From: a virus
IMG/VR virus record: IMGVR_UViG_3300003690_000031
Location: 1-34,501 of that record
Direction: 5' to 3' (one strand)
DNA: 34,501 nucleotides
Position numbers and translations under genes: made by a program
The notes under the pieces: model-generated
The model's input: the letters and a program-made list of their open reading frames with translations, nothing else
Told to the model about the DNA's origin: nothing
Databases searched by the model: none
Shown: positions 1-34,501 of the stretch, one piece after another
Position numbering within the stretch: the first letter of the stretch is position 1
Layout of the letters: the number at the start of each line of letters is the position of its first letter

Positions 1-1832
1 TAGATGAGATCTCAGATATAACACCCACAAAATCTCCAACACGGTTTGAATCATATGGAGAAGGTATAGGTAATTATCCACTTTTGGGTTCAGATATTTA
101 TCCAATTAAAAAAGATGTCTGGGGAAGAGATGTGTACACACCACCAGAATTAACCTCTACCCCTGCAATCGATCCTGAAACTAAAAGACCTCTTCATACT
201 ATGATACACTCTATGTCCCCCGAAGACATTGCCAAAGCTCTGGATGATGCTCAAGCAGCACAAAATATAAAAGATCAACTTTTAAGAATGGTACAACATC
301 GTACGACTGCTTACAGAGATCCTGCGGAACTAGCTATTGGACAAGGACTAGAAAAGAAGATGGTTGAAACAGGAATTGCCAGACCCATGGGTCCTGGTCC
401 TGGTGGTGGTCCTGGTGGTGGTCCTGGTGGTGTCCCTGATCTTGATCTAAATGCAGTTCAAAATCTATTGGACCAAGCTAGAGACTTAGGAATAATGGAT
501 TTGCCACCTGAACCACCAGCACCTCCAGTATTAGTACCTCCTCCAGAAACTGCTAGACCTCCTGGTACTCGTCGACCTAGGGTTTTAAGAAGACCAGCTG
601 GTATGGATCCACCTGGACCAAGCTTGGTTCCTGATCTAGAAGCTGTAGCTCTAGGTGAGGCAGATGATGTAGCTCGGTTGGAAAGAAGAGCAAGGGCTAG
701 AAATGTTTTAGGTGTTCCTGATCCTCCACCCCCTGAAGGTCCACCCCCAGAAGGTCCACGTGGACCTGTTATACGAGACGCAATGCCTTATGAGCTTGAA
801 AGCTTTAAAGTTCGGGGTGCTCTTAGACCACCACCACCGTCTAGTCTACTTCATGGAGCAGATATTATTAGAACGCTAGGGTATCCAGAACAAGCTAAAG
901 CTTTCGAAAAATTAATCAGGCAATCTCCCAATCGTGCTGCACAACTTAATGAAATCCTTACGAAACAAAATCTTAGTAGAGCAGCTGGTGCTATAGCACT
1001 TCCGTTGATTGGTATGGGCTTAATCGATATATTTGCTAGTGATGATATTCCGTGGTATGACGATGACCCAAGAGCTTATACTAAAGATAATGCATTAGCT
1101 GATTATATATTAACAATTGCAACATACGGATCTGCAGCAGGACTACAACTTGCAAGAGATACAAAAGAAAGAATGGCAGCAGGAGAGGTTATCGATCAGC
1201 CTCGATGGATAAGAAGATTAGCAGATCTTCCAACTGTATTATTTGGAGAAGCAACTGCAGCTACTGATTGGGCAGATCCATATTTACAAGATGAACTTGA
1301 ATCTGATATTGCAAGAGGACGAGGAGAAGTTAAAAGACATACAGGCTATGAATATGGTATATCGGGAAGTGGAAAAGAGGCAACACAGTTCTTTGGCAAA
1401 GGTCTACGAGGGGCTGGTATAGATATTCCCAAGAAAGAACCGATTACCTTCGATCAACCTTCAGCCTTAGTCTTTGAGGAATTAGGATTATTCGAACCAG
1501 AACTACCTGAAGCAACATATGGAGAAGTAGCTGAAGCTATAGGATATCCAGCTTTTGTGGAGAAAGGAACTGCAGTAGGGGATCTTCCAGTGGATTGGGA
1601 AGAGTGGAAGAAAGGAACTGTAGTAGGGGATCCCTCTGCTCCAATGGGTTGGAGAGGACGTGAAGCTCCTAAACCAGCTGCACCTATTACAGCTCCAGCT
1701 CCGATGACCGATCCCGATGCACCGATGACAAGGGAAATTGATCTAGACTCATGGGGATATCCACGACAACTTAATATACCACTACAAAGATCACTAGGTC
1801 CTCTTCCAAAACCAGGAAGTGAAGTAGAGTAA
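1..1832 (+). CDS. Large Pro/Gly-rich virion-type protein, 5'-truncated
   Basis: The frame is open from base 3 with no stop, so the true start lies left of the window; the first in-frame start-like codon (TTG, 84) has no ribosome site. About 609 residues are visible. It has a Gly-Pro-Gly-Gly run (encoded at 390-434), long proline-rich linkers, one hydrophobic helix (around AIALPLIGMGLIDIFA, encoded near 990-1040), and a C-terminal part with a 48-bp direct repeat giving the duplicated motif KGTxVGD. No enzyme motif was seen. Size, low complexity and position next to a holin-like gene, and resemblance in style to the proline-rich ORF leaving the right edge, suggest a virion or ejection-associated protein. 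Function is not assignable from sequence alone. The stop overlaps the next start (TAATG). Confidence 0.75.
   Translation, partial: DEISDITPTKSPTRFESYGEGIGNYPLLGSDIYPIKKDVWGRDVYTPPELTSTPAIDPETKRPLHTMIHSMSPEDIAKALDDAQAAQNIKDQLLRMVQHRTTAYRDPAELAIGQGLEKKMVETGIARPMGPGPGGGPGGGPGGVPDLDLNAVQNLLDQARDLGIMDLPPEPPAPPVLVPPPETARPPGTRRPRVLRRPAGMDPPGPSLVPDLEAVALGEADDVARLERRARARNVLGVPDPPPPEGPPPEGPRGPVIRDAMPYELESFKVRGALRPPPPSSLLHGADIIRTLGYPEQAKAFEKLIRQSPNRAAQLNEILTKQNLSRAAGAIALPLIGMGLIDIFASDDIPWYDDDPRAYTKDNALADYILTIATYGSAAGLQLARDTKERMAAGEVIDQPRWIRRLADLPTVLFGEATAATDWADPYLQDELESDIARGRGEVKRHTGYEYGISGSGKEATQFFGKGLRGAGIDIPKKEPITFDQPSALVFEELGLFEPELPEATYGEVAEAIGYPAFVEKGTAVGDLPVDWEEWKKGTVVGDPSAPMGWRGREAPKPAAPITAPAPMTDPDAPMTREIDLDSWGYPRQLNIPLQRSLGPLPKPGSEVE
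390..434 (+). repeat. In-frame 12-bp tandem repeat (Gly-Pro-Gly-Gly)
   Basis: About three copies of GGTCCTGGTGGT lie in the first gene and encode a flexible Gly/Pro linker. Such slippage-prone repeats often vary in copy number between close relatives. Confidence 0.8.
1561..1632 (+). repeat. 24-bp direct repeat with 48-bp period
   Basis: Bases 1561-1584 and 1609-1632 match at 23 of 24 positions; the one difference is C/T in the codon giving Ala or Val. They encode KGTAVGD and KGTVVGD, exactly 16 codons apart, so the repeat keeps the reading frame. Recent in-frame duplication is the simplest explanation. Confidence 0.75.
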
Positions 1833-2011
1833 TGGGATATGTAGACAAAGGATTAAAGAAGTTCTTGAGCAGAAAGCTATTTGTATTTCTGACTGCAACA
1901 GGACTTATGTTTTATGGTACACTTGCTAGTGTAGACTGGACAGGAATTGCTCTGGTTTATATTGGCTCACAAGCAGCTGTAGATATTGCAGCAAAATGGA
2001 GACACAACTAA
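1832..2011 (+). CDS. Small two-helix membrane protein, holin candidate
   Basis: A 59-residue protein whose ATG overlaps the preceding stop (TAATG) and whose stop overlaps the next ATG in the same way. A basic N-terminus (GLKKFLSRK) precedes a hydrophobic segment at about residues 15-31 (LFVFLTATGLMFYGTLA). A second runs from about 36 to 53 (WTGIALVYIGSQAAVDIAA), and the short tail is charged (KWRHN). Two short helices joined by a turn in fewer than 70 residues is the form of many small phage holins, which open the inner membrane at lysis. No endolysin was recognised beside it, so holin is an inference. Other small phage membrane proteins would look the same. Confidence 0.7.
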   Translation: MGYVDKGLKKFLSRKLFVFLTATGLMFYGTLASVDWTGIALVYIGSQAAVDIAAKWRHN

Positions 2012-2244
2012 TGGCAGGATCAGCAAGACAAAGTGCAGCTGCAAAAATAAAGAAAGCAGTTGCACTAGCTAGAAAAAGAGATCGAAAAAAGAACCCTCAA
2101 GATTGGTTCGGTGATATATTTAAGCCCAAGAAAAAGAAGAAGATTAATCTCGGAGCAGGAGGAAAAGTTTTAACTCCAGCTGAAAGAGGTGAAGCTCGTA
2201 AAATTCTTGACGAGATGGGAGAACCAACGGGTTCTAAAACTTAA
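2011..2244 (+). CDS. Small basic protein of unknown function
   Basis: A 77-residue, strongly basic protein. ATG 2011 was chosen because it overlaps the upstream stop, as at the neighbouring junctions; an in-frame ATG at 1996 lies inside the holin-like gene. The sequence is lysine/arginine-rich, with a KPKKKKK tract in the middle and a helical C-terminal part (LTPAERGEARKILDEMG). The charge would suit nucleic-acid or membrane-surface binding, but no family was recognised. It ends directly against the GTG of the Cys-rich gene. Confidence 0.65.
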   Translation: MAGSARQSAAAKIKKAVALARKRDRKKNPQDWFGDIFKPKKKKKINLGAGGKVLTPAERGEARKILDEMGEPTGSKT

Positions 2245-2556
2245 GTGATTAATTTCAGAACTAAGATGTTGTTATTTGCATTGTTATTTAATATCTTCTT
2301 AGCTTTGGGAATGATGGCTACAATGGAAGGTTGTACTATCGACTTGCAAATGGAACCCATTGAGATACAAGTAGAGATAACTGCTTCATTAGAATGCAAA
2401 GAAGAAAGTTTAATTGAGAGTCTTACCTTACCAGAGTGTGTAGTATATGATCCTAAAGATTGCTGCAATATTGCTTGGAGCGATGATTGTTATATTAGTT
2501 TCTGTTCGGATTGTATTGGAATCACTGCTCCGTGTTATGATGAAGAAGAAGAATGA
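2245..2556 (+). CDS. Cys-rich protein with N-terminal signal/anchor segment
   Basis: A 103-residue protein from GTG 2245; an alternative start is ATG 2266. The GTG was preferred because it adds the positively charged N-region (Arg5, Lys7) before a strong hydrophobic core (LLFALLFNIFLALGMM), the shape of a Sec signal peptide or anchor. The rest has nine cysteines, including a CC pair and the tail motifs SFCSDC and APCYDEEEE, and is acidic. A disulfide-stabilised domain outside the cytoplasm is the natural reading. There is no proper lipobox: the residues before the first Cys are MEG. The stop overlaps the next ATG (ATGA). No family was recognised; a lysis or cell-surface role is only a guess. 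Confidence 0.65.
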   Translation: MINFRTKMLLFALLFNIFLALGMMATMEGCTIDLQMEPIEIQVEITASLECKEESLIESLTLPECVVYDPKDCCNIAWSDDCYISFCSDCIGITAPCYDEEEE

Positions 2557-2684
2557 TTAAGAAGGAAGGATCTAAATATGCTGTACGTAGTAAGAAAGGA
2601 AAGAATCTAGGCAAGTATAGTAGTCGAAGGGAAGCTGCTAAAAGATTGCAGCAAGTGGAATACTTTAAGAAGGAGAATAAATAA
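2553..2684 (+). CDS. Small conserved-type basic phage protein (43 aa)
   Basis: ATG overlaps the previous stop (ATGA) and its own stop overlaps the next ATG (TAATG). The pattern GKNLGKYSSRREAAKRL followed by QQVEYFKK resembles a very common small phage domain of the form K-x-G-K-x-L-G-x-Y-x-S-x-x-x-A-x-x-R-L-x-Q-V-x-x-F-K. I know this from many phage genomes, where it stands alone or near head genes; its function is not established to my knowledge. The last codons (AAG GAG AAT AAA TAA) also form the ribosome site AAGGAG for the next gene. Confidence 0.75.
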   Translation: MIKKEGSKYAVRSKKGKNLGKYSSRREAAKRLQQVEYFKKENK

Positions 2685-3280
2685 TGGCTGATAAACCTAA
2701 ACGTAAAGCTGCCAAGAAACTTTCAGATATCGAAAAAGAGTTAACTCTTCCTCGACAGCCCAATATACATGGTCAACCTTATAGGCAGCCCTTACCTCCA
2801 GAAGAGATAGAGTATCTAATGAGGATGCCACCTAAAGAATTAGATCTTCATGATTTATTAATTCAACAAGGAAAGTCTCCTGAACATATAACACTTAGAG
2901 ATGTTGTACGGAGTGGTCAAAATCTTGGAGAAGCACTAGGACGAGGACGAGATTCTGTTACTGAACTTCCGAAGTGGTCGACTGCAAGAGACAGAATTCG
3001 TAATACTCTTTCTTTTACTAATCCCGAATATCAGGCTCAATTTAAATTACCAGATTCAGTATATGGCAAGATGTTTGAAGGTGATATATCTTTAGAACCT
3101 AGATATAGACCACTACCAATTAGTCGAAATACAAAAGCTCTTATGAGAGCTTTAGGACCACAGTATGACTATCCATCTGGGGGACCAACAGGAACTACTA
3201 GAGCAACGACAGATAGATTTGCGAAGTCTAGAAAAGCTGCAGCTGAAAAACTATACCAAGATCTTATAGAAGGGGAATAG
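2684..3280 (+). CDS. Hypothetical protein, 198 aa
   Basis: Starts at an ATG overlapping the previous stop, with AAGGAG seven bases upstream inside the preceding gene. It is basic at the N-terminus (KPKRKAAKK), then a mostly helical, proline-spotted protein with motifs LPPEEIEYLMRMPPKELDLH and a C-terminal R/K-rich helix (RFAKSRKAAAEKLYQDLI). No transmembrane segment and no enzyme motif were seen. The composition is like a virion-associated or DNA-binding protein, but I do not recognise it. Confidence 0.8.
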   Translation: MADKPKRKAAKKLSDIEKELTLPRQPNIHGQPYRQPLPPEEIEYLMRMPPKELDLHDLLIQQGKSPEHITLRDVVRSGQNLGEALGRGRDSVTELPKWSTARDRIRNTLSFTNPEYQAQFKLPDSVYGKMFEGDISLEPRYRPLPISRNTKALMRALGPQYDYPSGGPTGTTRATTDRFAKSRKAAAEKLYQDLIEGE

Positions 3281-3282
3281 TA

Positions 3283-3339
3283 ATGGCTGATACCCCAAGA
3301 GAAAAAGCATTTAAACATTTTAATAAGGAGAATAAATAA
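3283..3339 (+). CDS. 18-residue mini-ORF at a duplicated gene junction
   Basis: It encodes MADTPREKAFKHFNKENK between two real genes. Its beginning copies the start of the preceding gene (MAD-x-P; TAATGGCTGATA), and its end copies the end of the 43-residue gene (F-x-KENK; AAGGAGAATAAATAATG). It could be translated by coupling, and its last codons supply the ribosome site for the next gene. It looks like a collapsed remnant of a duplicated gene kept for translation coupling. The peptide itself may have no function. Confidence 0.4.
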   Translation: MADTPREKAFKHFNKENK

Positions 3340-3569
3340 TGCCAGGAAAAGATAGAACGAGAAAACCATCTCGTCAAGAAGCAGCGGGAAGAGTGCTAGG
3401 AATGTTCACTCAGGATCAAAGTGGACAACAAACTAGTTTGGGAAATCTTATGCAGATACTAGGAATGGGTGCAGATGTTACTCAAGCTGCTGGTGGACCG
3501 CAATGGTTGCCTGAAGAATATCGTAATGTAGGAACAAGATATCTTGACGACCCAGATTATGATGATTAA
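3339..3569 (+). CDS. Hypothetical protein, 76 aa
   Basis: ATG overlaps the mini-ORF stop, with AAGGAG upstream. The N-terminus is basic (GKDRTRKPSRQEAAGR), the middle has a hydrophobic Gly/Met helix (LGNLMQILGMGADVTQAAG), and the tail is acidic (LDDPDYDD). No family was recognised. It is followed by a 27-base gap carrying the strong ribosome site of the next gene. Confidence 0.7.
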   Translation: MPGKDRTRKPSRQEAAGRVLGMFTQDQSGQQTSLGNLMQILGMGADVTQAAGGPQWLPEEYRNVGTRYLDDPDYDD

Positions 3570-3596
3570 TAATAGCTAACTTAAAGGAGAAACAAA

Positions 3597-3998
3597 ATGG
3601 CTAGAGGAAAGAAAGGGCTGACCGATGAGGCAGCCAGAGATAGTATGGTAGTAATGCTGGAGGATTATCCAGAGGAGGATATAGATGCAACACTGGGTCT
3701 TGAAGAATCGTTCGGTGCAGAAACTGTTGGTGAAGCTATGGATGCTGCGCAACCAGTTGAAGAGTTTTACGAAGAGATAACAGTCTTGGTTGAAGACTGG
3801 GATCCCAAGACTGCAGAGGGTAAGAAGTATCATCAGCAGTTAAAGAAAGCTCACACTAAAGAGGCTAAGAAACAGGGCTATGATGCCAGAGAAGATGAAT
3901 CTTTGGGTGAAAGAACTGGTGCTGAAGATACAAAGACACAGTCAGAAGCTTCCAGACGTGATGAAAGTTATGGTGACTGGGGTTCTAGAACTGCGTGA
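3597..3998 (+). CDS. Acidic hypothetical protein, 133 aa
   Basis: A good AAAGGAG sits eight bases before the ATG. The first 70 residues are strongly acidic and helical (EDYPEEDIDATLGLEESFG). A lysine-rich helix follows (KKYHQQLKKAHTKEAKKQ), then a polar tail. This split of charge is seen in scaffold-like or DNA-mimic phage proteins, but neither can be claimed here because no motif was recognised. It ends in a GTGA overlap with the next start. Confidence 0.75.
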   Translation: MARGKKGLTDEAARDSMVVMLEDYPEEDIDATLGLEESFGAETVGEAMDAAQPVEEFYEEITVLVEDWDPKTAEGKKYHQQLKKAHTKEAKKQGYDAREDESLGERTGAEDTKTQSEASRRDESYGDWGSRTA

Positions 3999-4252
3999 AT
4001 ATTAATCCCATAACATCACAGATTTTATCTCCAGATGTACAGCCTATACAACCTATAGGTAATACACAAGAAGATAAAGAAAGTCCCTCTATGGTACCAA
4101 AAACCAACCAGTATGGGGATTCTGAAAGCCCTTCTACCGTCAAACAAATGTCGACTGAAGATTTACTAAAATTAATTATGGCTATGGAAGTTATGGAAAA
4201 AGTAAATGAAGTAACACAAGATGTACTGGGCAAATATGTCGACACGATGTGA
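3995..4252 (+). CDS. Hypothetical protein, 85 aa
   Basis: Begins at a GTG overlapping the previous stop (GTGA). The N-terminal half is proline/serine-rich and looks disordered. The C-terminal half is a predicted amphipathic helix (STEDLLKLIMAMEVMEKVNE) suited to oligomerisation. No family was recognised. Its end overlaps the zinc-finger gene by 17 bases. Confidence 0.65.
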   Translation: MNINPITSQILSPDVQPIQPIGNTQEDKESPSMVPKTNQYGDSESPSTVKQMSTEDLLKLIMAMEVMEKVNEVTQDVLGKYVDTM

Positions 4253-4397
4253 TATCAATCGTTGCAAAAAAGAAGCTACGTTCGTAGCTCAATCTATAAA
4301 AGAAAAACTCTTTGCCTGTCACGATCATTTAGCAGAAGCGATAGACCAGTTATCAGGCAAAGAGTTTTACGTTGTTAAAGTAAAAGATGTAGTTTAA
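4236..4397 (+). CDS. Small Cys/His zinc-finger protein (53 aa)
   Basis: ATG 4236 lies inside the end of the previous gene. The spacing C5-x4-C10 followed by C28-H29-x-H31 (RCDINRC ... FACHDH) resembles a small treble-clef or zinc-ribbon protein of a type common in phages, usually of unknown partner. The gene contains both arms of a 15-bp perfect inverted repeat (4304-4318 and 4354-4368). Its stop codon overlaps the stop of the convergent minus-strand ORF (TTTAAA). It is the last plus-strand gene of the left block. Confidence 0.7.
   Translation: MSTRCDINRCKKEATFVAQSIKEKLFACHDHLAEAIDQLSGKEFYVVKVKDVV
4262..4290 (-). terminator. Intrinsic terminator of the minus-strand unit
   Basis: Read on the minus strand, the arms AGCTAC and GTAGCT close a GAAC tetraloop (4274-4289), followed at once by TCTTTTTTG. 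A hairpin plus U-tract fits a Rho-independent terminator for the leftward endonuclease unit. It lies inside the plus-strand zinc-finger gene. Confidence 0.65.
4304..4368. terminator. 15-bp perfect inverted repeat, possible bidirectional terminator
   Basis: AAAACTCTTTGCCTG (4304-4318) is the exact reverse complement of bases 4354-4368, across a 35-base loop. Each strand therefore reads a stem ending in TTTT. It sits 26 bases past the last minus-strand stop and 29 bases before the plus-strand stop, so it could end transcription both ways. The loop is longer than usual. Confidence 0.5.
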
Positions 4398-4582
4398 ACT
4401 TTATATACTAGAGTCTTACTCTTCTCCTTTTCTTTGATAGATTGCAAATGTAAGTCCGATTCCATATCCTTATAGAACTCTTCAGCTTCCCCACAGTTTC
4501 CTCTCCAATCATATCCTAATCTCTTATCGAGTTCTTCGATAAACCTATCTTCAGCCTGTTGCCACTTCACTCTGATTCTCAT
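4394..4582 (-). CDS. Small hypothetical protein downstream of the GIY-YIG gene
   Basis: 62 residues from ATG 4582; a TTG at 4603 would add seven residues but is weaker. An AGG lies just before the ATG. The start overlaps the 3' end of the endonuclease gene, so the two are probably co-translated. The sequence is charged and helical (VKWQQAEDRFIEELDKRLGY, then GEAEEFYKDMESDL), with one cysteine and no known motif. It could be an accessory factor of the endonuclease or a leftover cargo ORF. Its stop overlaps that of the convergent zinc-finger gene. Confidence 0.55.
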   Translation of the reverse strand: MRIRVKWQQAEDRFIEELDKRLGYDWRGNCGEAEEFYKDMESDLHLQSIKEKEKSKTLVYKV

Positions 4583-5144
4583 TTTCCTGTCCCTTGTCTT
4601 CAATTTTTATTCCTGTATATAAATATGAGTTCAAACACCTATGTCCGTAGACTTCTTTGTAATGCTTAATCATAACATATTCATTACGTCGTAGTTCTTC
4701 CTCATCATTTACATATATTAGCACCTTGCCTGTACAATCTTCAGGTTCATATCCATTGAAATATTTATTTGTATGAATCTTCTTGGCTATCTTAGCCCTA
4801 TGTACAGCTAACCTATCGCTAAAGTTCTGAACTGTTGAACCTATATAGGTTGAACCATCAGTAAAGAATAGCTGATAGACACAGGGTTTAGATCTTTTCT
4901 TTCTAGATCTAGTACAGTTGTTTCTATGACAGGGTTTACAATATCTATTAAGCCCATCACTCTGCCTCTTATCCTTACCAAAATCCATTTCTGGATAACT
5001 CTCCTTACATTTTTTACATACCTTCATATCAGGTAACAGTAACTTTCTCTTCTCAAACTCTTCACTAGATAATATCTTCATATAAAATTCTCCTGTTGGA
5101 TTCCCAGCCATATCTAAAACTGGTATTTTAATAGTCTTACCCAT
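4551..5144 (-). CDS. Zinc-ribbon GIY-YIG endonuclease (free-standing, homing type)
   Basis: 197 residues with a strong AAAGGAG before the ATG. Residues 43-73 form a zinc ribbon (CKKC ... CKPCH). The GIY-YIG nuclease domain follows at about 88-175: CVYQLFF stands for the GIY strand, TYIGST (99-104) is the YIG strand, Arg111 lies in the RLAVHR helix, Glu155 in NEYVMIKHY, and Asn172 in CLNSY. These match the catalytic Tyr, Tyr, Arg, Glu and Asn positions of the family. It should make site-specific DNA breaks, as phage homing endonucleases do. It is the only clear minus-strand gene besides its small partner, and has its own promoter and terminators. That marks it as an inserted mobile unit rather than part of the phage operons. 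Confidence 0.88.
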   Translation of the reverse strand: MGKTIKIPVLDMAGNPTGEFYMKILSSEEFEKRKLLLPDMKVCKKCKESYPEMDFGKDKRQSDGLNRYCKPCHRNNCTRSRKKRSKPCVYQLFFTDGSTYIGSTVQNFSDRLAVHRAKIAKKIHTNKYFNGYEPEDCTGKVLIYVNDEEELRRNEYVMIKHYKEVYGHRCLNSYLYTGIKIEDKGQENENQSEVATG

Positions 5145-5174
5145 TAACTTTTCTCCTTTAGTGGTTATATTATA

Positions 5175-5202
5175 AGTATATCACAATCAGAAATTTTGTT
5201 AA
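5175..5202 (-). promoter_or_regulatory. Sigma70-type promoter for the GIY-YIG unit
   Basis: On the minus strand TTAACA (5197-5202), a 16-base spacer and TATACT (5175-5180) are seen; TGA just before TATACT makes an extended -10. It lies about 30 bases upstream of the endonuclease start. Its layout copies that of the divergent rightward promoter. Confidence 0.65.
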
Positions 5203-5240
5203 TATATTAGTATATTTATTTACGTTTTCTTTTCTTTTTA

Positions 5241-5268
5241 TTGACATTTTTTCTGGTTGTGGTATACT
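5241..5268 (+). promoter_or_regulatory. Near-consensus sigma70 promoter
   Basis: TTGACA (5241-5246), a 16-base spacer and TATACT (5263-5268) with TGG as an extended -10. The -35 is perfect, and the 40 bases before it are A/T tracts that could act as an UP element. The predicted start is near 5275. No good gene start follows for about 400 bases, so the first product is probably an RNA or long leader. It is the best promoter by eye in the window. Confidence 0.8.
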
Positions 5269-5274
5269 TATATT

Positions 5275-5458
5275 GTAGCTAAAGATATACTTTAACTAGA
5301 CGTACAATGACCGAACAGTAATCACCTTAAGTGATGAACGTAACGGGACAACGTGTTGTTATATCCTCTGTTACGATTGTGTAATGAATGTTAGTAGGTT
5401 GTTGCCCCCGCAGTGTATTGTTATAACAACGGCTGCTGTCGTAGCAGTTTTCTTTTCT
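5275..5458 (+). ncRNA. Candidate ~180-nt structured small RNA or long leader
   Basis: The stretch lies between a near-consensus promoter and an intrinsic terminator. Local hairpins seen are ATCAC-CTTAA-GTGAT (5321-5335) and a stem closing 5341-5373 (TAACGGG with a TCTGTTA end, enclosing ACAA-CGTG-TTGT). TTGTTATAACAA is a palindrome at 5419-5430. GTTGTTATA (5355-5363) can also pair with TATAACAAC (5422-5430), competing with the local stems, so two folds are possible. Only micro-ORFs lie here (5334-5381 and 5384-5473, joined by TAATG but without ribosome sites). It matches no RNA family I recognise; it is not a tRNA, and I see no tmRNA or group I intron core. Confidence 0.5.
5431..5458 (+). terminator. 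Intrinsic terminator of the candidate RNA
   Basis: CTGCTG (5433-5438) and TAGCAG (5442-5447) close a TCG loop, with two further G-U pairs possible at the base. TTTTCTTTTCT follows directly. A short stem plus U-rich tail fits a modest Rho-independent terminator that some polymerases would read through. Confidence 0.5.
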
Positions 5459-5671
5459 GACTTGAGTCAGTGATCTAACCCATCGCTGATGATATGGGTC
5501 AGCGGTGAGCATTCAACTGGGGGGTTTTCTGGTGGGACAGTTAAAGAAAATTAAATAATATGATATTATAATACAAACCCTCAGAGTCTTCACTACGTTC
5601 AGACTCTTCGATGGTTAATAAAATAAAATAATATTAAAAAATTATCAGACTATTTATTACAGGAGAATAAT
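5459..5671 (+). other. Gene-free stretch with hairpins
   Basis: No credible ORF was seen here. Structures include CTGAC-TTGA-GTCAG (5457-5470) and a 9-bp stem CATCGCTGA with TCAGCGGTG (5481-5489/5499-5507). That stem competes with ACCCAT/ATGGGT (5478-5483/5494-5499). AGAGTCT/AGACTCT is at 5583-5589/5601-5607, flanked by AACC and GGTT. GGGGG at 5519-5523 could pair with CCCCC at 5405-5409 in the upstream RNA. A TATAAT at 5567-5572 has no matching -35. The stretch may be read-through leader RNA of the following operon. Confidence 0.45.
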
Positions 5672-5860
5672 ATACTTAAGGTAGGAGACATAGCTACATT
5701 CACTAATAGATATATTATTACAAATGATGAGAATGAAGGTAAGATAATGTTAGTAACTAAATTAATAGACAGTTCAGAAGCTGGGGATTTGGTTGAGGTA
5801 CTATTAAATACATCACTACATATATTCCCAGCATATTTATTGGAGAGATTAAATGACTAA
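5672..5860 (+). CDS. Small SH3-like phage protein with non-standard start
   Basis: The frame is open from 5627 to the stop at 5858-5860, but has no ATG, GTG or TTG near its ribosome site AGGAG (5661-5665). An ATA at 5672, six bases after AGGAG, gives (M)LKVGDIATF, the N-terminal pattern of small SH3-like phage proteins (KVGD-hydrophobic at the start; IFPAYLLERL at the end). The alternative is ATG 5747 with AAGG before it, giving a 37-residue product that loses the KVGD strand. I prefer the longer form. It overlaps the next ATG by eight bases. This could be a real AUA start, a decayed start codon or a sequencing error. Confidence 0.5.
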   Translation: MLKVGDIATFTNRYIITNDENEGKIMLVTKLIDSSEAGDLVEVLLNTSLHIFPAYLLERLND

Positions 5861-6056
5861 AGATATTAAGACAGCATTGAAAGGTTCAATGGGTCAGGTT
5901 GGTGGTGACCTATTAGATATAATGGAAAGGATTGCAGACTTAGATGCGAGAGTCCATATGATAGAAAGAAAGATGACATTCCTAGTATTACCTAAAGAAA
6001 GAACTGAAGATGAAGAAGACTATTGGACTAACATAAATCCTGGTGGTACAGATTAG
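5853..6056 (+). CDS. Small coiled-coil protein, 67 aa
   Basis: Starts inside the end of the previous gene with GGAGAG upstream. Residues 15-45 form a heptad-like helix (LLDIMERIADLDARVHMIER) likely to dimerise, and the tail is acidic then Gly-rich. No family was recognised. The stop TAG overlaps the next GTG. Confidence 0.7.
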   Translation: MTKDIKTALKGSMGQVGGDLLDIMERIADLDARVHMIERKMTFLVLPKERTEDEEDYWTNINPGGTD

Positions 6057-6388
6057 TGGTTGCCTTATCAGATGATGGCTCGATATGTGGTAAGGTATTA
6101 GAAGAGTTAAGATTAAAGTTTCCAAGTTATGAATGGAAAGCTAAACTACATTCGAATGTTATCCGAGGGTTTGCTGATAGTTATAATATAATGATAGTAT
6201 ACTTCAGACAAAGCGATGTCTTTGAAGTATGTTTGAGAGGTATTAAAATAGATTGTTTGATTCAAGGTAAAGACCCAGTGATAGCATTAGGAAAACTAAA
6301 GACTGAGATGTATGAAAAGAAAAAAGACATTGAGAAAATCATTAAAGACCTTACTAAAAAAGAACTGGAGGAAGGGAAAGATGGCTGA
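6056..6388 (+). CDS. Hypothetical protein, 110 aa
   Basis: GTG start overlapping the previous TAG by one base. It has a compact alpha/beta pattern: an N-terminal helix (KVLEELRLKFPSYEW), two beta strands (YNIMIVYF, FEVCLRGIKID), then a long charged C-terminal helix (KKKDIEKIIKDLTKKELEEG). No catalytic motif was seen and no family recognised. It overlaps the next gene by eight bases. Confidence 0.7.
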   Translation: MVALSDDGSICGKVLEELRLKFPSYEWKAKLHSNVIRGFADSYNIMIVYFRQSDVFEVCLRGIKIDCLIQGKDPVIALGKLKTEMYEKKKDIEKIIKDLTKKELEEGKDG

Positions 6389-6929
6389 AGAGATAATGAC
6401 AAAGAAAGGGAATGAGTTAGTTATAGATGTAGCTCACGAACTAATAGAAGAAGAGAAACATCAAAAGAAAACTGTATACTTTCAGGCTAAGTTTGTTGAC
6501 GGTTTGTTAGCAGAAACTATTAATCAGTTGAAGCAACAGATGGATGCATTAGTATTAATATTCTTCGATGAAGAAACTGGAGACAGAGAAAGCTTTAAAG
6601 GTCCAAAGAAAAAGATGGAATCTATTAAAGCAACCAGTGAAATATTCTTGGGAGAGTTAAATATATTGAATGAATGTTTGTCACCATACAATAAAGCTTC
6701 TCTTAATCATAAACATAAAGCAGTAAGAGAGATAGTGAAAGAAGGATTCAAAAGACTAAATGATAATAGAGAAGGGCTGAAGGAAGCAAAGAATATTAAC
6801 AATCATTATGTCACCCAGTTTGCTAAAATATTAACTTTGTTTATGACTAACTTCCACGTTACATTACACGATAAGACTCCTAGAAAAGAACGTAGTAGGA
6901 TAGTAAGGGAATACTGCGAAGGTGGCTAA
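6381..6929 (+). CDS. Helical hypothetical protein, 182 aa
   Basis: ATG 6381 was chosen for its GGAGGAAGGG ribosome site; an earlier in-frame ATG at 6312 would add 23 Lys-rich residues that merely shadow the preceding gene. It is charged and mostly helical: an acidic N-terminus (IEEEKHQKK), a central helix (LLAETINQLKQQMDALVLIF) and a basic C-terminus (KTPRKERSRIVREY). It lies directly upstream of the sigma-like gene and overlaps it by eight bases, so the two are made together and may act together. No known domain was recognised. Confidence 0.72.
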   Translation: MAEEIMTKKGNELVIDVAHELIEEEKHQKKTVYFQAKFVDGLLAETINQLKQQMDALVLIFFDEETGDRESFKGPKKKMESIKATSEIFLGELNILNECLSPYNKASLNHKHKAVREIVKEGFKRLNDNREGLKEAKNINNHYVTQFAKILTLFMTNFHVTLHDKTPRKERSRIVREYCEGG

Positions 6930-7479
6930 AGAGTGTGATAGGCACCAAAGAAAGCACACTATAGACAGTACCTCTGTACTATGTACCCACCCAGAATGTA
7001 TAAAGAGACTGACTCATAGCTTAAGTAAAAGAAGTAGAGCCCTTCAGAAACTATACAAGATAGTTGAGACTCATCATTCAGCTGATGATTTAGTAGGATA
7101 CATAGTAGAGAGGTTACTGTTAGAGAAAGCTGAAGGAAAACCATTAATAATAAATGTAACTTGGTTGTTCTTTACATTAAACAGATTCGTTAGAGATGAG
7201 ATGATACAGATAGCTATTGAAGATGAACTCCAACAGATTACTGAAGATATATCAGAGAGTTATTCAGGATGGTACAAAAGAAAGAATCCTATTACTCCTG
7301 AACATATATTAATAGGCAAAGATATATTGAGTTGGATAGCTAAAGAATATTCAGAACCTTATGTCTTATATCTGACAGGATTTATTGGTAAGATGGACCT
7401 AATGAAGTTAACTGAAACAAACTATCAGACACTGAACAAAGTACTGAAGAGACTCAAAGAAAGAATCATCGACCTCTAA
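6922..7479 (+). CDS. Divergent sigma-factor-like protein with possible N-terminal zinc ribbon
   Basis: 185 residues from GTG 6922, overlapping the upstream gene. Residues 5-26 hold C5, H8, C21 and C26, a possible zinc ribbon. Residues 52-100 resemble sigma70 region 2: SADDLVGYIVERLLL, then WLFFTLNRFVRDEM, like the DLVQE...WLF.IARN.. pattern of ECF sigmas. Residues 133-183 resemble region 4: a short helix, then a helix-turn-helix (LMKLTETNYQTLNKVLKRLK). The match is to a pattern only and is weak; a sigma-like or other DNA-binding regulator is the best call. It is the last gene before an extended -10 promoter, so it could direct RNA polymerase to the repeated promoter motif. A structural comparison would decide. 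Confidence 0.5.
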   Translation: MAKECDRHQRKHTIDSTSVLCTHPECIKRLTHSLSKRSRALQKLYKIVETHHSADDLVGYIVERLLLEKAEGKPLIINVTWLFFTLNRFVRDEMIQIAIEDELQQITEDISESYSGWYKRKNPITPEHILIGKDILSWIAKEYSEPYVLYLTGFIGKMDLMKLTETNYQTLNKVLKRLKERIIDL

Positions 7480-7508
7480 ATAATATACAAAATATATAAT
7501 ATATTCCT

Positions 7509-7536
7509 TTAACTTTTAGTATATGGTTGTTATAAT
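7509..7536 (+). promoter_or_regulatory. Extended -10 promoter upstream of the small-gene cluster
   Basis: TTAACT (7509-7514), 16-base spacer, TATAAT (7531-7536) directly preceded by TGT. The 14 bases ATGGTTGTTATAAT (7523-7536) occur again exactly at 13974-13987. The leader that follows has a small hairpin (GTAGG-N7-CCTAC) before AAAGG and the ATG at 7580. Confidence 0.7.
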
Positions 7537-7579
7537 AAGAAGGTAGGAAGGAAACCTACTAACAACAAAGGAAAAGAAA

Positions 7580-7810
7580 ATGACAGAGTATAATAACATT
7601 ATCATCGTGTTGGATGACGGAGAAACTTACAGCGGAATGGGAGCAATCTTAGCAATCAGTGATGAGGCTATGGAAAGAATGGATGACGGTGCAAAGCTAA
7701 GGCATCTTGACGAAGATTTGGGCACTACACAGTGGGGTAGAGTCATACAGAGCATTGGCTATGCAGAGGGAGAGACTGTCTATGGGGCAGAGGAGCTTAC
7801 CAATGTATGA
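7580..7810 (+). CDS. Hypothetical protein, 76 aa
   Basis: First gene after the extended -10 promoter, with AAAGG about nine bases before the ATG. It is acidic; a beta-type N-terminus (NNIIIVLDDGETYSGMGAI) resembles small phage accessory proteins, then a helix with AMERMDDGAKL. No family was assigned. Overlaps the next gene by eight bases (ATGTATGA). Confidence 0.72.
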   Translation: MTEYNNIIIVLDDGETYSGMGAILAISDEAMERMDDGAKLRHLDEDLGTTQWGRVIQSIGYAEGETVYGAEELTNV

Positions 7811-8021
7811 GTACGAAGCAGAGCTAAGATTAGATTTGGATGAGGAAATGTTCGAGGACATTATGGACAGAGAGCCTAAGAACAAAGAGGAATGGAATGC
7901 ATTCTGTGATGCTATGATTGATGCAGCTTATGATGGTATTGCTAAAGCTATCAGTGAATGTGGTTCGAGGGTAGAATATAAAGTAAATGTAGCTTCAAAG
8001 AATGATTGGATGGTAGTATGA
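7803..8021 (+). CDS. Acidic hypothetical protein, 72 aa
   Basis: ATG 7803 was chosen because AGGAG lies seven bases upstream; the longer frame from 7707 is a shadow inside the previous gene. It is acidic: YEYEAELRLDLDEEMFEDIM, then a helix and a beta-like end (RVEYKVNVASK). It resembles small phage proteins that carry a beta strand, helices and a strand. ATGA overlap with the next gene. Confidence 0.7.
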   Translation: MYEYEAELRLDLDEEMFEDIMDREPKNKEEWNAFCDAMIDAAYDGIAKAISECGSRVEYKVNVASKNDWMVV

Positions 8022-8218
8022 GAATAAGTTATTCAGTAAAGAACTATCAAAAGATGTATGAGAAAGAACTGAAAGAAGAAGAGTTGGTAGTAGCTATCAA
8101 AGAATACCTATACAATAGATTGGAGGGTAAGATAGATAAGTTATACATTCATAAGGCTGAAGACATAGACTTATTGAAAGGTGTAAACAATAACCAAAAC
8201 TTTGTGAGGCTAATATGA
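8018..8218 (+). CDS. Hypothetical protein, 66 aa
   Basis: ATG 8018 overlaps the previous TGA. Helical and charged (YQKMYEKELKEEELVVAIKE), ending with LLKGVNNNQNFVRLI. No motif was recognised. The coupled start and stop overlaps on both sides support it as a real gene. Confidence 0.68.
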   Translation: MRISYSVKNYQKMYEKELKEEELVVAIKEYLYNRLEGKIDKLYIHKAEDIDLLKGVNNNQNFVRLI

Positions 8219-8550
8219 AAGCATACATCACTAACATTCTATGGGAATACAATGAACTGACCATAACAGATGAGCAAATCTTTATGATACCAATCAGAGC
8301 AGAGGTAGAGATAGATGAAGAAATGTGCGAGAGTAAAGATGATATAGAAACATTTCATACTGAAGAGATAGACAATCTATGTGAGTATGCTGAGTGTAAT
8401 GGATTTGATATCAGTTTCCTAGGATTTAATCTAGATATTATGGAGACTATAACAACTGACTCACACTTCCAATCTGTTAGAGATAATATGGATGAGTGGG
8501 AAGGTTATAATGAAATAGCTGAATGGGATAGACAGTATAATCTGAAGTAA
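8215..8550 (+). CDS. Acidic hypothetical protein, 111 aa
   Basis: ATGA overlap with the previous gene. A beta-rich N-terminal part (KAYITNILWEYNELTITDE, MIPIRAEVEI) leads into an acidic helical part and an aromatic tail (DEWEGYNEIAEWDRQY). Strongly negative overall, so inhibition of a DNA-binding host protein is conceivable but not shown. No family recognised. Confidence 0.7.
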   Translation: MKAYITNILWEYNELTITDEQIFMIPIRAEVEIDEEMCESKDDIETFHTEEIDNLCEYAECNGFDISFLGFNLDIMETITTDSHFQSVRDNMDEWEGYNEIAEWDRQYNLK

Positions 8551-8551
8551 T

Positions 8552-8635
8552 ATGTGGGTCTTCTTCTTTCTAATAGCTTTGAATGTTCTTACATATATAA
8601 TAGGATACAGAGTTTTTAGAGAGAAGGATGACTGA
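8552..8635 (+). CDS. 27-residue single-helix membrane peptide
   Basis: Begins two bases after the previous stop. MWVFFFLIALNVLTYIIGYR is one complete transmembrane helix, followed by the charged end VFREKDD. It overlaps the start of the next gene by eight bases, as other pairs here do. Size and position fit a small membrane regulator or a superinfection or lysis modifier; no family is claimed. Confidence 0.55.
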   Translation: MWVFFFLIALNVLTYIIGYRVFREKDD

Positions 8636-8825
8636 CCTTATCAGAATATGTACTGGATGTGGAATAGAGAAGAGATATAAGAATAGTTTAACTTATAAAA
8701 TAGCAGAGAAGAAAGGAAGTCAATGTGCAAAATGTGCACAGCAAACATATAAAGATAAAGAGATGGAAGCAGTAAACAGATTCATATTAAAACTGAGAGC
8801 AAAGAAGAATGATTCTGTTAGTTGA
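8628..8825 (+). CDS. Small zinc-ribbon protein (65 aa)
   Basis: Two CxxC pairs (CTGC at 8-11 and CAKC at 33-36) are separated by a Lys/Tyr-rich stretch, which fits a four-cysteine zinc ribbon. A charged C-terminal helix (KDKEMEAVNRFILKLRAKK) follows. AGAGAAGG lies just before the ATG. Small zinc ribbons in phages usually bind nucleic acid or a host protein; the partner is unknown. Confidence 0.72.
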   Translation: MTDLIRICTGCGIEKRYKNSLTYKIAEKKGSQCAKCAQQTYKDKEMEAVNRFILKLRAKKNDSVS

Positions 8826-8895
8826 TTGGTTCATTTACTATATTATAGATTCAGTTAAAGAGACAGTCTCCAAACTGATTAAGTTATTCAAATGA
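8809..8895 (+). CDS. 28-residue membrane/amphipathic peptide
   Basis: Starts within the end of the zinc-ribbon gene and ends with ATGA over the next start, so it bridges what would otherwise be a gap. MILLVDWFIYYIIDSV is hydrophobic and aromatic, followed by a cationic amphipathic helix (KETVSKLIKLFK). The form is that of membrane-active peptides, such as small holin-like or type I toxin-like peptides, but that is an inference from composition. Confidence 0.5.
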   Translation: MILLVDWFIYYIIDSVKETVSKLIKLFK

Positions 8896-9089
8896 AAAGA
8901 AAACTGATACAGATAATGATGGTACTATCCTTCAGCCTCAACCTTTCAGGTTGCTTAGGTTTGGTAGGTACCAGAGGACAAACTTATAATAATAATAAAC
9001 AGCGTACGTACACAGTAATAAAGCAACGCTGTAAGATTGTGAAAGGTAAGAAGGTATGCCGCAATGTCAAAGTTAAATATGATTACTAA
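8892..9089 (+). CDS. Small lipoprotein with a basic two-Cys domain
   Basis: 65 residues. A basic start (MKRK), a hydrophobic core and the lipobox LSGC (Cys21) form a clear type II signal peptide, so the mature 45-residue protein should be lipid-anchored, probably in the outer membrane. The mature part is basic and has a cysteine pair (RCKIVKGKKVCRNV) suited to a disulfide-linked beta hairpin. Outer-membrane spanins and superinfection-exclusion lipoproteins have this layout. No proline-rich Rz1-like stretch is present, so exclusion or host modification is as likely as lysis. Confidence 0.72.
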   Translation: MKRKLIQIMMVLSFSLNLSGCLGLVGTRGQTYNNNKQRTYTVIKQRCKIVKGKKVCRNVKVKYDY

Positions 9090-9094
9090 TCTTA

Positions 9095-9122
9095 TATACA
9101 AGATATATATATATCCTATACT
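9095..9122 (+). promoter_or_regulatory. Possible weak promoter
   Basis: TATACA (9095-9100), 16-base spacer, TATACT (9117-9122). The bases after the -10 (TATACTTATTGTA) resemble those at the strong promoter at 5263. There is no TGN extension and the region is simple AT repeat, so it could be chance. Confidence 0.35.
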
Positions 9123-9169
9123 TATTGTATGAGGTTGATGAAGACCTTGAATCTAATAAAGGAAAAGAA

Positions 9170-9433
9170 ATGATACTATCAGATGGAACTATTGGCAGAG
9201 TAGATAAGAACGGACAGTTTAGTAAGACTGAAGATGAGACAATAGTCTTTGAAGATTTAGATGAGTTTGCTATAACCTTTCTAATGCTGGAAAGGTACAG
9301 AGATAAAGATAAGTATAATAAGTTAGAAGATTGGGAAAAGGATGCAATACATAATGGATATAAGAGTGAGTTAAGAGCTATAGCTTATATGGAGAAGTGG
9401 ATACTACCTGAACAGTTGGAGTTAGACTTATAG
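9170..9433 (+). CDS. Acidic hypothetical protein, 87 aa
   Basis: ATG 9170 has AAAGGA seven bases upstream. A TTG start at 9125 would add 15 residues but has no ribosome site and would sit almost at the predicted transcription start. A small beta region comes first (MILSDGTIGRVDKNGQF), then acidic helices (TIVFEDLDEFAITFLMLERY; EDWEKDAIHNGY) and LPEQLELDL. No family was recognised. Confidence 0.65.
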   Translation: MILSDGTIGRVDKNGQFSKTEDETIVFEDLDEFAITFLMLERYRDKDKYNKLEDWEKDAIHNGYKSELRAIAYMEKWILPEQLELDL

Positions 9434-9448
9434 TACTATATATCCCCA

Positions 9449-9479
9449 AACCCCCTTTCATACCATATATGGGGGGGTT
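9449..9479. terminator. GC-rich hairpin between the accessory and packaging genes
   Basis: AACCCCC (9449-9455) pairs with GGGGGTT (9473-9479); the loop includes the palindrome CCATATATGG. Only TTATGTT follows, so the U-tract is poor. It may weakly end the accessory operon or act as another structured site. Confidence 0.35.
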
Positions 9480-9510
9480 ATGTTAGGTATTGTACAGGAT
9501 AATAACTTTT

Positions 9511-9765
9511 ATGAGTAAAAAGCTTTCATTATCAGACCTAATCGATGCATTACCTACCCCAGATGTCAAGTCTGGGGATTTAAAGTCTCTTATCCTTCAG
9601 CTTATTCTGGATACTCCAGATGATGACCCCAGAAACCATTTTGCCAATAGGTCTAAGGTAAAGTTGGAGGCATTAAAGCTATTATCAGATATCAATAGGA
9701 ATGATTCTGTCTCAGACTATGAGGCTGACCTATTAGATATTCTTGGTGAAAAGGAAGATGAATAA
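9511..9765 (+). CDS. Putative small terminase subunit (84 aa)
   Basis: ATG 9511 was preferred over an upstream TTG at 9490; AGGA lies 11 bases before it. The helix RSKVKLEALKLLSDINR resembles a stretch found in several phage small terminases and packaging adaptors, and the acidic end DLLDILGEKEDE is typical. The gene stands one small ORF before the large terminase, the usual place for the DNA-recognition subunit. It is short for a TerS and a helix-turn-helix is not evident, so the call rests on context and the pattern. Confidence 0.5.
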   Translation: MSKKLSLSDLIDALPTPDVKSGDLKSLILQLILDTPDDDPRNHFANRSKVKLEALKLLSDINRNDSVSDYEADLLDILGEKEDE

Positions 9766-9916
9766 CTATTTATTTATACATTTACCAGTGCCGCAATATT
9801 GGCAAGAAAAGCCAGATAGTATTGTACAAACAGAAGAATCGGCGCAATCCCATATTATTATAATAGACTTATATGCAGAAGAAACTACAGAAAGAGATAG
9901 AGAAATGCAAGTCTGA
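9758..9916 (+). CDS. Small hypothetical protein overlapping the terminase start (52 aa)
   Basis: ATG 9758 overlaps the end of the TerS-like gene after GGAAG, and its stop lies 44 bases inside the terminase gene. It is acidic and polar (LPVPQYWQEKPD; IIIIDLYAEETTERDRE). It fills the gap between TerS and TerL and could couple TerL translation, since TerL has no ribosome site of its own. No family recognised. Confidence 0.45.
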   Translation: MNNYLFIHLPVPQYWQEKPDSIVQTEESAQSHIIIIDLYAEETTERDREMQV

Positions 9917-11462
9917 CTTTGACTATTTCTGTTATACATATTTAAAGATTGTCGACAAGAACGGCAGTCTTGTTCTTTTAAAACCTAATGTAGCACAGCA
10001 AAGATTCCTTTATAACTTGGAGGACAATCCTTGGATATATGTCTTGAAAGCGAGACAGTTAGGATTGACTACTATCATTGCAGCTAAGCTATTCCATAAG
10101 GCTTTATTTACACCTAACTTTAAGGTGGCAGTATTAGCCCATACCAGAGAAGCAGCGAAGTCTATCTTTAATATCTATAGGAGATACTATAGTAACCTTC
10201 CTAAGTTCCTCAGATTCAAAGCAGAAGCTGCGAATGTAAATGAACTTATCTTCTTTCACGGAGGGACGATTAAGGTAGGGTCGGCTTCTTCCAATAGCTT
10301 CAGAGGTAGTACTTATAATAGTCTACACCTATCAGAGTTTGCCTTCTATGATAACATTGAAGCTACTATCCAATCAGTCTTTCAGACAGCAACGCCTAAT
10401 GCTGCAATCATACTAGAGACTACAGCCAATGGACTGAATGATGCACAGACTATATGGAACGATGACAACGGCTTTCAGAAGCTATTCATTAGCTGGGTTT
10501 CAGATGAGAACTATACCTCTAAGAAAAAAAGTAAGTTTAGCACTATTGAAAAGAGCTATATTGGTCTTCATGAACTGGACCCCAAAAAAGCTAATTGGTT
10601 TGCAGAAACACTACGAGGCAAATGCCTCAACAATCTTAATACATGGAATCAAGAATACCCCATTACAGCAGAGATAGCCTTTGTAACTTCAGGCAAGAAA
10701 TTTTTCCCAGTTACTTTTCAAGTAAGTCATAATGAAACAATTGGCTGGAAATATTACAAGGATGCTAAAAAATATAGAACGTACGTTGCTGGTGTCGATA
10801 CTGCTTCTGGCAGCCCTACTGGTGACTTTTCAGCAATGGTAATAATGGATGTCACTGACAGAAAAAAATCCGAGGTTGTTGCAACCTTTTACGATAGAGT
10901 CCCTTTGAAAGATTTTGGTATCCAAGTTCTGAAGGGACTAGCAGAATACAACCCATTGTGTGTAGTGGAGTCAAATAGTTATGGACTGGCAATTGTTGAG
11001 ACTCTACGGGAAGAAGGTTATGCCCACCTCTACCGTAGAACGAAGTACGATAAGATCTCTGATCGCTGGTCTGAGCATTTGGGCTTTTCAACAACTAAAC
11101 AATCTAGACCCATTCTTCTCTCTAGATTGCACCAATGGGTTTCCTTTAATCAATTGTCTCTTACATGTCCCAGGCTTATGAACGAGATGAATACTTTCGT
11201 GTATAATGAAACAGGCAAACCAGAAGCAGATACAGGTAAACATGATGACTTGGTTTTTGCAACTGGCTTGGCTCTAATGGGTTTGGATCAGGTGGATGAT
11301 TATGAAGAGGAAGTTCAAAAAGAAGAAATGCCCAAAGGTATTAGAGCCAAATTAGAATGGGAATCTCAAACTGGAAAACTATATAAGAATCATGAAGAAA
11401 GTTTTTATAACAGTAAAAACAAATGGGAAGACACTGATGTGGTCGCTCCCATGACGAGATAA
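9873..11462 (+). CDS. terL: Terminase large subunit (packaging ATPase and nuclease)
   Basis: 529 residues, a normal TerL length. The ATPase has a Walker A-type motif KARQLGLTT (59-67), a Walker B-type LHLSEFAFY (151-159; Ser where Asp is usual, seen in several TerL families) and the coupling motif ILETTANG (180-187). The RNase H-like nuclease has Asp309 (AGVDTASG), Glu366 (VVESNSYG) and the GKHDD motif with Asp458/459. It pumps DNA into the prohead through the portal and cuts the concatemer. The start ATG 9873 lacks a clear ribosome site and lies inside the small ORF upstream, so coupling is likely. The acidic tail follows the usual C-terminal portal-binding region. Confidence 0.96.
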   Translation: MQKKLQKEIEKCKSDFDYFCYTYLKIVDKNGSLVLLKPNVAQQRFLYNLEDNPWIYVLKARQLGLTTIIAAKLFHKALFTPNFKVAVLAHTREAAKSIFNIYRRYYSNLPKFLRFKAEAANVNELIFFHGGTIKVGSASSNSFRGSTYNSLHLSEFAFYDNIEATIQSVFQTATPNAAIILETTANGLNDAQTIWNDDNGFQKLFISWVSDENYTSKKKSKFSTIEKSYIGLHELDPKKANWFAETLRGKCLNNLNTWNQEYPITAEIAFVTSGKKFFPVTFQVSHNETIGWKYYKDAKKYRTYVAGVDTASGSPTGDFSAMVIMDVTDRKKSEVVATFYDRVPLKDFGIQVLKGLAEYNPLCVVESNSYGLAIVETLREEGYAHLYRRTKYDKISDRWSEHLGFSTTKQSRPILLSRLHQWVSFNQLSLTCPRLMNEMNTFVYNETGKPEADTGKHDDLVFATGLALMGLDQVDDYEEEVQKEEMPKGIRAKLEWESQTGKLYKNHEESFYNSKNKWEDTDVVAPMTR

Positions 11463-11517
11463 GTTCTGGGACTTAAAAACCCTGTTACCCGTCAAATTGA
11501 CGTAAAGGAGTATGAGA

Positions 11518-12360
11518 ATGAGTATGCTTAATGATGAGCAAAAAGCCACCATGTTGGAAAATATTTCCGATGGGTTTGGTCCGTCAGATGCTGGAGCTGT
11601 GGAAGCTCCAACGGAAGACGTTAAAGTAGAACAGAGTTCCACACCACAGGAAGAGCAGAGTGTAGAGGTAGATGTTCCAGTTGGAACAGAAGCTTCAGAA
11701 GAGGTGGCTGACATGGATGATAGCCCACCAACTCATGCGGGACATAATGTCCCCTATAAACGATTCAAGAGTGTTTTGGATGCCAGGAATTCGTACCGTG
11801 GAGAGGTTGATGACTATAGGTCTAAGCTTTCTTCATTGGAACAAAAACTGGCAAACCTAGAACAATCTAGAACGCAAACTCCTCAAGCTCAACCTGCAAC
11901 AGAAGAAGCCAATTGGCTGGATGATTATTTAAATGAGGAATCTGCTGCTCCCGAATGGCAGCAGCAATATCAGGGTCTAAATGATAGACTTTACCAATTC
12001 GAAGTTGCACAAGAGGAACAAACTCTTCGTGTAGAATTAAGAGATATCAATTCCAAATTTCCAAATGTCCCAAGTCAAATGCTCCTTCAGGCTGTTATCC
12101 AGGATCCCAATGTGGATATTAATAGGTTGGCAGAAGACTATAGTCACTATATCTCTGGTATTGAAGAGGGTGCAATTGCTAAGTTTAGAGAAAGTCAAGG
12201 TGGACAGTCTACTGTTCCACCAGCGGTTTCTAGACCACATTCATCTCCTTCGAGCGGGGCAAGTACTGCTCTTAAACCAGCCAAAAAACCGAGTAGTGTG
12301 AAGGATGCATCTGATGCACTTCGCAATTTACTAAGCAAAAACAATATTTTTAAAACATAA
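11518..12360 (+). CDS. Capsid scaffold protein (280 aa)
   Basis: ATG 11518 was chosen because it is seven bases after AAAGGAG; an ATG at 11512 would be one base after it. The first 80 residues are acidic and disordered. A coiled coil follows (RSKLSSLEQKLANLEQS), then a helical part (NDRLYQFEVAQEEQTLRVEL) and a basic Lys/Pro/Ser C-terminal tail (KPAKKPSSVKDASDALR) of the kind that binds the capsid protein. Composition and place directly before the major capsid gene identify it as the scaffold; no protease motif was seen. A small inverted repeat (CGTCAAATTGACG, 11490-11502) precedes the ribosome site. Confidence 0.85.
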   Translation: MSMLNDEQKATMLENISDGFGPSDAGAVEAPTEDVKVEQSSTPQEEQSVEVDVPVGTEASEEVADMDDSPPTHAGHNVPYKRFKSVLDARNSYRGEVDDYRSKLSSLEQKLANLEQSRTQTPQAQPATEEANWLDDYLNEESAAPEWQQQYQGLNDRLYQFEVAQEEQTLRVELRDINSKFPNVPSQMLLQAVIQDPNVDINRLAEDYSHYISGIEEGAIAKFRESQGGQSTVPPAVSRPHSSPSSGASTALKPAKKPSSVKDASDALRNLLSKNNIFKT

Positions 12361-12378
12361 AATAAGGAGGTTTAAAAA

Positions 12379-13845
12379 ATGGCTGCTTCACTAGCTAGTT
12401 TTGCTTCAATTCTTAAGGAATTTTATCTCGGACCTATTCAGGATCAGCTCAATGAGGAAACTCTGGTCTGTGAATTGTTCGAGAAAGCGTCAGTCGATTG
12501 GAATGGTCGACAAGTAATCATTCCGTGTCACGTTGCCCGAAATGCCAATGTTGCATGGGTCGGAGAGGGTGGAAACCTTCCTGGTCCTGCCGTTGGAGTC
12601 GTGGGTTTGCCTGGAGTCCTAGGTGCCTCACAGCAGGGTTACGTTAATTTAACTGTTACCGCAGTTTTCCTCTACGGTCGCTTCATGATTACTGGTCCTG
12701 CTATGGCATCGGCTGGTAAGGGTGGGGCTAACTCTTTTGTGGGTTGGGTCGATGGTGAGATGAATAAGCTCGTCAATGACATTAAAGTTAACTGCAATCG
12801 TTCTGCTGTTTCTGGTGGTCGATGCATTGGCTTCGTTACCCATCTAACTCAGTTGGTGCAACCTGCCGTTACTGTTTGCACCTTTGACGGAGATGTTGCT
12901 AAAGCAGGTGCTCTCGCAGCTCTGGGTCCCGCTGGTACTGTTGCTGGTGGTACTGTTAGGCTTGTCCGAATGGATACCTATCAAGATCTGTCAACTGGTG
13001 GTGGTGGTACTCTAGATGTTACTGGAGCTGGTGTAGGTACAATCACCTTATCAGCATTGGTTGGTGACACACCCAACGTTGGACCTAACTTCCCTGCAGA
13101 TCCTGCAGGAAATCAGATTCCTTCAGCGGTAGTTATTACTGATGCAGCTCAGGCTGCGCTGGTGGTCGCTAATTCTCCAGATCCTGACCAGGAACCCATG
13201 GGTATCTACGGAAACCTAGGTCTTGGTGGTGATGGTGGAAATGGTGGTGCATATGCAGGTGCTGCGTGGTTTGGTCTAGATCGAACTACTGCTGGTGGTG
13301 CTGCTACTGGTGCTCAGGCTCTCCAGTGTGGAGATGGTGATCAGCCATTTGGTACTGGTATACCTGTTAGCAATATTCTGAGCTTTAATAATGCTGATAA
13401 TACTAGGCTTGTTGCTCTGGCTCCTGCTCAGATACAGTCTGTAATGGATCGTATTACTCTTGCTTCGGGGGGTGAACCTGATATACTTTTGGTTAACCCG
13501 CTGCAGCGTACTCAACTGTCAGCCATGGCAGCTGCTGTTAATGTGTTGAATCTTAATCCTGGTGCAGCTAGTACACGGGTTGCCGATCAGGGCTACACGG
13601 GTTATGCCTTTGCAGGAGTGCCTGTAAAGACTTCACGACACGTTGACAACGGCTGTATCATTTTTCTAAGCACAAAGGCTTGGAAGATGACGGAGCTTGA
13701 GTCTGGCAAATTTGCCGATGAGGATGGTGACATTCTATCTAGGGTTGGTATCGCAGATGCTTATGAGGGCTTCTACAAGTGGTACTACAATGTAGTTTGT
13801 ACTAAACCCAATACGAACGGTATACTTACGGGTCTGCCGCTCTAA
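12379..13845 (+). CDS. Major capsid protein, HK97-fold
   Basis: 488 residues with a near-perfect ribosome site AAGGAGG, eight bases before ATG. The N-terminus (FYLGPIQDQLNEETLVCELF; VIIPCHVARNANVAWVGEGG) follows the usual HK97 pattern of an N-arm and E-loop region, and the C-terminal P-domain-like segment holds RTQLSAMAAAV and SGKFADEDGDILSRV. It is longer than the typical 300-400 residues because of a Gly-rich, beta-rich insertion in the middle (about 190-330, for example GGGGTLDVTGAGVG and GGDGGNGGAYAGAA), possibly a surface domain. Base composition is richer in G+C here than in neighbouring genes, as expected for a highly expressed gene. The gene ends at a strong terminator. Confidence 0.93.
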   Translation: MAASLASFASILKEFYLGPIQDQLNEETLVCELFEKASVDWNGRQVIIPCHVARNANVAWVGEGGNLPGPAVGVVGLPGVLGASQQGYVNLTVTAVFLYGRFMITGPAMASAGKGGANSFVGWVDGEMNKLVNDIKVNCNRSAVSGGRCIGFVTHLTQLVQPAVTVCTFDGDVAKAGALAALGPAGTVAGGTVRLVRMDTYQDLSTGGGGTLDVTGAGVGTITLSALVGDTPNVGPNFPADPAGNQIPSAVVITDAAQAALVVANSPDPDQEPMGIYGNLGLGGDGGNGGAYAGAAWFGLDRTTAGGAATGAQALQCGDGDQPFGTGIPVSNILSFNNADNTRLVALAPAQIQSVMDRITLASGGEPDILLVNPLQRTQLSAMAAAVNVLNLNPGAASTRVADQGYTGYAFAGVPVKTSRHVDNGCIIFLSTKAWKMTELESGKFADEDGDILSRVGIADAYEGFYKWYYNVVCTKPNTNGILTGLPL

Positions 13846-13856
13846 GGAGTTAATTA

Positions 13857-13903
13857 GGCTGCAGTTCTTCTTACGGGGGTAGGGGGAGCTGCAGTCTTTT
13901 TAT
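13857..13903 (+). terminator. Strong intrinsic terminator after the capsid gene
   Basis: GGCTGCAG followed by TTCTTCTTAC pairs all the way with GTAGGGGGAG followed by CTGCAGTC, across a GGGG loop. Several G-U pairs are included, giving an 18-bp stem, and TTTTT follows. It would stop most transcripts coming from the terminase-scaffold-capsid operon, so the portal genes need read-through or their own promoter. Confidence 0.85.
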
Positions 13904-13904
13904 T

Positions 13905-14084
13905 ATGTTAGAAGCAATTTTATGTATGTTGTCAATTCTAGGCTCAGTAGTTCTAGGACAGTCAATAGTTTTAATGGTTGTTATAATCAATATTAAGAGG
14001 CATGAACTAAAACAGATCGTTGAGACAGAACACAGTTATATAACCCCCTTACAGGCTGTTATGGAAAATTACCCAGGAGAATAA
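13905..14084 (+). CDS. Small single-helix membrane protein (59 aa)
   Basis: Starts just past the capsid terminator. Residues 2-29 are hydrophobic (EAILCMLSILGSVVLGQSIV and on), followed by a charged helical tail (INIKRHELKQIVETEH). No clear ribosome site is seen, and an internal promoter motif sits inside its coding sequence. It may be a membrane-associated or virion protein; no family recognised. Confidence 0.55.
   Translation: MLEAILCMLSILGSVVLGQSIVLMVVIINIKRHELKQIVETEHSYITPLQAVMENYPGE
13974..13987 (+). promoter_or_regulatory. Extended -10 motif, possible promoter of the portal/tail operon
   Basis: ATGGTTGTTATAAT is identical to 7523-7536, with TGT before TATAAT. No good -35 was seen 16-18 bases upstream. 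It lies inside the 59-residue ORF and 100 bases before the next head gene, directly downstream of the capsid terminator, where a new promoter is needed. Confidence 0.5.
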
Positions 14085-14087
14085 AAG

Positions 14088-14825
14088 ATGGCATTTCGAA
14101 GAGGTACACAGCAGACAGAAATTGGTAAAGCTTTTGCCCCCAGATCAACAGCAGCTGCAGAAATTTGGGGAGAAGGTTATGCAGAGCCTGGTGAATCTGG
14201 TTTGGATCTTATTCTAGGAACAGCTGGTGCAGTTGTTGGTGGAATATATGGTGGTGTTGAAGGAGCAGCAGCAGGTTGGCAAATGGGAGCAGCTACAGGA
14301 GATCTGGTAACAGGATTAGTACCTGGGCATGAGAAGTATGCTAAGACTCCTGGTGAGGCAGCTGGATTAGTTGGTTCATCTGTTGGTCAAATAGCTGAAG
14401 CGACACCTGCAATGTCGGCAGCTGTTAAAAAACCTGCTACGGCGTCTGGTGGACGTACTACTTCACTAGGTACACCAGGATCAGCTGATATTAGTCCAGG
14501 TCAGTTTAAAATGCAGCCAGGACTTACTCCACTAGCACCCGTCAATCCTCTAGGAGCAACACCTCCAACTACAGCTGGAGCACCTGAATTAAGTACTGCT
14601 GCACTGGGTGCAACAACTGAAGAAGAGGAAGGGGATCCTGTACCATATGCATGGGCTGAGCCCCAGCAGCAGCTAGTAGTTGCACAATATTTTCAAAAGC
14701 AAAGAGCAGCTGCACAACAGCGGAATCCCATAGTAGCCCCACGAATTGCAGGACTGGCAGCGGCTCAAGGTGCACCTACACCAACATGGTCAGGTGATCG
14801 CTGGGGTCATTCAGGAAGGGCATAA
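14088..14825 (+). CDS. Gly/Ala-rich virion-type protein (245 aa)
   Basis: Good ribosome site (CAGGAG) before ATG 14088. Residues 37-78 are a Gly-zipper hydrophobic block (LDLILGTAGAVVGGIYGG and VEGAAAGWQMGAATG) like membrane-active or internal virion proteins. The rest is Pro/Ala/Thr-rich and probably flexible. It lies between the capsid and portal genes, so it may be a decoration, head-completion or ejected protein. No enzyme motif was seen. Confidence 0.75.
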   Translation: MAFRRGTQQTEIGKAFAPRSTAAAEIWGEGYAEPGESGLDLILGTAGAVVGGIYGGVEGAAAGWQMGAATGDLVTGLVPGHEKYAKTPGEAAGLVGSSVGQIAEATPAMSAAVKKPATASGGRTTSLGTPGSADISPGQFKMQPGLTPLAPVNPLGATPPTTAGAPELSTAALGATTEEEEGDPVPYAWAEPQQQLVVAQYFQKQRAAAQQRNPIVAPRIAGLAAAQGAPTPTWSGDRWGHSGRA

Positions 14826-14830
14826 AAATA

Positions 14831-16768
14831 ATGGGTAAAAAGAAAACACTAAAATTTCCAACAAACTTTAAAGCTGAGATAGATAAAGCTGATGTTAATA
14901 GATTCAGAGATCGAAGTGTTTGGGATATATCACTTTTATTTTTAGAAGGTCGACAATGGAACTCATTTAGTTCAGAAATTGTACAAAATCGATTAATGAT
15001 GGGTGGGGGTGGAGATTATAAGATTACTGTTAATCTCCTTCTTAATATTTATAGAAATCTTCTTTCTAAATTAGCTACAACTTATCCTGGTATTGTGGTT
15101 AGTCCAGCTTCTCCGAGTACAGATGATATTCTAAAAGCACAAGCGTCAGAGATGGCACTTAAATATTACTGGAACCAGTCTGATTTAAAGAACTTGTTGG
15201 GTAAATCTTTTGAATGGTTGCTTTCTTGTGGAACTGTTGCATATCATTCTTATTACGATCCTGATGAAGATCAAGTAATTACTGAAATAGTAAATCCTTT
15301 TGATCTTATTTTTGAACCATACGTATCTTGTCCAGATGATTCTCAGTGGATTGGTATACGTCGACATGTTGCAAAGCCAGAACTAATTAAATCCTTTCCT
15401 AAATTCGAAGAAACAATCAAAGAAACTTCAGATTCTTATAGTGCCCAAAATAAACCTGGACAGGCTTCTCTGCAGCAATCTCCAGCAGACCGAGTAGAAA
15501 TATTCGAAGTCTACTGGAAAGATGGCAGACACGGCATACTTTTAGGTAGTGAGTATCTGTATAAGGGGGAGAACCAACTTAGTAGGATCCCTATAGAAAT
15601 TCTACGTTATACACAGGTTCCTGGTAAGCTATGGGGAGTAGGTTTGATTGCTCCCCTTATTGATATGCAGTGGCTTTATAATAAGTCTCGTTCTCAGGTT
15701 CTTAAGAATATTGAACTGATGTCTAATCCCAAGTGGCTAATCCCCAAGAGTGCAGGGGTTAACCCTAATGCTATTACTAATAGACCTGGAGAAAAGATAT
15801 ATTATAATGCAGCAGGTGGTGCACCAACTCAAATTGGTGCTTCTCCCTTACCTTCCCACGTCTTTGATAATATTACTAGACTTCAAAGTGAAATGATGGA
15901 TGTTTCAGGAATTCACTCAACTAGTCTTGGTAAACGTGCTGTTGGTATTACTTCAGGTAAAGCCATGCAAACTATGGCAGAACTAGATATGAGTCAGCTG
16001 CAGCAGACACAACTACGTATTGAAGATCGAATAAAGAAAGTTGCAGAGAATGTTCTGGGGCTTATGAAACTTTATTATAATGAATCAAGAATGATTCGAA
16101 TGTTTGATTCATCTGGAAAGATTGTGTTTAGAGAAATTAGCAATATGGATATTACAGATGCTCCTGAAGTTTTTGTTGAAGCCGGTTCTCTATTCCGATC
16201 AGAGTCTCAAGATAGAGATAAGAAGATCTATGATCTGCTTGAGTTGGGACTTATTCCACCAGACGAAGCTATTAAAGAACTTAGTTATAGTACAGGTAAT
16301 AAGTTTGTTATCGATAAGATGGAAAATATGGCTCATGCTCAAGAGCTATTAGAAGCTGCTAGTATTGGCTATGATATTGAAATCTTTAAGACAGATGATC
16401 TAGCTGCCTTTAGTCAAGTCTTTGGAGACTTCATTAGATCTCCAAAGTATTATGAATTGGGAGAAGAGAGACAAGAATATATTAGAGATGTATTTATTGC
16501 AATTGAAAATGCAGGACTATCTGCAGAAGAACTAGGTCAAGCCAATCTTCAAGAAAAAGTCTTCCCGAGACAAACTAATCCTACTGACAAAAATATGGAT
16601 GTTATGGGTGCGGTTATGGGTCAAGGTTCTGGAGGTTCTCAGACCCAACATCTTGCAGAAGCTGCTGGGATGAAAGATATAGAAACTGGATTTGGTGCAG
16701 CAGAGAATCTTTTAGCTAAAAGATCAGAGGCATTGATACAGAATAGGTCACCAGGAGGGGTAGGTTAA
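14831..16768 (+). CDS. Portal protein (645 aa)
   Basis: Length and features match podovirus-type portals. The N-terminal helix (RFRDRSVWDISLLFLEGRQW) is followed by the conserved NLLLNIYRNLLSKLA stretch and a strand with CGTVAYHSYYDPDED. Then come the portal core (VEIFEVYWKDGRHGILLG) and a long stem/crown helix (QTQLRIEDRIKKVAENVL). Portals form the dodecameric vertex through which DNA enters and to which the tail is attached. The stop overlaps the next ATG (TAATG). Placing it after the capsid and not before the scaffold is uncommon. Confidence 0.9.
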   Translation: MGKKKTLKFPTNFKAEIDKADVNRFRDRSVWDISLLFLEGRQWNSFSSEIVQNRLMMGGGGDYKITVNLLLNIYRNLLSKLATTYPGIVVSPASPSTDDILKAQASEMALKYYWNQSDLKNLLGKSFEWLLSCGTVAYHSYYDPDEDQVITEIVNPFDLIFEPYVSCPDDSQWIGIRRHVAKPELIKSFPKFEETIKETSDSYSAQNKPGQASLQQSPADRVEIFEVYWKDGRHGILLGSEYLYKGENQLSRIPIEILRYTQVPGKLWGVGLIAPLIDMQWLYNKSRSQVLKNIELMSNPKWLIPKSAGVNPNAITNRPGEKIYYNAAGGAPTQIGASPLPSHVFDNITRLQSEMMDVSGIHSTSLGKRAVGITSGKAMQTMAELDMSQLQQTQLRIEDRIKKVAENVLGLMKLYYNESRMIRMFDSSGKIVFREISNMDITDAPEVFVEAGSLFRSESQDRDKKIYDLLELGLIPPDEAIKELSYSTGNKFVIDKMENMAHAQELLEAASIGYDIEIFKTDDLAAFSQVFGDFIRSPKYYELGEERQEYIRDVFIAIENAGLSAEELGQANLQEKVFPRQTNPTDKNMDVMGAVMGQGSGGSQTQHLAEAAGMKDIETGFGAAENLLAKRSEALIQNRSPGGVG

Positions 16769-17571
16769 TGACAACTTATGAGATCTCACAAATTTTCAGA
16801 CGATATTGTGATGAACCAGATCAATCCTTTTTATCAGATTCAGAAGTAGCTCTTTATTTAAAAATAGGCTATGCAGAATTCTTACAATTTATTAGTGATG
16901 TTTCTCCATTTTCAGCTCCAGTATCATCTCCAATTTTTCTTAATATGCCTTCAGTGCAGTTTTATAATTTAAGTCAGCAAGATGTCGTTAACACAGGTGT
17001 TGGTACTCCGTCTGTTTTAGGACCAAATCCTAATATTCTGGATCCTGGTGGAGCTACATGGACAGAGCTTCCTCGTATGACTAAACTACTATTAGTAGAA
17101 CAGGTTGATCCTGTTACTAATAATATGATACAGCAATTTGAAATGGTTAATAATATTGAAGCACTAGCAGGTTTTGGAAAGTGCACATGGTTAGGACAAC
17201 AGTTAGTATTTAGTACAGTTATTAATGGTACCATTATGCTAACTTATAATCATGAGCAAACTGTAGGATTACTTTCTGGTGTAGCTGTAGGTGTGCCTCC
17301 AGGCGTTGCACCAGGACAACCTAGCCAAAGTTGGAGCGCAGTTATCCAATCAACTACTGGAGTTCTTCTTAATGATGATATGCAGTCATGGCAAGATATC
17401 ATTGCCTTAATGGCAGCTTCACAATATTTTATAATCGATGCTGCAACTAATGGTCAAATTGTAAGTCACTTGGCAAGAAGAAAAGAAACATTTAAAGATT
17501 ATTTGATTCGACGATCTTGGGGTGCTTCGAATTATGTACATGATAATCACTCACCCATAGGTACCTTTTAA
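16768..17571 (+). CDS. Putative head-tail adaptor protein (267 aa)
   Basis: The N-terminal pattern (YEISQIFRRYCDEPDQSFLS; DSEVALYLKIGYAEFLQFI) is that of podovirus head-tail adaptors, which begin with a helix, a Trp/Phe-Ser-Asp motif and a second helix. The middle is beta-rich and proline-containing (the region of GVAVGVPPGVAPGQPSQ), and the C-terminus is helical with a basic end (RRKETFKDYLIRRSWG). It directly follows the portal and precedes the nozzle gene, in the expected order. Specific family not confirmed. Confidence 0.72.
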   Translation: MTTYEISQIFRRYCDEPDQSFLSDSEVALYLKIGYAEFLQFISDVSPFSAPVSSPIFLNMPSVQFYNLSQQDVVNTGVGTPSVLGPNPNILDPGGATWTELPRMTKLLLVEQVDPVTNNMIQQFEMVNNIEALAGFGKCTWLGQQLVFSTVINGTIMLTYNHEQTVGLLSGVAVGVPPGVAPGQPSQSWSAVIQSTTGVLLNDDMQSWQDIIALMAASQYFIIDAATNGQIVSHLARRKETFKDYLIRRSWGASNYVHDNHSPIGTF

Positions 17572-20500
17572 TGGCTACTAAGGGTACAGAATTGCAAGTA
17601 GTCGGAAGTGGGATTCACAATGCTTCTATAGCTTATCCTACTAAAAATTCGTATGTTCAAAATATGATTTTTGATAATGAATGGGAAACTAGAGCTGGTT
17701 TTGGTGTCTTGGGAGAATGGGATTCTACTCTTTCTAGATTAAACGAGGATCCTGGAGTTTTGTCTAAATTTAATGGATATAAAACTCATCTAGGCTCTCA
17801 TATCATAGAGACTAATTTTGGTCATAAACAGATTATTAGTATTTTCTTTCTAGAAGCATATATTAATCAAGGTATTAACAAAAGAAATCTTGCTGTAGTC
17901 CCACAACCAACCAATAATATTATTGAAAATACTCAGCAGCAATCACCAATATTTGCAGTAAGCATATACGACATTACAACTAATACACGTTGGGAAGAAA
18001 TCTTGCATAGTACGACTGCAGATCTTGTTCCTTTACCAGAGGAACGATCCCTATTAGGTGGTGGTATGCCATATCAACATGGTTATTATGCAAGTAATCG
18101 TGATCGATCTTATCTATCACCCAGGGTTAGTTTTGAAGAAGAACCATCTGATGTCGTACATTTTGTTGAGATTAATGATATTCTATATTTTGGTAGTAAA
18201 GATATTGGGAACCATTATTATAAACCTGCAGCTTTTATAGGTAATCGTTCTAAAGCAATTGATTTTCTTAGATCTAAAGCTGATTGTAAAGGTTATTCAG
18301 AATCATCTATAATTCATTCGTTAAAACTAACACCAGGAAGATTCTCAGCTAGATATGAATATTTAACTTCAGTTGGAACTATTAATGGTTTAGCTCGTTT
18401 AGGTACTCGATTAGTTTATATCGGGGAACGAAGAATATATTTTTCAGATCCAGACAGAACTAGTTCAGTTGTTTCAGGACATACTTTAGATATACCTTCA
18501 GAAAATACTATAACTGGTGTAAATGAAATTAATGGTAATTTACTAATATGGACTAAATCTGAGACATTTTTATATCAGCCTCAAATATCATTTTTTGTTA
18601 ATAACGGTGTGTTAACAAAGATCTCAGAATCGATTGGCTGTCTTAGCCATTCTTCTCATATGATGTTTGAAAATACTGTTATATGGGTAAGTAACATTGG
18701 TGTCCATTCAAATAATGGAGGTTTAAAAGTAGCGACTATATCAGATAATATCAAAGCATTTTTTGAAAACTTTCTTTCTAATCCTGTTTCTCATTTCCAT
18801 TTAAACTCTGGTGTAACTAATTTACCATATGGTGAACAACCCAAATGTCAATATCATCTAGATCCTATAGGGATTACTTTAGCTTATTCTCCTAGATTTG
18901 GTAGTGTTTTTATTAATATACCCAAAGAGCGATGTACTTTAGTTCTAAATAATAATGCTGAATGGTCCATATGGACATATGATTCGATTACTAAAACTGG
19001 TATTATACATCTAACTGATACGAATGTAATTGGTGTACGTCAGTTTATGGATTGCCAACAAATATTAGCATTAGGTAAAGATCTATATTGTGTGGGATTA
19101 GATGAAAGAGAGGCTAATGCAATATCAAATGATGGTATTCAAGTATGGGATCCTTCAGCAGCTGGAGGGTCTGGAGCAATGGTACCTGATGTAGCAGTTC
19201 GTAATCAGAGATTAAGATCGTATTTTATTTGTGAATATGGTCGTGGTGGAGGATGTGATCGTAATATAGATAATGAAGATTATCGTTATGGAATTGGAGA
19301 GTGGGTAGAAATGGATCTCACAGCACAGCTACTTGCTGGAGTCGATCAAACTGCCCTTCACCACGACTGGTTTGATTTTGTTATTGGAAAGCCACAGATT
19401 CAAACACCAGGATTTGTAATCGATGGAGAGGCTATAACTGAAAAAGTAGCTCTGGTGCCTATTCAAATACGTATACCTGCTTCATTGGCAGGACAAATAC
19501 CTGAGAATGCAGCATATCCAGGTGCAGGAGGTTCTCTTTTAAACGAGAATTCTGCTTTTACTAAATGGTTCGATGAAAATATTACTATGTTAGGTTTACA
19601 ATTTCAGTTTGATCGTACCAATTGGAAACCATTTACATCTAGTCCACAAGCAGGATATATCAATGTTATTATGAAGACACCAATGGAAACTATAGGATCT
19701 GGTTGGGGAAGTGCCGATATTGCATGGGCTATGACTGTTCAAAGACAATTAAGATTATATAATTTCAGCTCTGGTGCACCAGATAATAATGGAAATCAAA
19801 TAAGACTTAGTTGGAATATGAATAATGCAGGATTTGATACAGTTGCAGCTCAAGTTAAAGCACCATTTAATACGGTACACTTTCCTCTTATAGCTGAAAC
19901 TTGGGCTAATGTTACCGGTGCTCCATATACAACTCCTGCGTCAGATAATTATTGTCCTATACCAGCATTACCAGATCAGTTATTAACATTGTGTTGGATT
20001 CCTTTTCAGCGTTTAAATCCTACAACAGCTGTATCTTCAATGAATATAAAAAATATGAATGGATGGTTTTATAATGATAAAGATACAGATACGAATCCTG
20101 GAGCAGCAGATCATTATTATCGATCTAGAAATTTCAAATGGGAGTTTAGTTCTATAGCTGATAGTGTTAGTGCACATAAAGAAGATAGAGTAACACAAAG
20201 TGTCGATTGGGCTTATTTGTCTCCTCCAATTGGAATTGATGGTGCTGAACAATCTAAGGCTAGAGGATTATATGCAAATATTTCTTCTCGTGGTTTATCA
20301 AATGATCCTATAGAAAATGGTTGGGAAGATGAACTAATGGGACCTGGTATACACCAACCACAATATCGTTTATTTAACACTGTAGTGGCTGCAGATGGAT
20401 CGGCATGGCAAGGACAAATTGTAGATCATCCAACATATCTTAATGTACAACAGACAGGAATTCCGTTTAATCCTACACTAACTTCAGATCCTACTGCCAT

Positions 20501-20864
20501 TAAGGAGTCTTATAATCAAATTTGGGAACCCCCTACAAAGGGTGAAACTTCAATTCGTACTAGAGTACGAGACTCTGCAGGAGTAATGAATTATAAAGTC
20601 TTTGGAGATCCTGCATGTGAATGGGGGGAAGATAGTGCATTTAATGCCCCTCTTCCTCCCGATGGTACAGTATTAGTCGATGATCCTCAATATGGTGTTA
20701 TTTCAGAATCTAATTCTACTAGAGGACAATGGTTTAACTGGATGTTCTTTGGGCATGTTTTGGATAAAGCCGAAAAACTAATATTAAGTTCAGCTAAAGC
20801 TGTTATACGAAAAGTTTCTGGTCGTAGAAGAACAGGACATACCAGGAGTAAGATGCCAGAATAA
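17571..20864 (+). CDS. Large tail protein, nozzle-like beta-propeller (1097 aa)
   Basis: ATG overlaps the previous stop. The stretch around residues 270-330 (RLGTRLVYIGERRIYFSDPD ... GVNEINGNLLIWTKSE) matches the pattern of the podovirus nozzle proteins (T7 gp12 or P22 gp10 type). These seal the tail and form a beta-propeller with the motif R-L-x-x-x-G-x-R-x-I-x-F-S. At 1097 residues it is longer than T7 gp12 (about 790) and carries a long C-terminal extension of beta-rich, Asp/Trp-rich sequence of unknown role. It stands right after the adaptor. The extension may contact the receptor-binding proteins encoded downstream. Confidence 0.75.
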   Translation: MATKGTELQVVGSGIHNASIAYPTKNSYVQNMIFDNEWETRAGFGVLGEWDSTLSRLNEDPGVLSKFNGYKTHLGSHIIETNFGHKQIISIFFLEAYINQGINKRNLAVVPQPTNNIIENTQQQSPIFAVSIYDITTNTRWEEILHSTTADLVPLPEERSLLGGGMPYQHGYYASNRDRSYLSPRVSFEEEPSDVVHFVEINDILYFGSKDIGNHYYKPAAFIGNRSKAIDFLRSKADCKGYSESSIIHSLKLTPGRFSARYEYLTSVGTINGLARLGTRLVYIGERRIYFSDPDRTSSVVSGHTLDIPSENTITGVNEINGNLLIWTKSETFLYQPQISFFVNNGVLTKISESIGCLSHSSHMMFENTVIWVSNIGVHSNNGGLKVATISDNIKAFFENFLSNPVSHFHLNSGVTNLPYGEQPKCQYHLDPIGITLAYSPRFGSVFINIPKERCTLVLNNNAEWSIWTYDSITKTGIIHLTDTNVIGVRQFMDCQQILALGKDLYCVGLDEREANAISNDGIQVWDPSAAGGSGAMVPDVAVRNQRLRSYFICEYGRGGGCDRNIDNEDYRYGIGEWVEMDLTAQLLAGVDQTALHHDWFDFVIGKPQIQTPGFVIDGEAITEKVALVPIQIRIPASLAGQIPENAAYPGAGGSLLNENSAFTKWFDENITMLGLQFQFDRTNWKPFTSSPQAGYINVIMKTPMETIGSGWGSADIAWAMTVQRQLRLYNFSSGAPDNNGNQIRLSWNMNNAGFDTVAAQVKAPFNTVHFPLIAETWANVTGAPYTTPASDNYCPIPALPDQLLTLCWIPFQRLNPTTAVSSMNIKNMNGWFYNDKDTDTNPGAADHYYRSRNFKWEFSSIADSVSAHKEDRVTQSVDWAYLSPPIGIDGAEQSKARGLYANISSRGLSNDPIENGWEDELMGPGIHQPQYRLFNTVVAADGSAWQGQIVDHPTYLNVQQTGIPFNPTLTSDPTAIKESYNQIWEPPTKGETSIRTRVRDSAGVMNYKVFGDPACEWGEDSAFNAPLPPDGTVLVDDPQYGVISESNSTRGQWFNWMFFGHVLDKAEKLILSSAKAVIRKVSGRRRTGHTRSKMPE

Positions 20865-21481
20865 TGAAAAAATCTAATGAATTACTAAATACTCCCCAAA
20901 CTCCTCAAGAATTACACGATCAGCGTACTAGAACTAATGATGCAGTTGAACAGATATTAGGTAATAAGATATATACCAAGATAGATGATCTTAGAGATAA
21001 TATCCTTGCAAGTTCAGATAACCCCTATCAGTTAGGGAGAGGACGACATGCAGGAATTCGTCATGTAACTGATGGAGATGTATATATCGGTACTGCTGGT
21101 ACCATTATCGATCCTTCTATTATATCTAGTAACGTTCTTATTACACCTAATATCATTAGTCAAAGAATAGGATCGTTATATGTAAAAGCTAATTCCAGCT
21201 ATTCTAATATGCGTTTTACTGGAGTAGTAACAATAGGATCTCTTAGCAATCTCACCACAACACCAGTATCAGGTATTTTTACTAATTGTGTTTTTGATGG
21301 ACCTGTACAGGTCCAAGGTTTCGGAATTTTTATGGGATGCCGTTTTAATTATGGTGCAGGATATGGTCCCCTTGTAAGGCTTGGAGTAGCAGGTAATGTA
21401 TATATAATGGGTTGTTTAAATACAAGTGGGCAAGTTGTAGTGGCAGTTCCCGTAGCTAACATATTTGGACTAGTAACATAA
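20864..21481 (+). CDS. Beta-rich tail protein (205 aa)
   Basis: ATG overlaps the previous stop. The helical N-terminal part (PQELHDQRTRTNDAVEQIL) is followed by regular short strands (VYIGTAGTIID, GSLYVKANSSYSNMRFTGVV, GIFTNCVFDGPVQVQG). These resemble a right-handed beta helix, a fold common in tail fibres and spikes. It is probably a small fibre or adaptor in the tail assembly. No specific family. Confidence 0.68.
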   Translation: MKKSNELLNTPQTPQELHDQRTRTNDAVEQILGNKIYTKIDDLRDNILASSDNPYQLGRGRHAGIRHVTDGDVYIGTAGTIIDPSIISSNVLITPNIISQRIGSLYVKANSSYSNMRFTGVVTIGSLSNLTTTPVSGIFTNCVFDGPVQVQGFGIFMGCRFNYGAGYGPLVRLGVAGNVYIMGCLNTSGQVVVAVPVANIFGLVT

Positions 21482-22797
21482 TGGCATATAAGAAAGCAAA
21501 TAGAGATCTAACAGACGAACAATTCTCAGAGAATACAACTATCGATGGTACTCGTATTGATAAAGCCATTGGAGATGTAATTGAAACACATAATAGAATT
21601 CCTAAAAAGAATATAGAAGCTATTTGGATGCCAACAACGTATGTTGCATGTTGGTCCCCAGCTCGTCCATTTAATAGATGGATGGATAACACAATGGGTA
21701 ATGCTCCAGTTGGTGTAACAAATGGTGGTAAGCTTGTCCGATATGGTCCTAATCATAATCTGCAGAGTCAAAATAATTGGTTTCCATTTTTAGCTTCTCA
21801 TAATGCTGCTTCAGAAGTTTTTCCTAGCGACGAACAACCTCCAAACGGTTTTGATAATGAGTATAGAGTAAAAGGTTATTATGTAGATCCACTTAGAGAT
21901 GAAGAAGATGAATCTATTTCACGAGTTCAAATACTAAGCAACACTATCGATACAGCAGAAGATTTTAATCAAAACAATCTTGCTACAAGTGTATGGTATA
22001 CTGTCCAAGATGGATTGACTTTGGGTGGTGCAGCTAGAAATGGTTTATCAAATTCTTCTACACAAACTAAATATTTTACAGCTACCTTTCCTTTTTATTT
22101 TCATAAGCCAGTAATTGTTATGTCAATTTCAATATTTGCTGCACAAGAACATCCAGTATCTTATTTCAATTCTGGTGTTAATAATGTTGCTGCACCTGCT
22201 ACTTATACTGGAGATATCGACGGTTTGAAAGGTAGAGCCTTTTATGCTGCAGGGACGGTACCACTCGATCATACACAGTATCGTTGTGATCAAGATCCTG
22301 CAGCTGCAGATCATACGTCAATTGAAGAAACTGGTGGTTCATTATTCGATCCATCAAACGTTGCCCCTCAGCACTTAATGGGAAAAACAGGCAATGAATT
22401 TCCTGGTGAATATTGGACTTTTGATCAATCAAATATAGGTGCTGGTACTATTCAAATTTCAATTGATAATACGAATATGCCAGAGCAAAGAGAATTAAAT
22501 AATGTTGTTTTTAATAAAACAGATCTGGGAAATTCAGCACACCGCTTTAATAGATATCCTACTACCAATTCTACTGCTGGACATTCACGTCCGAGAAGCG
22601 GTGGGGAATATATAGATATGGTACCAGCATATCCTGGTGGATCTACATGGGGAGTTTGGATCAAAGAAGATGATTTAAATATTCCAATACCAGAAGATAG
22701 TAGAGTTCGCTTTAGTATTACAAATAAAGGTTTTCGTGCTGGTCAATTATTCGAATGGAATATTGCTTTGACTGTATTAGAAATGGTGGAAGATTAA
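21481..22797 (+). CDS. Tail/virion structural protein (438 aa)
   Basis: ATG overlaps the previous stop. An N-terminal helical part with DLTDEQF and TRIDKAIGDVIETHNRIP could anchor it to the tail. A long beta-rich body follows, with many aromatic and Asn residues and the surface-type region FFYAAGT-like strands. It sits in the tail block after the nozzle, where fibre and receptor-binding proteins lie in podoviruses. No motif identifies the fold, so the function is inferred from place alone. Confidence 0.65.
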   Translation: MAYKKANRDLTDEQFSENTTIDGTRIDKAIGDVIETHNRIPKKNIEAIWMPTTYVACWSPARPFNRWMDNTMGNAPVGVTNGGKLVRYGPNHNLQSQNNWFPFLASHNAASEVFPSDEQPPNGFDNEYRVKGYYVDPLRDEEDESISRVQILSNTIDTAEDFNQNNLATSVWYTVQDGLTLGGAARNGLSNSSTQTKYFTATFPFYFHKPVIVMSISIFAAQEHPVSYFNSGVNNVAAPATYTGDIDGLKGRAFYAAGTVPLDHTQYRCDQDPAAADHTSIEETGGSLFDPSNVAPQHLMGKTGNEFPGEYWTFDQSNIGAGTIQISIDNTNMPEQRELNNVVFNKTDLGNSAHRFNRYPTTNSTAGHSRPRSGGEYIDMVPAYPGGSTWGVWIKEDDLNIPIPEDSRVRFSITNKGFRAGQLFEWNIALTVLEMVED

Positions 22798-25109
22798 TGA
22801 AAATTAAAAAGAAAGACTTAGCTAGAGGTTCTAGGCTTAATCCTGAACAAATATGGGATAGTAATCTAGATGGTGTAGCTACTAATTTAAGTTCAGCGAA
22901 TACTGCTAATCTGCCAGGATTGAATCAGCAACAATATGAACAAGGAAATGGTACATTTAGAATGCATTGGAATATTCCATGGATCGGATCTAGATGGACC
23001 AGATATAATGGTATTGATAAACCCTATATTATTCCCTTTTGTTTACTTCCCTTTCAGGAATTTCTTAATCCGTTGGGGCAGGTCGATGAAAATACACCGT
23101 CAATAATTATGACAGAATTTTCATATGGATTTGATACTAGGGATGAAGCAGCATTTATTACTGATGCATCGTGCGGTCCTGGTGTAAATCCTGCTCCCGC
23201 TCCCGGATTACAAAGTCAAAATTGGAATGCATATTCAAGAGCAACGGCTACATTCCCAGGAAGAATGAATAATAATTTACTTGCTGAATGGAATGATATA
23301 TGTACTAATCTTAATCATGGAAAATTGTTTTATGAAGTTGCGGATAGAGGAGCATTTAAATTTACTATCTTAAAAAAGCCAATGGATTATTTTAATCCAA
23401 ATACAGTCCAGGATAGCTATCCAACAGAAGAAGTTTATAATTTACCTGTACCAATGGCAGCATTTATAAATTCAGATCTTAGATTAAATCCTCATTTCGA
23501 AAAAGATCTTAATATTAATATGGATCCGTATTCTACATATTGTTTAGGTATTAATCTTCCTAAATTACATGATGACAATATTGATGCTGATGATACTCAA
23601 GATAATCTTGCTATAGTAAATTTGAATATTGTAATAAAATTTAAGCATAGATTAGTTACAAGAGATACAGCAGCTGTCCCAGGAGCAGTGCTTCCAGGTA
23701 GTCGTGATCCTAATATGGTACCGTTCCATGCAGCTCCAAGTGCCACCACACTGCATAAAACTCAAGATCCAGTAACATTAAATAGTCCAGCTGTAAGTAC
23801 AACAATTGAAGCGGATACTGCAGATGGTGTTAATACTTCATTAACCCAAATCGATACAAAGTTTAGGGATAAACTCAGAGCTGGTCTAGATGCATCTTCT
23901 AATAAGCCTGTTTCAGAACATTTATGTCAAGATGCAGGATATGATATTATTGCAATTCCATTATGGAATAATCAATGGGGAAATCAGTTCACATTTAAAC
24001 ATGCGTTTAGTGCTATGGGTCCATATGGAGCTGGATCTGCTAACGAGCAAACTCACGTTGGAGTCGGAGGATCAGCTCCAGGTACAGTTTTTGATAATGA
24101 TTATGGTGTGCCTACAGATAGTGATTTTACTACTAGAGCTATTATGCCAATCGATTATCCTTTTACTATTCATCATGTAGTTGTAGCTGCAAATATGTTT
24201 ACTGCTGATTGGTATCCTGGTGTGTCGACACGTTTTGATAGAAACATGTGGATGGATGCATGGGATGATGGATCAGGTGCAGGATTGGCGGCAAGTCCAT
24301 TTCCGAATTTTCTTACTGGATTTACTCCTCCAGCACCAGCTGATTATAATAATCCTGCAGGACCTTATAGTGATTCTGTTATTGTATCACATATTGGTCT
24401 TGGAGTTGGTACTGGAAGACAAGGTGGTTATTATGGATATAGACAAGTAGGTAACTGGGATAATCTATATCTAAATGCTTCAGAAGCAGCTGCTAATGTT
24501 CCAGCGACACCTGCAGGTAATTTTGTATTAGATAAAATTCATATGGGATATCCCACGGAGGGAGTCTTTAAAGATATGGATGTGCCAAATTGGAAATTAC
24601 ATTATTTACCTATGAATTCACAAGGTGTTGCAGGAGCAGGAAGCTCACCAGGATTATTTAACGGAGCAGCTGCTGGTTATGGTACCAAAGCAACTGCAGC
24701 TAATTTTGATACTATACAAGATGAGCCTCATTTTTGTGGTAATAGTTTTCTATGCCGTAATGAAGGTAGTCCTCCAGCAGCATTACCCCCTTCTGATCTA
24801 AATTATGTTGGTACCAGTCGACGAACAGGTGAACAGGCAGGGGCAGCTTATGGTCGACCTGCAGCCGATCAGTGGTTAGAGGTAAGATGGTCAACTCGAC
24901 TAGAAAATGCAGCTGGTGCTTCAGTACCATGGAGTGATGCTGGTCCATTTGCAAGAACAAATGTACCAGTATGGTTCAACAATCGATGGGTTGGAGATCA
25001 AGGAAAAATTATTCATGGCTACGGAGGGCATTGGATGTATTTAATTGTAAAGAAAACAACAGTCTCTAATGCAAACTGGCAAAACACAAATCTAGAAGGA
25101 GGATTATAA
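22797..25109 (+). CDS. Large virion structural protein (770 aa)
   Basis: The start is ATG 22797, which overlaps the previous stop; a start at 22755 would add 14 residues that shadow the previous gene. The N-terminus (KIKKKDLARGSRLNPEQIWD) recalls the previous protein's (KKANRDLTDEQF), so the two may share an anchor domain. The body is beta-rich with aromatic and Asn-rich strands. It ends with a good ribosome site for the next gene (AAGGAGG). A receptor-binding or fibre protein is most likely, but no catalytic motif was seen. Confidence 0.65.
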   Translation: MKIKKKDLARGSRLNPEQIWDSNLDGVATNLSSANTANLPGLNQQQYEQGNGTFRMHWNIPWIGSRWTRYNGIDKPYIIPFCLLPFQEFLNPLGQVDENTPSIIMTEFSYGFDTRDEAAFITDASCGPGVNPAPAPGLQSQNWNAYSRATATFPGRMNNNLLAEWNDICTNLNHGKLFYEVADRGAFKFTILKKPMDYFNPNTVQDSYPTEEVYNLPVPMAAFINSDLRLNPHFEKDLNINMDPYSTYCLGINLPKLHDDNIDADDTQDNLAIVNLNIVIKFKHRLVTRDTAAVPGAVLPGSRDPNMVPFHAAPSATTLHKTQDPVTLNSPAVSTTIEADTADGVNTSLTQIDTKFRDKLRAGLDASSNKPVSEHLCQDAGYDIIAIPLWNNQWGNQFTFKHAFSAMGPYGAGSANEQTHVGVGGSAPGTVFDNDYGVPTDSDFTTRAIMPIDYPFTIHHVVVAANMFTADWYPGVSTRFDRNMWMDAWDDGSGAGLAASPFPNFLTGFTPPAPADYNNPAGPYSDSVIVSHIGLGVGTGRQGGYYGYRQVGNWDNLYLNASEAAANVPATPAGNFVLDKIHMGYPTEGVFKDMDVPNWKLHYLPMNSQGVAGAGSSPGLFNGAAAGYGTKATAANFDTIQDEPHFCGNSFLCRNEGSPPAALPPSDLNYVGTSRRTGEQAGAAYGRPAADQWLEVRWSTRLENAAGASVPWSDAGPFARTNVPVWFNNRWVGDQGKIIHGYGGHWMYLIVKKTTVSNANWQNTNLEGGL

Positions 25110-25759
25110 TGGCACACGGACCACAAAAAGCAGGACCAGCTGGAGAAGGGTGGATGCCCCACGGAGGAGAGCGGGAAGCTCAGTTTGGAACGGGGTCGAC
25201 TAAGAAGACTCTAGCTGAACTAACTGCAGAAGCTACCGCAAAAAGAGCTGGTCGACGACAAGAAATGGTTACAGGTGGTGAAGAAATCGTCGCTGCAGCC
25301 AAATTAAAAGCAGCAAGACTTGGAGAGCAAGAAGGTGTTATTCTTGGTCAAGCTGAACGAGGAATTTCAGAAGCCATGGCATCGCAAATTGGGTCTGGTC
25401 CTACTGATCTAAGAGCCCTAGCAGGTACATCTACAGAAGCTAGGGCTGCAGCTGCAGGAGCTATCCAAGAGGCTCAAGTGCAACAAGCTATAGCAGAAGG
25501 TGAGATTGGTGGATCCAAAATGGATGTTGCCAAGGCTATTGAGGAAATGGGTTCTGAAGCTGAAGATATGCTGGAACGTAAGAAAGAATGGACTGCTGCA
25601 TATAATCAGATTATTAAAGCACATAAGGGCTTCTGGGATGATGATGAATTTGCAATGAGAAGAGATATTCTAGATATGATTTCTGGATATCCAGCCGATG
25701 ATCCATTGGTAATTGAGATGATGGCAAAAGCAGAGCCGTCTGCACTAGACAAGGTCTAA
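25109..25759 (+). CDS. Alanine-rich helical virion protein (216 aa), ejection-type
   Basis: AAGGAGG precedes the ATG. After a short Gly-rich start it is a long, alanine- and glutamate-rich set of helices (ELTAEATAKRAGRRQEM; ARAAAAGAIQEAQVQQAIAE), ending with a small folded part (FWDDDEFAMRRDILDMISGY). This helical, low-complexity form is usual for small ejection or internal head proteins in podoviruses, and it precedes two larger such proteins. Confidence 0.68.
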   Translation: MAHGPQKAGPAGEGWMPHGGEREAQFGTGSTKKTLAELTAEATAKRAGRRQEMVTGGEEIVAAAKLKAARLGEQEGVILGQAERGISEAMASQIGSGPTDLRALAGTSTEARAAAAGAIQEAQVQQAIAEGEIGGSKMDVAKAIEEMGSEAEDMLERKKEWTAAYNQIIKAHKGFWDDDEFAMRRDILDMISGYPADDPLVIEMMAKAEPSALDKV

Positions 25760-25770
25760 GGAGATAAACG

Positions 25771-27930
25771 ATGGGACGTATTAAACCACCGTCAGGATTA
25801 ATATTCAGACGGGCATCTAAACCTGAACGAGCATTTCCATGGAAAGATGCTGTCCAACAGGAGAACTATAATTTAACTCTAGATGATACGGTTAAAATGC
25901 TTGGTGCAACTGAGATGGCATACACGTCTCCTCTAGTTCGTGATATGGTTGGAGGAATCTATAAAGGAGCTAAATGGCTTGTCCATGATGCATGGGTAGA
26001 TGAAGAAGAGGACTTTAAAAAAGCAGCTGCAGCCAGAGCTGGTGCACCTAGTACTGAACCTTCTACTGTGGCACCCCTAGAGGGTACTGAAACTAGCATT
26101 GCTCCTCTTATACAGGGAATACAACAGACTATTGCTGAACCTGCAGCTGCACTAGCTCCGTGGCAAACGCTTGATATTGGTACCATGGATGATCGACAAA
26201 TACAAGAATATTTAGCTAAGATGACTGGTGCTGCTAGAAAAGGGTATAACTTTGAGGGTGATGAACTAAAATTCTTTCAGGATTTAGAAGCTGAGACAAA
26301 GAAACGTACAGCTACTTTACCTGAAGGCTTTATAACTACTCCTCTTCCAGGTCCTGTAGCAGCTGATCCTAGAGCCGCAATGTTGGAAAGCTTAGGAGCA
26401 TTAGATTTAACAGCTGATAGAGTTAACTATAAAAAAGTTACTGATGTTCAATGGTTATTTGGTACGAACAAACGAGATAATATAGAAAAAGGACTCAAAT
26501 TAGGTAATGAAGTGCTTCAAGCCTATGATCCAATAGAAGTTATAAGAGAAGTTGTCGAGCCGATAGTCGGTGCACCTCCTGGTCCTACAGCAGTAGCAGC
26601 TCCTCCTGCTCAGCCTACACCAAGACTTGCACGACCTTCCTTCCCCACTGCAGAGCCTCGTGCTGCTGTACCATATAAAGGATGGAAGAGTGCTGGAACA
26701 GGTATATTTGACAGAGTACAACAGATTCCAGGCTGGACAGAAGAAGTTGGATTCTATCTAGACCAATTAGCACAGCAACCAGAATTTGCTGCAGCAATAA
26801 AACAAGTTCCACTAGAAGGTCGAATGGCTTTTCTAGAGAACTTGGTAACAGTTATTAATGATCAACTGGCTGCAGCCAAGGGTGCACCTGCAGCTGCAGC
26901 TGAACCTCTAGATCTTACACCATTCAGAATTAGACCAGGAGCTAGTATAGGTGAAGCACAGGCTCTGATGGCTGGTTTGGCTAGAGCAGGTGGCACAGCT
27001 GAAGATGCAGCCTTTATAATCAATTATGGTGTTGGTAATCTTTCAGAAGATGATCTTGGAGAATGGCTATCGAGTGGTAGAAAGGGAGGTGCCTTTAGAT
27101 CTCCTATGGCTATATCCCAGCACCTCTATAAAGCTTATGAGGAAGCTTTGGTTTCTAGAACAAAAGCAGGAATAGAAGCAGAAAAGAGTGAATTAAGACA
27201 AGCACAATTGGCAAAGCTCTATGGTCGAACACCTCAAGCAGCTGCTACAGTAAGAAAAACACAAGCACAAGCAGATGCAGCAGAAGCTAAGAATGAATTA
27301 AATAGAATCTTAGATCCTATTAAGGCTGGACAAGCTTGGGCTACTCTAGAAAGGACTTTAATGACTATTAATACTGCAGCTAAACCTTATATTAATTATA
27401 ATGCTAAAGCTAGAACCAAGCCTGATACTAAGCCACCAGAAACAGCTGCTCTAGAGGCTTTCCGAAAAGCTATATCATCTAATACTAAGTCCTTGAAGAC
27501 GTTTAGTCGACAATATCTTAAGGGACATTCAGGTAAGCTTACAGCACTTGATGCACAGCTAGTTCAGCTTAATTCAAATCAACAGGTTGACTATAGTAAA
27601 TTAAGCGATGATGAAAAGATTGCACTTTTTGGTGGTAGTATAGATAGACTCAGAGCTGCACAGAAACGTGCTAATGAAGATAAAGCTACACGTATAGCAG
27701 AAATAAAAGGCTTGAGGAAAAAACGTCTTGCATTGACAGCACAAAAGCAAAAGGTCAGTGCACTAGTAAATGACGTTACTAAGTTGCAGAAACAAATTAA
27801 TACAGCTGTATTAAAAACAAAGAGTGCATTAACTCCAACCCAAAGAGAAAAATTAGGTACACATTTAACTGAACTTCAAGAGACATTGGCAGCAAAACAA
27901 TATCATTTAACTGAAATAATGGGACAATAG
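25771..27930 (+). CDS. Large helical internal virion protein (719 aa)
   Basis: AAGGAG lies before ATG 25771. It is alternately helical and Pro/Ala-rich, with long coiled-coil-like stretches near the C-terminus (EIKGLRKKRLALTAQKQKV; TKLQKQINTAVLKTKS). No enzyme motif was seen. In T7-like viruses the second internal protein is of this type and forms the channel through the cell envelope together with the third. The next gene starts by one-base overlap with a GTG. Confidence 0.7.
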   Translation: MGRIKPPSGLIFRRASKPERAFPWKDAVQQENYNLTLDDTVKMLGATEMAYTSPLVRDMVGGIYKGAKWLVHDAWVDEEEDFKKAAAARAGAPSTEPSTVAPLEGTETSIAPLIQGIQQTIAEPAAALAPWQTLDIGTMDDRQIQEYLAKMTGAARKGYNFEGDELKFFQDLEAETKKRTATLPEGFITTPLPGPVAADPRAAMLESLGALDLTADRVNYKKVTDVQWLFGTNKRDNIEKGLKLGNEVLQAYDPIEVIREVVEPIVGAPPGPTAVAAPPAQPTPRLARPSFPTAEPRAAVPYKGWKSAGTGIFDRVQQIPGWTEEVGFYLDQLAQQPEFAAAIKQVPLEGRMAFLENLVTVINDQLAAAKGAPAAAAEPLDLTPFRIRPGASIGEAQALMAGLARAGGTAEDAAFIINYGVGNLSEDDLGEWLSSGRKGGAFRSPMAISQHLYKAYEEALVSRTKAGIEAEKSELRQAQLAKLYGRTPQAAATVRKTQAQADAAEAKNELNRILDPIKAGQAWATLERTLMTINTAAKPYINYNAKARTKPDTKPPETAALEAFRKAISSNTKSLKTFSRQYLKGHSGKLTALDAQLVQLNSNQQVDYSKLSDDEKIALFGGSIDRLRAAQKRANEDKATRIAEIKGLRKKRLALTAQKQKVSALVNDVTKLQKQINTAVLKTKSALTPTQREKLGTHLTELQETLAAKQYHLTEIMGQ

Positions 27931-30900
27931 TGAACGGACAGTCAATACAACCAGCTCTTACTACTCCTGAATCTCCCGAACAGGAGACTTTAGATGTATT
28001 TCTGCAACGTGCTCAAGCAGCAGGTTTAGATCCCGAAGAGATTACTTCAGAGGTACAGGCTCGTTATGATATTGATCTCTCAGGTCCCATGGGAGTAGTC
28101 CAAGATCTACAGGAAACTATGGATGTAGCCTTTACAGGTGGTGTACCTCCTGGAATGAGGGAGAAGACTTATTCAGAGGAAGCCTTGGAACCTTTTGCTA
28201 CTGTAGGAGGAATAGGCTGGGGGACTGTAGAAACTGCAGCTGAAACCTTTGGTCCTGCTATGACAGAGATCTGGGCTGGTGGGGGTAAACCTATAAAAAC
28301 TCCTGTTACTCAGGCTATGAGAGCTAAAGCTGGTAGAAAAACTAGAGAAGTTAAAGAGGATATTGAAGAGCTATTTAAACAAAGACACGGACAACCTGGA
28401 TGGGAAAATGTTCGTGATGATTTTGTCGATAATATTGAAGGTATTTTAGAGGTAGTTCGTATTATCAGAGGTACAGAAGACTTTACTCCTGAAAGTTATA
28501 ATGTTCTAGAACATCTGGGAGGAAAGTTTAAAGAAGGTACAGCTACTGGTCGACAGTTTGTTCATGGAGCTTTAGCTGACCTCTGGTCTTTAGGTGATGA
28601 TCCATTGTTATATGCTAGATCTAGACCTGTAACAGCAGGAATGATATTAGCTGGTCCCCTATCAGAACTTAATCGATTGGCTAAGGTTGGTTATGTTCCA
28701 GCTATGAAGTGGGTTAGATCTGAGAGCGGAAAGAAACTAAACCAAGTTGTTGAAAGTATTAGAAAAAAGACTGAAACGTCTGAAATGGCTGTTAAAGCTA
28801 GACGAAAAGTTCAAAGAGCTGCTAGAGCTACTAAAAAGAAATATGGAGAACTTCAGAGATTCGTAATAGATCCGTTTATTCAACCTACACAAAAAGCTTC
28901 TCAGTTAGTTGAAAGTCTTATTGATACTGCTAAACGTACAGGAGCAGGAGTTGATGAGATTGCTAAACGATGGGCTGAGGCTGTTAGAAGGGGTTATGAA
29001 GATGTAACTCCTGGTAGGAGTCCTGGTGTAAGAATACCTTTTGAAGATGCTGTAGATGCTGTTGGTCCAGCCAAGGCTAGAGAACGTTGGAATGTTGGTC
29101 ATGCAGTTAAAGTTCTTACTCAAGAGATTGATTATAACCCTACAACTGCACACTTTGGAGGAAGAGTTGAAGTAGCCCAGGTACTAGCTAAAGCTTTTGA
29201 AGATTATAAAGATGGTATAATAACTAAACAACAGTATGAAAAATTTGTTAGAGAGGTAAAAAGTCTTGAAGCTGAACCAGTTTTTATCAATGTTTCTAAT
29301 ACTCACTGGAATGAGACTGTTGGACGTTTAGTTGATGACTTAGCTAAACTCAAACATGTTGATGCTACAGAAGTTACAGCAATACTAAATAAGAATTTAG
29401 CAGATCAAGCAGTTGGTATCTTACGTTCTAAGAATATGCGTACTCTAGTTGTTGAGAATATTCTTAAACAGGTCAGAGAAGCAAACATATATACACCAGA
29501 ACAATTGATCAATCTTCAAGAAAAGCTAACTAAATTCTTAGATGATATTAATAAAAGAGATCCTGAAGCACCATCATTTGAAAATAATGTAATCATTAAT
29601 TTCAAACCCTACTTTGTTACGGACGGTACTACTACTCTAGGTCCAGTACAAATTAGTATAGCTGATACTATTCTTCAAGTTTTAGACGAGACTCCAAAGG
29701 TAAGAAGAACTGTTTATTCTGAATTGATTGCTGATGTTGCAGCAGATATTGGAGCTGATGCTAGACTTAATGTTATTGCAGAGACACTAACTGATAATAT
29801 GCCCATGTTTGTCACAGAAGCAGAATGGATTAATAATGCACTAGAGACTGTTATTATAAGAGGAGAAGAATTGCCACCTATGATCCAAGGCAATCCCCAC
29901 CAGTTGGCTACTAGAATGTTAGATGGTATCGATCAATATGCTAATATATTAGCTCGTTCAACAGATCCAGAACTCTTAGCACTAGCCAAGCAAGGAATTC
30001 GTGAAGTAGCTCATAAAATTAGATCTTATAAGAGAGTACCACAAGATTTAGTAAATGAATTTGGTGTACGAGAGTTTATTGAAACACATAAGGCTAGGAT
30101 ACCAAAACAAAAAAGAGGACCAACTAAACTAGAACATGAAGTCTTTGCTCCTGAAGGGATAATTGATACTCTTCAGTACGAGCTAAATGCTCATAGGGCT
30201 ATTAATGAAGCTGGTGGTTTTTGGCATTGGCTTAATCGAGGAATAAAAGGAAATCTAACTGCACGTAACTTAGCTTCTGCTCTCAATAATATCAGGGCTA
30301 ACTTTACTTATCAGACATTTAGAAGAGCTAATCCATTACTAGCAGTTAATCTAATAGATATGATCAGGGCTTATCATGGTTTTAGAACAGGTAAAGCTCT
30401 AGCTGGTAAGGGATTATTTAAGATATCTCAGGCTAAGAGAAAATTCTTCGAAGCTATGGAAAGAACAGGGTATCTTAAGACTACGATCTTAGATGCTGAA
30501 TTAGGTGGTTTAGGACTATCTAATATTATGCCATTACCCAAGGTGATGACTCGCTGGTTAGAAAAATTCTATCAGGCTGGAGACAATATCTTCAAACTAG
30601 AAGATTCATGGTACAACTATAAGAAATTAGGTAAGGATACTCAACAGTTACAGGTCGGTGAGCATATGACCTTTGAACTGACGTCGAAACAAAAGGGTAC
30701 TCTAGCTAGGACAGCAGATGGTTGGACCCTAGATGGTGCATCGTTAACAGCTTCAGAATTTGCAGATGTTCTAGCACGTGCTGCTTCAGTTCCTGGTCTA
30801 AGAATCTTTTTTGATTACACTAGAGTAGCTAATATAATCAAGTGGCAGAGAGCTAGTAAGGCACTAGGGGTTACTTCTCCATTCTTTACTTGGTTCTGGA

Positions 30901-32003
30901 AAGCCATTGATTTTCCAGGAAAGAGGGGGTTAGTAAGAGAACTCTTTACGGATGGAGTCCCCTATGAAACCAACAGCAAGGTGCTTAATGCTGATAGACG
31001 GAAAGGGTTAGCACTTGCAGCTTTAAAAAAACAAGTAATTATAACTGGAATGCGTGAAGCAGTTAAAGAACCTAATAATGATAAGCTTCTCAGGAAGGTT
31101 TTAGCTTATGCCCCTCAACAATTTAACCTTCAACTCTTAGAAGCAACTACTAATCCTGCTTGGATTGGGCATGATAGTGAAGAGAGTGCAAATCAATTTG
31201 GTCCTTCAGACATTATCATTAGAGCTATTATGTCAGGACAGGCAATAGCAGAAGATGACGCATGGTATATGCCATGGGCTACACCAGATATTAAAGAATC
31301 GCTTAAAGAACTCTATCCGATAGAAAAAGGTAGATTTGGTGATATGGTTGATTTTGATTTGTCAACTATAGAAGATCCAGAAGTTAAAAGAGATATATTA
31401 ATTCGACGTAAGATAATTATGAAGCATCATTCTGGTGAAGCTCTTAATTGGTCTGATACAGCTGCATTAGTTGCTGTCTCTGGTACTCCTATTCTAGAAG
31501 GAGTTATAATGCTTGATGCAGCAGGAAGACAAGGGGGAAGAGTTAACAAACAAAAGCTTTTTCAGTTAGTCACTACAGCTCTAATGGGTGGTACAGCTGC
31601 AGCTATATTAGATATAGCAGTTGCATCCTTAGTAGATCCTGATTCTCCTTCGAAGTTATATACTACTAGACGTTGGGCAGAGAATGAGATAAGTGAACCT
31701 CAAGAAAATCTTGTTAAATGGGCTATGCGTCGAGTATCTGGAATTGGATTCAGACCTTTAGATGTAGGTGCTCGATCGAAATGGTATTTTAATAAGAAAG
31801 AAACAGAGTGGAAGAACTCTCTAACAGGAAGTCTAAAACAATTGCTTGAAGACAATCCCGATCTATCTCCCGAAGATAGGCATAATATGCAATTAAGAAT
31901 TTTTGAATTGGATAAAATTGTTGATGGAGAAATAATGTTAGAAAAAATGTATTTCGATGAAATATTTGAAAAGCTAGGAAAGAGCGCAAGAAAGAAGAAG
32001 TAA
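27930..32003 (+). CDS. Giant internal/ejection protein (1357 aa)
   Basis: GTG start overlapping the previous TAG. It is the largest gene here and helical throughout. A central segment near residue 788 (NNIRANFTYQTFRRANPLLA) and one near 980 (TSPFFTWFWKAIDFPGKRGL) resemble patterns in T7 gp16-type and other large phage ejection proteins. Hydrophobic stretches near 1177 and 1209-1238 (for example LMGGTAAAILDIAVASLV) could insert in the membrane. No lytic transglycosylase motif was evident at the N-terminus, unlike T7 gp16. It probably leaves the capsid with the DNA and helps form the entry channel. Confidence 0.72.
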   Translation: MNGQSIQPALTTPESPEQETLDVFLQRAQAAGLDPEEITSEVQARYDIDLSGPMGVVQDLQETMDVAFTGGVPPGMREKTYSEEALEPFATVGGIGWGTVETAAETFGPAMTEIWAGGGKPIKTPVTQAMRAKAGRKTREVKEDIEELFKQRHGQPGWENVRDDFVDNIEGILEVVRIIRGTEDFTPESYNVLEHLGGKFKEGTATGRQFVHGALADLWSLGDDPLLYARSRPVTAGMILAGPLSELNRLAKVGYVPAMKWVRSESGKKLNQVVESIRKKTETSEMAVKARRKVQRAARATKKKYGELQRFVIDPFIQPTQKASQLVESLIDTAKRTGAGVDEIAKRWAEAVRRGYEDVTPGRSPGVRIPFEDAVDAVGPAKARERWNVGHAVKVLTQEIDYNPTTAHFGGRVEVAQVLAKAFEDYKDGIITKQQYEKFVREVKSLEAEPVFINVSNTHWNETVGRLVDDLAKLKHVDATEVTAILNKNLADQAVGILRSKNMRTLVVENILKQVREANIYTPEQLINLQEKLTKFLDDINKRDPEAPSFENNVIINFKPYFVTDGTTTLGPVQISIADTILQVLDETPKVRRTVYSELIADVAADIGADARLNVIAETLTDNMPMFVTEAEWINNALETVIIRGEELPPMIQGNPHQLATRMLDGIDQYANILARSTDPELLALAKQGIREVAHKIRSYKRVPQDLVNEFGVREFIETHKARIPKQKRGPTKLEHEVFAPEGIIDTLQYELNAHRAINEAGGFWHWLNRGIKGNLTARNLASALNNIRANFTYQTFRRANPLLAVNLIDMIRAYHGFRTGKALAGKGLFKISQAKRKFFEAMERTGYLKTTILDAELGGLGLSNIMPLPKVMTRWLEKFYQAGDNIFKLEDSWYNYKKLGKDTQQLQVGEHMTFELTSKQKGTLARTADGWTLDGASLTASEFADVLARAASVPGLRIFFDYTRVANIIKWQRASKALGVTSPFFTWFWKAIDFPGKRGLVRELFTDGVPYETNSKVLNADRRKGLALAALKKQVIITGMREAVKEPNNDKLLRKVLAYAPQQFNLQLLEATTNPAWIGHDSEESANQFGPSDIIIRAIMSGQAIAEDDAWYMPWATPDIKESLKELYPIEKGRFGDMVDFDLSTIEDPEVKRDILIRRKIIMKHHSGEALNWSDTAALVAVSGTPILEGVIMLDAAGRQGGRVNKQKLFQLVTTALMGGTAAAILDIAVASLVDPDSPSKLYTTRRWAENEISEPQENLVKWAMRRVSGIGFRPLDVGARSKWYFNKKETEWKNSLTGSLKQLLEDNPDLSPEDRHNMQLRIFELDKIVDGEIMLEKMYFDEIFEKLGKSARKKK

Positions 32004-32005
32004 GA

Positions 32006-32716
32006 ATGCATTACATGACAAAAGTTTTATTGGTACTATTTATTATAGCTAATCTAATTGGTTGTAGTTCACCTAGCATACAGTTGCCAAGATCATCTTT
32101 TGTAAAGATTAATGCACAATGGAAAGTAGAACACTGTAAACAAGATATAGAATGGGAAGAGGGAGAAGGATGTACTTCAGTTAAATATAAGGCTGCAGCT
32201 AGTGGAGCAATAGTTAATCACGATCTTATTCAGACATACATACTTACTGCAGGACACGTTTGTGATACAGAAGCTATTACAGATTTAATACATAATGCTC
32301 CACCAACTGAATTAGAATACAAAGTACAAGATGCAAATGGTATATATCACACAGCTAGAGTCTATAAGTTAGATACAGATAATGATATATGCATACTACA
32401 AACAACTAAGTTAGCTTTTCCGATTATTAGAATTAGGACTAGTGGACCCAAGTATGGAGAGAAATTATATAATATAGCAGCTCCTGCAGGATTTGCTAAC
32501 AAGAACTACGTTCCAGTTATGGAAGGTAGATATTCAGGATTTACTGCTCACAGAATGGTCTTTACTATACCAGCTGTAGGTGGTAGTTCAGGATCACCAA
32601 TCTTTGATGAGAATGGAGAGATGGTCGGAATCATTATTGAAATTCATATAAGAGCACCCTTCCTATCTTTCTCACCACATTATAATGCAATAAGAAAAAT
32701 GATTGAAGAAATATAA
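32006..32716 (+). CDS. Lipoprotein trypsin-like serine protease (236 aa)
   Basis: A type II signal peptide with lipobox LIGC (Cys20) leads to a trypsin-like (S1/chymotrypsin fold) domain. His84 is in TAGHVC, Asp127 in DTDNDICIL and Ser195 in GGSSGSPIF, with GEMVGI after it, so the triad is complete. C44, C56, C86 and C129 could form disulfides. It should act outside the cytoplasm, anchored in a membrane. A phage might use it to process envelope or virion proteins, or to block other phages. Its position after the ejection proteins and before a TM/coiled-coil protein hints at a role at entry or lysis. The start could also be ATG 32015. Confidence 0.85.
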   Translation: MHYMTKVLLVLFIIANLIGCSSPSIQLPRSSFVKINAQWKVEHCKQDIEWEEGEGCTSVKYKAAASGAIVNHDLIQTYILTAGHVCDTEAITDLIHNAPPTELEYKVQDANGIYHTARVYKLDTDNDICILQTTKLAFPIIRIRTSGPKYGEKLYNIAAPAGFANKNYVPVMEGRYSGFTAHRMVFTIPAVGGSSGSPIFDENGEMVGIIIEIHIRAPFLSFSPHYNAIRKMIEEI

Positions 32717-32931
32717 TGCAATGGTTACGTAAACATTCACTCGCTATAGTCTTGGTATTAGCCTCATGGGTCTTTACTATAGGTTATGTTAAGGCAGAAA
32801 CTGATTGGAGATTGACAGCTTTGGAGAAGGATGTGACATCTATTCAGATAGTTGTGGATGATTTAAAAACTGTAACCACTAGACTGGAAGTTATAACATC
32901 ACGTCTTGAAAGAATGTTGGAGAAAGATTAA
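32716..32931 (+). CDS. TM/coiled-coil protein, inner-membrane spanin-like (71 aa)
   Basis: ATG overlaps the protease stop. A basic start (MQWLRKH) and one helix at about 8-24 (SLAIVLVLASWVFTIGY) are followed by a periplasm-facing coiled coil (WRLTALEKDVTSIQIVVDD and TRLEVITSRLERMLEK). That is the layout of an i-spanin or of a membrane-bound regulator; it is shorter than typical Rz. It sits beside the lipoprotein protease, so the two could form an envelope complex. Spanin is an inference. Confidence 0.65.
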   Translation: MQWLRKHSLAIVLVLASWVFTIGYVKAETDWRLTALEKDVTSIQIVVDDLKTVTTRLEVITSRLERMLEKD

Positions 32932-34501
32932 TGGCACTAAGTCCTAAAGAACTAAGACGAATAAAATATATAGAAAAAGATATAAGACATTTAATCACTG
33001 TCATAGAGACTTTTCATAAACTGATAGAGGAAGATGAATTATCATTAACCAAGATTAAAAAGCAAAGAATACTTCGAGCACTTAAAGAAGATCGAAAAAA
33101 AGTTACCAAACTTGAAAAGGAAAGACAGAAACTATTAAAGAAGGGGGAACGATCTCCACCACCAGCTCCAGGACCATCACCACCAGCCCCAGAACCAGAA
33201 CCATCTCGACCTCTCGGGCTTGAGGCTAAAGCAAAAGCAGATGCTGCAGCTGCAATAAAAGCCGAGTATGAAAAACCTGGAGCTAGGCAGCGTCAAGTGC
33301 ATGATTTTGAGTTATACCCTGGAGAGTATGGAGCTGCAGCGATTCCACCTGATGTACCAGTTACAGGATATGAATATATAGGACCTCAACTACCTGCTGC
33401 AGCTGATCCTATTGAAGATCTTCCTCATACACTACGTAGAATAGATCACCCTAGAGGACTCTATCCACCCACACCGATACTCGCTTATCAAGGTCAAGGT
33501 GCACAAAGAATACCAGAACCGTCTGAAGAAGGTAGATTGATCCATGGGCATCTGGATCATCGTCCCAAGCGTAAATCACAGACAGCAGAGATGGCTAGTT
33601 TTATAAGAGGAAATGAACCTTCAGAAGCACAATATGTCCAAGCAATTGCTGATGCATGGTACGACGGAGATGTATCACAGCTTCATCCGACGGATGTATC
33701 ACATTTTAAGAGCATTTGGGAAGAAGATTATCATAAGAAGCATACTTCAAAAGAACTACTAGCTATATTAAAAAAGGCTCAAGCTTCCAAAGTGAAGCCA
33801 ACAGGAAATGAGTTAGCATTGCTAGAAGAAATAGCAGTTGAAATAGAACTTCGAAAGGCTCAAGCTATAAATGAAGCTGGAAGGGGTGTGCCTAAAGCAA
33901 AGCCAAAGACATTAGGTTACAGTGTACCTGACTCTCAAAAGGCTGCAGCTATGTCTACAGGTGAGAAAGCAAAGCATTTTGCTGAAATAGAAGCTCAATA
34001 TAGAAAAGATATAACTCGGACAGCAGCTGCTTTATTAGGATTAGAAGATCGATTGCGAAATGCAGAAACTCAATCGGCAAAAAGAGTTGCAATTGAAGGT
34101 ATCAATGCTGCTAGGGCAAACATTAAAAGATTAGAACAAAACATTAAATCACTCAGACCTAAAGGTCGAGGACCGAAGGGTGGCTTGGTAGCTGCTCTAG
34201 CTTATCTAGCATGGAGAGCAAGTCAAGATGAAAATGCTTCTACAGATGCACAACATGCAGCAGTCGATGTAACAGTTCTCCTTAATGGAATGACTTATGG
34301 AGAATGGGATAAATGGAAAACAGCATTTACAGATCCTAATACTTCTGCCAGTCAAAAAAATACTTTACTTGCATATATGACTGATGCCTTGGAAAAACTA
34401 AGTGAGGGTATGAGAGAACATATACCCCCTAGAGGTCCTTTTGGTGGAGAAATATCTGAATTAGCTACACAGGATATGATTAAGAAAGTTGATATTGCAG
34501 C
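32931..34501 (+). CDS. Pro-rich helical virion-type protein, 3'-truncated
   Basis: Starts with the A of the previous TAA (TAATG) and is open to the window edge, 523 codons. A charged coiled coil (KYIEKDIRHLITVIETFHKL and KKQRILRALKEDRKKV) is followed by a PPAP/PEPEP proline-rich linker. Helical, alanine-rich parts come next (ADAAAAIKAEYEKPGARQR; VAIEGINAARANIKRLEQNI), with one hydrophobic segment (GGLVAALAYLAWRAS). It resembles the ORF that enters at the left edge in composition. The function is not assignable; an ejection or internal virion protein is likely. Confidence 0.75.
   Translation, partial: MALSPKELRRIKYIEKDIRHLITVIETFHKLIEEDELSLTKIKKQRILRALKEDRKKVTKLEKERQKLLKKGERSPPPAPGPSPPAPEPEPSRPLGLEAKAKADAAAAIKAEYEKPGARQRQVHDFELYPGEYGAAAIPPDVPVTGYEYIGPQLPAAADPIEDLPHTLRRIDHPRGLYPPTPILAYQGQGAQRIPEPSEEGRLIHGHLDHRPKRKSQTAEMASFIRGNEPSEAQYVQAIADAWYDGDVSQLHPTDVSHFKSIWEEDYHKKHTSKELLAILKKAQASKVKPTGNELALLEEIAVEIELRKAQAINEAGRGVPKAKPKTLGYSVPDSQKAAAMSTGEKAKHFAEIEAQYRKDITRTAAALLGLEDRLRNAETQSAKRVAIEGINAARANIKRLEQNIKSLRPKGRGPKGGLVAALAYLAWRASQDENASTDAQHAAVDVTVLLNGMTYGEWDKWKTAFTDPNTSASQKNTLLAYMTDALEKLSEGMREHIPPRGPFGGEISELATQDMIKKVDIA

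Follow-up and report, generated by a model that had tools for sequence, protein, structure and literature searches.

What is transcribed from the one sizeable intergenic region of this phage, and where does the transcript end? The window, i.e., the whole stretch of DNA analysed, is an IMG/VR record of 34,501 bases. Its gap at 5145-5668 (524 bp) is the sole noncoding stretch of more than 107 bp among the genes assigned. An earlier note had placed here a discrete small RNA of about 180 nt that runs from a strong promoter through a region with no credible gene to a hairpin with a T tail, with competing pairings and no known RNA family. Our tentative answer, held with somewhat less than even confidence, is a structured 5' leader RNA that contains an attenuator-like hairpin and is situated in the control region of the phage (Table 1).

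Table 1. Features of the control region and its flanking genes; positions refer to the window
Feature	Positions	Strand	Remarks
Zinc-finger + GIY-YIG nuclease gene	4551-5144	-	Pfam PF01541, E 7.7e-9; divergently transcribed
Divergent promoter, TTAACA-N16-TATACT, TG extension	5175-5202	-	Inverted copy of the plus-strand promoter, ahead of the GIY-YIG gene
Main rightward promoter, TTGACA-N16-TATACT, TG extension	5241-5268	+	Conserved spacer TTCTGGTTGTGG, extended -10
Structured noncoding RNA body	5275-5545	+	Start predicted at about 5275; 3' limit deduced from conservation
P2 hairpin (CCG..GT.ATCAC/GTGAT..AC..CGG)	5311-5346	+	Invariant in the relative, so without covariation
P3, 5' arm GTTGTTATA	5355-5363	+	Pairs with 5422-5430
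P4 (5373-5378/5397-5402)	5373-5402	+	Nested in P3; three double changes
CCCCC	5405-5409	+	Possible pseudoknot partner of GGGGG; invariant in both bodies, without covariation
P3, 3' arm TATAACAAC	5422-5430	+	Pairs with 5355-5363
Terminator/attenuator-like hairpin and tail TTTTCTTTTCT	5431-5458	+	Internal to the conserved region
P6 stem (5457-5464/5495-5502)	5457-5502	+	One double and two single changes; downstream of the supposed end
GGGGG	5519-5523	+	Pairs with CCCCC 5405-5409; invariant in both bodies
Origin-type hairpin, AACC..GGTT base, AGAGTCT/AGACTCT stem	5576-5616	+	Core CTTCACTACGTTCAGA at 5588-5603
First gene of the rightward operon	5669-5861	+	From sequence and translation; homologous to L015:3618-3887 by eye

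Searches with the major capsid protein led to records of the same gene order, and two relative genomes contain the region, G014 (locus L015) and G005 (locus L034). A further locus, L039, is nearly identical to L015, so that effectively two independent body sequences, window and L015, were compared. The window and G005 both measure about 34.5 kb, and their common gene order is opened at different points, which points to near-complete genomes that are circularly permuted; where the ends of the window are joined, no clean read-through in one frame was obtained. Terminase, portal, capsid and internal virion proteins are encoded in the window. No polymerase, helicase, initiator or O-like gene was recognisable among the window proteins scanned, and ARAGORN found neither tRNA nor tmRNA. 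A conserved protein of 185 amino acids (6922-7479) appeared sigma-factor-like by eye; it had no Pfam or PDB sequence match and gave a poor model (pLDDT 54). None of 50,697 phage records gave a useful nucleotide match, their terminase and portal relatives were only about 20-28 % identical, and no close relative was found among the genome contigs searched. The RNA occupies the one control point of a phage group that has no near relative in the phage record collection. On its left side, the nuclease gene has an orthologue in the same place in both relatives (59-63 % identity, alignment A3) and adjoins the RNA region in all three genomes. On its right side, the operon follows directly on the same strand, with no other clear terminator ahead. 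The first operon gene is conserved; it has no ATG, GTG or TTG start, but an AGGAG site followed by an ATA codon, and begins ATACTTAAGGTAGGAGAC.

The promoter proposed earlier proved to be the sole site with at least 11 of the 12 consensus positions in the 34,501 bases. Dinucleotide shuffles yielded 1.8 such sites per window by chance, a figure that dropped to 0.05 when the TG extension was required. In L015 and L034, spacer and -10 region (TTCTGGTTGTGGTATACTTAT) are conserved. The two promoters make up an inverted repeat whose 39-nt arms (5166-5204/5239-5277) are 79 % complementary and separated by 34 nt, and TTGTGGTATACTTAT occurs in only two copies in the window genome at up to one mismatch. 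The spacer shared by the divergent promoters suggests a common regulator. An identical 12-mer, GTTTTCTTTTCT, is present just upstream of the promoter (5224-5235) and at the T tail (5447-5458); the upstream copy is not shared in L015 and the repeat is perhaps due to chance. The 524-bp gap, with two divergent promoter copies, a leader and an origin-type hairpin in A+T-rich DNA, is best explained as the control region of the phage.

From the promoter onward, the window is homologous to the syntenic relative from about 5240 to 5643 (71-73 % identity), and the body homologue in G014, placed and oriented as in the window, has 73 % identity over 404 bases (E 6e-59). As had been claimed, the region has no credible gene: scattered single-base indels separate the window from the relative, and an antisense reading frame of 61 amino acids (5327-5512) was rejected as a gene in view of these indels and for want of a conserved protein. 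Positions 5308-5322 read ATG ACC GAA CAG TAA (MTEQ, stop) inside an invariant stretch of 25 nt; no ribosome-binding site was seen there. Rfam 15 (4227 models, including the group I intron) gave no match at gathering score and only chance-level matches even at E<=10. Scans with the body sequence returned only the known relative and two matches in unrelated sequence. In G005, promoter and 3' hairpin are kept around an unrelated noncoding sequence of 340 nt followed by a GIY-YIG gene (L034:3300-4190). This middle section was not detectable as a diverged copy of the body; hence not every member of the group requires the body.

Folded alone, the window sequence was no better than its shuffles (z +0.89); the support for the fold comes from comparison. 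Consensus folding (alifold) of the 5275-5545 alignment with L015 gave z -5.83 on the plus strand and -2.83 on the minus strand against class-preserving column shuffles. In a model of 54 pairs, including the hairpin 5576-5616, 100 % of the cells were paired and nine pairs were doubly changed. Shuffles led to an expectation of 3.0 ± 1.4 doubly compensated pairs with none of 500 reaching nine, and sliding the partners reduced pairing to 35-47 % and doubly compensated pairs to 0-2, controls that favour a structure chosen on the same, effectively two, body sequences. Summed over all helices, the excess of double changes was only moderate (14 vs 6.1 ± 2.9 in shuffles). The covariation is seen as support for the fold rather than proof. 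Compensating changes, which the earlier note had named as support for its proposal, were found in the comparison of two independent bodies, window and L015. The pairing of 5355-5363 with 5422-5430 it had pointed out is the best long helix: nine of nine pairs are kept in the relative, with two double changes (U-A to C-G and A-U to G-C) and one single change. Among 400 shuffled alignments, 5 gave a helix of this length with two double changes. When the window was folded as a single sequence, P3 had a probability of only 0.06, and the pair probability of P2c in window folds was 0.96-0.99.

Could the similarity be a mere trace of recent common ancestry in ordinary intergenic DNA? This explanation would allow for the fact that no more than two close bodies are known and that G005 has none. 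It is nevertheless improbable, as the proteins of neighbouring genes have diverged to about 40-60 % identity, blocks of 83-94 % identity (83 % in 5445-5474 and 5505-5534, 94 % in 5565-5594) alternate with regions of 40-50 %, and changes in pairs are compensated. A degenerate mobile element or ribozyme of the group I intron kind is very improbable. The order of P3, nested stem, C-tract, P3', stems and G-tract resembles the group I core topology, and all three genomes have a GIY-YIG gene next to the RNA, with a second one inside the G005 leader; but the Rfam group I model matched none of the three regions at E<=10, no gene is interrupted and the RNA begins at a promoter. This reading, with topology alone and no model match, was set aside. 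Synteny, covariation, the strand bias of the fold and the lack of an Rfam match support a structured, undescribed noncoding RNA under the promoter, as initially proposed. It is uncommon for a phage noncoding RNA to have covariation support while matching no Rfam family.

The hairpin with the T tail is present as described. It forms also in L015 (-5.3 vs -7.5 kcal/mol in the window), and AGCAGTTTTCTTTTCTG at this hairpin is identical in both. The T tail is interrupted by a C. Contrary to the proposal of a discrete RNA that ends near 5458, conservation, the covarying P6 and the CCCCC/GGGGG pair continue for about 85 nt, to about 5545. Since the region past the tail is about as conserved as that before it and P6 covaries, the unit is longer than proposed, and since conserved structure crosses the hairpin, at least some transcripts should read through. 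A trans-acting small RNA of about 183 nt (5275-5458) that regulates host or phage mRNAs by pairing would agree with the strong promoter, with the T-tail hairpin and its identical tail in the relative and with the invariant P2. We consider it unlikely: the 85 nt past the tail are equally conserved and contain a covarying stem and an invariant G-tract, the tail is interrupted, the stem is weak in the relative and the body has no second match in the phage genome. Of the attributes of a terminated trans-acting RNA, the locus has its own promoter, but the terminator does not end the conserved unit.

Alternative partners that covary with the 3' arm of the T-tail stem lie at 5417-5423 and 5355-5362, and P3, the terminator stem and a helix 5417-5423/5442-5448 compete for shared arms. 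For the L015 RNA, the predicted fold changed with length: P3/P4 prevailed at 159 nt (0.86/0.86) and the alternative helix 5417-5423/5442-5448 at 296 nt (0.84), whereas the predicted ensemble of the window RNA showed no clear length-dependent switch. The switchable fold suspected earlier is plausible on these predictions. For the attenuating leader that we favour, host RNA polymerase would start at the 5241-5268 promoter and produce a structured 5' leader of about 270 nt, from 5275 to about 5545, followed by the hairpin 5576-5616 and the rightward operon. The hairpin 5431-5458 would act as attenuator inside the leader. With P3 and the local stem formed, transcription could stop and an RNA of about 180 nt would be released. 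With the 3' arm of the stem taken by upstream arms, or with P6 and the CCCCC/GGGGG pair folded, transcription would continue into the operon. Passage of the polymerase through the control region may also serve replication.

A role in replication is suggested by the second hairpin, 5576-5616, which contains the most conserved block and is kept in all three genomes, where the stems differ by compensated changes (GAGTC/GACTC, GACTC/GAGTC and GTCTC/GAGAC). The exact core CTTCACTACGTTCAGA is present in all three within a complementary but variable outer stem, with one perfect copy in the window. As DNA, the hairpin folds with z -2.6/-2.8. A+T-rich sequences flank it on both sides (5544-5572 and 5617-5645). 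The template strand TCTGAACGTAGTGAAGA, read by sequence, can fold into a stem that has tandem G.A pairs and is capped by a GTA loop (TGAAC-GTA-GTGAA), a form which we take to be akin to GNA mini-hairpins. The 16-nt core was found in at least 119 viral stretches (loci L040-L157); as the exact core was the search key, its identity is no evidence, while its location and the variable complementary stems are. Among 81 distinct core contexts, 74 % had at least four further complementary base pairs, vs 7 % with shuffled partners, in 20 different 4-bp arms. Within long reading frames, the core is translated mostly in one frame (SSLRSE). The 46 dereplicated core-bearing proteins have only SSLRS in common. 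At least 20 of them have a match in one primosomal PHROG, and many have one in other replication-initiation families; all ten proteins chosen for dissimilarity match replication families. These genes, O-like, DnaD-like and primosomal, come from many phages. In 30 measured genes the position of the core is 0.54 ± 0.05 of the gene length, and short tandem repeats usually precede it. In L041, L064 and L088 one initiator gene has two tandem hairpins (e.g., SSLRSEHSSLRSEC), and the loop of the second is a variant such as CTTCGCTTCGCTCAG. The core also tops long A+T-rich hairpins outside long frames (L042, L045, L049, L051, L052, L054, L058, L059, L066, L070, L078 and L118), repeated about 1.1 kb apart in several loci. 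The core string was not found in the literature searched, and searches for DUF1376 with origin and for GCGAAGC hairpins gave nothing relevant.

The lambdoid origin lies in the middle of gene O (PMC7466680), and from such a location we infer an origin role of the hairpin. It would be a testable marker of a possible replication start, here and in many phages with unmapped origins. The region may be a replication origin with the RNA as activator or primer: polymerase would start at 5241, the RNA would fold, and the G-tract together with the A+T-rich DNA around 5576-5616 would open for priming, in the manner of ColE1 RNA II or of the lambda origin when activated by transcription. This alternative, which we consider unlikely, gains from the occurrence of the core in the middle of dozens of initiator genes, as in the lambdoid origin (PMC7466680), from the A+T-rich flanks, from the association of hairpin and promoter in all three genomes and from the lack of a recognisable replication gene among the scanned window proteins. 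Against it, 5100-5750 has no iterons or tandem repeats except a 15-bp A+T run, the G-tract is absent at the corresponding place in G005, an unrecognised initiator may be encoded elsewhere, and the origin role of the hairpin is itself deduced from location. An attenuating leader and an origin-activating or priming RNA can both hold. More generally, the fixed-loop hairpin might be a general phage origin module, here outside an initiator gene and downstream of a promoter, with the structured RNA from that promoter controlling or priming replication, an idea that we regard as doubtful. If true, one noncoding locus would couple transcription and replication in a 34.5-kb phage without a recognisable replication protein.

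Several known systems resemble parts of this arrangement. In ColE1, the RNA II primer presents the order promoter, structured RNA, G-tract and A+T-rich DNA. The same order is found in the window, but without homology, in a phage genome and with the G-tract absent at the corresponding place in G005. The lambda origin needs transcription (PMC7466680), and the hairpin core type occurs in the middle of O-like, DnaD-like and primosomal genes. Unlike the lambdoid origin, the window hairpin is noncoding, with no iterons found and no O-like gene recognised; the A+T-rich stretch is present (5544-5572, 5617-5645). In phage HK022, putR begins about 270 nt downstream of the start site, and put RNAs have about 70 nt and two stem-loops (PMC9378689). 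As antiterminators, put RNAs let RNA polymerase pass terminators in cis. Like putL and putR, the window RNA is a structured RNA just past a phage sigma-70 promoter and ahead of a long operon, a likeness for which homology was examined via Rfam only. With its length of about 270 nt, its long-range stem, its possible pseudoknot and the terminator-like hairpin inside it, it departs from the short put format near an early promoter. From T-box and ribosomal-protein leaders the window RNA differs in that it matches no Rfam leader family, and the length-dependent switch of the predicted fold was seen in L015 and was not clear in the window. With these attenuator leaders it would share, in a 5' leader, a terminator-like hairpin amid predicted helices that exclude one another, and the alternative helices that use the terminator arm are conserved.
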